Source: Microbacterium sp. No. 7 (lineage in GTDB: Bacteria; Actinomycetota; Actinomycetes; Actinomycetales; Microbacteriaceae). Taken from it: a DNA stretch of 64,000 nt. Position 1 is the first letter of the stretch, and each line of letters begins with the position of its first letter. The stretch lies in contig NZ_CP012697.1 of NCBI RefSeq assembly GCF_001314225.1, forward strand, positions 868,001-932,000, given 5' to 3'. The notes under the pieces were generated by a model, which saw only the letters and a list, made by a program, of their open reading frames with translations, ran no database searches and had not been told where the DNA came from. Positions 1 to 64,000 of the stretch are shown one piece after another. Position numbers and translations under genes: made by a program.

Positions 1-38
1 CGCACGATCGGCATGGCAGCACGCGCGGGAGACGGATC

Positions 39-1790
39 GTGAACCAGCAGACGGCGAGCTCTGCGCCCCGCGCACGCCACGGGGTGCAGTTCGCCACCGA
101 CGCGCTCGCCTGGGCCCTCTCGCTCGTCGCGGCCGAGGCCCTGCGCCACGAGTTCGACCTCGCCCGCGTCGCGTGGGCGCCGCTGGCCGTCGTGATCGTC
201 GCGGCCGTGCTCGTGCAGCTCGCCGCGGGGTGGGCGACGCATCTCTATCGCGGTCGCTACACGGACGGCAGCTTCGAGGAGGTGCGGGCGCTCATGGGCG
301 CCGTCGGCCTCACGACGGCGCTCGTCGCCGTTCCGCTGCTCGTGCTCCCGGCATCCCTGCACGTGTCGCGCAGCGTCGTCCTCATCGCCGCGCCCATCGC
401 CTTCGTGCTCATGCTCGCGACCCGCTACGTGCGGCGCCTCGCCTGGGAGCGCGACCGCCGGCCGACGACGTCGGCGACGCCCGTCGTCATCTTCGGAGCG
501 GGGGATGCCGGATCGCGCCTCGTCAAGGCGCTCGCGGGCGACGCGGAGTCGCCGTTCCGCATCGTCGGCATGCTCGACGACGATCCCGCGCGGCGGAACG
601 CGCAGGTGCGCTCGGTGCGCGTGCTCGGCACGCTCGACGACCTGCCGCAGGTCGTCGCCGACACCGACGCCGAGGCCGTGATCGTCGCCATCGGCCAGGC
701 GACCGCCGAGCTCATGCGCCGCGTGCACGACGTCGCGGGCGAGGCCGGCGTGCGCGTGAAGGTCATGCCCCCGTTCGGCGAGATCCTGAGCAACAAGAAC
801 CGCGTCGCCGACCTGCGCGACATCTCGATCGAAGACCTCATCGGCCGCCAGCCGGTCGACACGAACGTGGAGTCGATCGCCGGCTACGTCACGGGCAGGC
901 GCGTCCTCGTCACGGGCGCGGGCGGGTCGATCGGATCGGAGCTGTGCCGTCAGCTCGCGCGGTTCGGCCCGTCGGAGCTGATCATGCTCGATCGCGACGA
1001 GACCGGGCTGCAGCAGACGCAGATCGGCACCTTCGGCCACGGCCTGCTGAACACCCGCGACGTCGTGCTCGCCGACATCCGCGACGCCGATGCGCTGCAG
1101 CGGATCTTCGCCGACCGGCGGCCGGAGGTCGTGTTCCACGCCGCGGCGCTCAAGCACCTGCCGATGCTCGAGCAGTACCCCGACGAGGCCTGGAAGACCA
1201 ACGTGCTCGGCACGCTCAACGTGCTGCAGGCCGCCCGCGCCGTGGGCGTCGGCACCTTCGTGAACATCTCGACCGACAAGGCCGCGAACCCCGCCAGCGT
1301 GCTCGGCCACTCCAAGCGCGCCGCCGAGCGGCTCACGGCCTGGGTCGCCGAGAACGAGCCCGGCAAGCGCTACCTGTCGGTGCGGTTCGGCAACGTCATC
1401 GGCAGCCGGGGATCGATGCTGCCGACGTTCCGTGCCCTCATCGAGGCAGGCAGGCCCGTGACGGTGACCCACCCCGACGTCACGCGCTACTTCATGACCA
1501 TCCCCGAGGCGTGCCAGCTCGTCGTGCAGGCCGGCGGCATCGGCCGCGGGGGCGAGGTGCTCATCCTCGACATGGGGGAGCCCGTGCGCATCCTCGACGT
1601 CGCACGCCGCATGATCGAGCTGTCGGGGAAGGACGTCGACATCGTCTTCACGGGGCTGCGCGAGGGCGAGAAGATGCACGAGGAGCTCGTCGGGCGCACC
1701 GAGCACCTCGAGCGCCCGTTCCACCCCAAGATCTCGCACGCCCGTGTCGAGGCCGCGAGCCCCGACCAGCTCGACCGCGCCGACTGGTAG
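39..1790 (+). CDS. CapD/WbpM-type membrane nucleotide-sugar dehydratase/epimerase
   Basis: Polysaccharide-biosynthesis enzyme of the long CapD/WbpM/PglF form, which acts on a UDP-N-acetylhexosamine-type sugar at the cytoplasmic membrane face. The first ~130 of 583 residues carry several hydrophobic segments. A first nucleotide-binding fold follows (VVIFGAGDAGSRL near 148). The catalytic SDR fold starts with VLVTGAGGSIGSE near 288, with STDKA near 411. The residue that is Tyr in classical SDRs and Met in WbpM-type enzymes is Leu here (VLGHSK). The GTG start at 39 has GGGAGACGG just upstream. The gene lies at the window edge, so its upstream neighbours are unknown. The family is clear; the exact sugar substrate is not. 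Confidence 0.9.
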   Translation: MNQQTASSAPRARHGVQFATDALAWALSLVAAEALRHEFDLARVAWAPLAVVIVAAVLVQLAAGWATHLYRGRYTDGSFEEVRALMGAVGLTTALVAVPLLVLPASLHVSRSVVLIAAPIAFVLMLATRYVRRLAWERDRRPTTSATPVVIFGAGDAGSRLVKALAGDAESPFRIVGMLDDDPARRNAQVRSVRVLGTLDDLPQVVADTDAEAVIVAIGQATAELMRRVHDVAGEAGVRVKVMPPFGEILSNKNRVADLRDISIEDLIGRQPVDTNVESIAGYVTGRRVLVTGAGGSIGSELCRQLARFGPSELIMLDRDETGLQQTQIGTFGHGLLNTRDVVLADIRDADALQRIFADRRPEVVFHAAALKHLPMLEQYPDEAWKTNVLGTLNVLQAARAVGVGTFVNISTDKAANPASVLGHSKRAAERLTAWVAENEPGKRYLSVRFGNVIGSRGSMLPTFRALIEAGRPVTVTHPDVTRYFMTIPEACQLVVQAGGIGRGGEVLILDMGEPVRILDVARRMIELSGKDVDIVFTGLREGEKMHEELVGRTEHLERPFHPKISHARVEAASPDQLDRADW

Positions 1791-1875
1791 GCGCCGGCGC
1801 GCGCAGCGGCCGGTCGCACGTATCGGCATGGTCACGGTGCGCGGCGGCGTCCAGTGCCCTGCCACGCGGCGGCGT

Positions 1876-1881
1876 TAGACT
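1876..1881 (+). promoter_or_regulatory. Candidate -10 box (TAGACT) for the acidic membrane protein gene
   Basis: TAGACT fits the actinobacterial SigA -10 pattern TAnnnT and lies 62 nt before the ATG at 1944. No convincing -35 is visible. The rest of the 1791-1943 gap shows nothing else. Confidence 0.35.
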
Positions 1882-1943
1882 TCCCGTCTGATCAGCAAGG
1901 TCTCGCGGGCGGCACGCCCGTGCCGAACGAAGGAACCACGGCT

Positions 1944-4436
1944 ATGGGCGGCACCGACGATCCCCTCGACAGGGAGGCAGCACGCACGCCTGCCGGAGGC
2001 GACGGCGCCGACGGCGGCCTGCCGCCGATCGACGTCTCGGGCGTCGCGGAGCTGTTCGGCGGGTCGGCGGCCGCCGGCCCCGATGCCGCCCGCGACGACG
2101 GGTTCGGGCTCTTCGACGACGACGGGCTCTTCGACGAGGCGGGGGAGCAGCGCGGCGACGTGGATGCCGGGCTCGCCCTGACGCCGCCGGCGCCGGCCGA
2201 CGATGCGACGGCGGACGCGGTCTCGGCCTGGGCGGCCGAGGTCGCGGCGCGCGCGGCCGATCTGATGGGCGACGGCGCTGCCGCGCCGGCTCCGCGATCG
2301 GCGGCCGCGTGGCAGCGGAACCGCGACGTGCCCGTCTACGACACCGACGACTACGACGATGAGGCGGTCGACGACCCCGCCCCGGTCGACGACGGCGACG
2401 GGCCGGCGGGCGGCATCGCGCCGGTCTCGGCCCTCAGCGCCGCGAGCAGGGGCGACGCGGGGATGCCCGGGAGCGCGGCGTCCGAGGACGAGGGTGCGGC
2501 GGAGAGCGGTGCCGTGGCTGAGAGCCCTGTGGCTGAGAGCGGTGCCGTGGCTGAGAGCCCTGTGGTTGAGATCTCTGAGTCTGAGAGCGCCGTGCCTGAG
2601 AGCCCTGTGCCTGAGAGCGCTGTGCCTGAGAGCCCTGTGCCTGAGAGCGCCGAGGCCGGGAGCGGCGTGTCGGGGAGCGTCGGGGCGCTGCTCGCGGATG
2701 GCGCGGCACTCGCAGCCGCCGATGCGCGGGGGTCCTTCGATGCGCCGGAGCCCTTCGACGGGCCCGAGTCTTTCGACGCGCCGGACTCTTTTGAGGCGCC
2801 CGGGTCCTTCGGGGCGCCTCAGTCCCATGACGGGCCCGAGTCCTTCGACGGGCCCGAGCCCTCCGACGGACCCGACTCCTCTGACGTGCCCGCGCTCGAG
2901 GACGCATCGGCGCTCGAGGACGTCCCGGAGCCCGCGGACGCGCCGGGACCCGCGTGGATGCCGGATGCCGCAGCCGCGCCGCCGTCCGTGACGCCCCCGG
3001 TCGCGCCGCCGGTGCGCGAGGTGCGGCGCCCGACCTTCGACGAGCTGCTGCGCGGCGACGTGCCCCCGGTTGTGCCGCCCGCTGCCGTGACGTCCCCGGT
3101 CGCGCCGCCGGCGTTGCCGCCGCTCATCCCCGTGCCCGCGGCGGCAGAGCCTCCGCTGACCGAGCCGCCGGTGACCGAGCCTCCGGTGGCCGAGCCCGCG
3201 GTGACGGGGCCCGGAACGACGGGGCCGGAGCTCCTGCCTCCGGCCGAGCCCGTCGACGAGGCCGATGCCGCCGGCGAGACGCCCGTGGAGCCGGACGACG
3301 AGGCCGCCATCGCGACGGCCGTGCTCGCGGTCGACGACGTCGACCGCGTCGCGATCGCCGAGCTCGACACGCAGGCCCTGCCGGTGCACGACCTTGCGGA
3401 CGCGCCGCAGACCGAGCTCGTGTTCGAGCAGGTGTCGCCCGAGCGCCCTGACACCGGCGCCGTCCCTGCCCCCGCCGGGCCGGTGCCCGCGCGCACCGCG
3501 CTCGCGGCCGACGAGCCGCCGCGGGGCAACCGCCGGCTCTGGATCGGCATCGGCGCGGGCGTCGTCGCCCTGCTGGCGATCGTGGCCGCGATCGTGCTGG
3601 GCCTGCTCTTCGCCACGCCGCCCTCGACCGCCGAGGCGATGGAGGCCCTCGAGGCCGACGAGCAGAGGCTCACCGCGCAGATCGCGCAGCTCAACGGCGA
3701 GATCGACGCGGCATCCGCCGCCCGCGCCGCGGGCACCGCCGGCGCCGAGACGTTCGCGCAGCCGCTCGCGGGCATGGCCGACGTGAGCGACGAGCCCGCC
3801 CGCGCCGCCGCCGAGCAGGCGCGCCAGACCTACATGAGCGCGCTGGCGGCGGTGACGCTGCCGGCCAGGGTCGACGACTACGTGCGCGCGGAGTTCGACA
3901 CCGAGTCGCCCGAGGCGGTCGACGCCGCCCGCGCGGCGCTCGCCGAGCGGGCGACCCAGCTCGACGGCGTGGCGGAGCAGGTCGCCGCGGCGCGCACGGC
4001 GCTCGAGCAGGCCGACGCGGCCTTCCGCACCGCGATCACGACCTTCACCGCGACGCTGCCCGCGTCGGCCGCGGCGATCGTCGAGCAGAACCCGGATGCC
4101 GACGAGCCGTTCCGCGCGGCCGTGCTCGAGAGTGCCGCGTCTGTCGCCGCGGGGGATCCGTTCGCCGAGGGCGGCTTCGCCACGTGGGAGGCGTACGGCG
4201 CGACCGTCGCCGCCCTGCGCGACGATCAGGAGCGCGTGCGCGCCGAGCGCGAGGCCGAGGAGGCCGAGCGGCAGGAGCAGGAGCAGGAGCAGGGCGGCGG
4301 CGAGACCGTGCCGACCCCCGAGGAGGTCACTCCGGAGCCGACGCCCGAGCCCACTCCGGAGCCCACGCCCGAGCCGACTCCGGAGCCGACCCCCACCCTC
4401 GAGCCCACCGGCGAGACGCCGCCCACGGAGGGGTGA
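1944..4436 (+). CDS. Large acidic, repeat-rich single-pass membrane protein of unknown function
   Basis: Not a family I recognise. The 830-aa product has a long acidic, Pro/Ala/Glu/Ser-rich N-terminal region, one strong transmembrane helix at about 533-556 after a basic GNRR, and a ~230-aa C-terminal part with Ala/Glu-rich likely coiled coil. It ends in a (PEPTPEPT)n tail. Two low-complexity blocks stand out: an AESPV/PESPV block at about 190-235 and about nine hexapeptides of the type xSFDxP at about 263-316. With no signal peptide and a central helix, the acidic part is probably cytoplasmic and the coiled coil and PT tail outside. The ATG at 1944 is preferred to a GTG/TTG-type start further upstream because AAGGA precedes it. 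Confidence 0.75.
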   Translation: MGGTDDPLDREAARTPAGGDGADGGLPPIDVSGVAELFGGSAAAGPDAARDDGFGLFDDDGLFDEAGEQRGDVDAGLALTPPAPADDATADAVSAWAAEVAARAADLMGDGAAAPAPRSAAAWQRNRDVPVYDTDDYDDEAVDDPAPVDDGDGPAGGIAPVSALSAASRGDAGMPGSAASEDEGAAESGAVAESPVAESGAVAESPVVEISESESAVPESPVPESAVPESPVPESAEAGSGVSGSVGALLADGAALAAADARGSFDAPEPFDGPESFDAPDSFEAPGSFGAPQSHDGPESFDGPEPSDGPDSSDVPALEDASALEDVPEPADAPGPAWMPDAAAAPPSVTPPVAPPVREVRRPTFDELLRGDVPPVVPPAAVTSPVAPPALPPLIPVPAAAEPPLTEPPVTEPPVAEPAVTGPGTTGPELLPPAEPVDEADAAGETPVEPDDEAAIATAVLAVDDVDRVAIAELDTQALPVHDLADAPQTELVFEQVSPERPDTGAVPAPAGPVPARTALAADEPPRGNRRLWIGIGAGVVALLAIVAAIVLGLLFATPPSTAEAMEALEADEQRLTAQIAQLNGEIDAASAARAAGTAGAETFAQPLAGMADVSDEPARAAAEQARQTYMSALAAVTLPARVDDYVRAEFDTESPEAVDAARAALAERATQLDGVAEQVAAARTALEQADAAFRTAITTFTATLPASAAAIVEQNPDADEPFRAAVLESAASVAAGDPFAEGGFATWEAYGATVAALRDDQERVRAEREAEEAERQEQEQEQGGGETVPTPEEVTPEPTPEPTPEPTPEPTPEPTPTLEPTGETPPTEG

Positions 4437-4455
4437 CGCCCGCGGCCGCGCGGGG

Positions 4456-5424
4456 TCAGACCGCGACCTCGTGACGGCCGGCGTGTGCGGCCGGGGTGGA
4501 GAAGCGGTAGCTGCTCGGCTGCGCGAAACCCAGCTTGTGGAACGCTCGTCGCAGCGCGATCGCATCGGGGTAGCCGGAGAGGCGGGCGATCTCGTCGAGC
4601 GACAGCAGCTGCCCCTCGGGCGACTGCAGCAGCGACACCGCCGCCATGCCCCGCGCGAGACGGATCTCCTTGGCGAGGGTGCTCCCGGTGCTGGAGAACG
4701 CGCGCTGCAGCGACCGCAGCGAGACCCCGAGATCGTCGGCGATGCTCTGCGAGGTGAGCCGCGGGTCGCGCGAGTATGCGACCAGGTGGTTGCGGGCCTG
4801 CTGCACGAGCTGGCGGGGCGCGGCGATGCGGTTCGTCTCGTCGGTCGGCAGGCCGTGGGTCGCGCCGGTCACGATGATCGAGGTGAGCATCGCGTTCAGC
4901 AGGTTCTCGATGAAGTAGCCGCTGAGGTTCGGCCACGGCGGGCTGACGAGCAGCAGGGTGTCGAGGAAGCCCCAGATGGGCTTGACCAGCTCGTGGTTCG
5001 ACACGACCTTGCGCACGGGGTTCGAGGTGAGACGCCGGAACTCGCTGATCGCGTCGGCGGGGATCACGACCCCCGTCGCCGTGCCGGCGGGCGGCAGGTG
5101 CACCGCGATCCCGTCGGAGACGAGCACCTGGGCGACGTCGCCATCGGGAACGTGCAGCGACGCGCGGCCCTCGCGGCTGACGATCATCCGCTCGTCCTCC
5201 GAGCGGATGAGGAGCAAATGGGTGTCGGCCGAGAACGACTGACTGAGCCGCAGCGTCTCGTCCTGGGCCGTGAACCGGAAGACGTCGATGTCGCCGATCG
5301 CGAGCCCCACGAACGACGAGGATGCGATGCCCCCGTGGGCGTCGCCGTGAAGGCGGCCCCCGACGCGGCCCGTGAACGACGCGTAGGTCGCGATCTTGGG
5401 GGCGAAGGCGTCCTTCGTGCTCAT
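4456..5424 (-). CDS. AraC-family transcriptional regulator
   Basis: DNA-binding regulator of 322 aa. The first ~200 residues look like an AraC-type sensory domain. A double helix-turn-helix follows at about 215-312: SIADDLGVSLRSLQRAF is the first, then IARLSGYPDAIALRRAF and the family-typical GFAQPSSYRF. Its ATG overlaps the stop of the MauE-thioredoxin gene (ATGA at 5421-5424), so the two are translated from one message and the regulator probably answers to, or controls, that redox module. It ends only 19 nt from the convergent acidic membrane protein gene. The inducer is unknown. Confidence 0.9.
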   Translation of the reverse strand: MSTKDAFAPKIATYASFTGRVGGRLHGDAHGGIASSSFVGLAIGDIDVFRFTAQDETLRLSQSFSADTHLLLIRSEDERMIVSREGRASLHVPDGDVAQVLVSDGIAVHLPPAGTATGVVIPADAISEFRRLTSNPVRKVVSNHELVKPIWGFLDTLLLVSPPWPNLSGYFIENLLNAMLTSIIVTGATHGLPTDETNRIAAPRQLVQQARNHLVAYSRDPRLTSQSIADDLGVSLRSLQRAFSSTGSTLAKEIRLARGMAAVSLLQSPEGQLLSLDEIARLSGYPDAIALRRAFHKLGFAQPSSYRFSTPAAHAGRHEVAV

Positions 5425-6416
5425 CGGGGCACCGTCGTCGCGTCGAAGAGCACGTTCTCGACCAGCGTCTCGATCGCGATGCTTCCGGCCGCGGGCCCCG
5501 TCGAGACCCCGGCGACGCCGTCACGGCCCAGGTGCACGGCGCTGGGCACCGTGGAGAGCCCGAGCTCCCGGGCGAGTCGCCCCTCCCTGTCGTGCAGCAG
5601 GAGCGCCCCGAAGGCGGGGAACGCGCTGATCGCCTCCTCGGGCGGGGAGTCGAGGACGAGCCGCACGCGCACGCCGCGCGCGGACAGCTGCGGGATCCAT
5701 TCGGCGATCTGAGGCGTGAGCCCGCGGCAGGCGGCGCACGTCGTGCTCACGAAGAAGAGCACCGACTGCTCCGCGTCGACGAAGCGGCGCACGTCGTGCT
5801 CGGTGCCGAAGATGTCCCGCAGCAGATGCCGTGAGAGCTCGGCGGCGGAGGCCTCCGCCGCCGCACGCGGAGCGTGCGGAGCGCGCGGCGTCAGCGACTG
5901 CAGGGCGACCGCGACCGCGAGGCCCGCCCACAGGAAGAGCCCCAGCTGGAAGAGGGCGGCGTCGGCGCCGAGGTGCGACACGGCCCCGAGGAAGGAGCCG
6001 CGAGGGGCGCCGAGCAGGGCGACGGCCGAGAGGACCACGAGGCTCGCGTTGCGCAGCACGGTCGCCGCCGAGACGGGGGCGCTGTCGATCGCCCCGAAGC
6101 AATGGCAATGGATCTCCTCGGCGAAACGCGATGCGCGGACGATCACGACGAGGAATGCGATGTTCGCCGCCGCGGCGGCCGCGAGAGCGAGAAGATGCAG
6201 CGGCGACGGGCACACGATCAGTGCGATGGCGAGGACGATCTCCGTCGCCGGCCACGCGACCGCGAACCATGGCTGCGAGAAAGGCGAGGGCAGGCGAAGA
6301 GCGGACAATCCCGCGCGGGTGCTGGAGGGGGAAAGGAGCTTCAACAGGCCGCTGATGAGAAAGACCGTCGCCAAAGACAGGATCGCCAGTATATAGACAG
6401 GGGCACTCAAGAACAT
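5421..6416 (-). CDS. MauE-like membrane protein fused to a thioredoxin-like domain
   Basis: Membrane redox protein of 331 aa. The N-terminal half has four hydrophobic segments and the CxCFG-type signature CHCFG at 104-108, as in MauE/DoxX-related proteins that serve disulfide chemistry of exported proteins. After a fifth hydrophobic stretch near 150-175, a soluble thioredoxin-like domain contains CAAC at 227-230 inside FFVSTTCAACRGL. MauE proteins normally lack such a domain, so this resembles an electron-relay fusion. It is first in a two-gene operon with the AraC regulator. The next minus-strand gene upstream encodes a Tat-exported protein that is a possible client; this is inference. Confidence 0.8.
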   Translation of the reverse strand: MFLSAPVYILAILSLATVFLISGLLKLLSPSSTRAGLSALRLPSPFSQPWFAVAWPATEIVLAIALIVCPSPLHLLALAAAAAANIAFLVVIVRASRFAEEIHCHCFGAIDSAPVSAATVLRNASLVVLSAVALLGAPRGSFLGAVSHLGADAALFQLGLFLWAGLAVAVALQSLTPRAPHAPRAAAEASAAELSRHLLRDIFGTEHDVRRFVDAEQSVLFFVSTTCAACRGLTPQIAEWIPQLSARGVRVRLVLDSPPEEAISAFPAFGALLLHDREGRLARELGLSTVPSAVHLGRDGVAGVSTGPAAGSIAIETLVENVLFDATTVPR

Positions 6417-6445
6417 GCGTCGATGAAAGAGTGGAATTAGTGCCG

Positions 6446-6485
6446 CCGATGGGGCGAGAATTCACGGAATCGCTCGCCCCATCGG
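6446..6485 (-). terminator. Hairpin terminator after the Tat-exported protein gene
   Basis: CCGATGGGGCGAG at 6446-6458 pairs perfectly with 6473-6485 (13 bp, 14-nt loop), about 35 nt beyond the stop codon at 6520. There is no T-run, as is usual for high-GC actinobacterial terminators. It lies just before the start of the MauE-thioredoxin gene and probably separates the two units. Confidence 0.7.
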
Positions 6486-6519
6486 TGGCATGGGTTACAC
6501 TTCGCGCTCGATCGTCGGA

Positions 6520-7551
6520 TCAGACGGTCTGGCAGCTGCCCGCGAACAGGCCGCCGACGGTGATGCCCGTGAAGTTGACGCCGGCCGTGTTGTTCGCCGA
6601 GTTGACGTCGGAGCCGATGAACGCGAGGCGCGCGTTGACGCCCACGTTCGCGCCGAGACCCTCGGCGATGAGCTCGATGGGCGTACCCGCGGTGACGTTG
6701 CGCGGAAGCTCGACGATCTTCGCCGACCCGCCCAGGCCGAGCAGGTCGATCATGTTGGCCGCGCCGGAGCTGCCGCCGCCGCTCCACCGCCACTCGCCGA
6801 AGTTGATGTTCGCGACGGCGTTGCTGTACAGCAGGAACTTCGTGCCGGCGGGGATCGTGCCGCTGCCGTTCACGCCGATCTCGAAGCGCGGCGCGCCGCC
6901 GATGATCGTCGGGCACTTGGGGGTGACCTTCACGTCCACGGTCGGGAGCACGGCGGGCTCCACGTGCTGCGTCGCGTCGGAGAAGCAGATGAACGCGCCG
7001 AGGGCGTTCAGCAGGCCCACGCCGCCGGCGGTGAACCCGGCGTTCTGGTCGTTGAGGTCGCTGTCCGGCGTGAGGATGCTGGTCGTGTAGCGGCCGACGA
7101 TGCTCGCGTTGATGCCCGTGATGCCGACCCGGATCCACTCGCCGACGGCGTAGTCGCGCAGCAGGCGGATGCGGGCGGTCTTGCCGCCGAGGAACAGCAG
7201 GCTGATGCCGCTGGGCGTGCCGCTCGTCGACGTGCCGCCCGTGCTGTCGCTGACCTGCCAGCTGCCGATGTCGATGTTGGCGAGACCGCCGGCCTCGACG
7301 TCGATCTCCGTGCCGGCCTTCACCGTGCCCTCGGTGACGAGGTAGCGGAAGCCCGGGGCGCCGCTGCCGGCGATGTTCAGACTGATGAGGTTGCAGTCGA
7401 CGGCCTCCGCCTTCAGGTTGCCCTGAGGGGTCGTGGTGGCGGCCGCGAGCGGCGCGCTGGCGGCCGCGACGATGACGGGCAGCGACCAGGCGGCACCCTT
7501 CACGATGGTGCGGCGATCGACGCCCTTCGCCTCTTCGAATTCGTTGCTCAT
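6520..7551 (-). CDS. Tat-exported protein with two tandem homologous ~120-aa repeats
   Basis: The predicted protein is 343 aa. Residues 1-35 form a twin-arginine signal: DRRTIVKGAAWSLPVI, then a hydrophobic stretch ending ASAPLAAA. The mature part holds two related blocks, near 60-190 and 215-335. Both show a GAPxF opening, GT(V/I)xAGT, then (L/V)ANI(D/N)(I/F)G(S/E)W, a LLxLGGxA(R/K)I core and an AGTPI/VGEWI step, which indicates an internal duplication of a beta-rich domain. The ATG at 7551 is chosen because GGAGGG lies upstream and it puts RR near residue 13; longer upstream starts would bury the signal. No catalytic motif is seen. A structural or adhesive role is a guess. Confidence 0.75.
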   Translation of the reverse strand: MSNEFEEAKGVDRRTIVKGAAWSLPVIVAAASAPLAAATTTPQGNLKAEAVDCNLISLNIAGSGAPGFRYLVTEGTVKAGTEIDVEAGGLANIDIGSWQVSDSTGGTSTSGTPSGISLLFLGGKTARIRLLRDYAVGEWIRVGITGINASIVGRYTTSILTPDSDLNDQNAGFTAGGVGLLNALGAFICFSDATQHVEPAVLPTVDVKVTPKCPTIIGGAPRFEIGVNGSGTIPAGTKFLLYSNAVANINFGEWRWSGGGSSGAANMIDLLGLGGSAKIVELPRNVTAGTPIELIAEGLGANVGVNARLAFIGSDVNSANNTAGVNFTGITVGGLFAGSCQTV

Positions 7552-7742
7552 ATGTTTTGGGCCCTCCAATGGCCTGGGGAGCTTTACTCCCGGCGCTTTG
7601 CTGAGTATTCCCCCGCGGCCTTCGATGAAAGTGCCGCAAGGCTTTTTCATCGTGCACATGCGCGTCGGACGAAGTCCAACCGTGGCGCATACTCTGCCGA
7701 CGGCTGGCGCGTAGTGTGCCGACACGGTGAAGTGAATCGGAC

Positions 7743-7776
7743 ATCCGGCGGTGTCGCCCGCCGGATCGGGTAAAGT
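7743..7776 (+). promoter_or_regulatory. Inverted repeat and -10 box before the HprK-like gene
   Basis: ATCCGGCGG at 7743-7751 pairs with 7758-7766 (6-nt loop) directly ahead of TAAAGT at 7771-7776. That box lies 8 nt before the GTG start at 7785, which suggests a leaderless or near-leaderless message with a possible operator at about -35 to -12. The rest of the 7552-7784 gap is the divergent promoter region for the Tat-exported protein gene. Confidence 0.4.
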
Positions 7777-7784
7777 CACGCGAC

Positions 7785-8930
7785 GTGAATCCCTTTGTGC
7801 TGAGCGTGTATGACGACGTTATCGCGATCGATTTCGACGAGACGGTATCGGAGGACGCTCTCCTGGCCGTCCGCGCGCAATGGGAGCACGCGGCGTCGGA
7901 TGCGACGCCGACCGTGCGCCTCGCCGCGTCGATGGACGTGCGCCGGCCGATGGCCGCGGCGCCGTTCGCGCGGGGCGAGACGGCGGCGGAGCTCGCGCGC
8001 AGCGTGGCCGACGCCCTCGCCAGCATCGCGTCGGTCTCCGCCGCGCCGCCCGTCGAGGACCCCGCGGCGTCGCCGACGCTGCTGACGGCGCGGGCGGCCG
8101 CCCTCGCCCCGCTCGGCGGGGCGAGCGACGGGAGCGGCGCGGCCGTCTTCTTCACGGCCGATCGGCACGCGGTCGCCCGCGGACTCGCCGCAGGAGGCGG
8201 GTCGCCGCAGTACCTCGGGGCCGACGTCGTCGCGCTCGACGCCGAGCGCGGCACCGTGCGCGGGCTCCCCGCGCCCGTGCGAGCGGAGCCGGGCCTCCGC
8301 TCGCCGCTCGCCGCCCCGCGCGCGCTCGGCCTCGTGCCGAGCGCGGCGGAGCACGGCATCGCCGCCGCGGTGCACCTCGTGCACGTGCCGGAGGGGAGCA
8401 CCCGGTGGGAGCCCGCGACGGTGCCGGAGGCCGTGGCCCTCGTGGCGCCGGCGTTCCCCGTCGTCGCGACCCTGCGGCGGCCGCTCACCGCGCTCGCACG
8501 GCTGCTCCAGGGGGTGCCCGTGCTCGCGACGGCGCGGTACGCGCACGAGTCCGATCTGCCGGGCCTGATGCGCGAGATCCTGGAGAGCCCGGCGACGCCG
8601 CGCGGGGAGGCCCGGTCGGTGCCGCACCGGCCGATCGAGAGCGGCGCCGTCCCCCGTTCGGGAGACGTGCGGCGCGCGGCGATGGTCGAGGCGATCGCCG
8701 ACGACGACGTGCTGGCGCTGGTCGACGACCGGTACGAGGTGCGGGCCGTGCGCGGGCTCGCCCTGCCGATCTGGGCGAACGCGGCCTCGTGGATCGGCGT
8801 CGACGAGCTCGCGGCGCGCGTCGTCCGGCTCATCGGAGAGCCCGACGTCCTCGACGGGGGCGACGCCCTCTCGCTCGTGTCGGCGGCCGTCGACGCCCTG
8901 GTCGAGATCGAGATCCTGGTCAGGGTCTGA
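7785..8930 (+). CDS. Degenerate HprK-like P-loop protein fused to a PqqD-like domain
   Basis: The family assignment is tentative. Residues ~95-270 follow the layout of HPr-kinase-like ATPases: a would-be P-loop at 108-135, then QYLGADVVALD at 142-152 where the family has YLxDE/DxVAL, then a LPAPVR turn and a long helical tail. The GxGK(S/T) motif is absent (the region reads GAAVFFTADRHAVARGL), so ATP binding is doubtful. The last ~85 residues (YEVRAVRGLALPIW, then ELAARVV) resemble a PqqD/RRE-type peptide-binding domain. It diverges from the Tat-exported protein gene. The GTG start is supported by TAAAGT 8 nt upstream and the absence of a ribosome site. Confidence 0.5.
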   Translation: MNPFVLSVYDDVIAIDFDETVSEDALLAVRAQWEHAASDATPTVRLAASMDVRRPMAAAPFARGETAAELARSVADALASIASVSAAPPVEDPAASPTLLTARAAALAPLGGASDGSGAAVFFTADRHAVARGLAAGGGSPQYLGADVVALDAERGTVRGLPAPVRAEPGLRSPLAAPRALGLVPSAAEHGIAAAVHLVHVPEGSTRWEPATVPEAVALVAPAFPVVATLRRPLTALARLLQGVPVLATARYAHESDLPGLMREILESPATPRGEARSVPHRPIESGAVPRSGDVRRAAMVEAIADDDVLALVDDRYEVRAVRGLALPIWANAASWIGVDELAARVVRLIGEPDVLDGGDALSLVSAAVDALVEIEILVRV

Positions 8931-8960
8931 CCCGCGACCGCCGTCCGTGCACCGCGGCGT

Positions 8961-8990
8961 TTGGGAAACGGCATCCATCTGTCGTAGGAT
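8961..8990 (+). promoter_or_regulatory. Promoter of the rplM-rpsI operon
   Basis: TTGGGA (8961-8966) and TAGGAT (8985-8990) are separated by 18 bp. The predicted start leaves a leader of about 135 nt before the rplM GTG. Confidence 0.55.
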
Positions 8991-9051
8991 GGATCTTTGG
9001 TGTGCGGCTCCGCTGATCCGCCGCCACGAACGTGAGCCCTCCACTGGCGCG

Positions 9052-9075
9052 TTCCGCGGGCCTCGACCCGCGGAA
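9052..9075 (+). promoter_or_regulatory. Hairpin in the rplM leader
   Basis: TTCCGCGGG pairs perfectly with CCCGCGGAA around a 6-nt loop in the untranslated leader of rplM. Such leaders can bind a ribosomal protein for autoregulation; that role here is inference. Confidence 0.35.
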
Positions 9076-9131
9076 GAGCCCCGGAGCGGGATTCACGAAC
9101 CACTCCGTTCGATCAAGAAAGCAGCACTACT

Positions 9132-9578
9132 GTGACGCGCACTTACACCCCCAAGGCGGGCCAGACCCAGCGTGACTGGCTGGTCATCGACGCCACCGAC
9201 GTCGTGCTCGGCCGCCTGGCCTCGCACGCGGCCGCCCTGCTCCGCGGCAAGCACAAGCCGACCTTCGCCAACCACATCGACACCGGCGACTTCGTCATCA
9301 TCGTGAACGCCGACAAGGTCGCGCTCACGGGCCAGAAGCTGCAGCAGAAGCGGGCCTACCGCCACTCGGGCTACCCGGGCGGCCTCAAGTCGGTCAGCTA
9401 CGCCGAGCTGCTCGAGAAGAACCCCGTGCGCGCCGTCGAGAAGGCCGTGCGCGGAATGCTCCCCAAGAACAGCCTGGGTCGCCAGCAGCTGTCGAAGCTC
9501 AAGGTCTACGCCGGTGCCGAGCACCCGCACGCGGCCCAGCAGCCCACCCCCTACACGTTCGACCAGGTCGCCCAGTAA
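9132..9578 (+). CDS. rplM: 50S ribosomal protein L13
   Basis: Large-subunit ribosomal protein of 148 aa, the normal length. It begins [15 protein letters not shown], followed by the family signature [27 protein letters not shown] and the C-terminal [13 protein letters not shown] are typical of actinobacterial L13. The GTG at 9132 fits the conserved N-terminus. It is followed after 26 nt by rpsI, the universal L13-S9 pair, under the promoter at 8961-8990. Confidence 0.97.
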
Positions 9579-9604
9579 GCGCCGCCGAGATATAGGAAAC
9601 GAAC

Positions 9605-10090
9605 ATGGCGAACATCGCTGACTCCCTCGACCAGACCCCCGAGAACTACACCACCGAGACCCCGGCCGCCGAGGCCGTCGCGGCACCCCGCCCGGTGCTG
9701 TCGGTCCCCGGCGCCGCCGTCGGCCGCCGCAAGCAGGCCATCGCCCGCGTGCGCCTCGTGCCCGGCACCGGCACCATCACCATCAACGGCCGCACGTTCG
9801 AGGACTACTTCCCGAACAAGCTGCACCAGCAGCTCATCACCGACCCGTTCACGGTGCTCGAGCTCGCCGGCGCCTACGACGTCATCGCGCGCATCCACGG
9901 CGGCGGCCCCTCGGGCCAGGCCGGCGCGCTGCGCCTCGGCATCGCCCGTGCGCTCAACGAGATCGACGCCGAGAACAACCGTCCGACCCTCAAGAAGGCC
10001 GGCTTCCTCTCGCGCGACGCTCGCGTGAAGGAGCGCAAGAAGGCCGGTCTCAAGAAGGCGCGCAAGGCTCCTCAGTACTCGAAGCGCTAA
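9605..10090 (+). CDS. rpsI: 30S ribosomal protein S9
   Basis: Small-subunit ribosomal protein of 161 aa with a ~40-residue N-terminal extension, as in many actinobacteria. The core starts at [31 protein letters not shown] and the basic tail APQYSKR, which reaches the decoding site in the family, are present. AGGAAACG precedes the ATG. It is the second gene of the rplM operon and lies 6 nt before glmM, so glmM is probably co-transcribed. Confidence 0.97.
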
Positions 10091-10096
10091 TCCTTC

Positions 10097-11443
10097 ATGG
10101 CGCTGTTCGGTACGGATGGTGTGCGCGGCCTGGCCAACGGGCCCGTGCTCACCGCTGAACTCGCTCTCACCCTGGCCCAGGCGACCGCCGTCGTCCTGGG
10201 CCAGGGGCGTATCGCGGAGGCGCGCAAGGCCGCCGGCAAGCGCCTGACGGCCGTCGTCGCGCGCGACCCCCGTGTCTCGGGCCAGTTCCTGAGCGCCGCG
10301 GTCGAGGCGGGGCTCGCCTCGTCGGGCGTCGACGTGCTCGACGCGGGCACGCTGCCCACGCCGGCCGCCGCGTTCCTCGTCAACGACATCGACGCCGACT
10401 TCGGCGTGATGATCTCGGCATCCCACAATCCCGCGCCCGACAACGGCATCAAGATCTTCGCGCGCGGCGGCGTGAAGCTGCCCGACATCGTCGAGCAGCG
10501 CATCGAACGCGCGCTGGAGTGGGACAAGCTGCGTCCCACGGGAGGCGGCGTCGGCCGCGTCATCCGCTTCTCCGACGCCGAGGACCGCTACAGCCTGCAC
10601 CTGCTCGCGTCGCTGCCGCACCGGCTCGACGGCCTGCACGTCGTGCTCGACTGCGCGCACGGCGCCGCCGCGGGCGTCTCGCCCGAGACGTTCCGCAACG
10701 CGGGCGCGAAGGTCACCGTGATCGGCGCCGACCCCGACGGCCTCAACATCAACGACGGCGTGGGCTCGACGCATCTCGGACTGCTCGCGGCCGAGGTCGT
10801 GCGCGTCGGCGCCCACGTCGGCATCGCGCACGACGGCGACGCCGACCGCTGCCTCGCCGTCGACGCGGACGGCAACGTCGTCGACGGCGACCAGATCATG
10901 GCGATCCTCGCGGTCGCGATGAAGCAGCGCGGCAAGCTGTACGACGACACGCTCGTCGCGACCGTGATGAGCAACCTCGGCCTGCACCGGGCGATGGCGG
11001 CGCACGGCATCCGCGTCGAGACGACCGCGGTCGGCGACCGCTACGTGCTGGAGCGCATGACCGAGGGCGGCTACTCGCTCGGCGGCGAGCAGAGCGGCCA
11101 CGTCATCATGAGCGCCTACGCGACGACGGGCGACGGCCTGCTCACGGGCCTGCACCTGTGCGCCGAGATGGTGCGGCAGCGGAAGTCGCTCGCTGAGCTG
11201 GCATCCGTCATGACGGTGTTCCCGCAGGTGCTGATCAACGTGCGCGGCGTCGAGCGCTCGCGCGCGGAGGATGCCGACGTGCTCGCCGCGGTCGAGGAGG
11301 CGTCGGCCCTGCTGGGCGACACCGGCCGCGTGCTGCTGCGTCCGTCGGGCACCGAGCCGATGGTGCGCGTCATGGTCGAGGCATCCACCGAGGCCGACGC
11401 CCGCCGCATCGCCGAGCGCCTCGCGGAGGTCGTGCGCGGGTAG
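10097..11443 (+). CDS. glmM: Phosphoglucosamine mutase
   Basis: Converts glucosamine-6-phosphate to glucosamine-1-phosphate for UDP-GlcNAc and peptidoglycan synthesis in the cytoplasm. At 448 aa it is family-typical. FGTDGVRG near residue 4, the phosphoserine loop ISASHNP (catalytic Ser 109), the metal loop DGDADR near 252 and the phosphate-binding [12 protein letters not shown] near the C-terminus are all visible. It starts 6 nt after rpsI, the common actinobacterial rplM-rpsI-glmM order. glmS, which makes its substrate, lies about 8 kb downstream. Confidence 0.96.
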
Positions 11444-11479
11444 CGGCCGGGGTGTCCGCAGCATCCGTTGCTGCGCGGT

Positions 11480-11560
11480 CACGAACCTCGGAGAATCACG
11501 CGAGGTTCGGACGATTCCTGGCATCCGCACCGGACCTCGTGAGATTCTCCGAGGTTCGTG
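11480..11560. repeat. Family A inverted repeat between glmM and the Ppx/GppA gene
   Basis: CACGAACCTCGGAGAATCAC (11480-11499) faces its near-complement at 11539-11560, and GCGAGGTTCGG inside the loop is a partial third arm. It lies between the 3' ends of two convergent genes. The right arm recurs base for base at 47445-47466, and variants are found at 25019-25092 and 45198-45278. Confidence 0.8.
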
Positions 11561-11566
11561 CCGTGG

Positions 11567-12508
11567 TCAGGGCAGAGGCACACCGGAGAGCTGCTCGATG
11601 TAGCGCAGCAGCACGCCCTCGCGCAGGGCCCACGGGCTGACCTCGAGCTCGTCGACGTCGAACGCCTTCATCGCCTGGTGCACGACGACGGCCGCGGCGA
11701 CGATCTGGAACGTGCGGTCGGCCGTGATGCCCGGCAGCTCCTGCCGCGTCTCGGCGGGGATGCGGGCGAGGCGCGGGATCCACGACTTCAGCGCCGCGCG
11801 GGGGAGGATCATCCGCTCGATGCCCGACCAGCCCGGCACGGGATAGCCCGCGAGCTTCGCGAGCGACCGGATCGCCTTCGACGACCCCACGACGTGATCC
11901 GGGCTCGGCTGGTCCGCGAACCGCGCGGCGATCGGCCCGAGCGTCGTGCGCGCGTGGGCGCGCAGCGCGCTGATCGCCGCGTCGTCGGGCGGGTCGGACG
12001 GCAGGAACTCGACGGTCATGCGTCCCGCGCCGAGCGGGGCGGATGCCGCGACCTCCGGCAGCTCGTCGCTGCCCGCGGCCAGCTCGAGCGAGCCGCCGCC
12101 GATGTCGAACAGCATGATCTGGCCCGCCGACCAGCCGAACCAGCGCCGCACCGCGAGGAACGTGTAGCGCGCCTCGTCCTCGCCGCCGAGCACCTGCAGC
12201 GGCTGCCCGAGCGCCGCCTCGATGCGGGCGATCACCTCCGCGCCGTTCGCGGCCTCGCGCACCGCGCTCGTCGCGGTCGCGATGAGCTCCTCGACGTTCT
12301 CGGCGTCGGCGACCTCGCGGGCCTCGGCGGCGGCCGTCTCGAGCCCGCGCACCGCCACCTCGCTCAGCGAGCCGTCGGGCTGCAGATAGCGCATGAGGCG
12401 CAGCACCGTGCGCCGGCTGGTGGTCGCCAGGGGCCGGCCACCGGGGTGCACGTCGGCGACGAGAAGATTGACCGTGTTGGATCCGATGTCCAGAACTCCC
12501 ACGCGCAC
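11567..12508 (-). CDS. Ppx/GppA-family exopolyphosphatase/pppGpp phosphatase-like protein
   Basis: Acts on polyphosphate or (p)ppGpp in the ASKHA fold. At 313 aa it is the short actinobacterial form. The phosphate-1 motif VGVLDIGSNTVNLLV is at the N-terminus. A second glycine-rich phosphate loop, FDIGGGSLELA, lies near 140, and GSSKAIRSLAKLAG is near 205. There is no ribosome site before the GTG at 12508; instead TACGCT lies exactly 6 nt upstream on the minus strand (12515-12520), indicating a leaderless message. Ppx and GppA activities cannot be told apart from sequence. Confidence 0.9.
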   Translation of the reverse strand: MRVGVLDIGSNTVNLLVADVHPGGRPLATTSRRTVLRLMRYLQPDGSLSEVAVRGLETAAAEAREVADAENVEELIATATSAVREAANGAEVIARIEAALGQPLQVLGGEDEARYTFLAVRRWFGWSAGQIMLFDIGGGSLELAAGSDELPEVAASAPLGAGRMTVEFLPSDPPDDAAISALRAHARTTLGPIAARFADQPSPDHVVGSSKAIRSLAKLAGYPVPGWSGIERMILPRAALKSWIPRLARIPAETRQELPGITADRTFQIVAAAVVVHQAMKAFDVDELEVSPWALREGVLLRYIEQLSGVPLP

Positions 12509-12576
12509 AGGAAAAGCGTAGTGGGTGCGCGGATATCGATACGCTCACGCAACATCGCGCGACGTTGACTGAGGGC

Positions 12577-13134
12577 ATGACCGACGACCTCCTGACCCGC
12601 CGCCTCCCCGCCGCCCGGCCGCTGCGTGCCCGCATCGCGGCCCTGTTCGCGACCTACCTCGTCGTGCTCGTCTGGCTCGTGGTGTGGAAGCTCGAGGTGC
12701 CGTTCGCCGACGACGCGGTGCTCCGCCGCCTCAAGCTCGTGCCGTTCGTCGCGGGCGGCGGATACGCCGCGAGCGAGCCCTCGGAGGTGCTCCTGAACGT
12801 GCTCGTCTTCGTCCCGTTCGGGATCTACCTCGGCCTGCTCGCGCCGGGGCGGCCGTGGGCGCGGCACCTCGCCGCGATCGCCGGCGCCAGCCTCGCGATG
12901 GAGGCCGCGCAGTACGTGCTCGCCGTCGGCAGCGCCGACGTCACCGACGTCATCACGAACACGGCGGGCGGCGTCGTCGGGCTCGTGCTGCTGAGCGCCC
13001 TGCGGCGGGGACTGGGCCGGCGGACGGATGCCGCGATGGCCCGTGTCTGCCTGGCCGCGACCGTGGTCGTCGTCGCGGCGTGCGCCGTCTTCGTCGCGTC
13101 GCCCGTGCACTACCTCCATCGGATCGGGGTCTGA
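12577..13134 (+). CDS. VanZ-like membrane protein
   Basis: Membrane protein of 185 aa with four hydrophobic segments and the VanZ-family pattern: LKLVPF, then LLNVLVFVPFGIYLG, then ASLAMEAAQYVL and DVTDVITNTAGGVVG. VanZ relatives are small integral membrane proteins, and apart from a link to teicoplanin resistance their role is unclear. The start is uncertain. ATG 12577 is preferred to the in-frame TTG at 12565, but GAGGG is only one base away. It is divergent from the Ppx/GppA gene across a 68-bp gap. Confidence 0.8.
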   Translation: MTDDLLTRRLPAARPLRARIAALFATYLVVLVWLVVWKLEVPFADDAVLRRLKLVPFVAGGGYAASEPSEVLLNVLVFVPFGIYLGLLAPGRPWARHLAAIAGASLAMEAAQYVLAVGSADVTDVITNTAGGVVGLVLLSALRRGLGRRTDAAMARVCLAATVVVVAACAVFVASPVHYLHRIGV

Positions 13135-13171
13135 GCGGGGCGGCGGGAGGTGCGGGCGCGCTGAGGCGCCC

Positions 13172-13211
13172 GGCGACACGGCGACACGATGACATGGCGA
13201 CACGGCGACAC
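13172..13211 (+). repeat. Five tandem 8-bp units (GGCGACAC)
   Basis: Four exact GGCGACAC units and one degenerate unit (GATGACAT) lie in the short gap between the VanZ-like and DUF4012 genes. It is a microsatellite-like tract with no evident coding role. Confidence 0.8.
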
Positions 13212-13258
13212 CGGGGCGGCTTCGGCTGTTGCACAGGGGGATGCGGTTGACTGGGGGG

Positions 13259-15112
13259 ATGGGGAACACCGAGGCGCCCTTGCGGCGCGATCGATCCAAT
13301 CGCGCCCCGGCCCCGGTGCCGGCTCCCGCGCGCACGCGACGACCGCTGCTGAAGAGCTTCCGCCTCTGGATCCCGGTGACGATCGTCGTGCTGCTCATCG
13401 CGGGCGCCGTCGTCGCCGCGGTGGCGGGCAAGGCGCTGCTCGACCGCGCCTACGCCGCGCGCGACGCGCTCGAAGAGGCGATCCCCCTGGCATCCGTCGC
13501 GAAGCAGCAGATCCTCGACGGCGACACGGCGGGCGCGCAGGCGACGGCCGAGCGGCTCGCGAGCCTCACCGCGACGGCGCGCGCGCAGACGGGCGGCCGC
13601 CTGTGGTCGTACGCCGAGGCGCTGCCGATCGCGGGCACCAACCTCACGGCCGTGCGCACCGTCGCCGCGGTCGTCGACGACCTCGTCACCGACGCCGTCA
13701 CCCCCGCGACCGGCCTCTCGATCGCGTCGCTCGCGCCCGTGGACGGGCGCATCGACACGGCGGCGCTCGCCGCGGCATCCGACATCGTCGATCGGGCCGC
13801 GGATGCCGTCGTGCACGCGCGCGCGGAGATCGACGGCGTCGACCGCGACGGCCTCATCGACCAGGTCTCGGGCGGCCTCACACGCCTCGACGACGCGATC
13901 GCCGACCTCGAGCCGCTCATCGAGCCCGCGCAGCAGGTGCTCGCCGTGCTGCCCGGCGTGCTCGGCGCCGACGCCCCGCGCAACTACCTCGTGATGGTGC
14001 AGAACAACGCCGAGTCGCGCGGCACGGGCGGCAATCCCGCCGCACTCGTCGTGATCAACGCCGACGACGGCGCGATCTCGATCGCCGAGCAGGCGTCGAG
14101 CCAGGACTTCGAGAACGGGCGGCCCTGGACCGTCACCGACCTCGACCCCGAGACCGAGGCGCTCTACGGCGACAAGGTCGGCCGCTACATGCAGGACGTC
14201 ACCATGACGCCCGACTTCGCCGAGTCGGCGCGCATCATGCGCGCGTTCTGGGACGAGAGCTTCGGCACGCCGATCGACGCGGCCGTCTCGATCGACCCCG
14301 TCGCGCTCAGCTACATCCTGCGCGCGACCGGCCCCGTGACGCTGGAGACCGGCGAGCAGCTCACCGCCGACAACGTCGTGCCGCTGCTGCTGAACGAGGT
14401 GTACTTCCGGTTCGACGAACCCGAGATGCAGGACGCCTACTTCGCGATGGCGGCCAAGGGCGTGTTCGACGCGCTCACCTCGGTGAGCGACGTGAAGACG
14501 TTCGTCACCGAGATCTCGCGCGCCGTCGACGAGGGACGCATCATGTACGTGCCCGCGTCGGAAGCCGAGGCGGCGCTCATCGCCGGCAGCAGGCTCGACG
14601 GCAGGCTGCCGGCCGACAACGTCGAGCGCACGATGGTCGGCGTCTACGTCAACGACAACACGGCGAGCAAGCTCGACTACTACCTCGACGTCGCGGCCGG
14701 CGTCGCGACCGACGTGTGCCAGGCCGAGGGACTGCCCACGTTCACCGTGAACGCGCAGCTCACCTCGACCGTGCGCGCCGACGAGGTCGAGGGCCTGCCC
14801 GAGTACGTGTCGTCGGGCCGGTTCTTCCCCAAGGGCGACATCAGCACGTTCCTCGTGCTGTACGGGCCCGTGGGCGGCACGTTCGAGCGCGTGACGGTCG
14901 ACGGCGAGCCCGTCGAGGGCGTCGCGGTCGCGCACCTGGGCCGCCCCGCGGTCAAGGTCGAGGTGCTCAACACGCCCGAGTCGACGCGCACCGTACAGGC
15001 GGTGTTCACCGGCACCGACGGCGAGTACGGCCCCGTCGAGCTGTGGCACACGCCGATGGCGCGCGCGACCCCCGTGACGATCGACGCGCCGGGGTGCGCC
15101 GCGCCCGAGTAG
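13259..15112 (+). CDS. DUF4012 domain-containing membrane-anchored protein
   Basis: DUF4012-family protein of 617 aa. It has a short basic N-terminus, one transmembrane helix at about 37-58, and a long extracellular part. The family hallmark YLVMVQNNAESRGTGG is near residue 244, with LRATGPVTLETGEQL and LLNEVYFRF further on. These proteins are common beside polysaccharide genes in actinobacteria; their biochemical role is unknown. Here GtrA and two glycosyltransferases follow, so a role in cell-surface glycan assembly is plausible. The start is uncertain: ATG 13259 is chosen, but TTG 13229 and ATG 13241 are in frame. Confidence 0.85.
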   Translation: MGNTEAPLRRDRSNRAPAPVPAPARTRRPLLKSFRLWIPVTIVVLLIAGAVVAAVAGKALLDRAYAARDALEEAIPLASVAKQQILDGDTAGAQATAERLASLTATARAQTGGRLWSYAEALPIAGTNLTAVRTVAAVVDDLVTDAVTPATGLSIASLAPVDGRIDTAALAAASDIVDRAADAVVHARAEIDGVDRDGLIDQVSGGLTRLDDAIADLEPLIEPAQQVLAVLPGVLGADAPRNYLVMVQNNAESRGTGGNPAALVVINADDGAISIAEQASSQDFENGRPWTVTDLDPETEALYGDKVGRYMQDVTMTPDFAESARIMRAFWDESFGTPIDAAVSIDPVALSYILRATGPVTLETGEQLTADNVVPLLLNEVYFRFDEPEMQDAYFAMAAKGVFDALTSVSDVKTFVTEISRAVDEGRIMYVPASEAEAALIAGSRLDGRLPADNVERTMVGVYVNDNTASKLDYYLDVAAGVATDVCQAEGLPTFTVNAQLTSTVRADEVEGLPEYVSSGRFFPKGDISTFLVLYGPVGGTFERVTVDGEPVEGVAVAHLGRPAVKVEVLNTPESTRTVQAVFTGTDGEYGPVELWHTPMARATPVTIDAPGCAAPE

Positions 15113-15160
15113 CCCCGGCGTCCGCGCCGGCCCGCGCCGCGCGGCTCCCGTGCCCACGCT

Positions 15161-15235
15161 GTTCACAACTCAGGAGATCTGCGGGGTGCGGGGGCCCTGG
15201 GGCGGTCGGGCGGCCGTTCTTCCTGAATTGTGAAC
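15161..15235. repeat. Family I inverted repeat between the DUF4012 and gtrA-like genes
   Basis: GTTCACAACTCAGGA (15161-15175) pairs with 15221-15235 with one mismatch, around a ~45-nt GC-rich loop. It lies between two convergent gene ends and could act as a bidirectional terminator. Confidence 0.75.
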
Positions 15236-15272
15236 GCCGTCGGCGCCCATCGGGTAGGGCGGGATGCCGGGG

Positions 15273-15722
15273 TCAGGTCGTCGCGGCGGCGGAGACCCGG
15301 AACACCAGCTTGTGGTAGAGCACGAAGCGCACGAACACGACGATGACGATGCTCACGATGTTGACCGCGTTGACCACGAAAGGACCGACCGTGCGGTCGA
15401 GGATCGCCTGCGCGAGCTCCACGCCGACCCACATGAGCAGCGCCCCCAGCGCGGTGCACGCCGCGTTCACGAGCAGGAACAGCGTGAGCTCGACCCAGCG
15501 CCGCCGGCGCGCCCGGTCGCGGAACGTCCACTGCCGGTTGCCGAAGTAGGCGTTCACGAGTGCCACGAGCGACGCGATGATCTTCGCCGACACGAGGTCG
15601 ACGCCCATCGTGTAGTGCAGCAGGTTGAACACCGCGATCTCGATGAGGGTGCTGAGGGCGCCGACGGTGAGGAAGCGGCTGCCGAGCGCCGCCAGGCGCT
15701 TGATACGGGGCGGAAGAGTCAT
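15273..15722 (-). CDS. GtrA-family membrane protein (putative polyprenyl-linked sugar flippase)
   Basis: Small membrane protein of 149 aa with four transmembrane helices. FLTVGALSTLIEIAVFNLL opens the GtrA domain and the motif NAYFGNRQWTF near 60 is diagnostic, with VLYHKLVF near the end. GtrA proteins are thought to move undecaprenyl- or decaprenyl-linked sugars across the membrane. It diverges from a DPM-type glycosyltransferase with only 20 bp between start codons, which fits a donor-synthesis plus flipping module. The -10 box on this strand is TAGCGT (15731-15736), 8 nt from the ATG. Confidence 0.9.
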   Translation of the reverse strand: MTLPPRIKRLAALGSRFLTVGALSTLIEIAVFNLLHYTMGVDLVSAKIIASLVALVNAYFGNRQWTFRDRARRRRWVELTLFLLVNAACTALGALLMWVGVELAQAILDRTVGPFVVNAVNIVSIVIVVFVRFVLYHKLVFRVSAAATT

Positions 15723-15729
15723 CTTCGAC

Positions 15730-15736
15730 TACGCTA
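15730..15736. promoter_or_regulatory. Shared, nearly palindromic -10 box for two divergent genes
   Basis: TACGCTA reads TACGCT on the plus strand, 7 nt before the glycosyltransferase GTG at 15743. It reads TAGCGT on the minus strand, 8 nt before the GtrA ATG at 15722. Both messages would be leaderless or nearly so and could not be initiated simultaneously. Confidence 0.55.
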
Positions 15737-15742
15737 CCGCTG

Positions 15743-16534
15743 GTGACCATCACTCACGTCGCGGTCGTCATGCCCGCCTACAACGAGGCCGACGGCATCG
15801 CGGGATTTCTCGCCGAGATCCACGCGCACGTCGCACCGCTCGTGGAGCGGCTCGACATCGTCGTCGTCGCCGACGACCGATCGACGGATGCCACGGCATC
15901 CGTCGTCGACGCGGTCGGCCTGCCGAACGTGATCGTGCAGACGCAGCTCGCCAACCGCGGCCACGGCCCCACCGCGCTCGCCGCCTACCGCGCCGGGCTG
16001 CAGACCGGGGCCGACGCGATCGTGCACGTCGACGGCGACGGCCAGTTCGACGGCGCCGACTTCCCGCGCGTGCTGCGCGCGTTCGAGACGACGGGCGCCG
16101 ACGTCGTGCACGGCGTGCGCCGCGGCCGCGAGGACCCCTGGTACCGGCGCGCCCTGAGCGCCTCGCTCCGGCTGCTCGTGAGCCCCTTCGCGGGCCGCGC
16201 GATCCCCGACATCAACACGCCGCTGCGCGTCTACCGGCCCGAGGCGCTGCGCGCCCTCGTCGAGGCCCTGGGGCCCGACGCGCTCGTGCCGCACGTGCAC
16301 TTCTCGCTCGCCGAGGCGCGCGCCGGCCTGCGCGTGCGCTACGTCGCGGTGCGCAGCCTTCCGCGCCGCGGCGCGGAGACGACCGGCACCATGTGGGGCA
16401 CGCAGGGCGAGCCCAAGCTGCCGCCGCCGCGCCTGCGCCGCTTCGCACGCGACGCGCTGGGCGAGGTGTGGCGGCTGTCGCTGCGGCCGGGCGCACCCAT
16501 GAGGCTTCTCGACGGGACGGGGACCGGGCGCTGA
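15743..16534 (+). CDS. Family 2 glycosyltransferase (DPM1-like)
   Basis: GT2-fold enzyme of 263 aa expected to transfer a sugar from an NDP donor, probably to polyprenyl phosphate. VVMPAYNEADGI is the start of the fold. ADDRSTDAT contains the nucleotide-contact Asp residues and HVDGDGQFD the metal-binding DxD-type site. There is no C-terminal membrane anchor. Adjacent GtrA and a GT-C membrane enzyme suggest the chain polyprenyl-P-sugar synthesis, flipping, transfer outside. The GTG start is supported by TACGCT 7 nt upstream. The next gene starts 22 nt downstream. Confidence 0.88.
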   Translation: MTITHVAVVMPAYNEADGIAGFLAEIHAHVAPLVERLDIVVVADDRSTDATASVVDAVGLPNVIVQTQLANRGHGPTALAAYRAGLQTGADAIVHVDGDGQFDGADFPRVLRAFETTGADVVHGVRRGREDPWYRRALSASLRLLVSPFAGRAIPDINTPLRVYRPEALRALVEALGPDALVPHVHFSLAEARAGLRVRYVAVRSLPRRGAETTGTMWGTQGEPKLPPPRLRRFARDALGEVWRLSLRPGAPMRLLDGTGTGR

Positions 16535-16556
16535 TGGGGCCGACGGGGGAGGTCGC

Positions 16557-18017
16557 ATGGCACGGCTGAGGTCGACCGCCTTCGGCATCCTTCTCGCCGT
16601 CGTGCTGCTCGCACACGTGATCGTGCTGTGGGTGAGCATCGTCCGCAACACCCTGTGGGAGGACGAGGCGTTCAACCTCACCGTGCCGCTCAACCTGCTG
16701 CGCGGGCTCGGCTACACGAGCGACGGGCTGCTCTCGGGGAGCCTGCCCACCCCGTTCGACGTGCGCATCTCGACGGGGCCCGTCGTGCTGCTGCCGATCG
16801 CCGCCGTGCTCTCCACCGGCGTCGACCCCGTCGTCGGCGGCCGGCTCGTGCCCGCCGCCTTCTCCGTCGCGCTGCTCGTCGCCGTGTGGATGCTGGGACG
16901 CCGCATCGGCGGCCGCTGGGCGGCGCTGGTCGCCCTGGCCGTGCCGCTCGCGTTCGACGCGACGCGGCTGCCATCGCCCATCCAGGGCCCGGCCGACGTG
17001 CTCGGCGAGGTCGCCGCCGCGGCGCTGCTCGCATGGGCGCTCGTCGCGCTGCAGCGGCATCCGTGGCTTGCGGGACTGCTCGTCGGCCTCGCCGTGCAGT
17101 CCAAGTACATCGCGCTGCTCGCGGCCCCCGCGTTCGCGGTCGGGCTGCTGCTGACGTGGGGCGGAAAGCCGTGGCGCCGACGCATCGTCGAGGCGGTCAC
17201 GGCGGTCGGCGGTGTCCTCCTGCCGAGCGTGCTGTACGCCCTGTGGGTCAAGCTCGCGTCGCCGCCCGGCGGCCTCACGGGGCTGTGGTTCGCGACCCGG
17301 GACTTCGTCGAGACCGGCGGCCAGCAGGGCTACCACTCGACGTTCGGCGAGAAGCTCGCGGTGCTCGCCGAGTCGTGGCGCCTGCCGGTGCCGCTCGTCG
17401 TGGCCGTCGTGCTCGTCGGCGCCGCCGCCCTGATCGCGGCGGGCGTGCTCCTCGCCCGCGACCCGCGGCTGCGGCGCAACGCGACGGGCGACGACGGCCG
17501 GGCGGCGTTCGCGCCGCTCGCGGTCGCCGCGCTCGGCGTCGCGCTGTACGTCGTGTGGTGGGCGCAGGCGTCGCACACGCCGCTGTGGGTGCGGCATCCC
17601 GCACCGGGCCTGCTCGCGTTCACGCCCGTGCTGGCGGCGTACGTCGTGGCGGCCCTGCGCGTGCTCGCGGCGCGCGCGCGCGCGGTTGCCGCGGTCGGCG
17701 GGGCCGTCGTCGCCGGCGTGATCGGGGCGCAGGCCGTCGTCGCGGTCGTCGCCGCGGCATCGGTGTCGCCGGCCGACCTCGACGCGGTGCGCGCCGTCGC
17801 CGCCGACATCGCCGCGCTCGACCAGGAGCGCATCGCCACCGACTGGGGCCGCAGCGTCAGCCCCGTCGTGCTGTCGGGGGCGCACGGCGCGCTCGCCGAC
17901 GCCCCGCCCGAGAACATCGAGGGGCTCCTGCGCCTCGTCGCGGGGGAGGAGTGCCCGGCATCCACCACCCTCGTGACGACGACCGTGGGACACGTGATCT
18001 GCGCCCCGGCGCCGTGA
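16557..18017 (+). CDS. GT-C-type membrane glycosyltransferase (ArnT/PMT-like)
   Basis: Polytopic membrane protein of 486 aa with about ten hydrophobic helices. The first periplasmic loop contains WEDEAFN near 32-38, the acidic signature of GT-C/GT39 enzymes that use polyprenyl-phosphate sugars. A conserved-looking QSKYIALLA lies near 180. It is probably co-transcribed with the GT2 gene 22 nt upstream and would use the flipped lipid-linked sugar to glycosylate an external acceptor. The acceptor is unknown. The ATG at 16557 follows GGGGGAGG with short spacing. Confidence 0.8.
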   Translation: MARLRSTAFGILLAVVLLAHVIVLWVSIVRNTLWEDEAFNLTVPLNLLRGLGYTSDGLLSGSLPTPFDVRISTGPVVLLPIAAVLSTGVDPVVGGRLVPAAFSVALLVAVWMLGRRIGGRWAALVALAVPLAFDATRLPSPIQGPADVLGEVAAAALLAWALVALQRHPWLAGLLVGLAVQSKYIALLAAPAFAVGLLLTWGGKPWRRRIVEAVTAVGGVLLPSVLYALWVKLASPPGGLTGLWFATRDFVETGGQQGYHSTFGEKLAVLAESWRLPVPLVVAVVLVGAAALIAAGVLLARDPRLRRNATGDDGRAAFAPLAVAALGVALYVVWWAQASHTPLWVRHPAPGLLAFTPVLAAYVVAALRVLAARARAVAAVGGAVVAGVIGAQAVVAVVAAASVSPADLDAVRAVAADIAALDQERIATDWGRSVSPVVLSGAHGALADAPPENIEGLLRLVAGEECPASTTLVTTTVGHVICAPAP

Positions 18018-18050
18018 CCGGGCGCGTCAATCGTTCGTCGGACGGACCGC

Positions 18051-18056
18051 TAGAGT
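18051..18056 (+). promoter_or_regulatory. -10 box (TAGAGT) giving leaderless coaA mRNA
   Basis: TAGAGT ends 7 nt before the coaA ATG and no ribosome site is present, so transcription probably starts at or beside the A of the ATG. Confidence 0.5.
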
Positions 18057-18063
18057 TGCGCAT

Positions 18064-19011
18064 ATGGTCAACGACGAGACATCCGCTCCCGTCGATTCGT
18101 TGTACCGCGACGTGCCGCGGTCGGAGTGGGCCCGTCTGGCCCCCGGCATCACGAATCCGCTCAGCGAGACCGAGATCGTGCAGCTGCGCGGCCTCGGCGA
18201 CAGACTCGACATCACCGAGGTGCGCGAGGTCTATCTCCCGCTCAGCCGCCTGCTGAGCACGTATGCCGAGAACACCCAGCGGCTCGGCGCCGAGACCGCG
18301 GACTTCCTGGGCGAGAGCGACAGCACGACGCCGTTCGTGCTGGGCGTGGCCGGGTCGGTCGCGGTCGGCAAGTCGACCGTCGCCCGTCTGCTGCGCGAGC
18401 TGATGAGCCGCTGGCCGGGCACGCCCCGCGTCGAGCTCGTGACCACCGACGGCTTCCTCTACCCGAACGCGGAGCTCGAGCGCCGCGGCATCATGGACCG
18501 CAAGGGCTTCCCCGAGTCGTACGACCGGCGCTCGCTCGTGCAGTTCCTCGTCGACGTGAAGTCGGGCGAGCCCGAGGTGCGCGCCCCGTTCTACTCGCAC
18601 ATGCGCTACGACATCGTGCCCGACGCGCACGTCACGGCGCGGCGCCCCGACGTGCTCATCGTCGAGGGCCTCAACGTGCTCTCGCCGCCGCCGACGCCCA
18701 ACGACATCGCCGTCGCCGACCTGTTCGACTTCTCCATCTACGTGGATGCCGAGGAGGAGCACATCGAGCAGTGGTACGTCGACCGGTTCCTCGCGCTGCG
18801 GCAGCGCGCGTTCACGAACCCCTCATCGTACTTCCGGCGGTTCGCCGACATCTCCGACGAGGAGGCGCGGCCGCTCGCGCTCGGGTACTGGCACGACATC
18901 AACCTGCCCAACCTGCGCGAGAACGTCGCGCCCACGCGGCACCGCGCCACGCTCATCCTGCGCAAGGCCGCCGACCACACCGTCGAGAACGTGCTGCTGC
19001 GCAAGCTCTGA
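18064..19011 (+). CDS. coaA: Type I pantothenate kinase
   Basis: Phosphorylates pantothenate in the first, feedback-regulated step of coenzyme A synthesis. At 315 aa it matches bacterial CoaA. The P-loop GSVAVGKST is at 97-105. TTDGFLYPNAELERRGIMDRK, the FPESYDRRSLVQF region and VEGLNVL are all typical, and the C-terminal half ends ADHTVENVLLRKL. acpS, two genes downstream, consumes CoA. The message appears leaderless (TAGAGT at 18051). Confidence 0.96.
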   Translation: MVNDETSAPVDSLYRDVPRSEWARLAPGITNPLSETEIVQLRGLGDRLDITEVREVYLPLSRLLSTYAENTQRLGAETADFLGESDSTTPFVLGVAGSVAVGKSTVARLLRELMSRWPGTPRVELVTTDGFLYPNAELERRGIMDRKGFPESYDRRSLVQFLVDVKSGEPEVRAPFYSHMRYDIVPDAHVTARRPDVLIVEGLNVLSPPPTPNDIAVADLFDFSIYVDAEEEHIEQWYVDRFLALRQRAFTNPSSYFRRFADISDEEARPLALGYWHDINLPNLRENVAPTRHRATLILRKAADHTVENVLLRKL

Positions 19012-19065
19012 CCCGCCGCGCGAGTGCGCGGGCGTCCGCGGGCGTGCGGGTGCGGGGCGTGTGCG

Positions 19066-19148
19066 TCCGAACTCCTCCACGCCGGCCGGCGAACGGCGGA
19101 TTCCCGGCGTCTCGGCCGCCTTTCGCCTCGGATCGGAGGAGTTACGGC
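19066..19148. repeat. Family F inverted repeat between coaA and glmS
   Basis: GAACTCCTCC (19069-19078) pairs with GGAGGAGTTA (19135-19144) around a GC-rich centre containing smaller arms. The same arms occur in the inserted element at 23028-23107. It lies just upstream of the glmS promoter. Confidence 0.75.
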
Positions 19149-19183
19149 TCCGGCCTCGCGCGCCCGGCGTGGCCCACGGCGCA

Positions 19184-19216
19184 TTGACAGGCTGCGCAGG
19201 GTGCGCCGCTTACGAT
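19184..19216 (+). promoter_or_regulatory. glmS promoter, probably leaderless
   Basis: A perfect TTGACA (19184-19189) is followed by TACGAT (19211-19216), which ends 7 nt before the glmS ATG at 19224. The 21-bp spacer is longer than usual, so one of the two boxes may be misassigned. Confidence 0.45.
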
Positions 19217-19223
19217 GGAGCCC

Positions 19224-21074
<1,851 letters not shown>

Positions 21075-21095
21075 GCGCGGACCCCTTCCACGTCT

Positions 21096-21258
21096 CCACG
21101 TCGACGTGGTGGGTTTCTCGTCGAAGTGGTGGGTCCTTCGCCGAAACGGTGGGTCCTTCGCCGAGATGGTGGGTTTCTCGTCGAGACAGTGGGCACCATG
21201 TGGGCGCAGACCCCACCATCTCGGCGAAAAGGGCACCATCTCGGCGTGCGGAGATGAG
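21096..21258. repeat. Family B array between glmS and acpS
   Basis: Five direct units of the type CGCCGAGATGGTGGGTTTCT, spaced exactly 20 bp apart, are followed by two inverted units (CACCATCTCGGCG). The array would fold into a long hairpin. Related arrays lie at 23697-23811, 56362-56533 and 57704-57846. Confidence 0.85.
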
Positions 21259-21386
21259 CTTGGCCCGGGAAGGGCCGTGAGGGTGGGAGGCAACGGCCGG
21301 AGCAGGGTGCGAGGGTGGCGGCGGTAGGCTGGCGGATGCCGTGGCGCGCGGCACGTCGCGCAGCACAGCCAGTACAGGAGGACCGC

Positions 21387-21824
21387 GTGATCGTGGGCAT
21401 CGGCGTCGACCTCGTCGACATCTCGCGCTTCGAGCGCGCCCTGGAGCGTACGCCGAAGCTGCTCGACCGGCTGTTCACGCCCGCCGAGCAGGTGCTCAAG
21501 CCGCACTCGCTCGCGGCCCGCTATGCCGCGAAGGAGGCGCTGATCAAGGCGCTCGGCGGTTCCGACGGCGTGCACTGGACAGACATCGAGGTCGGCGCGG
21601 AGCCCGAGGGACGTCCCGTCTTCGTGCTGTCGGGCGGCACGGCATCCACGGTCTCCGGTCGCGGCATCGCCGCGCTGCACCTCTCCCTCTCGCACGACGC
21701 CGGCCTCGCGACCGCGTACGTCATCGCCGAGGCGGCCTCATCCCTTCCGCCGAGTCAATCCTCGCTCGCCGAGTCAATGGCCGACCGTCGCATTTCGTCG
21801 CTTGATTCGGCGGATGAAGGTTGA
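21387..21824 (+). CDS. acpS: Holo-[acyl-carrier-protein] synthase
   Basis: Transfers 4'-phosphopantetheine from CoA to acyl carrier protein. IVGIGVDLVDISRFERAL is the N-terminal signature with its Mg-binding Asp, and RYAAKEALIKAL is the second motif. GTG 21387 is chosen because AGGAGGA lies 5 nt upstream and the family begins here. The domain should end near LATAYVIAEAA. The last ~25 of 145 residues are encoded by the family D repeat (21748-21834), so the tail looks acquired. TAGGCT at 21325-21330 is a candidate -10. Confidence 0.92.
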   Translation: MIVGIGVDLVDISRFERALERTPKLLDRLFTPAEQVLKPHSLAARYAAKEALIKALGGSDGVHWTDIEVGAEPEGRPVFVLSGGTASTVSGRGIAALHLSLSHDAGLATAYVIAEAASSLPPSQSSLAESMADRRISSLDSADEG

Positions 21825-21834
21825 CTCGGCGAGG
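21748..21834. repeat. Family D repeat over the acpS end and alr leader
   Basis: Two direct copies of GCCGAGTCAA (21749, 21768) face two inverted copies, TTGATTCGGC (21802) and TTGACTCGGC (21821). The repeat encodes the acpS C-terminal tail and stops 16 nt before the alr start codon. The second copy of the family lies at 26792-27000. Confidence 0.82.
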
Positions 21835-21849
21835 GGTGGGAGAGGGATC

Positions 21850-22983
21850 ATGAGTGAGGTCGGTCGGCTGGGGACGGGGCAGATGCGCGAAGCGCTCATC
21901 GACACCGACGCGATCACGGCCAACGTCCGGCACCTCAAGCGGGTCACGGGCACCGAGGTGCTCTCGGTCGTGAAGGCCGACGGTTACGGGCACGGCGCCG
22001 TGCGCACGGCGCGCGCCGCGCTCGCGGGCGGCGCCGACCGGCTCGGCGTCGCGGACATCGGCGAGGCCGTCGCGCTGCGGCGCGCGGGCATCGACGCGCC
22101 GGTCGTCGCATGGCTGCACGCGCCGGGCACGTCGTTCGCCGAGGCGGCGTCGCTGGGCATCGAGCTGGGCATCTCGTCGGTCGCGCAGCTGCGACAGGCC
22201 GAGGCCGCGGCATCCGCCTCACAGCCGGTGCGCGTGCACCTCAAACTCGAGACGGGGCTGGGGCGCAACGGCATCCCGCCCGAGGACTACGGCGTCGTGT
22301 TCGCCGAGGCCGCGCGGCTCGAGCGCATCGGCAAGCTGCGCGTCGTCGGTGTCTTCAGCCACTTGTCGAACACGAGCGAGGCGGACGACCGCGCGGCTCT
22401 CGCGGTCTTCGAGGAGGGGGTCGCGGCGGCGCAGGCGCTGGGCGTGCGGCCGCGACTGCGGCACCTCGCGGCATCCCACGCCGCGATCGCCCTGCCCGAG
22501 GCGCGGTTCGACTGCGTGCGCATCGGCATCGCGATGTACGGGCTGTCGCCGTTCGACGACCGCACGTCCGCCGAGCTGGGACTGCGGCCCGCGATGACGC
22601 TGCGCGCCGCGGTCGCCGCCGTACGGCGCGTGCCCGCGGGCCACGGCGTGTCATACGGATACCTGCACCGCACGGGCGCCGAGACGACGCTGGCGCTGAT
22701 CCCGCTCGGCTATGCCGACGGCGTGCCGCGCAACGCGTCGAGCGGCGCCGCGGTGCGCATCGGCGGGCAGGCGTTTCCCGTGGCGGGACGCATCGCGATG
22801 GACCAGTTCGTCGTCGACGTCGGCGACCTGCCGGTGGCGGTCGGCGACGAGGCCGTGCTGTTCGGCGACCCGCTGCTGGGCGTGCCGCCGGTCGAGGCGT
22901 GGGCGCGCGCCGCGGACACCATCAACTACGAGATCGTGACCCGCATCGGACCCCGCGTGCCGCGACGGGAGGCGGAGCGGTGA
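21850..22983 (+). CDS. alr: Alanine racemase
   Basis: PLP enzyme that makes D-alanine for peptidoglycan; 377 aa. The PLP lysine is K42 in SVVKADGYGHGAV. GLGRNGI, the GVFSHLSN loop, HLAASHAAI, the IGIAMYGLSP strand, the catalytic-Tyr segment GHGVSYGYLHR and IAMDQFVVDV are all present. ATG 21850 is preferred because GGAGAGGG precedes it and the conserved domain starts soon after. The stop originally overlapped tsaE (GTGA at 22980-22983); an element has since been inserted there. Confidence 0.96.
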   Translation: MSEVGRLGTGQMREALIDTDAITANVRHLKRVTGTEVLSVVKADGYGHGAVRTARAALAGGADRLGVADIGEAVALRRAGIDAPVVAWLHAPGTSFAEAASLGIELGISSVAQLRQAEAAASASQPVRVHLKLETGLGRNGIPPEDYGVVFAEAARLERIGKLRVVGVFSHLSNTSEADDRAALAVFEEGVAAAQALGVRPRLRHLAASHAAIALPEARFDCVRIGIAMYGLSPFDDRTSAELGLRPAMTLRAAVAAVRRVPAGHGVSYGYLHRTGAETTLALIPLGYADGVPRNASSGAAVRIGGQAFPVAGRIAMDQFVVDVGDLPVAVGDEAVLFGDPLLGVPPVEAWARAADTINYEIVTRIGPRVPRREAER

Positions 22984-23009
22984 GCGGGATGGCGGCCTTC
23001 GAGGGCGAG
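22981..23009 (+). repeat. Left copy of a 29-bp direct repeat flanking an inserted element
   Basis: TGAGCGGGATGGCGGCCTTC plus GAGGGCGAG is repeated at 23136-23164 with one mismatch in 29. This copy starts with the alr stop codon and still encodes SGMAAFEGE, the first residues of TsaE. Confidence 0.9.
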
Positions 23010-23027
23010 TTCCGGCGGCGTGGTTGC

Positions 23028-23107
23028 CCGAACTCCTCCGATCTGTGGGCGAGCGCGCCGGATCGGGCCGAAATGGGCCAACGAGGCACCGGATCGAAGG
23101 AGTTTGG
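23028..23107. repeat. Family F inverted repeat inserted between alr and tsaE
   Basis: CGAACTCCTCCGATC near 23029 faces GATCGAAGGAGTTT near 23093. The whole insert between the direct repeats is 23010-23135 (~126 bp). Arms are shared with the copy before glmS (19066-19148). Confidence 0.85.
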
Positions 23108-23134
23108 ATGCGGGTGGCGATGCGGGTGGCGTGG

Positions 23135-23641
23135 ATGAGCGGGATGGCGGCTTTCGAGGGCGAGCGCGAGATCGGCTCCGTCGCCGAGATGGAGGCGTTC
23201 GGCCGCTCCGTCGGGGAGGTGCTAGGCGCGGGCGACCTGCTCGTGCTGACGGGGCCGCTCGGCGCGGGCAAGACGACGCTGACGCGCGGGATCGCGGCGG
23301 GTCTCGGCGTGCGCGGACCGATCCAGAGCCCGACGTTCGTGATCGCGCGCACGCATCCGTCGCTCGTCGGGGGCCCCGCTCTCGTGCACGTCGACGCGTA
23401 CCGCCTCGGCTCGCCCGCCGAACTGGACGACCTCGACATCGACTTCGCCGGGTCGGTCGTGATCGTCGAATGGGGACGCGGGATGGTGGATGCCGTGGCC
23501 GACAGCTGGTGGGAGATCGAGATCGCCCGCGGGTGGAGCGGCACGGGCGTCGACAGCGCCTGCGGCACGAGCGGCCCCGCCGCCCGCGAGATGGAGGACC
23601 TCGCCCCGCGCGAGGTCACGGTCACCCGCCGCCCGTCCTGA
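23135..23641 (+). CDS. tsaE: tRNA t6A37 biosynthesis ATPase TsaE
   Basis: ATPase of the TsaB-TsaD-TsaE complex that installs N6-threonylcarbamoyl on A37 of ANN-decoding tRNAs. The predicted product is 168 aa. The Walker A motif GPLGAGKTTLTRG is near 40, followed by SPTFVIARTH, the HVDAYRL strand and VVIVEWGRGM. ATG 23135 (MSGMAAFEGE) is chosen because the same N-terminus is preserved at the ancestral start 22980. The weakly conserved C-terminal ~35 residues are longer than in many TsaE proteins. A family B array separates it from tsaB. Confidence 0.93.
   Translation: MSGMAAFEGEREIGSVAEMEAFGRSVGEVLGAGDLLVLTGPLGAGKTTLTRGIAAGLGVRGPIQSPTFVIARTHPSLVGGPALVHVDAYRLGSPAELDDLDIDFAGSVVIVEWGRGMVDAVADSWWEIEIARGWSGTGVDSACGTSGPAAREMEDLAPREVTVTRRPS
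23136..23164 (+). repeat. Right copy of the 29-bp direct repeat
   Basis: 28 of 29 bases match 22981-23009. This copy forms the 5' end of the present tsaE gene. Confidence 0.9.
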
Positions 23642-23696
23642 CCCGCGCCGCGCGCCCCGCGCCGCCCGCATGCCGGGCGCCTCGCCCGCGCCCCGT

Positions 23697-23811
23697 GCCG
23701 AAATGGTGCCTTCCGCGCCGAGATGGCGCATTCTCTGCCGAGAGGGTGGGATTCTCGTCGACATGGTGCCCACCATCTCGGCGAGAATCCCACCATCTCG
23801 GCGAGGAAGGC
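23697..23811. repeat. Family B array between tsaE and tsaB
   Basis: Four direct units of the type GCCGAGATGGTG are followed by two inverted units, ACCATCTCGGCGAGAATCCC and CACCATCTCGGCGAGGAAG. It fills most of the gap inside an otherwise tight operon. Confidence 0.85.
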
Positions 23812-23863
23812 GCGGGGTGGGCGTGGGGCGGATGGGATGGGCGCGGGGGAGCGGGATACCCTG

Positions 23864-24526
23864 GTGAGCGTGATTCTGGGCATCGACACCTCGCTCGGCA
23901 CGGCCGTCGCCGTGGTCGAGGCCGACGGCGTGGTGCGGGCCGAGGCCGCGAGCGCGAACCCGCTCGGGCACGCCGAGGCGATCGGCGGACTGCTGCGGAC
24001 GGCGCTCGACGAGGCCGCGCAGACCCCCGGGCCGCCCGTCGTCCTCACACACGTCGCCGTGGGCATGGGTCCCGGGCCGTTCACGGGCCTGCGCGTGGGC
24101 ATCGCGGCGGCGCGCGCGTTCGCGCTCGGCCGCTCCCTGCCCGTGGTCGCCGTGCCCAGCCACGATGCCGCGGCCCTCGGCATCCTGCTCTCGGCACTGC
24201 TTGCCGACCCGTTCGCCGAGCCCGAGCGCTTCGCCGTCGTCACCGACGCGCGTCGCCGCGAGTTCGCCTACAGCGTCTACGACGGGCTCGACGACGACGG
24301 CCTGCCCGTGCGCGTCGCGGGCCCCGCGCTCACCCCGCGCGACGACGTCGACGCCGCCCTCGACGGCGCCCGCCGGCACGACGTCACGACGATCCCCGCG
24401 ACGATGATCGCCCTCGCGGCCGCCCGCGCGGTCGCCGCGGGCCGCGAGCTGACCGGCACTGAGCCGCTCTATCTGCGCACCCCCGACGTCACCCTGCCGG
24501 GCGCACCGAAGAAGGTGGGCGCATGA
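23864..24526 (+). CDS. tsaB: t6A37 threonylcarbamoyl complex dimerisation subunit TsaB
   Basis: ASKHA-fold partner of TsaD in the t6A-tRNA complex; 220 aa. ILGIDTSLGTAVAVVE opens the fold and GMGPGPFTGLRVGIAAARAF is the family signature near 62-81. VTDARRREFAYSVYDGL is further on. The GTG at 23864 begins at the family boundary with GGGGGAG upstream. The stop overlaps the rimI ATG (ATGA at 24523-24526), so tsaB, rimI and tsaD are translationally coupled. Confidence 0.95.
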   Translation: MSVILGIDTSLGTAVAVVEADGVVRAEAASANPLGHAEAIGGLLRTALDEAAQTPGPPVVLTHVAVGMGPGPFTGLRVGIAAARAFALGRSLPVVAVPSHDAAALGILLSALLADPFAEPERFAVVTDARRREFAYSVYDGLDDDGLPVRVAGPALTPRDDVDAALDGARRHDVTTIPATMIALAAARAVAAGRELTGTEPLYLRTPDVTLPGAPKKVGA

Positions 24527-25152
24527 GCCTGCGCACTGCGACGCCCGACGACCTCGCCGACATCATGGCGCTGGAGCGCGCGAGCTTTCCGACCGACGCG
24601 TGGAGCGAGGCGATGATGGCCGAGGAGCTCGCGTCGCCGCACGGCACGTACCTCGTCGACGTCGGGCTACACGGCCTCGTCGGCTACGGGGGCGTGCGCG
24701 CCGTGCGCGGCGCGGCGGATGCCGACATCCAGACCATCGCGATCGCCGCCGCCGCGCGCGGCCGGGGGAGGGGGCGCGCCCTCCTCACCGCGCTGCTCGC
24801 CGCGGCGCGGGAGCGCGGCGCGCGGGACATGTTCCTCGAGGTGCGCGCCGACAACCCGGTCGCCGAGGCGCTGTACGCCTCGGTGGGCTTCACCGAGATC
24901 GGCCGCCGCCCCCGTTACTACCAGCCCGATGACGTGGATGCCGTGGTCATGCGCCTCGACCTCGCGGCCTGGGCCGCCGCATCCGCCCCCGCCTCCACCG
25001 CATTCCCCGCGCCGACCTCGGAGGATCCGACGAACCTCGGAGCGTCTGGTGAGGATCCTTCGAGCTTCGCGACGTTCTCCGAGCTTCGTGGGCCTGGGGA
25101 TGCCGCAGACGCCGCCATCGCGGCCCCCGCCGTGCAGGAGCGTGCGCGATGA
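24523..25152 (+). CDS. rimI: Ribosomal-protein-alanine N-acetyltransferase-like GNAT protein
   Basis: GNAT acetyltransferase between tsaB and tsaD, where RimI is usually found. The acetyl-CoA loop is visible as [19 protein letters not shown] near 80-98. [28 protein letters not shown] is the conserved C-terminal half. The catalytic domain ends near residue 148, yet the protein runs to 209. The tail from about 160 is encoded by a family A repeat ([19 protein letters not shown] and onward), so it is probably an unstructured acquired extension. Overlaps of 4 nt couple it to tsaB and tsaD. Confidence 0.9.
25019..25092. repeat. Family A-like repeat inside the 3' part of rimI
   Basis: GACGAACCTCGGAG near 25031 faces CTCCGAGCTTCGTG near 25077, and GAGGATCC occurs twice. 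The repeat is read through in frame and encodes the extra C-terminal tail of RimI. Confidence 0.65.
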
Positions 25153-26318
25153 ACCGCGACGCACCGCTCGTGCTGGGCATCGAGACCAGCTGCGACGAGA
25201 CCGGCATCGGCATCGTGCGCGGCCGCCAGCTGCTGAGCAACTCGATCGCCAGCTCGATGGACGAGCACGCCCGCTACGGCGGCGTCGTGCCCGAGGTCGC
25301 CGCGCGTGCGCACCTCGAGGCCCTGCAGCCCGCGATCGAGCGGGCGCTCGCCGAGGCCGGCGTGCGCCTCGACGAGCTGGATGCCGTGGCCGTCACGAGC
25401 GGACCCGGGCTCGCCGGGGCGCTGATGGTCGGCATCGGCGCCGCGAAGGCGCTCGCGGTGAGCCTCGGCACGCCGCTGTACGCCGTGAACCACCTCGTCG
25501 GGCACATCGCCGCGGACCTGCTGGATCTCGATACGCCCGCGCCTGCGGCGCGGGTGCTAGATCAGCGCGGTGGTGAGCGCGCGCCGGCGGCGCGGGCGCT
25601 CGATCAGCGTGGCGGTGAGGGCACGCCTGTGGCGCGGGCGCTCGATCAGCGGGGTGCGCTGGAGTATCCGACCGTCGCACTGCTGGTGAGCGGGGGGCAC
25701 ACGTCGCTGCTGCTCGTGCGCGACATCGTGAGCGACGTCGAGCTGCTCGGCGAGACGATGGACGACGCGGCCGGGGAGGCGTTCGACAAGATCGCCCGCA
25801 TCCTGGGCCTGCCCTATCCGGGCGGTCCCGAGATCGACCGCGCCGCCGCGGCGGGCGACCCGCACGCGATCCGCTTCCCACGCGGGCTGTCGCGCGCCTC
25901 CGACATGGCCGAGCACCGCTACGACTTCTCCTTCTCGGGGCTGAAGACCGCCGTCGCGCGCTGGGTGGAGCAGAGCGACGACGTGCCGGTCGCCGACGTC
26001 GCGGCATCCTTCCGCGAGGCCGTCGTCGACGTGCTGGTGACCAAGGCGCTCGACGCGTGTGCGCGCCACGGCGTGCCGCGGCTGCTGCTCGGCGGCGGCG
26101 TCATCGCGAATCGCCGGCTGCGCGAGGTCGCGCTCGCCCGGGCGGAGGCCGCGGGCGTGGCGGTGCGCATCCCGCCGCTGTCGCTGTGCACCGACAACGG
26201 GGCGATGATCGCGGCGCTCGCCGCGGAGCTCGTCATGAGCGGCCGCCCGCCGTCGACGCTCGAGTTCGGCGCCGACTCGACCCTGCCGGTCACCGAGATC
26301 CAGGTCGCCGTGCCATGA
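25149..26318 (+). CDS. tsaD: tRNA t6A37 threonylcarbamoyltransferase TsaD
   Basis: Catalytic subunit that transfers the threonylcarbamoyl group to tRNA A37; 389 aa against the usual ~340-350. [15 protein letters not shown] is the N-terminal ASKHA motif. The metal-binding histidines lie in [13 protein letters not shown] near 113-125, with [11 protein letters not shown] near 180 and CTDNGAMIA near 345. Residues ~127-170 are an insert encoded by three copies of a family E repeat (RALDQRGGE units). It sits between the histidine motif and the following strand, where the family has a short loop. The insert keeps frame. Coupled to rimI and to the next gene by 4-nt overlaps. Confidence 0.95.
25529..25660. 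repeat. Family E-type repeats inside tsaD
   Basis: Three tandem units of the form GCGCGGGCGCTCGATCAGCG follow an opening CTCGATACGC. They match the untranslated element after groES (28682-28732). The insert is in frame and adds about 43 residues to TsaD. Confidence 0.8.
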
Positions 26319-26746
26319 GCGATCCGCGCATCGAGCCGCCCTCGCCCGACGTCGTGTCGCAGGCGCAGGATGCCGTGCTGCCGGGCGCCCACCGCGGCGG
26401 CTACCGTCGCGAGCTGACGGGGCCGGTGGACATCGTCGTGCCGGTGCACGTCGATCCGTCGGACGTCCCCGACGTGCGCTGGGCGCCGCCGCCCGCGCCC
26501 CCGCCGCCGCGGTCGGCCGGGTGGTCGCTCATGTTCGCGGTGCTCGCGCTGCTCGTGTCGCTGCTGGTCGGCTGGGGCTTCCTCATCGGCATGCTCGCGG
26601 TCGGCCTGGCGATCGCGGCGCTGCGCCGTCCGTGGGAGCGCCGCGGCATCGCGATCTGGGCCCTCTGCCTCGGCATCCTGTCGCTCGTCTACTCGGCCGG
26701 CTGGCTCTGGTGGGCCTCCACCCAGGGCCCCCTCTTCGGCGGCTGA
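26315..26746 (+). CDS. Small two-helix membrane protein, DUF4190-like layout
   Basis: The predicted product is 143 aa. The first ~65 residues are polar and end in a proline run ([11 protein letters not shown]). Two transmembrane helices follow at about 69-98 and 108-132, separated by a short basic loop (RRPWERRG). This resembles the DUF4190-like small membrane proteins of actinobacteria, but I cannot assign a family firmly. The ATG overlaps the tsaD stop (ATGA at 26315-26318), so it is the last gene of the alr-tsa operon. Confidence 0.75.
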
Positions 26747-26791
26747 GCCCTGCTCCCTGCTTACCCCCGCCCGCCCCGCCCCTGCTTACCC

Positions 26792-27000
26792 TGCCGAGTC
26801 AATCCCCCGTCGCCGAGTCAATCCCTTCCCGGCGCGAATCGGGGATTGACTCGGCGACGGGGTATTGACTCGCGAGAGGGGAGAGGGCGCGGGCGAGGGG
26901 TATTGACTCGCGAGGGGGGAAGAGGGCGCGGGCGAGGGGTATTGACTCGCGAGGGGGGAAGAGGGCGCGGGCGAGGGGGGACTGGCTCGGCGAGGGGGAG
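26792..27000. repeat. Family D array between the tsa operon and the methyltransferase gene
   Basis: Two direct GCCGAGTCAATCCC units are followed by inverted units with TTGACTCG(G)CGA. The right part is a tandem repeat of ~39-bp period (TATTGACTCGCGAGGGGGGA and a purine-rich filler) at about 26863, 26901 and 26940. It lies between convergent gene ends. Confidence 0.85.
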
Positions 27001-27032
27001 AGATGGCGGGCGCGAGGGGAAGAGGGCGCGGG

Positions 27033-28208
27033 CTATACGCGGTCGCAGAGCAGGGCGGTCCGGCGGGCGCCGCACCGTGTGAGGATGAGCGTCGCGGCGC
27101 CGGCGCCCTGCAGCTTGAGGCGGCGGCGCAGCTGCGCGGGGTCGACATCGACGCCGCGCTTCTTGATCTCCAGCGTGCCGATGCCCCGCTCGCGCAGCGC
27201 GCGGGCGAGGGCCTTGACGTCGAACGGCAGCTGCTCGCGCACCCGGAAGCTCTGCACGAACGGGCTGTCCGTGGGCTCGTCCGACGTGAGGTAGGCGATG
27301 CCGGATGCCAGCATGCCGGCATCCAGTCGCCGCGCGACCTCGCCGATCAGGCGTGCGCGGATCACGGCGCCCTCGGGCTCGTGCACGTAGGTGCCCGGCT
27401 CGCGCACCTCGGCGTCGTCGGCGTCGCCCGCCGCGGTCAGCTCGGCCGCGCGGCCGCCGCGCACGACGAGCGCCGCGCGGGCGACGCCCTCGCGGGCGAG
27501 CGCGCCGCTCCACAGCACGAGCTCGATCGTCGAGCCGTCCACCGAGATCCACTGCGCTTCGACGCCCGCGGGAATGCGGTCGCGGTCGAATCCGGGCCCG
27601 AGCTTGACGCCCGCGGGCAGGCGCTCCATCAGGCCGAACACCCACTTCAGCGGCGGCGACCACTCGTCGGCGCGCAGCCGCTCGTCGCCCGCGCGCCGGG
27701 CGGGATCGAGCCACACGGCGTCCACGTTCGACAGGTCGACGTCCTGCGCGAGCGCGCAGCGCACGGATGCCGTCTCCCGCAGCGGCGCGAGGTTGAACGC
27801 CGCGACGGCGGCCGTGGCCTCGTCGGCGTCGACCGCGAGCACCTGCAGGCCCAGCCCGGCGAAGCCGAGGGCGTCGCCGCCGATGCCGCAGCCCAGGTCG
27901 GCGACGCGGCGCAGGCCCGCGTCGCGGAACCGGGCGGCGTGCCGTGCCGCGATCTCCAGCCGCGTCGCCTGCTCCAGTCCCGCGCGCGTGAACAGCATGC
28001 GCCCGGCGAGATCGCCGAACTTCGCCCGCGCGCGGTGCCGCAGCCGTGCCTGCCCCACGACGGCCGCCACGAGGTCGGAGCCGTGCCCCGCGGCCCGCAG
28101 GCGCGAGACGGCGCGCGCCGCGGCATCCGTGCCGTCGATCTCGCCGAGCCCGTCGATCAGGCGCAGCGCCTCGGGGCTGAGCAGCACGGTGATCTCGTCG
28201 GTGTCCAC
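27033..28208 (-). CDS. Class I SAM methyltransferase with THUMP-like C-terminal domain
   Basis: Probable RNA or DNA methyltransferase of 391 aa. The SAM-binding loop VADLGCGIGGDALGFA is near 103, with VLAVDADEATAAVA as motif II and VWLDPARR near 190 (a DPAR-type catalytic motif like the NPPY/DPPR of nucleic-acid methyltransferases). The last ~75 residues (GTLEIKKRGVDVDP, LRRRLKL, TLILTR) form the THUMP-like domain of this actinobacterial family. The target is unknown. The GTG at 28208 has TACGCT exactly 6 nt upstream (28215-28220) and no ribosome site, indicating a leaderless message. Confidence 0.85.
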   Translation of the reverse strand: MDTDEITVLLSPEALRLIDGLGEIDGTDAAARAVSRLRAAGHGSDLVAAVVGQARLRHRARAKFGDLAGRMLFTRAGLEQATRLEIAARHAARFRDAGLRRVADLGCGIGGDALGFAGLGLQVLAVDADEATAAVAAFNLAPLRETASVRCALAQDVDLSNVDAVWLDPARRAGDERLRADEWSPPLKWVFGLMERLPAGVKLGPGFDRDRIPAGVEAQWISVDGSTIELVLWSGALAREGVARAALVVRGGRAAELTAAGDADDAEVREPGTYVHEPEGAVIRARLIGEVARRLDAGMLASGIAYLTSDEPTDSPFVQSFRVREQLPFDVKALARALRERGIGTLEIKKRGVDVDPAQLRRRLKLQGAGAATLILTRCGARRTALLCDRV

Positions 28209-28226
28209 CGTGCCAGCGTACGGGCA

Positions 28227-28253
28227 TTGGCACTCGCGTTGCGTGAGTGCCAG
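28227..28253 (+). promoter_or_regulatory. CIRCE operator 1 (HrcA site), upstream of groES
   Basis: TTGGCACTC-N9-GAGTGCCAG matches the CIRCE consensus TTAGCACTC-N9-GAGTGCTAA with symmetrical changes. It overlaps the candidate -35 (TTGCGT, 28239-28244). Confidence 0.8.
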
Positions 28254-28268
28254 CCTGCGCCCTACACT
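28239..28268 (+). promoter_or_regulatory. groES promoter
   Basis: TTGCGT (28239-28244) and TACACT (28263-28268) are 18 bp apart and lie between or overlap the two CIRCE operators. Confidence 0.5.
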
Positions 28269-28272
28269 GGCA

Positions 28273-28299
28273 TTAGCACTCGCAGTGTGCGGGTGCTAA
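28273..28299 (+). promoter_or_regulatory. CIRCE operator 2 (HrcA site), upstream of groES
   Basis: TTAGCACTC-N9-GGGTGCTAA differs from the CIRCE consensus by one base. It begins just after the -10 box, so HrcA bound here would cover the transcription start. Confidence 0.92.
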
Positions 28300-28358
28300 T
28301 CAGTCTTCTAGCAAGACGCGTCTTCAGGAAAGACCCCCAAGCAAGAAAGAGGTAGACC

Positions 28359-28655
28359 GTGTCGGTTTCCATCAAGCCGCTCGAGGACCGCATCGTCATC
28401 CAGCAGGTCGAGGCCGAGCAGACCACGGCCAGTGGCCTGGTCATCCCTGACACCGCGAAGGAGAAGCCCCAGGAGGGCGAGGTCGTCGCGGTCGGTCCGG
28501 GTCGCATCGACGACAACGGCAACCGCGTTCCGCTCGACGTCGCCGTGGGCGACCGTGTCATCTACAGCAAGTACGGCGGCACCGAGGTGAAGTTCGGCGC
28601 CGACGAGTACCTCGTGCTGTCGGCGCGCGACGTGCTGGCGGTCGTGGTCCGCTGA
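28359..28655 (+). CDS. groES: Co-chaperonin GroES
   Basis: 10-kDa lid of the GroEL chaperonin; 98 aa. [34 protein letters not shown] carries the mobile loop. [23 protein letters not shown] and the closing [11 protein letters not shown] are standard. GroEL is not adjacent, which is common in actinobacteria where it sits elsewhere. Heat-shock control by HrcA is indicated by two CIRCE operators. Its own hairpin terminator lies downstream (28733-28774), so it is a single-gene unit. Confidence 0.97.
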
Positions 28656-28681
28656 CCTGATCCCGGTCGGCTGCCACCGTG

Positions 28682-28732
28682 CGGCTGATCTCGATACACC
28701 GCCGCTGCGCGGCGGCACTCGATCAGCGAACA
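28682..28732. repeat. Family E element after groES
   Basis: GCTGATCTCGATACACC and GCGGCACTCGATCAGCG flank a GCCGCTGCGCGGC palindrome. It closely resembles the units inside tsaD and is the single-copy form of the arrays at 40647-41000 and 49625-50000. Confidence 0.8.
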
Positions 28733-28774
28733 ATGACGAAGGGCTGGATGCTGCGGCATCCAGCCCTTCGTCAT
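28733..28774 (+). terminator. Strong hairpin terminator of groES
   Basis: An 18-bp perfect stem (ATGACGAAGGGCTGGATG and complement) surrounds a 6-nt loop, with no following T-run. Confidence 0.85.
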
Positions 28775-28859
28775 CGCCCCGTGCCCGCAATGGCAGTCTT
28801 CCGACGCAGAACGGCACGATCCGCGTGCCGGCCCGCGCCCCTCGGCGTCACGACCGTCC

Positions 28860-28865
28860 TAGGCT
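28860..28865 (+). promoter_or_regulatory. -10 box (TAGGCT) for leaderless rarD
   Basis: TAGGCT ends 7 nt before the ATG at 28873, with no ribosome site. Confidence 0.5.
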
Positions 28866-28872
28866 TGGACCC

Positions 28873-29808
28873 ATGACACCAGAGGAGAGCGCGCGCGAGC
28901 GCACGCTGGGCGCCGTCTACGCCTTCGGGGCCTACTTCCTCTGGGGGTTCATCCCCCTCTACTTCATCTCGCTCGTGCCCAGCGGCCCGTGGGAGGTCGT
29001 CGCGTGGCGCGTCGTGTTCTCGCTCGTCGTGTGCGCCCTGCTGCTCACCGTCACGCGCACGTGGCCCAAGCTCCTGGCGATCCTGCGCAACAGGCGCCTC
29101 GTCGTGTGGACGATCGTGGCGGGCCTGCTCGTCTACGTCAACTGGCAGGTCTTCCTCATCGGCTCGCTCACGGGCCACGTCGTCGAGGGCAGCCTGGGCT
29201 ACTTCATCAACCCGATCCTCACCGTGCTGCTGGGCGTGCTCGTGCTGCACGAGAAGATGCGCCCGACGCAGTGGGTCGCGATCGGCATCAGCGCGCTCGC
29301 GATCGTCGTCATCATCGTCGGCTACGGCTCGTTCCCCTGGATCGCGCTGACGCTCGCCGTCTCGTTCGGCCTCTACGGTCTCGTCAAGAAGCAGATCGGC
29401 CCGAGCGTGGACGCCGTGAGCGGGCTCACGCTCGAGTCGCTGTGGCTCATGCCCCTCGCCATCGTGCAGCTCATCGCGGTGGCCGCGACGACCGGCATCA
29501 CCCTGGGGCAGGCAGGCACGACGCACACGATCCTGCTGCTGCTCGCCGGCATCGTCACCGCGACCCCGCTGCTGCTGTTCGCCGCGGCCGCACGACGCGC
29601 CTCGCTCGTCACGATCGGGATGCTGCAGTTCGTGGGCCCGATCATGCAGTTCCTCACGGGCGTGTTCCTGCTGCACGAGCCCATGCCCGTCGAGCGGTGG
29701 GTCGGCTTCGGCCTCGTGTGGGTCGCGCTGATCGTGCTCATGACCGACTCGATCGTGCACGCGCGCCGCACGCGCCGCGCCGCGGTCGACATCGCGCCGG
29801 TGACCTGA
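28873..29808 (+). CDS. rarD: RarD-type EamA transporter
   Basis: Membrane permease of the drug/metabolite (EamA) superfamily; 311 aa with about ten helices. The RarD signature is clear: GAYFLWGFIPLYF, VLVVAWR-like EVVAWRVVFSLV, VYVNWQVFLIGSLTGHVVEGSLGYFINPI and FGLYGLVKKQI. RarD proteins were named for chloramphenicol sensitivity; their natural substrate is unsettled. ATG 28873 is chosen over upstream alternatives because a TAGGCT box lies 7 nt before it and the family begins there. Confidence 0.92.
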   Translation: MTPEESARERTLGAVYAFGAYFLWGFIPLYFISLVPSGPWEVVAWRVVFSLVVCALLLTVTRTWPKLLAILRNRRLVVWTIVAGLLVYVNWQVFLIGSLTGHVVEGSLGYFINPILTVLLGVLVLHEKMRPTQWVAIGISALAIVVIIVGYGSFPWIALTLAVSFGLYGLVKKQIGPSVDAVSGLTLESLWLMPLAIVQLIAVAATTGITLGQAGTTHTILLLLAGIVTATPLLLFAAAARRASLVTIGMLQFVGPIMQFLTGVFLLHEPMPVERWVGFGLVWVALIVLMTDSIVHARRTRRAAVDIAPVT

Positions 29809-29822
29809 GCGCGGACGCCCGA

Positions 29823-29855
29823 GGTAACGGTCTGGTCACGTCACAGACCGTTAAC
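29823..29855. promoter_or_regulatory. Palindrome between rarD and the amino acid binding protein gene
   Basis: TAACGGTCTG (29825-29834) pairs perfectly with 29844-29853 around 9 nt, and one further pair flanks it. It may be the rarD terminator or an operator for the binding protein. GTAAC-N6-GTCAC within it resembles the half-site spacing of GlnR boxes, which would fit nitrogen control, but this is a weak match. Confidence 0.45.
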
Positions 29856-29958
29856 ACATCGCAACACAGCCGTACGCGCACCTGTGATGAGCTTGAACGC
29901 ACGGGGGAGATGCACACCCGAGTGGGACATCCCGCGTTCACTCAGAGCAAGGAGCAAC

Positions 29959-31272
29959 ATGAGCGTCATGACACGTTCGCGCAAGACCCTCGCGGGCCTT
30001 GCGCTCGTCGGAGCAGGCACTCTCGTCCTCGCCGGCTGCGGCGGCGGCACCGGGGGCGAGCCCACCGGAGGCGGCGAGACCAGCGAGAGCGCATCGGCAC
30101 CGGTGGAGGCGCGGGACCTCACCCTCAAGATCGGCACGATCCTGCCGCAGTCGGGTGCTCTCTCGTTCCTCGGACCGCCCGAGGAGGCGGGCGTCGGCCT
30201 CGCGGTCGAGCACATCAACGCCGTCAGCGAGACCACGGGCCTCACGATCCCCGACGTGGTCTGGGGCGACTCGGGCGACCCGGCGAACAACGCGTGGCAG
30301 ACCACGGCCCCCCGCCTCATCTCGGAGGGCGTCTCGGCGGTCATCGGCGCCGCGTCGTCGGGTGTGACGAAGCTGTTCCTCGACGACATGGTCGCCGCCG
30401 GCATCATCACCTTCTCGCCGGCCAACACGTCGGTCGACTTCATCGAGTGGGACGACAAGGACCTCTACTGGCGCACCGCGCCGAACGACCTGCTGCAGGG
30501 CGAGGTGCTCGGCAACGTCGTCGCCGAGGACGGTCACTCCAACGTCGCGACCATCTACCTCAACGACTCGTACGGCACGGGCCTCAACAAGGTCTTCACC
30601 GAGGTGTTCGAGTCGACGGGCGGCAAGGTCGTCGCGTCGCAGTCGTACAACGCCGGTGACACGACGTTCGACGCGCAGATCTCGGCCGTCATGGCCTCGA
30701 ACCCCGACGCGATCGTGCTCATCACGTTCGACGAGGTCTTCACGATCGCGCCTGCGCTCATCAACGCCGGCTTCGACGGCGGCGACTTCTACTTCGTCGA
30801 CGGCAACCTGAAGCAGTTCGGCGAGGACGCGAGCTGGCCCGCCGGCCTCAGCCTCGAGGGCGCCAAGGGCACCACGCCCGCCGGTCCCGCGGCTGACGAG
30901 GCGTTCCAGAAGGAGGCCAGCGACTGGTGGGCCGCCAACGGCGGCAACGGCACCGGCCTGACCGAGTACTCGTACCTCAACGAGTCGTACGACGCGGTCG
31001 TGCTGCTCGCCCTGGCATCCCTCGCGGCGAACTCGACCGACCCGGCCGACATCATCACGAAGCTGCGTGAGGTCTCGGGCGGCGAGGGCAGCGGCGAGAA
31101 GTGCACGTCGTACGAGGAGTGCGCCGAGATCATCCTCGGCGGCGGCGTGGCCGACTACGACGGCTTCTCCGGGCCCATCACGTTCGACGAGGTCGGCGAC
31201 CCGACCGAGGCCGTGGTCGGCGTCTTCGAGTACGGAGCCGACAACACCTTCACCCGCATCGACCTCGGCTGA
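29959..31272 (+). CDS. Branched-chain amino acid-type ABC transporter substrate-binding lipoprotein
   Basis: Extracytoplasmic ligand-binding lipoprotein of the LivJ/LivK class; 437 aa. Signal peptide RSRKTLAGLALVGAGTLV ends in the lipobox LAGC (Cys about residue 24). The periplasmic-binding fold opens with LKIGTILPQSGALSFLGPPEEAGVGLAVE. IGAASSGVTKLF and TIYLNDSYGTGLNKVF follow. ATG 29959 has AAGGAG 5 nt upstream. It faces the livHMGF operon, which ends 82 bp away on the other strand, and is the likely partner of those permeases. The ligand is not fixed by sequence and could be another amide or polyol. Confidence 0.92.
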   Translation: MSVMTRSRKTLAGLALVGAGTLVLAGCGGGTGGEPTGGGETSESASAPVEARDLTLKIGTILPQSGALSFLGPPEEAGVGLAVEHINAVSETTGLTIPDVVWGDSGDPANNAWQTTAPRLISEGVSAVIGAASSGVTKLFLDDMVAAGIITFSPANTSVDFIEWDDKDLYWRTAPNDLLQGEVLGNVVAEDGHSNVATIYLNDSYGTGLNKVFTEVFESTGGKVVASQSYNAGDTTFDAQISAVMASNPDAIVLITFDEVFTIAPALINAGFDGGDFYFVDGNLKQFGEDASWPAGLSLEGAKGTTPAGPAADEAFQKEASDWWAANGGNGTGLTEYSYLNESYDAVVLLALASLAANSTDPADIITKLREVSGGEGSGEKCTSYEECAEIILGGGVADYDGFSGPITFDEVGDPTEAVVGVFEYGADNTFTRIDLG

Positions 31273-31281
31273 GGCCTGACG

Positions 31282-31325
31282 CACGAGAGAGGGGCGGATG
31301 CCACGGCATCCGCCCCTCTCTCGTG
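31282..31325. terminator. Bidirectional hairpin terminator between the binding protein gene and livF
   Basis: A 21-bp perfect stem (31282-31302 with 31305-31325) carries GGATGCC and GGCATCC at its tip. It lies between two convergent gene ends and can serve both strands. Confidence 0.9.
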
Positions 31326-31354
31326 CGCGGCCGGCGCGCGGCCCGCGCGGCCCG

Positions 31355-32095
31355 TCAGTCGGTGCCGAGCGTGCCGAGGTAGAGGCCGATCACCTTGGGG
31401 TCGTTCAGCAGCTCCCGGCCCGTGCCCGTGTACGCGTCGCGGCCCTGGTCGAGCACGTAGCCGCGGTCGCAGATCTGCAGGCAGCGCCGCGCGTTCTGCT
31501 CGACCATGATCGTCGTCACGCCCGCCTTGTTGATGTCGGAGACGCGGATGAACGCGTCGTCCTGCCGCACGGGCGACAGGCCGGCGCTCGGCTCGTCGAG
31601 CAGCAGCACCGACGGGTCCATCATGAGCGCGCGGCTCATCGCGACCATCTGCCGCTCACCGCCGGAGAGCGAGCCCGCGCGCTGCTTGAGGCGCTTGCCC
31701 AGCTCGGCGAAGATGCCCGTCACGAACTCCAGCCGCTCGGCGTAGCCCTGCGGGTTCTGGTAGACCCCCATCTGCAGGTTCTCTTCGATCGTCAGCGACG
31801 GGAACACGTTGTTGGTCTGCGGCACGAAGCCCACGCCGCGGCGCACGAGCTGGTCGCTCTTCAGCCCGACGACGCTCTCGCCGTTCACCGTGATCTCGCC
31901 GTCGCGCACCTTGACCATGCCGAAGATCGACTTCAGCAGCGTCGACTTGCCGGCGCCGTTGGGCCCGATGATGCCGATCAGCTCGCCCTTGCGCGCCACG
32001 AGGTTCGCGCCGTTGATGATGTTGATGCCCGGAAGGTAGCCGGCGTGCAGGTCGGTGATGTTGACGACGACGTCGTCCGTTGCCGCGGTGCTCAC
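31355..32095 (-). CDS. livF: Branched-chain amino acid-type ABC transporter ATPase LivF
   Basis: Second nucleotide-binding subunit of the Liv-type importer; 246 aa. Walker A is GPNGAGKSTLLK, the ABC signature is LSGGERQMVAMSRAL, Walker B is VLLLDEPSAGLSP, and the switch residue appears as VEQNA, the LivF hallmark where other ATPases have a His. The GTG at 32095 overlaps the livG stop (32092-32094). It is last in the operon livH-livM-livG-livF. Confidence 0.94.
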   Translation of the reverse strand: MSTAATDDVVVNITDLHAGYLPGINIINGANLVARKGELIGIIGPNGAGKSTLLKSIFGMVKVRDGEITVNGESVVGLKSDQLVRRGVGFVPQTNNVFPSLTIEENLQMGVYQNPQGYAERLEFVTGIFAELGKRLKQRAGSLSGGERQMVAMSRALMMDPSVLLLDEPSAGLSPVRQDDAFIRVSDINKAGVTTIMVEQNARRCLQICDRGYVLDQGRDAYTGTGRELLNDPKVIGLYLGTLGTD

Positions 32096-33108
32096 TGGTT
32101 CTCCTCCTCGGCGGCCGCGATGGCCTCGGCCTCGTCGGCCTTGATGTCGTCGAGCAGAGTCAGGGCGGCGGTGTCGAGCTCGCCCCGCACGCGGCCCGTC
32201 ACGACGCCCAGGTCGACGTCCTGGTGGGCGCCGAGGTAGGCGTCGATGACGGCCTGCTCGTTCATGACCGTGTCGGGCGGCCCCTCGGCGACGACGCGGC
32301 CCTCCGCCATCACGACGACCCAGTCGGCGATGTGGCGCACCATGTGCATGTCGTGCTCGACGAACAGCACGGTCATGCCGAGATCCTTCAGATCGAGGAT
32401 GTGGTCGAGCAGCGACTGCGTGAGCGCCGGGTTCACGCCCGCCATCGGCTCGTCGAGCATGACGAGCGTCGGGTCGCTCATGAGGGCGCGGGCCATCTCC
32501 AGCAGCTTGCGCTGACCGCCCGACAGGGAGGCGGCGTAGTCGTCGGCCTTCGCGTCGAGCTTGAAGCGCACGAGCAGCTCCTTCGCCTTCTCCTCGATCT
32601 CGTCGTCCTGCGCGCGCCAGATGAACGGGAAGATGCTGCGCAGCAGGCTCTCGCCCTTCTGCTTCGTCGCGCCGAGCTTCATGTTCTCCAGCACCGTGAG
32701 CAGCGAGAGCGCCTTGGTGAGCTGGAAGGTGCGCACCTGGCCCATGCGGGCGACCTTGAACGAGGGGATGCCGGAGAGCTGCGTGCCGTCGAACGACCAC
32801 GTGCCGCTGTTCGGCTTGTCGAACCCGCACAGCAGGTTGAACAGCGTCGTCTTGCCGGCGCCGTTGGGTCCGATGAGCGCGGTGATGGCGTGCCGCGGGA
32901 TCTCCAGGTGGTCGACGTCGACGGCCGTGAGACCGCCGAAGCGGCGCGTCACGTCGTCGATCACGACGATGGGGTCGACCTTGGCCACGCCGGGGGCCGG
33001 GTCGCCCTTCGCGAGGCCCGTCGTCTTCGGCCGCCGTACGCTGCCGGTCGTCGCCGGCACGGCGCCGGCATCCTCAGGAACGCTGGTGCTTGCGTCGTTA
33101 TTTGACAA
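32092..33108 (-). CDS. livG: Branched-chain amino acid-type ABC transporter ATPase LivG
   Basis: First nucleotide-binding subunit; 338 aa, longer than the usual ~255 because of a ~45-residue polar N-terminal extension and a ~40-residue acidic tail. VTRRFGGLTAVD, Walker A GPNGAGKTTLFNLL, the LivG-specific RTFQLTKALSLLTVLEN, LSGGQRKLLEMARAL and LVMLDEPMAGVNP with VEHDM are all present. The start is TTG 33108 (MSNND), with AGGGAG upstream on the minus strand, and it overlaps the livM stop by 11 nt. Confidence 0.93.
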   Translation of the reverse strand: MSNNDASTSVPEDAGAVPATTGSVRRPKTTGLAKGDPAPGVAKVDPIVVIDDVTRRFGGLTAVDVDHLEIPRHAITALIGPNGAGKTTLFNLLCGFDKPNSGTWSFDGTQLSGIPSFKVARMGQVRTFQLTKALSLLTVLENMKLGATKQKGESLLRSIFPFIWRAQDDEIEEKAKELLVRFKLDAKADDYAASLSGGQRKLLEMARALMSDPTLVMLDEPMAGVNPALTQSLLDHILDLKDLGMTVLFVEHDMHMVRHIADWVVVMAEGRVVAEGPPDTVMNEQAVIDAYLGAHQDVDLGVVTGRVRGELDTAALTLLDDIKADEAEAIAAAEEENQ

Positions 33109-34075
33109 AGGTCAGCTCCCTCTTGTTGCCGAAGATGCCCTGCGGGCGGAAGATCACGATCAGCAGCAGCGCGAGCCCCACGAGCACGTAGCGCAGGTTC
33201 GCCGCCTGGATGGACGAGATCGGCAGCACGCCCTGCGACGCGAGGGCGGGAAGCACCGCGTCGAGGAAGGCCATGAGCACCCAGAAGATGACGGCGCCCA
33301 CGACGGGGCCGAACACCGTGGCCGCGCCGCCGAGCAGCAGGATCGTCCAGATGAAGAACGTCAGCGACGTCTGGTACACCGACGGGACGACCGCAGAGGG
33401 CAGCGAGAGCACGACGCCGCCCAGTGCGCCGAAGACGCCGCCGATGACGAGCGCCTGCATCTTGTAGGCGAAGACGTTCTTGCCGAGCGAGCGCACGGCG
33501 TCCTCGTCCTCGCGGATGCCCTTGAGCACGCGGCCCCACGGGCTGCGCATGAGCGCCCACACGAGGTAGACCGCGATCGCCAGCAGGATCAGGCCGAACA
33601 CGCGCACCCACAGCTGGTCGGCGGTGTAGACCCACGGGCCGAACCCGTAGGTGCCCGGCGGGAACGGGTTCGCCGAGCGGAAGCCCGCGTGATAGCCGCC
33701 GAGGCCGTCGGCCGAGTTCGTCCACTCGTCGAAGACCTGCGTCGTGAACAGCAGGCGCACGATCTCGGCCGCCGCGATCGTCACGATCGCGAGGTAGTCG
33801 GCGCGCAGGCGCAGGGTCGGGATGCCGAGGATCACCGCGAACACGGCCGCGCCGGCCATGCCCACGAGGATGCCGACCCACCACGGCAGGCCGAAGCTGA
33901 GGATCGAGATCGCGTAGCCGTAGGCGCCGATGGCCATGAACCCGGCGACGCCGAAGTTCAGCAGGCCGGCGTATCCGAAGTGCACCGCGAGGCCGACGGC
34001 CGCCAGCGCGTACGCGATCGTGACGGGGCTGAAGAGATAGCCCAGGCTGAGGTTGATGATCTGCCCGAAGTCCAT
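33098..34075 (-). CDS. livM: Branched-chain amino acid-type ABC transporter permease LivM
   Basis: Membrane subunit of 325 aa with about eight to nine helices. GYAGLLNFGVAGFMAIGAYGYA is the family opening and GIREDEDAVRSLGKNVFAYK near 205 is the cytoplasmic coupling loop (EAA-like). LGGAATVFGPVVGAVIFW and a C-terminal RPQGIFG complete it. The ATG is 2 nt after the livH stop at 34078, and the stop overlaps livG, so the four genes form one transcript. Confidence 0.94.
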   Translation of the reverse strand: MDFGQIINLSLGYLFSPVTIAYALAAVGLAVHFGYAGLLNFGVAGFMAIGAYGYAISILSFGLPWWVGILVGMAGAAVFAVILGIPTLRLRADYLAIVTIAAAEIVRLLFTTQVFDEWTNSADGLGGYHAGFRSANPFPPGTYGFGPWVYTADQLWVRVFGLILLAIAVYLVWALMRSPWGRVLKGIREDEDAVRSLGKNVFAYKMQALVIGGVFGALGGVVLSLPSAVVPSVYQTSLTFFIWTILLLGGAATVFGPVVGAVIFWVLMAFLDAVLPALASQGVLPISSIQAANLRYVLVGLALLLIVIFRPQGIFGNKRELTFVK

Positions 34076-34077
34076 GG

Positions 34078-35445
34078 CTATCCGAGCCTTTCCTTGCGCC
34101 CCAGGATGCCCTGTGGCCTCACCAGCAGAATGACGATCAGGATGCCCAGCGCGCCGACGTACTTGAGGTCGGGCGGCAGCCACAGCGTCGAGACCTCGAC
34201 CATGATGCCGACGATGATCGCGCCGATGAGGGCGCCGAACGCCGTGCCGAGGCCGCCGAGGGTGACGGCGGCGAAGATGAGCAGCAGCACGTGCATGCCC
34301 ATGTCCCACTTCACGCCGGGGCGGAAGTAGGCCCACAGCACGCCGGCGATGCCCGCGAGCGAGGCCGACAGCATCCAGACGATACGGATGACGCGGTCGA
34401 CGTTGATGCCCGACGCCGCGGCGAGGCCGGGATTGTCGGAGATCGCCCGCGTCGCCTTGCCGATGCGGGTGCGGAGCAGCCAGAACGCGACCGCGACGAG
34501 CAGCACGACGCTCACGCCCATCGAGGCCATGTCGATCACCGACAGCCGGATGGGGCCGAGGATCGGCAGCTTCGGCGAGCCCGCGCCGGGCAGCTGATAC
34601 GTGCCGCCGCCGATGATCATGTTGAACAGATAGCGCACCGCGAGCGAGAGGCCGATGCTCACGATCATGAGCTGCACGAGGCCGAGGCCCTTGCGCCGCA
34701 GCGGCTGCCACAGTCCCGCGTCGAGGCCCCAGCCGAGCGCCGCTCCGGCGACCGCGACGAGCGGCAGCACGAGCCACATCGGCAGCGAGAGGGCTCCCGT
34801 GCCGAGCGCGAGCGCGATGACCGCGCCGAAGGTGAGCATCTCGGCGTGCGCGAAGTTGGTGAGGCCCGTGGTGCCGAAGATGAGCGAGACGCCGACCGCG
34901 GCGAGCGCGAGCAGCAGACCGAAGTTGAGGCCGTTGACGATGCGCTCCGTGAACTGGTCGACGAACGAGGTCGTGATCCGTTCGCCCTCGCCGAGGAACA
35001 GGTTCATCACCTTCGAGCCCGTGAGGCCGAACGAGACCTCGAACGACGCCGTCGTGCCGTCGATCGGCTGCGTGCCCTCGGGCAGCTGCGCGGCATCCAC
35101 GATCACGCCCTCGGGCAGCGTCTCCTCGTCGACGGTGAGCGTGTACGTCTCCTTCTCCGGAACGTACAGCCGCCAGCGGCCCTCGGCATCCGTCACGGTC
35201 GTCGCGTCGAACCCGTTGCCCTCGATCGACATGTTCACGCCGGGGACGGGCTCGTTGCCGAACTTGATGACGCCGGCGAAGTAGAAGCTCGTCTTCTCCT
35301 GGTCGCCGCCCGGGGTGTCGGGGGCCTCGGCGGCGTGCGCCGTCAGCGGGCTGCCGGCCAGCAGGATCGCGGCCGCGAGGATCGTGCCCAGTATGAGCAG
35401 AACCCATCTCAACGGGCGTCTCGCTATCACGGTCGTGGGTTTCAC
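34078..35445 (-). CDS. livH: LivH-type ABC permease with an N-terminal exported domain
   Basis: The permease part (~190-455) is a normal LivH: NGLNFGLLLALAAVGVSLIFGTTGLTNFAHAEML, RAISDNPGLAAASGIN and the closing RPQGILG. Ahead of it lie a signal peptide (PLRWVLLILGTILAAAILL, cut near AHA-AEA) and a ~130-residue exported domain with a carboxypeptidase-regulatory/Ig-like look (FAGVIKFGNEPVPGVNMSIEG, TVTDAEGRWRLYVPEKETY). LivH proteins usually start directly with the membrane part. GTG 35445 is preferred because GGAGGG precedes it and the signal peptide begins there; an ATG at 35526 is in frame. Confidence 0.88.
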   Translation of the reverse strand: MKPTTVIARRPLRWVLLILGTILAAAILLAGSPLTAHAAEAPDTPGGDQEKTSFYFAGVIKFGNEPVPGVNMSIEGNGFDATTVTDAEGRWRLYVPEKETYTLTVDEETLPEGVIVDAAQLPEGTQPIDGTTASFEVSFGLTGSKVMNLFLGEGERITTSFVDQFTERIVNGLNFGLLLALAAVGVSLIFGTTGLTNFAHAEMLTFGAVIALALGTGALSLPMWLVLPLVAVAGAALGWGLDAGLWQPLRRKGLGLVQLMIVSIGLSLAVRYLFNMIIGGGTYQLPGAGSPKLPILGPIRLSVIDMASMGVSVVLLVAVAFWLLRTRIGKATRAISDNPGLAAASGINVDRVIRIVWMLSASLAGIAGVLWAYFRPGVKWDMGMHVLLLIFAAVTLGGLGTAFGALIGAIIVGIMVEVSTLWLPPDLKYVGALGILIVILLVRPQGILGRKERLG

Positions 35446-35544
35446 GGGCCCTCCAGTCCGGTGCACCTGCGATGTCGAAGCGGTCACGTCGTGAGCGACC
35501 TCGGGTTCGGCAGCGATCGCTTCCACGGTGAAGACGACGGTACG

Positions 35545-37223
<1,679 letters not shown>

Positions 37224-37232
37224 GGGCGGCGA

Positions 37233-37399
37233 ACCCCTCGCGAGGGTGCCAGTTGTTCTCGCGAGGGTGCTGGTTGTTCTCGCGAGGGTGCTGGTTGTTC
37301 TCGCGAGGGTGCTGGTTGTTCTCGCGAGGGTGCTTTTGAGAGCACCCTCGGTGGGATAATTGGCACCCTCGCGGAGACAACCGGCACCCTCGGCGGCCG
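37233..37399. repeat. Family C array between guaB and the AbiEi-like gene
   Basis: Five direct units of GCGAGGGTGCTGGTTGTTCT type begin exactly 21 bp apart (37240, 37261, 37282, 37303, 37324). They are followed by inverted GCACCCTCG units. The array lies between convergent gene ends. Confidence 0.9.
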
Positions 37400-37411
37400 A
37401 TGCGGAGCGGG

Positions 37412-38350
37412 TCAGGCGCGGACGACGCGGGCGTGAGCGGGCCAGCCTTGCGAGGTGAGGGATGCCAGGAACGTCGCGGCGTTCTTCGACTCGGCGGCTC
37501 CCCAGTGCAGGCCACGCCACCCGGTGGCGCGCTCGATGGCGGCGCGGCGCTCGGCCTGATCGGCGAGCACCTCAGGTGCCGTGCGTCCGTTCATCATGGC
37601 CGGATCGGTGCGCTTGACGACGCCGTCGAACTCGCCGAACATCCTCAGTGCAGGCCACGCGAAGTCGAGTCGCTTCTCGCCGCGGTCGGTCATCACGACG
37701 ACCTGCAGCTCGGGCGCGGGCAGATGGAGCTCCCACATCCGCAGGCGACTCTGGCTTTCGCGCGGCGACTCCGCGCGCCCGTCGCCGAACTCGACGGCGA
37801 ATCGCAGCTTCTTTATGCCCCGGGCGCCTGTTCCCGCGCGGATGCGCCGTTGCAGCGCCGCCCGGATCTCTTCGGCGTGCGCAGACGAGTAAGCGTGCTC
37901 GTCGTCATCCCACGCCACGGCGCGCAGAGCGGCGTCGACGAGTGCGACCGCGCCGTCCAGCGGAAGCATGCGTGCCGCGTCATAGGCTGTACGGTCGAGG
38001 CTCGTCGCGAGGTGCGGCCCGACGCGCACGACGTCGGCATCGGGTAGGGGCACCTTGTGCCGTACGACATCGGTGCGCGTCTTCTGCGGGTTCTTCGCCC
38101 GTTCGATCGTGTGCACGCGATCGTCGACCAGCCCCAGGAGCGGGAGACCGTGCAGCGCGGCAGCCGCTGCGTGCGAGAACACAGGCGGAATGCGAGCGGC
38201 GAGGGAGATGGCATCCGCCCGCATCAGGAGACGCTTCTCGACATGACCGGCGACCCACTCCGCCGTATCGACGCACGCTCCGCGACGAACCGGTGCGTAG
38301 CCGGCAGGAACGCCGTTCCGCGAAGGCAGGATGAGAGGTCGTTCGTCCAT
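37412..38350 (-). CDS. AbiEi-like protein with a nuclease-like C-terminal domain
   Basis: The predicted protein is 312 aa. The N-terminal part resembles the winged-helix region of AbiEi/type IV antitoxin-related actinobacterial proteins (RIPPVFSHAAAAALHGLPLLG). The C-terminal ~110 residues have a DUF559/restriction-endonuclease-like pattern: RLRMWELHLPAPELQ, then RLDFAWPALRMFGEFDG and a Lys shortly after, which fits an E/D-xK nuclease layout. No AbiEii toxin gene is next to it, so an antitoxin role is doubtful. It is flanked on both sides by family C arrays and sits between guaB and guaB3. ATG 38350 follows CACACT by 6 nt. Confidence 0.65.
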   Translation of the reverse strand: MDERPLILPSRNGVPAGYAPVRRGACVDTAEWVAGHVEKRLLMRADAISLAARIPPVFSHAAAAALHGLPLLGLVDDRVHTIERAKNPQKTRTDVVRHKVPLPDADVVRVGPHLATSLDRTAYDAARMLPLDGAVALVDAALRAVAWDDDEHAYSSAHAEEIRAALQRRIRAGTGARGIKKLRFAVEFGDGRAESPRESQSRLRMWELHLPAPELQVVVMTDRGEKRLDFAWPALRMFGEFDGVVKRTDPAMMNGRTAPEVLADQAERRAAIERATGWRGLHWGAAESKNAATFLASLTSQGWPAHARVVRA

Positions 38351-38450
38351 GCTCCGAGTGTGTCGCGTGAAGGGATGCCGCGGACGTGGCGTTGCCGCAT
38401 CCGTGGAGAGATCGCGGAATGTGCGCACTGTGGACGAGGCGATGGAGGAA

Positions 38451-38535
38451 CCGTTGGCACCCTCGGCGAGACAAGTGGCACCCTCGCGAAGACAAGTGGC
38501 ACCCTCGCGGGGAGAAGTGGCACCCTCGCGGGGGC
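38451..38535. repeat. Family C array between the AbiEi-like gene and guaB3
   Basis: Four direct GGCACCCTCGCGGGGAGAAGT-type units are spaced exactly 21 bp apart (38457, 38478, 38499, 38520). Only one orientation is present here, and it lies between divergent genes, ending 36 nt before the guaB3 -10 box. Confidence 0.88.
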
Positions 38536-38570
38536 GGGGAACGCCAGGCGGGCGTGGGGGAGGGGGCGGG

Positions 38571-38576
38571 TAGGCT
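38571..38576 (+). promoter_or_regulatory. -10 box (TAGGCT) of guaB3
   Basis: TAGGCT ends 6 nt before GTG 38583, which suggests leaderless initiation there. ATG 38589 with GAGGGGG upstream is the alternative. Confidence 0.45.
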
Positions 38577-38582
38577 GAGGGG

Positions 38583-39707
38583 GTGAGCATGGAGATCGAG
38601 CTCGGCCGCGCGAAGCGCGCCCGCCGGGCGTACGCGTTCGACGACATCGCTGTCGTGCCCTCGCGCCGCACGCGCAACCCCGAAGACGTCTCCACCGCGT
38701 GGTCGATCGACGCCTACGGGTTCGACATCCCCGTGCTCGGCGCCCCCATGGACTCGGTCATGAGCCCCGCGACCGCGATCCGGCTCGGGCAGCTCGGCGG
38801 CCTCGGCGTGCTCGACCTCGAGGGGCTGTGGACCCGCTACGACGACCCCGAGCCGCTGCTCGCCGAGATCGCGGCACTGCCGCACGACGGCGCGACGCGG
38901 CGGATGCAGGAGCTCTACGCCGAGCCCATCAAGCCCGAGCTCATCGGCGCGCGCCTCGCCGAGATCCGCGCCGCGGGCGTGACCGTCGCGGGCGCGCTCA
39001 CGCCGCAGCGCACGCAGCAGCTCTACGAGACCGTCGTCGCGGCGGGCGTCGACCTGTTCGTCATCCGCGGCACGACCGTGTCGGCCGAGCACGTCTCCAG
39101 CGTCGAGGCGCCGCTCAACCTCAAGAAGTTCATCTACGACCTCGACGTGCCCGTCATCGTCGGCGGCGCGTCGACCTACACCGCGGCCCTGCACCTCATG
39201 CGCACCGGCGCGGCGGGCGTGCTCGTCGGCTTCGGCGGCGGCGCGGCGTCGACGACGCGCGTGACCCTCGGCATCCACGCCCCGATGGCGACGGCGCTCG
39301 CCGACGTCGCCGGCGCGCGCCGCGACTACCTCGACGAGTCGGGCGGCCGCTACGTGCACGTCATCGCCGACGGCGGCGTGGGCGCCTCGGGCGACATCGT
39401 CAAGGCGCTCGCGATGGGAGCGGACGCCGTCATGCTCGGCGTCGCGCTCGCCCGCGCGACCGAGGCCCCGGGCCAGGGATTCCACTGGGGTCCTGAGGCG
39501 CACCACGCCAAGCTCCCGCGCGGCACCCGCGTGCAGGTCTCGCAGATCGCCCCGCTCGAGGAGATCCTGTACGGGCCGGCGCCGGTCGCCGACGGCACCG
39601 CCAACCTCATCGGCGCCCTGCGCAAGTCGATGGCGATCACGGGCTACTCCGACCTCAAGGAGTTCCAGCGCGTCGAGGTCGTCGTCGCCCCCTACGACAA
39701 GCGCTGA
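38583..39707 (+). CDS. GuaB3-family IMP dehydrogenase-related protein
   Basis: Actinobacterial IMPDH paralogue without CBS domains; 374 aa. The opening MEIELGRAKRARRAYAFDDIAVVPSRRTR is diagnostic for GuaB3. GAPMDSVMSPATA, IVGGASTYTAALHLMRTGAAGVLVG and DGGVGASGDIVKALAMGADAVMLG follow. The canonical IMPDH GSICTT active-site loop is replaced by GGGAASTTR, lacking the Cys. Some GuaB3 proteins have been reported as GMP-reductase-like, but function here is open. Its stop overlaps the next ATG (TGATG). Confidence 0.9.
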   Translation: MSMEIELGRAKRARRAYAFDDIAVVPSRRTRNPEDVSTAWSIDAYGFDIPVLGAPMDSVMSPATAIRLGQLGGLGVLDLEGLWTRYDDPEPLLAEIAALPHDGATRRMQELYAEPIKPELIGARLAEIRAAGVTVAGALTPQRTQQLYETVVAAGVDLFVIRGTTVSAEHVSSVEAPLNLKKFIYDLDVPVIVGGASTYTAALHLMRTGAAGVLVGFGGGAASTTRVTLGIHAPMATALADVAGARRDYLDESGGRYVHVIADGGVGASGDIVKALAMGADAVMLGVALARATEAPGQGFHWGPEAHHAKLPRGTRVQVSQIAPLEEILYGPAPVADGTANLIGALRKSMAITGYSDLKEFQRVEVVVAPYDKR

Positions 39708-40576
39708 TGTCCGCCCCGAGCCCCGTGTCCGAAGCGCCGGCGCCGCCGGTGTTCCCCCCGACGCTGCGCGAGGTCATGCTGCGTCCCTGGTGGATCGGCA
39801 TGCTCGGGCTCGCGCTCGTCGTCGCGGGCGTGTTCGCCTGGCTCGGCCAGTGGCAGCTGTCGCGCTCGATCGACTTCAACCCGCCGCCCGTCGGCGCGAC
39901 CGAGCAGGTGCGGCCGATCGCCGACGTCGTCGAGCCGGGCGCGTACCTGCCCGAGCCGCTGGTCGGGCAGCGCGTCGACGTGAGCGGCCGGTGGGTCGCC
40001 GGCGACTTCCTCCTCGTCTCGTCGCGGTTCAACGAGGGCGTCGAGGGCTACTGGATCACGGGGCAGCTGCGCGTGCAGCCCGACGTGGCGACGCTCGTCG
40101 CCGAGCCCACCTCGCTCGCCGTCGCGATCGCGTGGACGCCGACGCTCGAGCAGGCGCTCGCCGCCGCCGCGCGGTTCGAGGATGCCGTCGCCGCCGACCC
40201 CGAGGCCCTCGCCACCCTCACGGGACGCCTGGTCTCGGACGAGGGCCCCGCGCATCCGCCCGCCGCCGATCCGTGGGCGATGAGCCGCATGTCGCCGGCC
40301 GCGCTGCTCAGCCGGTGGCACGACATCGAGGGGCTCTCGGTGTACCGGCCGTTCCTCGTCGCCGACGCCGACACGACCGGGCTCGACCTGCCCGCCGGCG
40401 TCGTCGGCATCCACTCGCCCGCCCCCACGGAGCAGTCGCCGGTCAACGTGCTCAACCTCTTCTACGCGATCGAGTGGGCCGTGTTCGCCGGCTTCGCGTT
40501 CTACATGTGGTACCGGCTCGCGAAGGACGCCTGGCAGAAAGAGGTCGAGGAGCTCGAAGAGGCCGAGGAGGGCTGA
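39707..40576 (+). CDS. SURF1-family protein
   Basis: Predicted cytochrome c oxidase assembly factor of 289 aa. It has an N-terminal helix (WWIGMLGLALVVAGVFAWLGQWQLSRS) with the WQ-xR motif, a ~190-residue external domain (GQRVDVSGRW, then FLLVSSR) and a second helix near 250-272 (LNLFYAIEWAVFAGFAFYMWYRL). This is the standard two-helix SURF1 layout. The ATG overlaps the guaB3 stop, so it is co-transcribed with a purine gene; the functional link is unclear. Confidence 0.9.
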   Translation: MSAPSPVSEAPAPPVFPPTLREVMLRPWWIGMLGLALVVAGVFAWLGQWQLSRSIDFNPPPVGATEQVRPIADVVEPGAYLPEPLVGQRVDVSGRWVAGDFLLVSSRFNEGVEGYWITGQLRVQPDVATLVAEPTSLAVAIAWTPTLEQALAAAARFEDAVAADPEALATLTGRLVSDEGPAHPPAADPWAMSRMSPAALLSRWHDIEGLSVYRPFLVADADTTGLDLPAGVVGIHSPAPTEQSPVNVLNLFYAIEWAVFAGFAFYMWYRLAKDAWQKEVEELEEAEEG

Positions 40577-40646
40577 TCGGCGGGATCTGCGCGTAGGCGA
40601 AGATCGTGTGAGGCGTCGCGGCTGAGGTCGGGAGCGGGTCGTTGCG

Positions 40647-41000
40647 GGGGTCTCGATACACTCGCGGCTGCGCCGCGAGCACTCGACCAGCGGGGTGGGT
40701 GGAGGATCTCCGCCGGTGGAGCGGGCAACCCCGGCTGGGTGGGCGGGGAACCCTGCTGGTTGAGTGGGGACCCCTGCTGGGTGGGCGGGAACCCCCGCTG
40801 GGTGGGTGGGGACCCCCGCTGGTTGAGTAGCGCGCGCAGCGCGCGTATCGAAACCCTTCCCGCGGTCCGTTACATGGGTCTCGATACACTCGCGGCTTCG
40901 CCGCGAGCACTCGACCAGCGGGGGTGGGGGCATTCGGCCAGCGGGGTGGCGGGCGCTCGGCCGGCCGGGGGTGGTGGGTACTCGGCCGGTGGGGTGGGGG
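40647..41000. repeat. Family E array between the SURF1 and anti-sigma-like genes
   Basis: Fills most of a 425-bp gap between convergent genes. Forward units (CTCGATACACTCGCGGC-palindrome-CTCGACCAGCGGGG) lie near 40650 and 40890. An inverted unit (CTGGTTGAGTAGCGCGCG) lies near 40820, joined by the conserved spacer CCCTTCCCGCGGTCCGTTAC. Between them are degenerate GCTGGGTGGGCGGG(A)ACCCC repeats. Confidence 0.88.
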
Positions 41001-41001
41001 G

Positions 41002-42333
41002 TCACCACTGCGTGGTCAGGCCGGAGGCGGTGTCGAGCTCGTTCTCGGCGAGCGCGAGAACGCTCCAGCGCTTGCCGGTGGTGTCGGTGAACTCGTAGGC
41101 CGGAACGATGTAGATCAGGCTCTCCGAGGCGTAGACGGCCGTCAGGCCGCGCCGCGCCGACACGATCTCGTGCTCCGCGACGGGCCACGGCACGGCGGAA
41201 CCGGGAGAGGGCACCGGATCGGGCTCGGTCGCCGGCTCGCCGTTCCAGGACTCGGGCCCCGTCGGCGGGGCGTAGGTGAGATCGGGGGAGAACGCCGACG
41301 TGTTGAGCCGCGCGGCGGCCTCAGCGGGGCTCACGATGTCGTACTCGCCGAGGGACACGAGAGGACCGATGGAGCCGTTCGCCCAGAGGATGCCCTCGTG
41401 CGACACCGTGACGTCGATCGACACCGGGGCCGCCATACCGTCCGCGACCCGGTAGGCGCGCACCGTCAGGAGGTTCTCGTAGTCGAGCCACTGGTCGCCG
41501 TCCACCTCGATCAGCAGATCGTCCTCGTCGACGCCGTACGCGCGGAGGATCGTGCTCATCGCCTCGCGCGCCTGCGCCTCGGTCGGCGACGGGGTCGAGA
41601 GCCGGCACTCCTCCTGCACGGCGGCCCAGTCGGCGTCGTCCTTGCCCGTCGTCGCCTGCTCGACGCAGCGCCACACCGGACTCGTGCCGCCCGAGCTGTA
41701 CCAGACCTGCCCGCCGCTCCACAGCGAGAGGGACACGCGGGGACCGCTGCCGTCGCTCGCGCCGACCGACCAGCCGCCGCCGTGTTGATCCGCGACGGGC
41801 TCTCCCGCGACACCGAGCGCCGCGGCGATGCCGGCGAGGGTCTCGGGCGTGAAGCGGCTCGCCGCGTCGAGCGCGTAGACGGTCGCACCGCTGCGACTGT
41901 CGTCGAACGGGGGGACGGTGAAGCGCTGGCGCCCCCACCAGCCTCCCCAGCCTCCGCCGAAGGCGCTGTCCATGCGGTAGCCGCTCTGGAACGCCAGGTC
42001 GCCCCCGGCGGCCGGCATGAGCGCCAGGCCGGCTCCCGTCTCCTCGGCGGTCGCCCCCGTGCCCCCGCTCGCCTCGATCGGCGGGGCGATCTCGCCCGGT
42101 GCCGGCGTCTCGAGCGCGACGGTCTCCACACCGCGCTCCGCGCCCCGGGGTGCGAAGGCGAAACCCGCGCCGGCCACGGCGATCGCGGCGGCCGCCGCCG
42201 CGGTCACCAGCCAGCCCCGGCGGCGGGCGCGGGGGAGCGCGGCGACACGGCCGCGCAGCGCCTCGGGGGCGTGCGCATCCGCGGCGGGGTCGATCCCGCG
42301 CAGGGCGTTCGTGAGGTCGTCGTCGGTGTCCAT
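41002..42333 (-). CDS. Membrane-anchored protein co-encoded with an ECF sigma factor (putative anti-sigma factor)
   Basis: The predicted protein is 443 aa. A ~40-residue cytoplasmic start (DLTNALRGIDPAADAHAPEALRGRV) precedes a transmembrane helix at about 41-62, then a large external domain. This topology and its place directly after a sigma-factor gene suggest an anti-sigma or sensor role, but the cytoplasmic part lacks an obvious zinc-binding HxxxCxxC motif. The external part contains GGGWGGWWGRQRFTV near 125 and ends without a second helix. I do not recognise a named family for it. Confidence 0.7.
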   Translation of the reverse strand: MDTDDDLTNALRGIDPAADAHAPEALRGRVAALPRARRRGWLVTAAAAAAIAVAGAGFAFAPRGAERGVETVALETPAPGEIAPPIEASGGTGATAEETGAGLALMPAAGGDLAFQSGYRMDSAFGGGWGGWWGRQRFTVPPFDDSRSGATVYALDAASRFTPETLAGIAAALGVAGEPVADQHGGGWSVGASDGSGPRVSLSLWSGGQVWYSSGGTSPVWRCVEQATTGKDDADWAAVQEECRLSTPSPTEAQAREAMSTILRAYGVDEDDLLIEVDGDQWLDYENLLTVRAYRVADGMAAPVSIDVTVSHEGILWANGSIGPLVSLGEYDIVSPAEAAARLNTSAFSPDLTYAPPTGPESWNGEPATEPDPVPSPGSAVPWPVAEHEIVSARRGLTAVYASESLIYIVPAYEFTDTTGKRWSVLALAENELDTASGLTTQW

Positions 42334-42453
42334 GGCATCCTCCTCGGTCGAGGTCTCCCGCGTCGCGGCTCTCCGTCGCGGCTCGCCGCCGGAGACACCG
42401 CGAGGCCTCAGTGCCGGCTGTCGTGGCGAGGCCTCACCGAGTATGTGTCGCGA

Positions 42454-42948
42454 TCAGCCGATGTCTTGCAGCCGCCAGATCTCGCGCAGCCGCGCCCGGG
42501 CGCGCGACAGCGCGGCCTGGGCGCCCGAGCGCGAGACGCCGAGCGCCTCGCCCAGCTCGGTGCCGTCGAGACCGTCCCACGCGTGCAGCAGCAGGATCTC
42601 GCGGTCGCGCTCGCCGAGCGCCGCCAGCGCCCGCGCGAGACGGTCGCGGTCGGCCACCCGGTCGGCGTGGTCGGAGCCCGAGGCGTCCGGCTCGTCGACC
42701 GCCCGCAGCGGCATCCCGTGCGCCCGGCGCCGGTGGTTCGCGAGCACGAACCCCGCCGTGCGGTACAGCCAGGGCAGCTCGCCGCCGCGCGGCACGTCGG
42801 CGCGCCGCCGCCATGCGGTCGCGAACACCTCGGCGCACAGGTCGTCGGCATCCGTCCGCGGCGCGCGGCGCACGAAGTAGCGGTACACGGCATCCAGATG
42901 CACGGCGACGTCGTCGGTGAACCACGCATGGTCGTCTCGGTGTGGCAT
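42454..42948 (-). CDS. ECF-type RNA polymerase sigma factor
   Basis: Sigma-70-family factor of 164 aa with regions 2 and 4 only. Region 2 is HLDAVYRYFVRRAPRTDADDLCAEVFATAWRR with the DLxxEVF -10 contact helix. Region 4 is ALGERDREILLLHAWDGLDGTELGEALGVSRSGAQAALSRARARLR, a helix-turn-helix for -35 recognition. ATG 42948 follows GAGAGGA. The 443-aa membrane protein starts 120 nt downstream on the same strand and is the likely partner. The regulon is unknown. Confidence 0.9.
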   Translation of the reverse strand: MPHRDDHAWFTDDVAVHLDAVYRYFVRRAPRTDADDLCAEVFATAWRRRADVPRGGELPWLYRTAGFVLANHRRRAHGMPLRAVDEPDASGSDHADRVADRDRLARALAALGERDREILLLHAWDGLDGTELGEALGVSRSGAQAALSRARARLREIWRLQDIG

Positions 42949-43040
42949 CCGGTCCTCTCGCCCGCCCTCACCACGTGTATGTCGCGTGCGAGCCGGATCT
43001 TGCACGGCACGAGCCGAATCTCGCGGGCCCGGCCCGCAAC

Positions 43041-43046
43041 TAGACT
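43041..43046 (+). promoter_or_regulatory. -10 box (TAGACT) for the leaderless DUF3817-guaA operon
   Basis: TAGACT ends 7 nt before the ATG at 43054 and no ribosome site is present. Confidence 0.5.
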
Positions 43047-43053
43047 GGATGCC

Positions 43054-43581
43054 ATGCCGCAACCCAAGCTCGCCAGCTTTCCGGCGATTCGCGGGGCACT
43101 GAAGTTCTACCAGATCGCCTCGGTCATCACAGGCGTCGGCCTGCTCCTGCTGGTCGCCGAGATGGTCCTGAAGTACTCGCCGCTGCACGTCGAGCTCTTC
43201 GCGGGCGGCACCGGCGGCCCCCTCTGGTTCGCGCCCGTCATCGTCAGCGACGGATGCCAGGCGTGGTCGATGATCCCGTTCGCGCCCGGCTTCTGCGAGA
43301 TGACCTCGACCGGCGACGGCGTCAACGTGTCGCTCGCGATCCTCGTCATCCACGGCTGGTTCTACGTCGTGTACCTGTTCGCCGTCTTCCGCGTGTGGAG
43401 CCTCATGCGCTGGGGCTTCGGGCGCTTCATCACGCTCGCCCTCGGCGGTGTGGTGCCGTTCCTGTCGTTCTTCATGGAGGTGCGCGTCGCCCGCGAGGTG
43501 AAGGCGTACCTCGCCCAGCGCGAGGCCGACGAGGCCGCCAAGACACAGTCCACCCCGATCGAGGCGGAGCAGACCCGGTGA
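43054..43581 (+). CDS. DUF3817 domain-containing membrane protein
   Basis: Small membrane protein of 175 aa with three hydrophobic helices. [28 protein letters not shown] and [22 protein letters not shown] are characteristic of DUF3817. Compared with typical members, a ~40-residue loop ([23 protein letters not shown]) with two Cys is inserted between helices 1 and 2. Its stop overlaps the guaA GTG as GTGA, so it is translationally coupled to guaA. Function is unknown. Confidence 0.85.
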
Positions 43582-45161
43582 CCCACCAGACCGATACGGC
43601 GCAGCGTCCCGTGCTCGTCGTCGACTTCGGCGCCCAGTACGCGCAGCTCATCGCCCGTCGCGTGCGCGAGGCCGGCGTCTACAGCGAGCTCGTCCCGCAC
43701 ACCATCACGGCCGCCGAGGTGGCCGAGCGCAGCCCCGTCGCGCTCGTGCTCTCGGGCGGGCCGTCGTCGGTCTACGAGCCCGGCGCGCCCACGCTCGACC
43801 CGGGCGTGCTCGAGCTCGGCATCCCGACCCTCGGCATCTGCTACGGCTTCCAGGTGATGGCGAGCCAGCTGGGCGGCGAGGTCGCGCACACGGGCCTGCG
43901 CGAGTACGGCGCGACGGATGCCACGATCACGGGCGACGGCGGCGTGCTGCTCGGCGGCCAGCCGGCCACGCAGAACGTGTGGATGAGCCACGGCGACCAG
44001 GTCGCGCGCGCGCCCGAGGGCTTCGAGGTGCTCGCCTCGACCGCCGCGACGCCCGTGGCCGCCTTCGGCAACGCCGACAAGTGCCTCTACGGCGTGCAGT
44101 GGCATCCCGAGGTGAAGCACTCCGACCACGGCCAGCAGGTGCTGGAGAACTTCCTGCACAAGGCCGTCGGCCTGGCGTCCGACTGGAACAGCGGCAACGT
44201 CATCGCGGAGCAGGTCGCCAAGATCCGCGCCCAGGTCGGCACGGGGCGCGTGCTGTCGGCCCTGTCGGGCGGCGTCGACTCGGCCGTCTCGACCGCGCTC
44301 GTGCACGAGGCCGTGGGCGACCAGCTCGTCGCCGTGTTCGTCGACCACGGTCTGCTGCGCAAGGGCGAGCGCGAGCAGGTCGAGCAGGACTACGTCGCCT
44401 CGACGGGCGTGCGGCTCATCACGGTCGACGCGCGCGAGACGTTCCTGAACGCGCTCGCCGGAGTGAGCGACCCCGAGCAGAAGCGCAAGATCATCGGCCG
44501 CGAGTTCATCCGCGCGTTCGAGAAGGCGCAGGCCGAGCTCGTGGCCGAGGCCGCGGCCGACGGCGAGCCCATCCGCTTCCTCGTGCAGGGCACGCTCTAC
44601 CCCGACGTCGTCGAGTCGGGCGGCGGCGCCGGCACGGCCAACATCAAGAGCCACCACAACGTGGGGGGACTCCCCGAAGACCTGCAGTTCGAGCTCGTCG
44701 AGCCGCTGCGCACCCTGTTCAAGGACGAGGTGCGCGCGATCGGCCGCGAGCTGGGCCTGCCCGAGCCGATCGTGTCGCGCCAGCCGTTTCCGGGCCCCGG
44801 CCTCGGCATCCGCATCGTGGGTGAGGTCACCGCTGACCGCCTCGAGATTCTGCGCGACGCCGACGCGATCGCGCGGGAGGAGCTGACCGCGGCGGGCCTC
44901 GACGGCGAGATCTGGCAGTGCCCCGTCGTGCTGCTCGCCGACGTGCGCTCCGTGGGCGTGCAGGGCGACGGCCGCACCTACGGTCACCCGATCGTGCTGC
45001 GTCCCGTGTCGAGCGAGGACGCCATGACGGCCGACTGGTCGCGCCTGCCCTACGACGTGCTCTCCCGCATCTCGAACCGCATCACCAACGAGGTGCGCGA
45101 GATCAACCGCGTCGTGCTCGACGTGACCTCCAAGCCCCCGGGCACCATCGAGTGGGAGTGA
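43578..45161 (+). CDS. guaA: GMP synthase (glutamine-hydrolysing)
   Basis: Converts XMP to GMP using glutamine and ATP; 527 aa. The N-terminal glutaminase has [18 protein letters not shown], the nucleophile Cys 88 in LGICYGFQ and the His-Glu in QWHPEV. The ATP pyrophosphatase loop SGGVDSAV follows near 229. [11 protein letters not shown], the [11 protein letters not shown] stretch, [13 protein letters not shown] and the C-terminal [18 protein letters not shown] are typical. The GTG at 43578 overlaps the DUF3817 stop. It completes the pathway begun by guaB. Confidence 0.97.
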
Positions 45162-45165
45162 GCGC

Positions 45166-45188
45166 GGATGCCACGGACGGTGGCATCC
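45166..45188 (+). terminator. Short hairpin after guaA
   Basis: GGATGCCAC pairs with GTGGCATCC around 5 nt, just after the guaA stop. Confidence 0.55.
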
Positions 45189-45197
45189 ACGTATCGG

Positions 45198-45278
45198 CAC
45201 GGACCCCGGGGAGCCACGCGACGCGCGGATGACCCCGGCGAGCTCGTCCGCGGCCGGTGAGATCCTCCGGGGTCCGTG
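45198..45278. repeat. Family A inverted repeat after guaA
   Basis: CACGGACCCCGGGGAGCCAC (45198-45217) faces its near-complement at 45257-45278. It is a sequence variant of the 11480-11560 element: ACCCCGGGGAG replaces ACCTCGGAG symmetrically in both arms, a compensatory change. Confidence 0.75.
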
Positions 45279-45331
45279 ACGCGCGCCCGCCGCGGCGATC
45301 CCCGCTCTTCCCCCGGGGGTTCGCGCGGGTC

Positions 45332-45337
45332 TACTCT
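45332..45337 (+). promoter_or_regulatory. -10 box (TACTCT) of the 490-aa lipoprotein gene
   Basis: TACTCT ends 7 nt before ATG 45345 with no ribosome site, suggesting a leaderless message. Confidence 0.45.
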
Positions 45338-45344
45338 GTGCGCT

Positions 45345-46817
45345 ATGGGCACCCGTCGCCGGCCCGTTCTCCTGAGCATGATCCTGTGCGTGTCACTCCT
45401 CGTGGGCTGCACGGGGTCGAGCGCGGCCTCGTCGCAGGACCCGCGAGCCGGCGACGCGCTCGCCTACGGGCTCGCGCCGGCCCCCGACCAGGGCACGACC
45501 TTCCGCTCCGACGTCGTGCTCGTCGAGGGCGGCGGCGCGTCGGTGCGGTCCGTCACGGCCGACGGGCTCACCTGGACGCTCGCGCCGACCGCCCGCGGCC
45601 TCGCCGACCTGGAGCCCGGGCGCGTCATGTTCCTCACCGACCGTGCGGTCGGCCGCGTCGTGGCGATCCAGACGACGGATGCCGGTGTCGAGGTCACCGT
45701 GGGCCCCGTCGACATCACCGACGTCATCGAGGACGGCGAGTTCGCCGCCGAGGGCGTGCCGCTCGATGACCCCATCGTCGTCTCGCAGGAGGGCGCGTTC
45801 TGGGCCGACCCCGAGCTGCAGCGGCAGGCCGGGGTCGGGGAGGGCGAGGGCGCCGACGTGCCCGTCGAGCCGGTGCTGCTGCGCTCGACCGCGAAGCTGC
45901 CGCGGCCGCCCGCACCGCCCGCGATCCTCTCCGAGATCGCGAACGCCCGCACCGGCAGCTTCGACCTGCAGGGCAGCTGCTGCGGCAAGGGCACGCGCGT
46001 CGGCATCCGCTACAGCAAGAACGGCCTCGTCATGACCGGCGAGCTCGGCCTGGAGATGGACCGCCCCACGGCCGACTTCAGCCTCAAGATCTCGGGCGCG
46101 CGACTGGAGTACGCCGGGCTGAACCTCACGGGGACTGCCGGGATCTTCGCGAAGCTGCACGCCACGACGGCCGAGGGCAAGCCCACCAACGGCTACAGCC
46201 CGCCGCTCGGGCAGGACTTCAGCTTCGCCATCCCCGTCGGCACGTTCTTCGGCATCCCGCTCACGATGGTCGTGACGCAGAAGTTCACCGTCGCCGTGAA
46301 CATGGCCGGGTCCGCCGTGTTCGACGGCACCGCGAAGGTGAAGCTCGGCACGACGCTCGGGTTCCGGTACACCCACGGGCGCTGGTACAACACCTCGGGC
46401 GCAACGCTCGACAGCGCCGCGTCGCTGTCGGCGACCAACGCGCTCTCGGTGGGCATCAGCTACGCGCAGTTCGACTACACCGTACGGGTCACCGTCGGCT
46501 TCGGCATCGCCAACTTCGCGGCGGGCGTCTACCTGTCGCTCGCCGCGCGGCTGTTCACGGCCGTCGGCGCGCCGATCGGCTTCAACATCGCCGAGGGGGC
46601 GGAGGACCCCATCGAGCACTGCCGCCGCGTCGACGCCGAGCTGTGGCTCGACTACGGCGTGGGCTACTCGATCCCCGCGGTCGTCGCGGAGGTCGTCAAC
46701 TTCTTCCTGAGGGCGTTCAACTCCCGGCCGATCGAACGCGAGGGCGGGCTGCCGCACGGCTGGGTGAAGATCCTGTCGCAGAAGGACCATTCCAGCCAGT
46801 CGGGCTTCTGCGTCTGA
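45345..46817 (+). CDS. Predicted lipoprotein of unknown function
   Basis: The product is 490 aa. A short signal peptide (RRRPVLLSMILCVSLL) ends in the lipobox LVGC. Residues ~40-190 include ADGLTWTLAPTARGLADLEPGRVMFLTDRAVGRVV, a beta-rich domain; a second region (~210-430) has alternating hydrophobic strands and CCGKGTRVGIRYSKNGLVMTGELGLEMD. An HCRRVDAELWLDYGVGY segment and a closing SGFC add Cys residues that could be disulfide-bonded. No enzyme motif was recognised. A DUF3558-like lipoprotein gene follows after 54 nt and may be co-transcribed. Confidence 0.75.
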   Translation: MGTRRRPVLLSMILCVSLLVGCTGSSAASSQDPRAGDALAYGLAPAPDQGTTFRSDVVLVEGGGASVRSVTADGLTWTLAPTARGLADLEPGRVMFLTDRAVGRVVAIQTTDAGVEVTVGPVDITDVIEDGEFAAEGVPLDDPIVVSQEGAFWADPELQRQAGVGEGEGADVPVEPVLLRSTAKLPRPPAPPAILSEIANARTGSFDLQGSCCGKGTRVGIRYSKNGLVMTGELGLEMDRPTADFSLKISGARLEYAGLNLTGTAGIFAKLHATTAEGKPTNGYSPPLGQDFSFAIPVGTFFGIPLTMVVTQKFTVAVNMAGSAVFDGTAKVKLGTTLGFRYTHGRWYNTSGATLDSAASLSATNALSVGISYAQFDYTVRVTVGFGIANFAAGVYLSLAARLFTAVGAPIGFNIAEGAEDPIEHCRRVDAELWLDYGVGYSIPAVVAEVVNFFLRAFNSRPIEREGGLPHGWVKILSQKDHSSQSGFCV

Positions 46818-46871
46818 GCGGGAGCGAGGGATCAGGGGCGGTCGGGAGACCCGTCGAGAAACGAGGAGCGC

Positions 46872-47441
46872 ATGTCCACTGCACGTCTGATCGGGGCGTC
46901 GGTCGCCGTCGCCGCCGCGCTGCTGCTCGGCGGCTGCGCGGCATCCGCGCCCGAGACGCCGGAACTGCCCGCGGATGCCGGGGACGCGGGCGAGGTCGAG
47001 GTCACCGCCGAGCCGACGATCGCCGCGCCGAAGACGCTCGACGTCGCGAGCCTCGACGCGTGCACGATCCTCACGAAGGAGGAGGCGGAGACGGCGATCG
47101 GCACGGCCCTGACCGAGCCGCTCAGCGCCTCCACGGCGGATGCCGCGGCCTGCACGTACCCGGGCGATCCGAACGGGCCGACGGCGCAGGTCGCGATCTT
47201 CGTCGGACCGGGCGCCAAGCAGCAGCTCGACATCGACAAGGACACCCTCGAGCACGTCTTCGTCGAGGTGCCGGGCCTCGGCGACGAGGCATGGCAGCAG
47301 GACGGGATGATCTTCGCGCGGTCGGGGAACGACTGGCTCTCGATCCAGTTCGTCAGCCTCGACGACCCCGCGGTCTTCGTCGAGCCGCTGCGATCGGCGA
47401 TGGCCGTCGCGGTCGACCGCGTGCGCGGGCTGCAGGGGTGA
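46872..47441 (+). CDS. DUF3558-like lipoprotein
   Basis: The predicted lipoprotein is 189 aa. Signal ARLIGASVAVAAALLLG ends at the lipobox LGGC. After a ~35-residue acidic linker, the folded part begins LDVASLDACTILTKEEAETAIG, which resembles the DUF3558/LppA-like actinobacterial family, with a Cys pair (DACTIL, AACTYP) and VPGLGDEAWQQDG. GAGGAG lies before the ATG. Function in this family is not established. Confidence 0.75.
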   Translation: MSTARLIGASVAVAAALLLGGCAASAPETPELPADAGDAGEVEVTAEPTIAAPKTLDVASLDACTILTKEEAETAIGTALTEPLSASTADAAACTYPGDPNGPTAQVAIFVGPGAKQQLDIDKDTLEHVFVEVPGLGDEAWQQDGMIFARSGNDWLSIQFVSLDDPAVFVEPLRSAMAVAVDRVRGLQG

Positions 47442-47444
47442 TCC

Positions 47445-47466
47445 GTGAGATTCTCCGAGGTTCGTG
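47445..47466 (+). repeat. Lone family A half-element
   Basis: GTGAGATTCTCCGAGGTTCG plus TG is identical to the right arm at 11539-11560. No left arm is present. It sits between the lipoprotein stop and the terminator hairpin. Confidence 0.85.
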
Positions 47467-47484
47467 ACGGCGCAGGCTGACATG

Positions 47485-47518
47485 CGAGAAGGGCCGCCCC
47501 GTGGGGCGGCCCTTCTCG
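47485..47518. terminator. Bidirectional hairpin terminator
   Basis: A 16-bp perfect stem (CGAGAAGGGCCGCCCC and complement) separated by GT lies between the convergent lipoprotein and Bax-inhibitor-1 genes. Confidence 0.88.
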
Positions 47519-47538
47519 TGGCATTGATCCGAGTCGCG

Positions 47539-48453
47539 TCAGTCGCTGCCGCGGAGGATGGCGAGGATGCGCAGGATCTCGACGTAGAGCCAGACGACCG
47601 TGACCATGATGCCGAAGGCGCCGAGCCAGCCGTACTGGCGGGGAGCGCCGTTGCGCACGCCCTGCTGCACCTGGTCGAAGTCGAGCACGAGCGAGTACGC
47701 GGCCATGATCACGACGAGCGCGCCGATGATGACGCCCCACGGCAGGCCGAAGAGCGGGCTGGGCGCGCTGTGCATGCCGAACATCATCCCGGCGGGGAAG
47801 GCGCCGAACCACATGAGCACGACGTTGAGCAGCGAGAACACGAGGTAGCCGATCATCGCGACCATGAACACCTTCGTGGCCTTCGCCGAGGCGCGCACCT
47901 TGCCGCTCGCGAACAGGGCGAGCGTGACGCCGACGACCGCGAGGGTCGCGAGCGCGGCCTGCATCACGATGCCGGGCCAGATGAACTCGAAGAACGCCGA
48001 GATGCCGCCGATGAAGAGGCCCTCGAAGGCCGCGTAGGCGAAGATCAGCGCCGGGCGCACCTTCTTACGCGACGTGAAGGTGACGACCATCGCGAGCACG
48101 AAGCCGCCGAGCGCGCCGACGATCCAGGGCATCATGGTGGGCGAGGGGTTCTCGAGGCTCACCGGCGACAGCGTCCACACCCAGCCGACGACCGCCGTGA
48201 CGAGCAGCACGGCGAACAGCGCGAGGGTCTTGAAGACGGTGTCCTCGACCGTCATGCGGCCGGTCTGCACGGAGCTCGCCGGGGGAGCGGCGAACATGCC
48301 CTCGAGCTGGGCGTTGACGGCGGCATCCGTCGCCTGGTGCGACGCGGCCGCCTGGGCGGTGGCGGCGCCGGGCTGCTGTGCCGGCGGCGGGGTCAGACCC
48401 GGGCGCTGCTCTTGAAACGCCGGGTTGTTGAAGACGAAGTTAGCGGAGGCCAT
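47539..48453 (-). CDS. Bax inhibitor-1/YccA-family membrane protein
   Basis: Membrane protein of 304 aa with seven hydrophobic helices and a ~75-residue polar N-terminus rich in Ala, Gln and Pro. MASANFVFNNPAFQEQ is typical of the actinobacterial group. VEGLFIGGISAFFE-type (FEGLFIGGISAFFEFIWPGIV) and a closing EILRILAIL are visible. Family members include pH-sensitive Ca2+ leak channels; activity here is inferred only. ATG 48453 is preferred to GTG 48465 because the family starts MASAN and GGAGTGAGAGA precedes it. Confidence 0.9.
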   Translation of the reverse strand: MASANFVFNNPAFQEQRPGLTPPPAQQPGAATAQAAASHQATDAAVNAQLEGMFAAPPASSVQTGRMTVEDTVFKTLALFAVLLVTAVVGWVWTLSPVSLENPSPTMMPWIVGALGGFVLAMVVTFTSRKKVRPALIFAYAAFEGLFIGGISAFFEFIWPGIVMQAALATLAVVGVTLALFASGKVRASAKATKVFMVAMIGYLVFSLLNVVLMWFGAFPAGMMFGMHSAPSPLFGLPWGVIIGALVVIMAAYSLVLDFDQVQQGVRNGAPRQYGWLGAFGIMVTVVWLYVEILRILAILRGSD

Positions 48454-48613
48454 GGTCTCTCTCACTCCAAGTGTTGGGGACGAACGGTAGTTCGGTGCTT
48501 TTCCAGGTTATCCGACGCCTTCTGCGTATGGACCCTCGGGGGCTGAGAAAGAACCTTGAGTGAACAGGGCGCAAGTTTTGTCCGGCGCCGTCCGGGGCGT
48601 CGTCCGGGGCGGA

Positions 48614-48619
48614 TAGGGT
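48614..48619 (+). promoter_or_regulatory. -10 box (TAGGGT) of the glycerophosphodiesterase gene
   Basis: TAGGGT ends 6 nt before the ATG at 48626, with no ribosome site; probably leaderless. Confidence 0.5.
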
Positions 48620-48625
48620 GGCGGC

Positions 48626-49603
48626 ATGCGCCCCCTCCTGATCGGCCACCGGGGTGCCCCGGGGTACCGTCCCGAGCACACCCGCTCGTCGTACGAGCTC
48701 GCCCTGTCGATGGGCGTGGACGCCGTCGAGCCCGACGTCGTGTTCACCCGCGACGGCGTCGCCGTGGTGCGCCACGAGAACGAGATCGGGTCGACGACCG
48801 ACGTCGCGGCGCACCCCGGGCTCGCCGATCGCCGCACGACCCGCGTCGTCGACGGCGAGGAGCTGACCGGCTGGTTCACCGACGATCTCACGTGGGACGA
48901 GCTCGCGACGCTGCGCTGCCGTGAGCGGATCCCGCGGCTGCGACCCGCGAGCGCGGTCTTCGACGACACCGAGCCCCCGCTGCGGCTGCGCGACGTGCTC
49001 GACCTCGTGCACGTCGCGGCGCGCGAGCAGCGCCGCGAGATCGGCGTCGTCGTGGAGATCAAGCACGCGACGTACTTCGAGGCGCGCGGCATCGACGTCG
49101 CGGGCGCCGTCGCGGCCGAGCTGCGTGCGGCGGGGTGGGGCGCCGCCCAGACAGGTGGTGCGCTGCCGCTCGTGATCGAGTCGTTCGAGCAGACCGTGCT
49201 GGCACGGGTGCGGGACCACGGCATCCGGGCATCCTTCGTGTATCTGCTGGAGGATGCCGGGAGGCCGGCCGACCTGGTCGCGGCGCTCGGCGAGGGCGCT
49301 CCGACGTATGCTGACCAGCGCATGCGCCTCGACGCGCTCGCGGGCGAGGTCGACGGCATCAGCCTCGACAAGGCCACGATCCTGCGGGATGCCGGAATCG
49401 TCGCCGCCGCGCACGCACGCGGACTGCGCGTGTTCACCTGGACCTGCCGCCCCGAGAACGCGTTCCTCTCGCCGCCGTTCCGCCGCGGCGACGACCCGGC
49501 CGCCTTCGGCGACTACGAGGCGGAGTGGCGCGCAATCGCGGATGCCGGGGTCGACGGCGTCTTCGTCGACCACCCCGACCTCGGCGCGGCGCTCTTCCGC
49601 TGA
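48626..49603 (+). CDS. Glycerophosphodiester phosphodiesterase
   Basis: Hydrolyses glycerophosphodiesters to glycerol-3-phosphate and an alcohol; 325 aa. LIGHRGAPGYRPEHT contains the catalytic His and Arg. EPDVVFTRDGVAVVRHE follows with the metal-binding Glu/Asp and second His, then VVVEIKHATYFEARGID and the C-terminal RVFTWTCRPENAFL. There is no signal peptide, so it is probably cytoplasmic, acting on imported or recycled phospholipid headgroups. The start is supported by the leaderless promoter. Confidence 0.93.
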   Translation: MRPLLIGHRGAPGYRPEHTRSSYELALSMGVDAVEPDVVFTRDGVAVVRHENEIGSTTDVAAHPGLADRRTTRVVDGEELTGWFTDDLTWDELATLRCRERIPRLRPASAVFDDTEPPLRLRDVLDLVHVAAREQRREIGVVVEIKHATYFEARGIDVAGAVAAELRAAGWGAAQTGGALPLVIESFEQTVLARVRDHGIRASFVYLLEDAGRPADLVAALGEGAPTYADQRMRLDALAGEVDGISLDKATILRDAGIVAAAHARGLRVFTWTCRPENAFLSPPFRRGDDPAAFGDYEAEWRAIADAGVDGVFVDHPDLGAALFR

Positions 49604-49624
49604 CGCCCGCGAGCCCCCGTTGCG

Positions 49625-50000
49625 TGCGCATCGAAACCGATGTAACGGACCGTTAGACAGGTTTCGATACGCCGCCTGCGGCGGCTACTCAACCAGCGGG
49701 GGTGAGTGGGGCGCGGGTGTGGGTTGTGGGTGCGTCCATACCCGCTGGTCGAGTGCTCGCGGCGGAGCCGCGAGTGTATCGAGACCCTTCCCACGGTCCG
49801 GTACACCGGTTTCGATACGCGCGCTGCGCGCGCTACTCAACCAGCGGGGGTGTGTGGCCCGGGTGCGGGTTGCGGGTGTGTCTCGTTCCCGCTGGTCGAG
49901 TGCTCGCGGCGGAGCCGCGAGTGTATCGAGACCCTTCCCGCGGTCCGTTACGCGGGTTTCGATACGCCGCCTGCGGCGGCTACTCAACCAGCGGGGCGGG
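49625..50000. repeat. Family E array between the phosphodiesterase and AhpD-like genes
   Basis: Occupies nearly all of a 417-bp gap between convergent genes. Five alternating units are visible: GGTTTCGATACG-palindrome-CTACTCAACCAGCGGG near 49670, 49806 and 49955, and inverted GCTGGTCGAGTGCTCGCGG-palindrome-GTGTATCGAGACCC near 49745 and 49890. Joints carry the spacer CCCTTCCCGCGGTCCGTTAC. Confidence 0.9.
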
Positions 50001-50020
50001 GGCGGGGGCAGGCGAGTGGG

Positions 50021-50371
50021 TCAGTGGGTGTGCTCGGCGGCCTCGCGGCCGAACTTGAACGCCAGGCGGCCGTGGGCGAAGCCGCCGCCCGCGCGCAGCG
50101 CCGTGGCGACCCAGGACGCCTCGGCGAGCTCGGCCTCGGAGGCCCCGGCCTTCACGGCCCGCTGCGCGTGGGCGTCGATGCAGTAGGCGCACTGCGTCGT
50201 CGTGGCGACCGCGACGGCGATCAGCTCGCGGTACTTGAGCGGGATCTCCCGCCCCTCGGCCGCGAAGACCGCCTCGTCGAACTCGACGAAGGCCTTCAGG
50301 ATGTCGGGGGTCTCCGCCTTGTACACGCGCGTGTACGTGCGGTCGGTCTCGCGGTCGTAGAGTTCGCTCAT
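50021..50371 (-). CDS. AhpD-like carboxymuconolactone decarboxylase-family protein
   Basis: Small alpha-helical protein of 116 aa, probably a peroxidase or disulfide reductase rather than a decarboxylase. The redox motif is CAYCIDAHAQRAVKAGASEAEL (CxxC with the His four residues on), preceded by KYRELIAVAVATTTQ. The ATG at 50371 has TATCGT exactly 6 nt upstream (50378-50383 on the minus strand) and no ribosome site, so the message is probably leaderless. It shares the family E array with the phosphodiesterase gene and lies before a rhodanese gene on the same strand. Confidence 0.9.
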   Translation of the reverse strand: MSELYDRETDRTYTRVYKAETPDILKAFVEFDEAVFAAEGREIPLKYRELIAVAVATTTQCAYCIDAHAQRAVKAGASEAELAEASWVATALRAGGGFAHGRLAFKFGREAAEHTH

Positions 50372-50481
50372 AGCCCGACGATAGAACGGCCGCACCCCGG
50401 ATGTCACCCCGTGACGCCCCGTGACGCCGCGTGAGCGATCGTGACGCGGTGTGTCCTCGCCGCTGCGTCCGCCGCGGGCGC

Positions 50482-51336
50482 TCAGGAGCCGACGACGAGC
50501 TGATCGGGCGTGCGCCCCCGCGCGACGGGCCGGCCGCGCGTGCGCGACCACTGGCTCCACGAGCCCGGGTAGATCAGGGCGTCGATGCCCGCGACGGCGA
50601 ACGCGAGCGCCGAGTGCGCCGACGCGATGCCCGCGCCGCAGTACACGGCGACGGGCACCCCGGGCGTCACCCCGATGGCCGCGAGGTTCACGAGGATCGT
50701 CTCGACGGGCCGCAGGCGGCCGTCGGGTGCGATGTGCGAGAGCGTGGGCAGATTGATCGCGCCGGGGATGTGGCCGGCGATCGGATCCGTTCCGGGGACC
50801 GAGCCGCGGTAGTGCTGCGGCGACCGCACGTCGATGAGCGCCCCGTGGTGCGGGAACTGTGCGGCCTCGTGGATGTCGATCACGCCGGGATCGGCATCCG
50901 TCAGCTCGAGCGCGCCGGGTCGCGCGACGACGTCGCCGCTCTGCACGAGCCCGCCCGCGGCGATCCACGCGCGCAGGCCGCCGTCGAGCACGCGGATGTC
51001 GACGCCGCGGCGCCGCAGCAGCCACCACGCCCGCGCGGCGGCCACCGAGTCGTTGTCGTCGTACGCGACGACGAGATCGCCGGGGTTGAGCCCCCAGTGG
51101 TGCACGGACGTCTGAAGGTCGGCGAGCTCGGGCAGGGGATACCGGCCGAGCTCGGGATGACCGCGCTGCGACAGCTCGCCCTCGAGGTCGACGAAGACCG
51201 CGCCGGGCAGGTGGCCGGCCAGGTACGGCAGCCGCCCCTCGGGCTCGTCGAGGCGCCACCGCACGTCGAGCAGCCGCACGGGGCGGTCGGCATCCAGCGC
51301 CGCCTGAAGCTCGGAGACGTCGATGAGGTGGGACAT
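50482..51336 (-). CDS. Thiosulfate/3-mercaptopyruvate sulfurtransferase (two-domain rhodanese)
   Basis: Two rhodanese domains in 284 aa. The N-terminal, inactive one has VRLLDVRWRLDEPEGRLPYLAGHLPGAVFVDLE. The C-terminal one has LIDVRSPQHYRGSVPGTDPIAGHIPGAINLP and the active-site loop YCGAGIASAHSAL with its Cys. CGAGI-type loops do not cleanly separate thiosulfate from mercaptopyruvate preference. ATG 51336 is chosen at the domain boundary. The neighbouring AhpD-like gene suggests a shared thiol-redox theme, but the two genes are 110 bp apart. Confidence 0.92.
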   Translation of the reverse strand: MSHLIDVSELQAALDADRPVRLLDVRWRLDEPEGRLPYLAGHLPGAVFVDLEGELSQRGHPELGRYPLPELADLQTSVHHWGLNPGDLVVAYDDNDSVAAARAWWLLRRRGVDIRVLDGGLRAWIAAGGLVQSGDVVARPGALELTDADPGVIDIHEAAQFPHHGALIDVRSPQHYRGSVPGTDPIAGHIPGAINLPTLSHIAPDGRLRPVETILVNLAAIGVTPGVPVAVYCGAGIASAHSALAFAVAGIDALIYPGSWSQWSRTRGRPVARGRTPDQLVVGS

Positions 51337-51485
51337 GGCAGACAGTCTGCGCTCGTCCGGGCAAAGTCGATCATGTCGCGTGACATACAAGGCAATGCGG
51401 CTTCAGACTTCGTCACAGAACGGGCCGCGGCGGCGCGGGGGCGCGGGGGCGCGAACATAATGGCACCACCAGCAGTGGAGGAGGG

Positions 51486-52937
51486 ATGCCGGTGACGACG
51501 TCGCAGCCCCGCGTGGGCCCGCACCCGCGCACCCCCGATCGCTCGTACCTCGACGCGCTGGAGGGCGAGGCCCGCCGCAAGGCCGCTGCGGCCGCGCCCG
51601 TCACGTCGCCGTTCGCGGGAGTCCCCGGGAAGCTCGCCGCCCGCGTCGGCGCCGCGCTCGACGGGCTCCAGGAGCGTCTCGTCGCCCTGTCGCACGACAT
51701 CTTCGACCACCCCGAGGAGGCCTTCCGCGAGGTGCGCAGCGCCGCCGCGGTCGCGGAGATCGTGCGCGCGGCCGGCGTCGAGACGCGCGTCGGCGTGCAC
51801 GGCCTCGACACGGCGCTGCGGGCCGAGATCGGCGTGCTGTCGCATGCCGGTGGCGTGCAGCCGGACGGCGGCGGCGTGCGATCGGGCGCGCGGGACGTCC
51901 CGACGATCGCGATCCTCGCCGAGTACGACGCGCTGCCCGGCATCGGCCACGGCTGCGGGCACAACGTCATCGCGGCCTCCTCGGTCGGCGCGTTCCTCGC
52001 GCTCGCCGCGGTCGCCGACGAGCTCCCCGGCCGGGTCGTGCTGCTCGGGACGCCCGCCGAGGAGGGGCACAGCGGCAAGGAGATCCTCGCCCGCGGCGGT
52101 GCGTTCGACGACGTCGACGCCGCGATCATGGCGCATCCGTTCGGCTACGACGCGATCGACCACCCGTTCATCGGCCGCCGCATCCTGCGCGTGCGCTACA
52201 ACGGGGTCGCGGCGCACGCCTCGGCGTCGCCGTTCCTGGGCCGCAACGCGCTCGACGCGGTCGCCCTCAACTACCAGGCCGTCGGCCTGCTGCGCCAGCA
52301 TCTGCCGCAGAGCGATCGCGTGCACGGCATCGTGCTCGACGGCGGCGACCGGCCCAGCATCGTCCCCGAGGTCGCGACGATCGAGTACTACCTGCGCTCG
52401 CACCTGCCCGAGACGCTGCGCGACCTGAGCGCCCGGATGGAGGACATCGCGCACGGCGCCGCCCTCGCCACGGGCACCGGCGTCGAGCTCACGTGGGATC
52501 CGCAGCCGTTCACGCTGCCCACGCGGTTCAACGGCCCGCTCTCGGCGCGCTGGGCCGTGCACCAGGCGGCGCGGGGCCGCACGGCCCTCACGCGCGCCGT
52601 CGTGCCGGCCGAGCTCGCCGCCTCGACCGACTTCGGCAACGTGAGCCACCGCGTGCCCGGCATCCATCCCGTCATCGCGGTCGGCCCGCCCGACGTCGCG
52701 CTGCACACCGCCGAGTTCGGTCGCCACGCGCGAGGGCCGCGGGGCGACCGGGCGGTGGCCGACGCGGCCTACGGCCTGGCGCTCACGGCACTCGACTACC
52801 TCTCCGACGCCGAGCTGCGTGCGGCGGTCGACGACGACTTCGCGCGTGCGGGCGGCGTGACCGACGTGGAGCGCTACTTCGACCCGCCGGTGGAGGGCGC
52901 CCCGGCATCCGGGCTGCGTGGGGAGGCCCGCGCGTGA
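51486..52937 (+). CDS. M20D-family amidohydrolase
   Basis: Zinc-dependent amidohydrolase of 483 aa resembling p-aminobenzoyl-glutamate hydrolase and aminoacylase relatives. LSHDIFDHPEEAFRE opens the fold. ILAEYDALPGIGHGCGHN supplies the metal-binding His and Cys of the M20D group, and GTPAEEGHSGKEIL the catalytic Glu pair. The dimerisation domain starts at RYNGVAAHASASPFLGRNALDA. A ~25-residue insert (HAGGVQPDGGGVRSGARD) precedes IAILAEYD. GGAGGAGGG lies before the ATG. It is first in a three-gene coupled operon with an ATP-grasp enzyme and a nitroreductase. Confidence 0.9.
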   Translation: MPVTTSQPRVGPHPRTPDRSYLDALEGEARRKAAAAAPVTSPFAGVPGKLAARVGAALDGLQERLVALSHDIFDHPEEAFREVRSAAAVAEIVRAAGVETRVGVHGLDTALRAEIGVLSHAGGVQPDGGGVRSGARDVPTIAILAEYDALPGIGHGCGHNVIAASSVGAFLALAAVADELPGRVVLLGTPAEEGHSGKEILARGGAFDDVDAAIMAHPFGYDAIDHPFIGRRILRVRYNGVAAHASASPFLGRNALDAVALNYQAVGLLRQHLPQSDRVHGIVLDGGDRPSIVPEVATIEYYLRSHLPETLRDLSARMEDIAHGAALATGTGVELTWDPQPFTLPTRFNGPLSARWAVHQAARGRTALTRAVVPAELAASTDFGNVSHRVPGIHPVIAVGPPDVALHTAEFGRHARGPRGDRAVADAAYGLALTALDYLSDAELRAAVDDDFARAGGVTDVERYFDPPVEGAPASGLRGEARA

Positions 52938-53908
52938 CCGCAGGAGAGCCGCGCGTCCACGTGCTGCACGAGAACGCCGAATGGCTCGATCCGTTCCGCC
53001 GCGCGCTCGATGCCGAGGGGGTGCCCTTCGAGGAGTGGGACCTCGTCGAGGGCGCGATCGACCTCGCATCGGAACCCCCCGCCGGCGTGTTCTGGTCGCG
53101 CATCAGCGCGTCGAGTCACACCCGCGGTCACCGGCATTCGAAGGACTACGCCCGCGCCGTGTTGTCGTGGCTCGAGGCACACGGACGCCGCACCGTCAAC
53201 GGGCGGCGCGTGCTCGAGCTGGAGGTCAGCAAGGTCGCCCAGCTCGCAGCGCTGCGAGCCGCGGGCATCGACGTGCCGCGCACCGTCGCCGTCGTCGGCG
53301 CCGGCGGGGTGATCGCGGCGGCCGCGGGCTTTCCCGCGCCGTTCGTGATCAAGCACAACCAAGGCGGCAAGGGTCTCAGCGTGCAGCGCATCGACGACCA
53401 CGCCGACCTTCCGGCAGCGCTCGCCGCGGCCGAGCCGCCCGTCGACGGCATCACGCTGGTCCAGGAGTACGTGCGGCCGGCGCAGCCGTTCATCACGCGC
53501 GTCGAGATCGTCGGCGGCGAGCTCGTGTACGCGATCACGGCCGACACCGAGCACGGCGGCTTCCAGCTGTGCCCCGCCGACGCCTGCGCGGTCGATCCCG
53601 TCACCGGCGCGTTCCTCGTGCCACCGGGCGCGACGTCCGCCCCGGTGGCCGGGCAGAGCCTGTTCGCGCTGCGGGAGTCCCGCCCCGGCGAGGGGTTCGC
53701 GCATCCGATCGTGGCGGACTACCTCGCGTTCACGCGGGCGCACGGGATAGAGGTCGCGGGCATCGAGTTCATCGAGACGGCCGATGGCCGCGTCGTCACC
53801 TACGACGTGAACACCAACACCAACTACAACGCCGACGTCGAGGCGGTCGCCCCGCGTTCGGCGCCGCGCGCGCTCGCGCGCTACCTCGGAGGGCTTCTCT
53901 CATCATGA
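52934..53908 (+). CDS. ATP-grasp ligase, RimK-like
   Basis: Predicted carboxylate-amine or peptide-forming ligase of 324 aa. The N-terminal ~110 residues form a pre-ATP-grasp domain. FVIKHNQGGKGLSVQRI near 140 is the ATP-binding glycine loop with its Lys, LVQEYVRPAQPFITRVEIVGGEL the grasp region, and VAGIEFIETADGRVVTYDVNTNTNYN the Mg-binding DxN end. The substrate is unknown. GTG 52934 overlaps the hydrolase stop (GTGA) and the stop overlaps the nitroreductase ATG (ATGA), so the three proteins are made together. Confidence 0.88.
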   Translation: MTAGEPRVHVLHENAEWLDPFRRALDAEGVPFEEWDLVEGAIDLASEPPAGVFWSRISASSHTRGHRHSKDYARAVLSWLEAHGRRTVNGRRVLELEVSKVAQLAALRAAGIDVPRTVAVVGAGGVIAAAAGFPAPFVIKHNQGGKGLSVQRIDDHADLPAALAAAEPPVDGITLVQEYVRPAQPFITRVEIVGGELVYAITADTEHGGFQLCPADACAVDPVTGAFLVPPGATSAPVAGQSLFALRESRPGEGFAHPIVADYLAFTRAHGIEVAGIEFIETADGRVVTYDVNTNTNYNADVEAVAPRSAPRALARYLGGLLSS

Positions 53909-54726
53909 CCGGCACGACTGCGACAGACACCGCCCTCGACCGCCGCTACGGCGGCGACGCTCCCGACGGCGCGCTCCCGTCCAACGAGGTGCTCGACCTG
54001 CTCTACCGGCACCGCTCCGTGCGCCGGTTCACGGCGGAGCCCGTCGACGACGCCACCGTGACCGCGATCGTCGCGGCCGCGCAGTCGGCGGCCACCAGCT
54101 CGAACCAGCAGGCGTGGTCGGTGGTCGAGATCCGCGACCCCGAGCGCCGCGCCCGCGCCGCCGAGCTCGCCGGTCAGCAGGAGTTCATCAGGGATGCCGC
54201 CGTCTTCCTCGTCTTCGTCGCCGACTGGTCGCGCGCGATCGGCGTCGCCGCGACGCGCGGCGCGGCCGCGCAGGCCGTCGACTACGTGGAGAGCACCCTG
54301 GTCGGCTTCGTCGACGCGGCGCTCGCCGCGCAGAACGCGGTCGTCGCGGCGGAGTCGCTCGGCCTCGGCACCGTGTACGTCGGGTCGGTGCGCAACGCGC
54401 CGCTGGAGGTCGCCGAGCTGATCGGGCTGCCGGCGGGCGCGTTCCCCGTCGTCGGCCTGGCCATCGGGCATCCCGACCCGGCCGACGCGGCCGGGGTCAA
54501 GCCGCGCCTGCCGCAGCGGGTCGTGCGGCACCGCGAGACGTACCGGCCGGCCGACGCCGCCGATCTCGCGCGCTACGACGAGGCTGTGCGCGCCTACTAC
54601 GCGACGCAGGGCGCCGCGCGCGGATGGCTCGACGCCGTCGTCGCGCGCGTGCGCGACATCGCCGGCCTGCACGGGCGGCACACGCTGCGCGGCGCCCTGG
54701 AGCGGCGCGGCCTGCCGTCGCGGTGA
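53905..54726 (+). CDS. NADPH-dependent flavin nitroreductase, NfsA/FRP type
   Basis: FMN-dependent oxidoreductase of 273 aa. LYRHRSVRRFTAEPVDDATV is the FMN-phosphate-binding start, QSAATSSNQQAWSVVEI the flavin contact, and LGLGTVYVGSVRNAPLEV plus FPVVGLAIGHPDP are typical of NfsA/FRP proteins. The C-terminal ~70 residues form the helical NfsA tail. It is the third gene of the coupled operon, so it probably reduces an intermediate of the pathway defined by the ATP-grasp and M20D enzymes; that is inference. Confidence 0.9.
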   Translation: MTGTTATDTALDRRYGGDAPDGALPSNEVLDLLYRHRSVRRFTAEPVDDATVTAIVAAAQSAATSSNQQAWSVVEIRDPERRARAAELAGQQEFIRDAAVFLVFVADWSRAIGVAATRGAAAQAVDYVESTLVGFVDAALAAQNAVVAAESLGLGTVYVGSVRNAPLEVAELIGLPAGAFPVVGLAIGHPDPADAAGVKPRLPQRVVRHRETYRPADAADLARYDEAVRAYYATQGAARGWLDAVVARVRDIAGLHGRHTLRGALERRGLPSR

Positions 54727-54740
54727 GCCCGCGCCCCCGC

Positions 54741-54930
54741 GGGAGTGCTGCTTGTTCTCGCGAGGGTGCTGGTTGTTTTCGCGGGGGTGCTTCGCGGTTG
54801 GGGATGAAAGCACCCTCGGCGAGATACCTGGCACCCTCGCGAAAACACCTGGCACCCTCGCGGGAATGCCTGGCACCGTCGCGGGAATGCCTGGCACCCT
54901 CGCGGGAACACCTGGCACCGTCGCGGTGAG
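54741..54930. repeat. Family C array between the nitroreductase and M20 peptidase genes
   Basis: Occupies most of a 310-bp gap. Two to three direct GCGAGGGTGCTGGTTGTT units near 54760 are followed by six inverted GGCACC(C/G)TCGCGGGAA units with exact 21-bp spacing (54810, 54831, 54852, 54873, 54894, 54915). Confidence 0.9.
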
Positions 54931-55036
54931 CCCGCGGCGTCGCGGCATCCGCTGTTTCGGAAGGTGACGGGGTGCGGGAGCCGTGGTCCGCGGCGCGCTT
55001 AGCGTGGGGGAGACCATTCGGGAGTGAGGCGGGGAC

Positions 55037-56359
55037 ATGTCGGCGACGCTGGAGGACGAGGCGCTGGAGTTCGTGCGCGACCTGATCCGCATCGACTCGG
55101 TCAACACGGGGATCGCGGCGACGATCGGCGACGGCGAGACGCGCGCGGCGCGCTACGTGCAGCAGAGGCTCGCCGAGGCGGGCATCGACGCCGAGCTCGT
55201 CGAGCCCCGGCCCGGTCGTGCGTCGCTCGTCGCGCGGCTGCGCGGCAGCGATCCCGACGCCGGGGCCCTGCTCGTGCACGCGCACCTCGACGTCGTGCCG
55301 GTGGAGGAGAAGGACTGGACGCATCCGCCGTTCGGCGCCGAGATCCACGACGGCTACCTCTACGGGCGCGGCGCCGTCGACATGAAGGACTACGCCGGCA
55401 TCGTGCTCGCCGTCGCCCGCCATTTCGTGCGCGAGGGGATCGTGCCCCGCCGCGATCTCGTGTTCGCGTTCCTCGCCGACGAGGAGAGCGGCGGCGTGTG
55501 GGGCGCGGGCTGGCTCGTCGAGAACCGCCCCGACCTGTTCGCGGGCGTCACGGAGGCGCTCAGCGAGGTCGGCGGGTTCTCGGTGCCGCTCACCGGCCGC
55601 GACGGCGACGACCGCCGCGCCTACCTCGTCGCGACGAGCGAGAAGGGCGTCGCGTGGTCGACGCTCACGGCGCGCGGCCACGCGGCGCACGGCTCGCGGC
55701 CGACCGACGACAACGCGGTCGTGCGCCTGGCATCCGCCGTTGCACGCGTCGGCGCGCATCGCTTCCCCGTCGTGCGCACGCCGGCGCTGCAGCGGTTCCT
55801 CGACCTGTTCGGCGCGGCGCGGGGGCTCGAGTTCAGCGACGCGTCGCTCGACGACGACCTCGCGAGCCTCGGCTTCGTCTCGTCGCTCATCGGCGCGACG
55901 ACGCGCAACACCGCGACGCCGACGGTGCTGAGCGGCGGCGAGAAGACCAACATCATCCCGGCCGAGGCCTTCGCGCGCCTCGACATCCGCATCCTGCCAG
56001 GACAGGACGATGAGCTGCGCGCCGAGCTGCACCGGCTCGCGGGCGACGACGTCACGGTGCGCGAGGGACGCTGGTGGTCGGCGACCGAGGCGCCGCTCGA
56101 CACGCCGCTCGTCGACGTGCTGCAGCGCGCGATCACGGCGGAGGACGCCGACGGCGTCGTCGTGCCGTATCTGCTGCCCGCCAGCACCGACAACAAGCAC
56201 TTCGCGCGCCTCGGCATCGCCGGATACGGGTTCGTGCCGCTGCGCGTGCCGCACGATTTCGACGTGTTCGCCCAGTTCCACGCCGCCGACGAGCGTGTCC
56301 CGGTGGACGCCCTGCTCTTCGGCGCCCGCGTCACCGCCCAGATCCTCCGCGAGGCCTAG
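55037..56359 (+). CDS. M20-family metallopeptidase (ArgE/DapE/CPG2-like)
   Basis: Zinc peptidase or deacylase of 440 aa. LLVHAHLDVVPVEEKDWTHPPF has the first metal His and catalytic Asp. GRGAVDMKDYAG holds the bridging Asp, FLADEESGGVWGAGWL the catalytic Glu pair, and GHAAHGSRPTDDNAV marks the dimerisation domain. HFARLGIAGYGFVPL and FHAADERV supply the final metal His. Substrate is not predictable. ATG 55037 follows GAGGCGGGG; TAGCGT at 54999 is a candidate -10. Confidence 0.92.
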   Translation: MSATLEDEALEFVRDLIRIDSVNTGIAATIGDGETRAARYVQQRLAEAGIDAELVEPRPGRASLVARLRGSDPDAGALLVHAHLDVVPVEEKDWTHPPFGAEIHDGYLYGRGAVDMKDYAGIVLAVARHFVREGIVPRRDLVFAFLADEESGGVWGAGWLVENRPDLFAGVTEALSEVGGFSVPLTGRDGDDRRAYLVATSEKGVAWSTLTARGHAAHGSRPTDDNAVVRLASAVARVGAHRFPVVRTPALQRFLDLFGAARGLEFSDASLDDDLASLGFVSSLIGATTRNTATPTVLSGGEKTNIIPAEAFARLDIRILPGQDDELRAELHRLAGDDVTVREGRWWSATEAPLDTPLVDVLQRAITAEDADGVVVPYLLPASTDNKHFARLGIAGYGFVPLRVPHDFDVFAQFHAADERVPVDALLFGARVTAQILREA

Positions 56360-56361
56360 CC

Positions 56362-56533
56362 GCCGAGACGGCGGGTTCTGCGTCGAGATGGTGGGTTCTA
56401 CGCCGCGTCCGCCGACGTGGGGCCCTTTTCGCCGAGATGGTCCGTTCTGTTTCGCCGAGATGGTGGGTTTCTCGGCGAGATGGTGGGCACCACGTCGCCG
56501 AGAAACCCACCATCTCGGCGGGAAGGGGACGGC
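56362..56533. repeat. Family B array between the M20 peptidase and desulfhydrase-like genes
   Basis: About six direct units of GCCGAGATGGTGGGTT type (some degenerate) and one inverted unit ACCCACCATCTCGGCGGGAA lie between convergent gene ends. Confidence 0.87.
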
Positions 56534-56541
56534 CGGGCGGG

Positions 56542-57579
56542 TCAGGAGGTGAAGGCGGCGGTGAGCGTGGGCTCGTGGGCGAACAGGGCGGGGGCTCCGC
56601 CCGTGTGCAGGAAGAGCACGTCGTCGTCGGCGTCGAAGCGTCCCGAACGGATGCCGTCGATCAGCGCCGCGGCGGCCTTGCCGGTGTACACGGGGTCGAG
56701 CACGATGCCCTCCGTACGTGCGAACAGGCCGATCGCCTCGATGCCGGCATCGGTCACGACGCCGTAGCCGGGCCCCACGAAGCCCGCGTCGATGCGCACC
56801 GCCGGCGGCGTCGTCTGTGCGCCGAGCAGGGCGAGGGTCTCGACGGCGAGGCGTTCGACGTCGGCGCCGAGCTCATCGGCATCCGGTGACACGGCCACGG
56901 CTTCGATCCGCGCCGCGCCGTCTGCGAGCGCGGCGCCCGCGAGCAGGCCCGCCTGCGTGCCGCCGCTGCCCGTCGCCAGCACGATCGCGTCGAACGCCGG
57001 TTCGGCCTCGGCGATCTCTGCGAAGGCCTCGACGTAGCCCAGGGCGCCGACGGCCGTCGATCCGCCGCTCGGGATCAGGTACGGACGGCGGCCCCGCGCG
57101 GTGAGCTCGGCGACAACCGCGTCGGCGGCCGCGCGCTCGGGATGCGGATCGTCGGGCGTCTCGTCCACGAGCACGAGCCGGGCGCCGAAGAGACGGTCGA
57201 GCAGCACGTTGCCCGACGCGCGATACGCGGCGCTCGCCCCGGGCGGCACGCGCAGCACGAGCACGGCGTCGAGCCCGGCCGCCGCGGCGGCCGCGGCCGT
57301 CTGTCGCGCGTGATTCGACTGCGCCGCGCCCACCGTGACGAGGGTGTCGGCACCCGCCGCTCGTGCGTCGGCGACGAGGTATCGCAGCTTGCGCGCCTTG
57401 TTTCCGCCCAGCGCGAGCCCGGTCAGATCGTCGCGCTTGATCCAGAGCCGCGGGCCGCGGTCGCCCAGTTCGGTCCGCAGCCGGTGCAGGGGCTGCAGCG
57501 GCGTCGGCGCGACGACGAGGGACGGGCCGCCCCGCGGGGCGACGGAGCGGAGGAGGTCGCGGATGCCGGCGCTGCTCAT
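56542..57579 (-). CDS. D-cysteine desulfhydrase/ACC deaminase-family PLP enzyme
   Basis: Fold-type II PLP enzyme of 345 aa. The Schiff-base lysine lies in LALGGNKARKLRYL near 75. VTVGAAQSNHARQTAAAAA binds substrate, LIPSGGSTAVGALGYV and VLATGSGGTQAGLLAG bind the phosphate, and DPVYTGKAAAAL is near the end. These match D-cysteine desulfhydrase; ACC deaminase activity cannot be excluded. ATG 57579 has TATGCT exactly 6 nt upstream (57586-57591 minus strand), indicating a leaderless message. Confidence 0.88.
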   Translation of the reverse strand: MSSAGIRDLLRSVAPRGGPSLVVAPTPLQPLHRLRTELGDRGPRLWIKRDDLTGLALGGNKARKLRYLVADARAAGADTLVTVGAAQSNHARQTAAAAAAAGLDAVLVLRVPPGASAAYRASGNVLLDRLFGARLVLVDETPDDPHPERAAADAVVAELTARGRRPYLIPSGGSTAVGALGYVEAFAEIAEAEPAFDAIVLATGSGGTQAGLLAGAALADGAARIEAVAVSPDADELGADVERLAVETLALLGAQTTPPAVRIDAGFVGPGYGVVTDAGIEAIGLFARTEGIVLDPVYTGKAAAALIDGIRSGRFDADDDVLFLHTGGAPALFAHEPTLTAAFTS

Positions 57580-57703
57580 CGCGCCAGCATAGGGATGCCG
57601 CGGTCCTGGCATCCGCTCCCGCGTCACGCCACGACATGCCGGCGGGGTGCGCGTCGCCCCGCGCGCGTCGTGCGTCGTGCCGATCCATGCCGGCCGGGTG
57701 CCC

Positions 57704-57846
57704 TTCTCGCCGAGATGGTGCGTTTCCTGCCGGAATGGTGCGTTCTTCGCCGAGATGGTGTCTCACCATGTCGGTGACAAGCCCACCATCTCGGCGGGAA
57801 GGTCACCGTCTCGGCGAGAAGCCCACCGTCTCGGCGAGAACGGCAC
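57704..57846. repeat. Family B array between two divergent genes
   Basis: Direct units (CTCGCCGAGATGGTGCGTTT, TGCCGGAATGGTGCG, TCGCCGAGATGGTG) are followed by inverted units (CCCACCATCTCGGCGGGAAG, CACCGTCTCGGCGAGAA twice). It occupies much of a 346-bp gap between the desulfhydrase-like (-) and aldo-keto reductase (+) starts, an unusual 5' position. Confidence 0.87.
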
Positions 57847-57912
57847 CGGGGCTGCCGGCCGGGGGCGTGACATCCGGTGACGGGGGTGGGGTCGCGGGGC
57901 GCGGGGGCGCGG

Positions 57913-57918
57913 TAGCGT
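57913..57918 (+). promoter_or_regulatory. -10 box (TAGCGT) of the aldo-keto reductase gene
   Basis: TAGCGT ends 7 nt before ATG 57926 with no ribosome site; probably leaderless. Confidence 0.5.
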
Positions 57919-57925
57919 CGCGAGC

Positions 57926-58936
57926 ATGACTTCGACGACACCGACCCTCACGACCATCGAGCTCGGCGACGGCCTGCGCGTGCCGATCCAGGGATTCGGC
58001 GCCATGTCGCTCACCGACGTCTACGGCCCGGTGTCCGACGACGATGCGCTCGCCACCCTCACCCACGCGGTCGACGCGGGCGTGACCTTCATCGACACGG
58101 CGAACATCTACGGCGAGGGCCGCAGCGAGCGCATCATCTCGCGCCTGCTGCGCACGCGCCGCGACGAGGTGCAGCTCGCGACCAAGGTCGGCATCGCCCC
58201 GCGCGGCACCGTCGGACGTCGTGCGCCGCGCGGCGATCGCGCGCACATCCGCGAGCAGATCGACCTGAGCCTGGGCCGGCTCGGCACGGATGCCGTCGAC
58301 CTCTACTACCTGCACCGCGTCGACCCCCAGGTGCCCATCGAGGACTCGGTGGGCGCGCTCGCCGAGCTCGTCGCCGAGGGCAAGGTGCGCCACATCGGAC
58401 TCTCGGAGGCCACCGGCGACGAGCTGCGCCGTGCGTCGTCGGTGCACCGCATCGCGGCGGTGCAGAGCGAGTGGAGCATCGTCAGCCGCGACGTCGAGGC
58501 CCACGTCGTCCCGGCCGCGCGGGAGCTCGGCATCGTCTTCGTGCCGTACTCGCCGCTGAGCCGGCAGTGGCTCACGGGCGTCTTCGACGAGAGCGTGCTG
58601 ACGGATGCCGACACGCGGCGCTCGTTCCCGCGCTTCGCGCCGGACGTGCTGGCGGCCAACGCGCCGCTGCTCGACGAGGTGCGCCAGGTCGCGACCGAGG
58701 CCGGACTCTCGCCTGCGCAGCTGTCGCTCGCGTGGCTGTACGCGAAGGGGCGCGAGCTCGACCTGCCGGTCGTGCCGATCCCCGGGACCCGCTTCGCCGA
58801 TCGCGTCGACGAGAACCTCGCGGCCGTGGACGCCGTGCTCGGCGCCGATCACGTCGCGCGCCTCGACATCCTGGCCGCCCGCGTCACGGGCCACCGTTCA
58901 TTCGACCCCGCCTGGGTCTCCGCCGGCCGGGAGTGA
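57926..58936 (+). CDS. Aldo/keto reductase
   Basis: NADP-dependent oxidoreductase of 336 aa in a TIM barrel. FGAMSLTDVYGPV, TFIDTANIYGEGRSE (catalytic Asp and Tyr), LATKVGIAP (catalytic Lys), DLYYLHRVDPQVPIEDSV (catalytic His) and a C-terminal VPIPGTRFADRVDENLAA (cofactor phosphate binding) are visible. This is the AKR subgroup common as general aldehyde reductases. A ~20-residue basic insert (GRRAPRGDRAHIREQ) follows the Lys motif. The substrate is unknown. Confidence 0.93.
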   Translation: MTSTTPTLTTIELGDGLRVPIQGFGAMSLTDVYGPVSDDDALATLTHAVDAGVTFIDTANIYGEGRSERIISRLLRTRRDEVQLATKVGIAPRGTVGRRAPRGDRAHIREQIDLSLGRLGTDAVDLYYLHRVDPQVPIEDSVGALAELVAEGKVRHIGLSEATGDELRRASSVHRIAAVQSEWSIVSRDVEAHVVPAARELGIVFVPYSPLSRQWLTGVFDESVLTDADTRRSFPRFAPDVLAANAPLLDEVRQVATEAGLSPAQLSLAWLYAKGRELDLPVVPIPGTRFADRVDENLAAVDAVLGADHVARLDILAARVTGHRSFDPAWVSAGRE

Positions 58937-59013
58937 GACCGCCGCGGCTCGCCGCCGCGCGCGCGGTGCGGCGCGGCGCCACCCGCCCCGGCCCCGCGCC
59001 ACCCGCCCCGGAT

Positions 59014-59085
59014 GGCGAGACTGCATCGGCGCGACGAGACTGCCATCCACACGTGCGGTCTCGTCGCACCCGTGCAGTCTCGGTG
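59014..59085. repeat. Family H repeat between the aldo-keto reductase and CopCD genes
   Basis: CGAGACTGCAT and CGAGACTGCCAT are followed by inverted TGCGGTCTCGTCG and TGCAGTCTCGGTG. This small direct-plus-inverted array lies between convergent gene ends. Just upstream, GCGCCACCCGCCCCGG occurs twice in tandem. Confidence 0.78.
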
Positions 59086-59102
59086 AAAAGGGAGGCGGCG
59101 GG

Positions 59103-61040
59103 TCAGCGCACGTCGTATGCGAGGTCGGCGGTGTACTGCTCGAGGGGGGTGGCGACGACGGTCACCGTGAGCGTCCAGGTGCCGGTCTCGGGAACGGTGA
59201 CGGCGGCGCTGATGAAGGTCACGGGGGTCGGCTCGCCGGGACGCAGCGGTGCCGGCACGCGATAGGGCAGCTGCACCGGCAGCTCGCCGCCCTCGTCGCC
59301 GCGCAGCACGACGCGCAGTTCCTGCAGCGGTGCCTCGACCGTGGGCGGCGTCACCGTCAGCCGCAGCGACTGCGGGCCCGGACGCGCGGGAGCGGCCTCG
59401 ACGGCGACCTCGTACGGTCCGATGCTCGACGCGGCCGTCGCGACGGGCGCCCAGGCATCCTTCGCCGGCGTGATCGATGACAGCACGCCGGAGATCACGA
59501 CGACGATCGCGACCAGTCCCGCCTCGACCCGCGTGCGCGTGCGCAGTCGCGCGGTCTGCCCGGGCGCCGGCCGACCGTCGTGCGCGCCGTCCACGCCTGC
59601 CGCCCTGCCCGCCGCACCGGTGGCCTTGCCGTCCCCTGCACCGGCCGCGCTGCCGCCCGCCGCGCCCGTGCGTCGCCGCGTCCATGCGAACCCCAGCGCA
59701 GCGAGCGCGACGGCGGCGGCGACGAGCGCGAGCTTCGCCAGCAGCAGTCCGCCGTAGGTCGTCTCGAGGAGGGCGGCGACGCCGCCGACCTGCGCGACCG
59801 CCTGCACGAGGCCCGACAGGCCCAGCACCGTGACCGCGATGCCCGCGTAGAGCGACCAGACTGGCATCCGCCGCATCCGTTCCGCGCTGAGCCGGCGGTT
59901 CAGCAGCACGAGCGCGAGCGGCACGAGCCCGCCCAGCCACGCGATCGCCGCGAGGGCGTGCAGCACCGTCGCGACACCCGCGACGGCGGAGCCGCCGAGT
60001 CCGAGGATGCCGGAGCCGCCGTGCCCCGCCGCGACGACGGCGATCACGATCGCCACCCCGAGCGCCGTGTAGAGGACCAGCCCGGTGGCAGAACCCGCAC
60101 CACGGACGCTCGGCGGAGGCACTCTCTCGGCGACGACGGGCACCTTCGCGGGGACATCGGGCACCCCCGTGACGACAAGAGGCACCGTCGCGACGACAAC
60201 GGGCACCCTCGCGGACACATCAGGCACCCTCGCGGGAACAACGGGCACCCTCGCGGGAACGACAGGCACCCTCGCGAGCACGAGGGCCGCGAGGCCCAGC
60301 AGCGCGATGCGCGCGCCCACGGCGACGGCGAACGGCGACGTCGCGAACGCGACGGCCTCACCGGTCCCGTCCGTCGACGTGCCGCTGGCCGAACGGATCC
60401 ACAGGAACTGCAGCACCGCCTGTGCGAGCGACGCGATCACGGCGAGGCCGAGACCGGCGCGCACCGCCCGCAGCACACCGCGTGTCGGCACGGCGCCGAG
60501 CACCCGCATCCCCGGCAGCAGGCCGAAGGCGAGCGCGAGGCCGAGGTACAGCACGCCCTTCGCGAGGCCGACGCCGAGGGCCAGTGCCGCGCTCGGCGTC
60601 GGCGGGGGAGGGGCGACGACGGCGGATGCCGGAACGCCGTAGCCGAACTGGATCGATCCGCCCACGGGATGGGTGTCGGCCGAGACGACGCGCCAGCTCG
60701 CGATGTAGGCGCCCACCGGCAGGTCCTCGAGCGGGATCGTCAGCACCGTGCCGGTCTCGTCGAGCTCCGCCCCCGCGGCGTCGACGCGCTCGCCGTCGGC
60801 GTCGATCACGGCGATCGCGTCGGGCGAGCCGATCAGCGACACCGCCTCCGAGAACGTCACCCGCACCTCGGTCGGCGCCTCGTCGAGCTCCGTGCCGTGC
60901 GCCGGGATCGTCTCGACGATCGTCGCGTGCGCGAACGCGGGCGACGCGGGGCCACCGACGAGCAGCAGCACGCCGGCGAGGGCGGACGCCGCGAACCAGG
61001 GCATCCGCCCTCGCCTTCCCGCCCTGCTCGACCGCGGCAT
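59103..61040 (-). CDS. CopC-CopD fusion copper protein with a repeat-encoded heptad tract
   Basis: Membrane copper-handling protein of 645 aa. After a signal peptide, the CopC domain begins with the mature N-terminal His of HATIVETIPAHG, a Cu(II) ligand in the family. VSADTHPVGGSIQFGYG holds the second His. Eight or so CopD helices follow. Between two of them (about 255-310) lies a tract of eight heptapeptides of the ARVPVVP type, encoded by family C repeats. A ~100-residue external C-terminal domain closes the protein. ATG 61040 follows AGGAGG by 9 nt. It lies 249 bp after ycnI-like, probably in the same operon. Confidence 0.9.
   Translation of the reverse strand: MPRSSRAGRRGRMPWFAASALAGVLLLVGGPASPAFAHATIVETIPAHGTELDEAPTEVRVTFSEAVSLIGSPDAIAVIDADGERVDAAGAELDETGTVLTIPLEDLPVGAYIASWRVVSADTHPVGGSIQFGYGVPASAVVAPPPPTPSAALALGVGLAKGVLYLGLALAFGLLPGMRVLGAVPTRGVLRAVRAGLGLAVIASLAQAVLQFLWIRSASGTSTDGTGEAVAFATSPFAVAVGARIALLGLAALVLARVPVVPARVPVVPARVPDVSARVPVVVATVPLVVTGVPDVPAKVPVVAERVPPPSVRGAGSATGLVLYTALGVAIVIAVVAAGHGGSGILGLGGSAVAGVATVLHALAAIAWLGGLVPLALVLLNRRLSAERMRRMPVWSLYAGIAVTVLGLSGLVQAVAQVGGVAALLETTYGGLLLAKLALVAAAVALAALGFAWTRRRTGAAGGSAAGAGDGKATGAAGRAAGVDGAHDGRPAPGQTARLRTRTRVEAGLVAIVVVISGVLSSITPAKDAWAPVATAASSIGPYEVAVEAAPARPGPQSLRLTVTPPTVEAPLQELRVVLRGDEGGELPVQLPYRVPAPLRPGEPTPVTFISAAVTVPETGTWTLTVTVVATPLEQYTADLAYDVR
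60119..60284. repeat. Family C repeats inside the CopCD coding region
   Basis: GGCACCCTCGCGGGAACAAC-type units occur every 21 bp (60181, 60202, 60223, 60244, 60265, with degenerate ones before). Because 21 is divisible by 3 they are read as heptapeptides without frameshift. The same repeat is untranslated at 37233, 38451 and 54741. Confidence 0.9.
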
Positions 61041-61071
61041 CCGTCCTCGCCTCCTCACCGCTCCTCACCGC

Positions 61072-61246
61072 TCAACCGCGGCATTGTGCGGGTCCTCGCC
61101 GCTGCGACCCGCACAATGCCGCGGTCGAACGCACGGGCACGTGCGCCCGACCTCGCCCGGTGCGCCCCGCATCCCTGGTGCCTTCGGCTGAACCGCGGCA
61201 TTGTGCGGGTCCTTGGCGCCGTGACCCGCATAATGCCGCGGTCGAA
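61072..61246. repeat. Family G: two inverted-repeat units upstream of copCD
   Basis: Two hairpins, near 61073-61130 and 61190-61246, share CCGCGGCATTGTGCGGGTC and its complement GACCCGCACAATGCCGCGG. The second has a matching change (CATAATGCC). A third half-copy, CTCGACCGCGGCAT at 61027-61040, contains the copCD start codon. Confidence 0.85.
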
Positions 61247-61289
61247 GGCGCGTGCGCGGTCGAACGCGCGTGCCGCGGCGCCGTGCGCC

Positions 61290-62048
61290 TCATGCCCGCG
61301 GGCGGCGCAGCACCGACACCACCGAGACGACGAGCGCGAGGCCCGCGGCGACCAGGGCCGCGATCGCGAGGCCCGTCACGGGCGCGCCGCCGGCGTCCCC
61401 GCCTGCGGAGCCCGCCCCTGCGGCGTCCCCGCCCGCGGAGCCCGTGCCCGCGGCGTCCGCGTGCCCGGCATCCCCCTCCGCGTCGCCCGCGGCGCCGCCG
61501 TGCCCGTCGCCCGTCGCCGGCGCGATCTCCAGTCGCGGAGCCGGCAGCTTCGCCTCGGTGCCGGCCGCGGCCTGCTCGACCCAGCCGACCTCCCGGCCGT
61601 CGGAATAGGTCTGCACCGTCGGGAAGAACAGCACGTCGACGTCGGGCAGCGGCCCCACCGAGACCGAGAACTCGCCGAACTCCTGGGGCCCCAGCCCCCC
61701 GTCGGTCGCGGTCCAGACGATCTCGGTGACCGCGTGCGTCACCGTGCCGCCGTGCGGTCCGTCGACGGGCTCGGGCAGCTCGGTCTCCACGAGCTGCGCC
61801 GACCATCCCGGCACGGGCTTCACGCGCACCGACAGCAGCGGCGTGTCGGTGGGCAGATGCACGTGCAGCCCCACGGTGCTCTCGGTGTCCGACTCGGTCG
61901 GCGCGCGGAACGTCAGCACCGTGTAGCCGCCGGCCTCCGCTGCCGGGGCCCCGACGGTCACGTGCGCGTGCGCGGCCGGTGCGGCGACGACGAGCAGGGC
62001 GAGCGCGCCGACGATCCCGGCGGCGGCGAGGCCGAGAAGACGTCTCAT
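61290..62048 (-). CDS. YcnI-family (DUF1775) copper-associated membrane protein
   Basis: Exported, membrane-anchored protein of 252 aa. The signal peptide ends AHA, exposing HVTVGAPAAEAGGYTVLTFRAPTESDTESTV; the N-terminal His is the Cu ligand in YcnI. VPGWSAQLVE and a late VEQAAAGTEAKLPAP follow. A ~50-residue Gly/Ala/Asp/His-rich linker with GDAAG/GTGSAGGDA repeats leads to the C-terminal helix VTGLAIAALVAAGLALVVSV and a basic stop. The ATG overlaps the ABC ATPase stop (ATGA at 62045-62048). Confidence 0.92.
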   Translation of the reverse strand: MRRLLGLAAAGIVGALALLVVAAPAAHAHVTVGAPAAEAGGYTVLTFRAPTESDTESTVGLHVHLPTDTPLLSVRVKPVPGWSAQLVETELPEPVDGPHGGTVTHAVTEIVWTATDGGLGPQEFGEFSVSVGPLPDVDVLFFPTVQTYSDGREVGWVEQAAAGTEAKLPAPRLEIAPATGDGHGGAAGDAEGDAGHADAAGTGSAGGDAAGAGSAGGDAGGAPVTGLAIAALVAAGLALVVSVVSVLRRPRA

Positions 62049-62893
62049 GAGGTGGCTCCGTTCAGCAGCCCCGCGGCCGCCTCTCGATCGGCGTCCAGCT
62101 GCGCGAGGATGCGCTCGCGCAGCCGGATGAAAGCGGGCGACGACTGGTCGCGGTGGCGCTCGAGGTCGACGTCGATGACGTCGCGCACGCGTGCCGGACG
62201 CGGCGAGAACACGACGATGCGATCGGCGAGCACGAGCGCCTCGGTCACGTCGTGCGTCACGAGCACCGCCGTGAACCGGCGCTTCTCCCACAGCGACAGC
62301 AGCTCGCCCTGGAGGATGCGACGGGTGAGCGAGTCGAGCTTGCCGAGCGGCTCGTCGAGCAGCAGCACCGACGGGTCGTTCACGAGCGCGCGGGCGAGCG
62401 CGGTGCGCTGCGCCATGCCGCCCGACAGCTGCGACGGCCACGCGCCGGCGAACTCCGTGAGGCCGACGAGCTCGAGCGCCTCGTCGACGCGCGCCGTCGA
62501 CTGCTTCAGGATGCCGCGGGCCTGCGGCCCCAGCGCGACGTTCTGCCGCACGGTGCGCCAGGGCAGCAGCGTGGGGTCCTGGAACACGAGCGCGCGGCTC
62601 GGATCGGGCGCGGTGACGGGCTGCCCGTCGACGTACACGTCGCCGAACAGGGGCCGGTCGAGGCCCGCGAGCAGGCGCAGCAGCGTCGACTTGCCGCTGC
62701 CGCTCGGGCCGACGAGCGCGATGAACTCGCCGGGTCGGGCCGAGATGGACACGTCGTCGAGCACGAGCAGGTCGGTGCCGCCGCTGCGGAACGCCTGCGT
62801 CGCGCCGACGACGTCGATCGCGGCGCCCGTCGCGGTCGACGTGCCCGTGCTCGTCGCGGCGTCCGCCGCCGCGGCATCCGTCGTGGTCACCAT
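62045..62893 (-). CDS. ABC transporter ATPase, SsuB/TauB type
   Basis: ATP-binding subunit of 282 aa. It has a ~35-residue Ala/Thr-rich N-terminal extension, then FRSGGTDLLVLDDVSI, Walker A GPSGSGKSTLLRLL, the Q-loop FQDPTLLPWRTV, the signature LSGGMAQRTALARAL, Walker B LLLDEPLGKLD and THDVTEAL. This is the nitrate/sulfonate/taurine (NitT/TauT) class. ATG 62893 has AAGGAG 8 nt upstream; the frame overlaps the permease stop. Coupling to ycnI hints at a copper-related substrate, but the family normally imports sulfonates, nitrate or pyrimidine precursors. Confidence 0.9.
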   Translation of the reverse strand: MVTTTDAAAADAATSTGTSTATGAAIDVVGATQAFRSGGTDLLVLDDVSISARPGEFIALVGPSGSGKSTLLRLLAGLDRPLFGDVYVDGQPVTAPDPSRALVFQDPTLLPWRTVRQNVALGPQARGILKQSTARVDEALELVGLTEFAGAWPSQLSGGMAQRTALARALVNDPSVLLLDEPLGKLDSLTRRILQGELLSLWEKRRFTAVLVTHDVTEALVLADRIVVFSPRPARVRDVIDVDLERHRDQSSPAFIRLRERILAQLDADREAAAGLLNGATS

Positions 62894-63999
62894 CGGGTCA
62901 GCTCCTTCTCCCAGCGCAGCACGTAGTTGCGGATGCGGAACAGCAGGGTCAGTGCGAGGCCGCAGACGACGATGAGCACGATGATGCCCGCGTACAGCCC
63001 CGGGAAGTCGCCGAAGCTCTTCTTCCAGTTCAGGAAGTAGCCGAGGCCCGAGTTGACGCCGAAGTTCTCGGCCACGACGAGCGTCGCGAAGGCCGAGCCG
63101 AGCGCCATGAACGCGCCCGTGAAGATGCTCGGCAGCGCCGCGGGCAGGCTCACGCGGAACACGAGGAACCAGCTGCCGGCGCCGAGCGTCTGCGCGACGT
63201 CGAAGTACGAGCGCGGCGCGCTCAGGATGCCGGCACGGGTGAGCACCGTGATCGGGAACCACACGCTCAGCGCGATCATGAACACCGCGCCGGCGAACGA
63301 GCTCGGCGACAGCACGAACACGATCGGCACCCACGCGAGCGCCGGCACGGGGCCGATGAAGACGAGGATCGGGTGCACCCAGTAGTTGGCGACCTGGTAC
63401 CAGCCGATCACGACGCCCGTCGCGAGACCCGCGATCAGACCCACGACGAAGCCGGTCGACAGCAGCAGCAGCGAGTTGCCGAGGCTGTGGCCGAGGATGC
63501 CGCGCGAGTCCCACAGCCGCTCCAGGATCTCCTGCGGGGCGATGAGGTACGGCGGCGAGAAGAGCAGCGTCTTCGACGTGCTGAAGATCCAGAACAGGAA
63601 GAAGACGCCCGAGCCCAGCAGCCAGGCGGCGCCGTGCGCGACGCGCTCGTACGTCCACGCGCCGACCCGGCCGTGCGTGCGCGACAGGGCCCACAGCACG
63701 GCCCAGGTCGCGGCGACGAGTAGGGCGATGACGATCGACGCGGGGTTCGCGCGGTCGATGTACTGGGCGTCGCGCAGCGGCAGCTGCGGATGGTCGGGCA
63801 CGAACGCCGAGACGGCGGCGACCGCGACCCACGACAGGATGCCGAGGCTCACGACGAGCGGGTTGACGGTGACCGGATGCGTGACCTTCTGCAGGGCCGC
63901 GCGGATGCGCTCCCGCCGCTCGTCCGCGGCATCCGGCTCGGGCGCACGCGCCGCCGCCGTGGCGGCGGTCGCGTGCGCGACGGTGAGGGTGTCGGACAT
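62887..63999 (-). CDS. ABC transporter permease, SsuC/TauC type, with extended N-terminus
   Basis: Membrane subunit of 370 aa, longer than the usual ~260 because of an extra ~115-residue N-terminal part with two hydrophobic helices (VVSLGILSWVAVAAVSAFV, IVIALLVAATWAVLW). The permease core contains LLSTGFVVGLIAGLATGVVIGWY, PVPALAWVPIVFVL and the EAA-type loop DVAQTLGAGSWFLVFRVSLPAALPSIFTGAF. The ATG at 63999 is one base from the window edge, so a binding-protein gene may lie just beyond. Confidence 0.9.
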   Translation of the reverse strand: MSDTLTVAHATAATAAARAPEPDAADERRERIRAALQKVTHPVTVNPLVVSLGILSWVAVAAVSAFVPDHPQLPLRDAQYIDRANPASIVIALLVAATWAVLWALSRTHGRVGAWTYERVAHGAAWLLGSGVFFLFWIFSTSKTLLFSPPYLIAPQEILERLWDSRGILGHSLGNSLLLLSTGFVVGLIAGLATGVVIGWYQVANYWVHPILVFIGPVPALAWVPIVFVLSPSSFAGAVFMIALSVWFPITVLTRAGILSAPRSYFDVAQTLGAGSWFLVFRVSLPAALPSIFTGAFMALGSAFATLVVAENFGVNSGLGYFLNWKKSFGDFPGLYAGIIVLIVVCGLALTLLFRIRNYVLRWEKELTRW

Positions 64000-64000
64000 G

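Follow-up and report, generated by a model that had tools for sequence, protein, structure and literature searches.

Palindromic inserts at the alr-tsaE junction of Microbacterium appear to split a shared stop/start while keeping a reading frame between the two genes

The MIRU of mycobacteria are repeats not known to have dyad symmetry. They have been characterized as short, apparently mobile elements inserting at start codons (Supply et al. 1997, cited in PMC12548453), and the 2025 review PMC12548453 describes an internal ORF whose coupling to the gene at -4 nt keeps the loss of expression upon insertion small. Rickettsia palindromic elements (RPE) are, according to PMC10969869, palindromic repeats that enter ORFs in frame. 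For the E. coli and Haloferax gene pairs tested in PMC10666635, reinitiation at spacings of 22-38 nt is reported as greatly diminished or abolished; overlapping genes should accordingly be uncoupled by an insert of about 100 nt that is not translated, and a frame linking the genes would be expected to re-establish the coupling. Our literature search, with subscription papers mostly outside its scope, found no account of such elements in Microbacterium.

Here, we analysed a window of 64,000 nucleotides from Microbacterium sp. No. 7, in which alr, encoding alanine racemase (21850..22983, plus strand; Pfam Ala_racemase_N and _C; stop TGA at 22981-22983), is followed by tsaE (23135..23641, plus strand; Pfam TsaE; present start ATG at 23135), both delimited by their reading frames. 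Sequence comparison locates two plus-strand copies of a 29-bp repeat at 22981..23009, putatively the old tsaE start region, and at 23136..23164, the present one, with a start-to-start spacing of 155. As originally predicted, the copies agree at 28 of 29 bases, with an exact core of 16 nt; the sole mismatch, judged by eye, falls on an Ala codon of the tsaE frame, at its third base (GCC/GCT). Within 70-nt flanks of the palindromic element between them, direct repeats with no more than one mismatch reached a length of 29 nt, far above shuffled flanks (60 shuffles: median 9, maximum 13). The left copy starts at the alr stop (GTGA, 22980-22983) and the right one is the present tsaE start (ATGA, 23135-23138), both in line with the original prediction. 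The element itself, assigned to family F (23028..23107, no strand), carries the arms CGAACTCCTCCGATC / GATCGAAGGAGTTTG; the arms used for searching span 23029-23106 (C1:891029-891106), the wider interval including one extra base on each side. While the inverted repeat was thus correctly placed between the two 29-bp copies, these do not abut its arms: a gap of 18 nt (23010-23027) separates the left copy from the element and one of 28 nt (23108-23135) the right copy, the second gap consisting mostly of a 12-bp tandem repeat in two copies (23107..23130, plus strand). The GTG on the alr stop opens a frame of 52 codons without a stop (22980..23138, plus strand), which closes with TGA as ATGA on the new tsaE start, exactly as had been proposed for a remnant of the old frame. 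Further downstream, the tsaE-tsaB spacer of the window (23642-23865) measures about 200-230 nt, most parsed relatives having shorter ones (commonest 12-49 nt), and contains repeats of a non-F family (GCCGAGATGGTG).

Junctions of alr and tsaE were searched across the genus Microbacterium (366 genomes). The resulting 210 loci comprised 100 junction stretches, 30 search loci and 80 named loci that were mostly from Microbacterium; of the 210, 192 were parsed (18 unparsed) and, with 27 duplicates removed, 165 were unique. An in-frame tsaE start overlapped the alr stop by 4 nt in 126 of the 165 (GTGA in 78, ATGA in 48) and 39 were non-overlapping, 33 of them with inserts of at least 90 nt; the junctions are best-ranked matches, the ratio of 126 to 39 is not an unbiased frequency, and inserts near the length of that in the window may be over-represented. 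Since the site is empty in 126 of 165 junctions from relatives, the comparison indicates that alr and tsaE ancestrally shared a 4-nt stop/start and that an insertion with duplication split the pair. The ancestral overlap postulated in the original prediction is indeed the common state, and relatives without an insert carry a single shared stop/start. One aberrant junction (L034) has no overlapping start in frame. Seven loci (L079, L082, L092, L097, L106, L127 and L157) encode a longer tsaE N-terminus: the overlapping start is the same, but 18-23 additional codons follow it in frame, and several of these extended N-termini begin with AGCGGGAACGC. On a contig labelled Stenotrophomonas maltophilia P13 (L228), the alr-tsaE junction has exactly the sequence seen in Microbacterium G231 (L020); the label of this contig probably reflects contamination or is wrong.

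The central observation concerns the reading frame through the inserts, which was read from the codon overlapping the alr stop and compared with an expectation from dinucleotide shuffles and random phase. Among the 39 non-overlapping junctions, 29 have a frame that closes precisely on the new tsaE start, versus 7.6 expected (P 1e-14). For the 33 inserts measuring at least 90 nt the count is 25, versus 6.4 expected (P 7e-13), and in 31 of these 33 the frame ended no more than 20 nt from that start. When each cluster was given a single vote, taken from its worst member, 19 of 26 clusters retained the exact link (5.0 expected, P 1e-9); another strict grouping, again represented by the worst members, yielded 15 of 21 (3.9 expected, P 6e-8), and the coarsest one, at 56% identity and near the shuffled level, placed 26 of the 33 inserts in one group and left 4 of 7 groups exact (P 0.009). 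The frames of L011, L012, L024, L025, L033 and L072 miss the exact link, closing either 7-16 nt upstream or else 14 nt inside; for L266 there is no link. Two loci call for comment: L220 (M. yannicii) was scored as a miss although it holds two tandem elements joined via two exact frames of 43 and 42 codons, and L130 was scored as exact although its alr ends in TAG, hence without a start codon there. The original prediction had guessed that coupling between alr and tsaE may be kept, and this proved to be its strongest part, with clear statistical support from the sequence comparison.

We consider it likely that a palindromic insert together with a duplication at the shared stop/start gave rise to this junction, and that coupling is kept via a translated linker. 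An F element would have entered the shared alr/tsaE stop/start along with a duplication of at least 29 bp, both possibly arising from a filled-in staggered break or from template switching, and the duplication would have allowed alr to retain its stop and tsaE to retain its start. The old tsaE start would now open the 52-codon frame across the element, ending as ATGA on the new one; a ribosome terminating alr would restart on the old start, read the element as a linker without peptide function, terminate on the new start and restart on tsaE. The linking frame is thus probably translated, with ribosomes passing straight through the insert, and coupling would be what selection keeps.

Three other explanations of the frame have to be weighed. 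At a distance of 5-16 nt before tsaE, 24 of 33 inserts have a GGAG or GAGG, versus 69 of 126 overlapping junctions; it is therefore possible that inserts bring their own Shine-Dalgarno sequence, that tsaE is initiated independently and that the linking frame is incidental. Such independent initiation does not predict the phase of the frame, however, and the window's new tsaE start is preceded by GGTG only and fails the strict GGAG/GAGG test, and we regard this explanation as rather unlikely. The linking frame might instead be a real small gene whose peptide selection keeps, as open, correctly phased frames with overlapping ends occur in many species. Yet in the five informative pairs, the three codon positions contribute similar numbers of differences between linking frames (2/3/3, 3/4/3, 8/7/8, 5/5/3 and 6/11/5; a sixth related pair, L029/L033, shows one difference and one gap), whereas tsaE and alr of the same pairs differ mainly at third positions (e.g. 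1/2/21 and 6/2/34). The three linking-frame peptides tested had no Pfam match at E up to 1. A conserved linking peptide was ruled against on both grounds, and the small-gene explanation is highly improbable; it is the reading frame that, judging from these substitutions, is kept and not the peptide. Finally, the inserts could be regulatory RNA hairpins that act as a terminator, as a processing site or in the manner of a riboswitch; selection would then be on structure, and the bias in frame a secondary effect. In favour of this, a long stem is present in most minimum-energy folds of 31 inserts, computed without a shuffled control, and the element arms are conserved while the spacers vary. Against this stand the 126 of 165 junctions that do without an insert and the frame phase, which structure alone leaves unexplained; moreover, Rfam returned nothing at its cut-off between 18500 and 24500 and three sub-threshold matches only, so that a known RNA family at the locus was rejected. 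We consider the hairpin explanation improbable.

Inserts recur at this junction, which favours the preferred reading of a linker kept translatable. On a rough tree built from short fragments (alr 3' and tsaE 5' ends), for which the bootstrap is not yet settled, the 33 inserts of at least 90 nt correspond to 23 gains or losses, 15 of which are forced by well-supported branches. Insert presence is clustered on this tree (23 changes versus a mean of 30.4 with shuffled labels, none of 500 shuffles being as low), and the inserts are therefore not all independent. Most of them are mutually unalignable and fall into 26 clusters at 65% identity. The alr-tsaE insert of G250 (L022) is a palindrome with another arm type (GCCGAGACCCCGTCT), like the GCCGAGATGGTG repeats of the window, and because its arms differ in type, more than one palindrome type enters alr-tsaE.

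Traces of the duplication vary among the inserts. Exact repeats spanning the stop/start measure 18 nt in L078, where by eye the repeat directly adjoins the left arm and lies 2-3 nt away from the right one, and 14 nt in L009, while in 21 of 31 inserts compared the exact repeat is only 3-6 nt. Close filled/empty pairs include L153/L127 and L013/L164, and in L013 the duplication has decayed beside its empty sister. In a comparison of 32 inserts, the 12 nt that follow the alr stop agree with the tsaE start of their own locus at 5.4 positions versus 3.7 for insert interiors (P 6e-5), with about equal agreement, 5.2 positions, to the tsaE starts of other species (P 0.34); these 12 nt look like decayed remnants of an old tsaE start. 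That the 29-bp duplication reaches into the alr end was considered but not supported (P about 0.08-0.12).

Away from this junction, duplications are rare. Testing 41 copies of three element families with 70-nt flanks and 60 shuffles per copy gave a flanking repeat above controls in only three (29, 15 and 14 nt), namely the window's F copy, a G276 copy at alr-tsaE and an F copy within an ABC-type ORF, two of them thus at alr-tsaE; a uniform target duplication of family F was rejected on this count. Within the genome of Microbacterium sp. No. 7, 2 of 15 F copies exceeded their shuffles, the copy in a coding gene marginally (14 versus a shuffle maximum of 13), and similar flanking duplications at other F elements, which the original prediction had suggested looking for, were accordingly present at only one of the 14 others. 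A G079 element at alr-tsaE with the same arm type (L167, GTAACTCCTTCGATC) has no repeat above controls in its 70-nt flanks, and by eye, two palindromes in G002 that are absent from the approximately 90% identical G001 show no long duplication, with one clean empty site. Could the 29-bp repeat then stem from a separate, later local duplication and not from the F insertion? Neither 29-bp copy reaches the F arms, and 38 of the 41 copies of the three families lack a repeat above controls; however, the alr-tsaE inserts of L078 and L009 also lie between long repeats, and without a duplication the genes could not keep both end and start, which makes a separate event unlikely in our judgement. Insertion with a 29-bp duplication stands for this site, with counterparts of 18 and 14 bp in those two loci, and is not supported as a transposition signature of F. 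We prefer to see the duplication as a survival condition at a shared stop/start rather than as a fixed property of the element, because an insertion there would survive only with that site duplicated and because flanking repeats are rare away from alr-tsaE.

The palindromes themselves are dispersed. An arm search of this genome returned 53 arm-like sites versus 3 for a reversed control pattern; at most 30 loci were fetched per pattern search, and all element copy numbers are lower bounds. Family F comprises at least 15 paired copies with nearly constant arms and unalignable spacers. Outer lengths are 78 (11 copies) and 90 (4) in family F, 79 (1), 80 (6) and 92 (4) in the G079 family, and 88 (4), 89 (1), 100 (8), 101 (1) and 102 (1) in the G276 family, so that each of the three genomes has two main outer lengths 12 nt apart (78/90, 80/92 and 88/100); by eye, the central core is CCGCGGAATTCCGCGG-like in the long length class and different in the short one. 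It is odd for a recent copy, and a point against our main reading, that the interior of the window's F element has no close sibling in the genome, its closest other match being 72% over 95 nt. Two F copies lie in frame within ORFs (names by eye), one inside a long ABC-type ORF (L047) and one (L038) inside the tail of an ORF that resembles AlkA and overlaps the following start with its stop. An F arm also lies where an rdgB-like gene encodes its N-terminal part (L056, G000 C1:1907816), with the coding sequence GGAGGAGTTCG as its mirror and an outer length of 78 nt; this may be a chance pairing or a half-element. Genomes G001 and G002 are about 90% identical over 106 kb, and G002 carries palindromes with 23-bp arms (GCGAGATTGCATTCCGCGGCCGA) in two copies (L286-L293, C5 at about 131000 and 141100) that are absent at the matching G001 sites; one of them is flanked by a short tandem repeat, like the element in the window. 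Y1_Tnp (PF01797) had no match in any of the four palindrome-carrying genomes searched, the control being positive in 5 of 14 genomes.

Other junctions were also surveyed. tsaE and tsaB overlap in 3 of 75 parsed loci (110 given), which hence provide no second test. tsaB and rimI overlap in 60 of 61 unique parsed junctions (110 loci given), by 4 nt at about 24523-24526 in the window, and none of these 61 holds an insert, unlike alr-tsaE. Of 30 loci taken for an AlkA-Ogt junction (named by eye), the motif missed 21; the 9 that were parsed are all ATGA, and their AlkA tails vary in length. rph-rdgB proved too variable as a test junction.

Overall, the coupling idea is the main find and, as far as sequence comparison can carry it, statistically strong, the duplication is not a general signature of the elements, and the insertion reading holds for this site. 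Recurrent inserts at one operon junction constitute a natural experiment in which sequence, length and peptide drift while the frame between the shared stop/starts is held, so that the value of preserving termination-reinitiation coupling in nature becomes open to a direct test. The junction would exemplify a way to open a gene overlap without losing coupling, and it carries the warning that some conserved small ORFs may be linkers without peptide function. More tentatively, Microbacterium might carry genus-wide 'translation-transparent' mobile palindromes that enter coding sequence and shared stop/starts and stay readable, characterized by genome-particular arms, constrained length (two classes 12 nt apart in three genomes) and unalignable spacers, and forming an independent counterpart of MIRU; we give this generalization somewhat less than even weight.

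Among known systems, classical MITEs resemble these elements in being short, non-coding and dispersed with terminal inverted repeats (at least 15, at least 11 and at least 15 copies in three genomes), whereas a fixed-length adjoining target duplication is absent here (3 of 41 copies; 29, 15 and 14 nt). Short dispersed palindromes with arms particular to the genome are likewise reminiscent of REP/BIME, but unlike REP/BIME with RAYT, the four palindrome-carrying genomes searched gave no match to a Y1 (RAYT-type) transposase, and a REP/RAYT identity was rejected. The 4-nt overlap corresponds to the termination-reinitiation at ATGA/GTGA overlaps, with distance-sensitive coupling, treated by Huber et al. 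(PMC10666635); in contrast to their pairs, the overlap here seems to have been opened and is present twice, with a translated-looking linker between. The two in-frame F copies within ORFs (L047 and L038) may parallel the RPE, although the striking case here is a gene junction, where the insert joins two genes instead of lengthening one protein. Compared with MIRU, the elements in Microbacterium differ in sequence between species and are palindromic, the F arms being inverted repeats, for which reason we do not claim membership. By analogy, the inserts would nevertheless work like mycobacterial MIRU as portrayed in the review: insertion falls at a coupling start codon, with uninterrupted xTGA overlaps in 126 of 165 unique junctions, and 25 of the 33 inserts that measure at least 90 nt, like the one in the window, have an internal ORF overlapping the start of the next gene by 4 nt.
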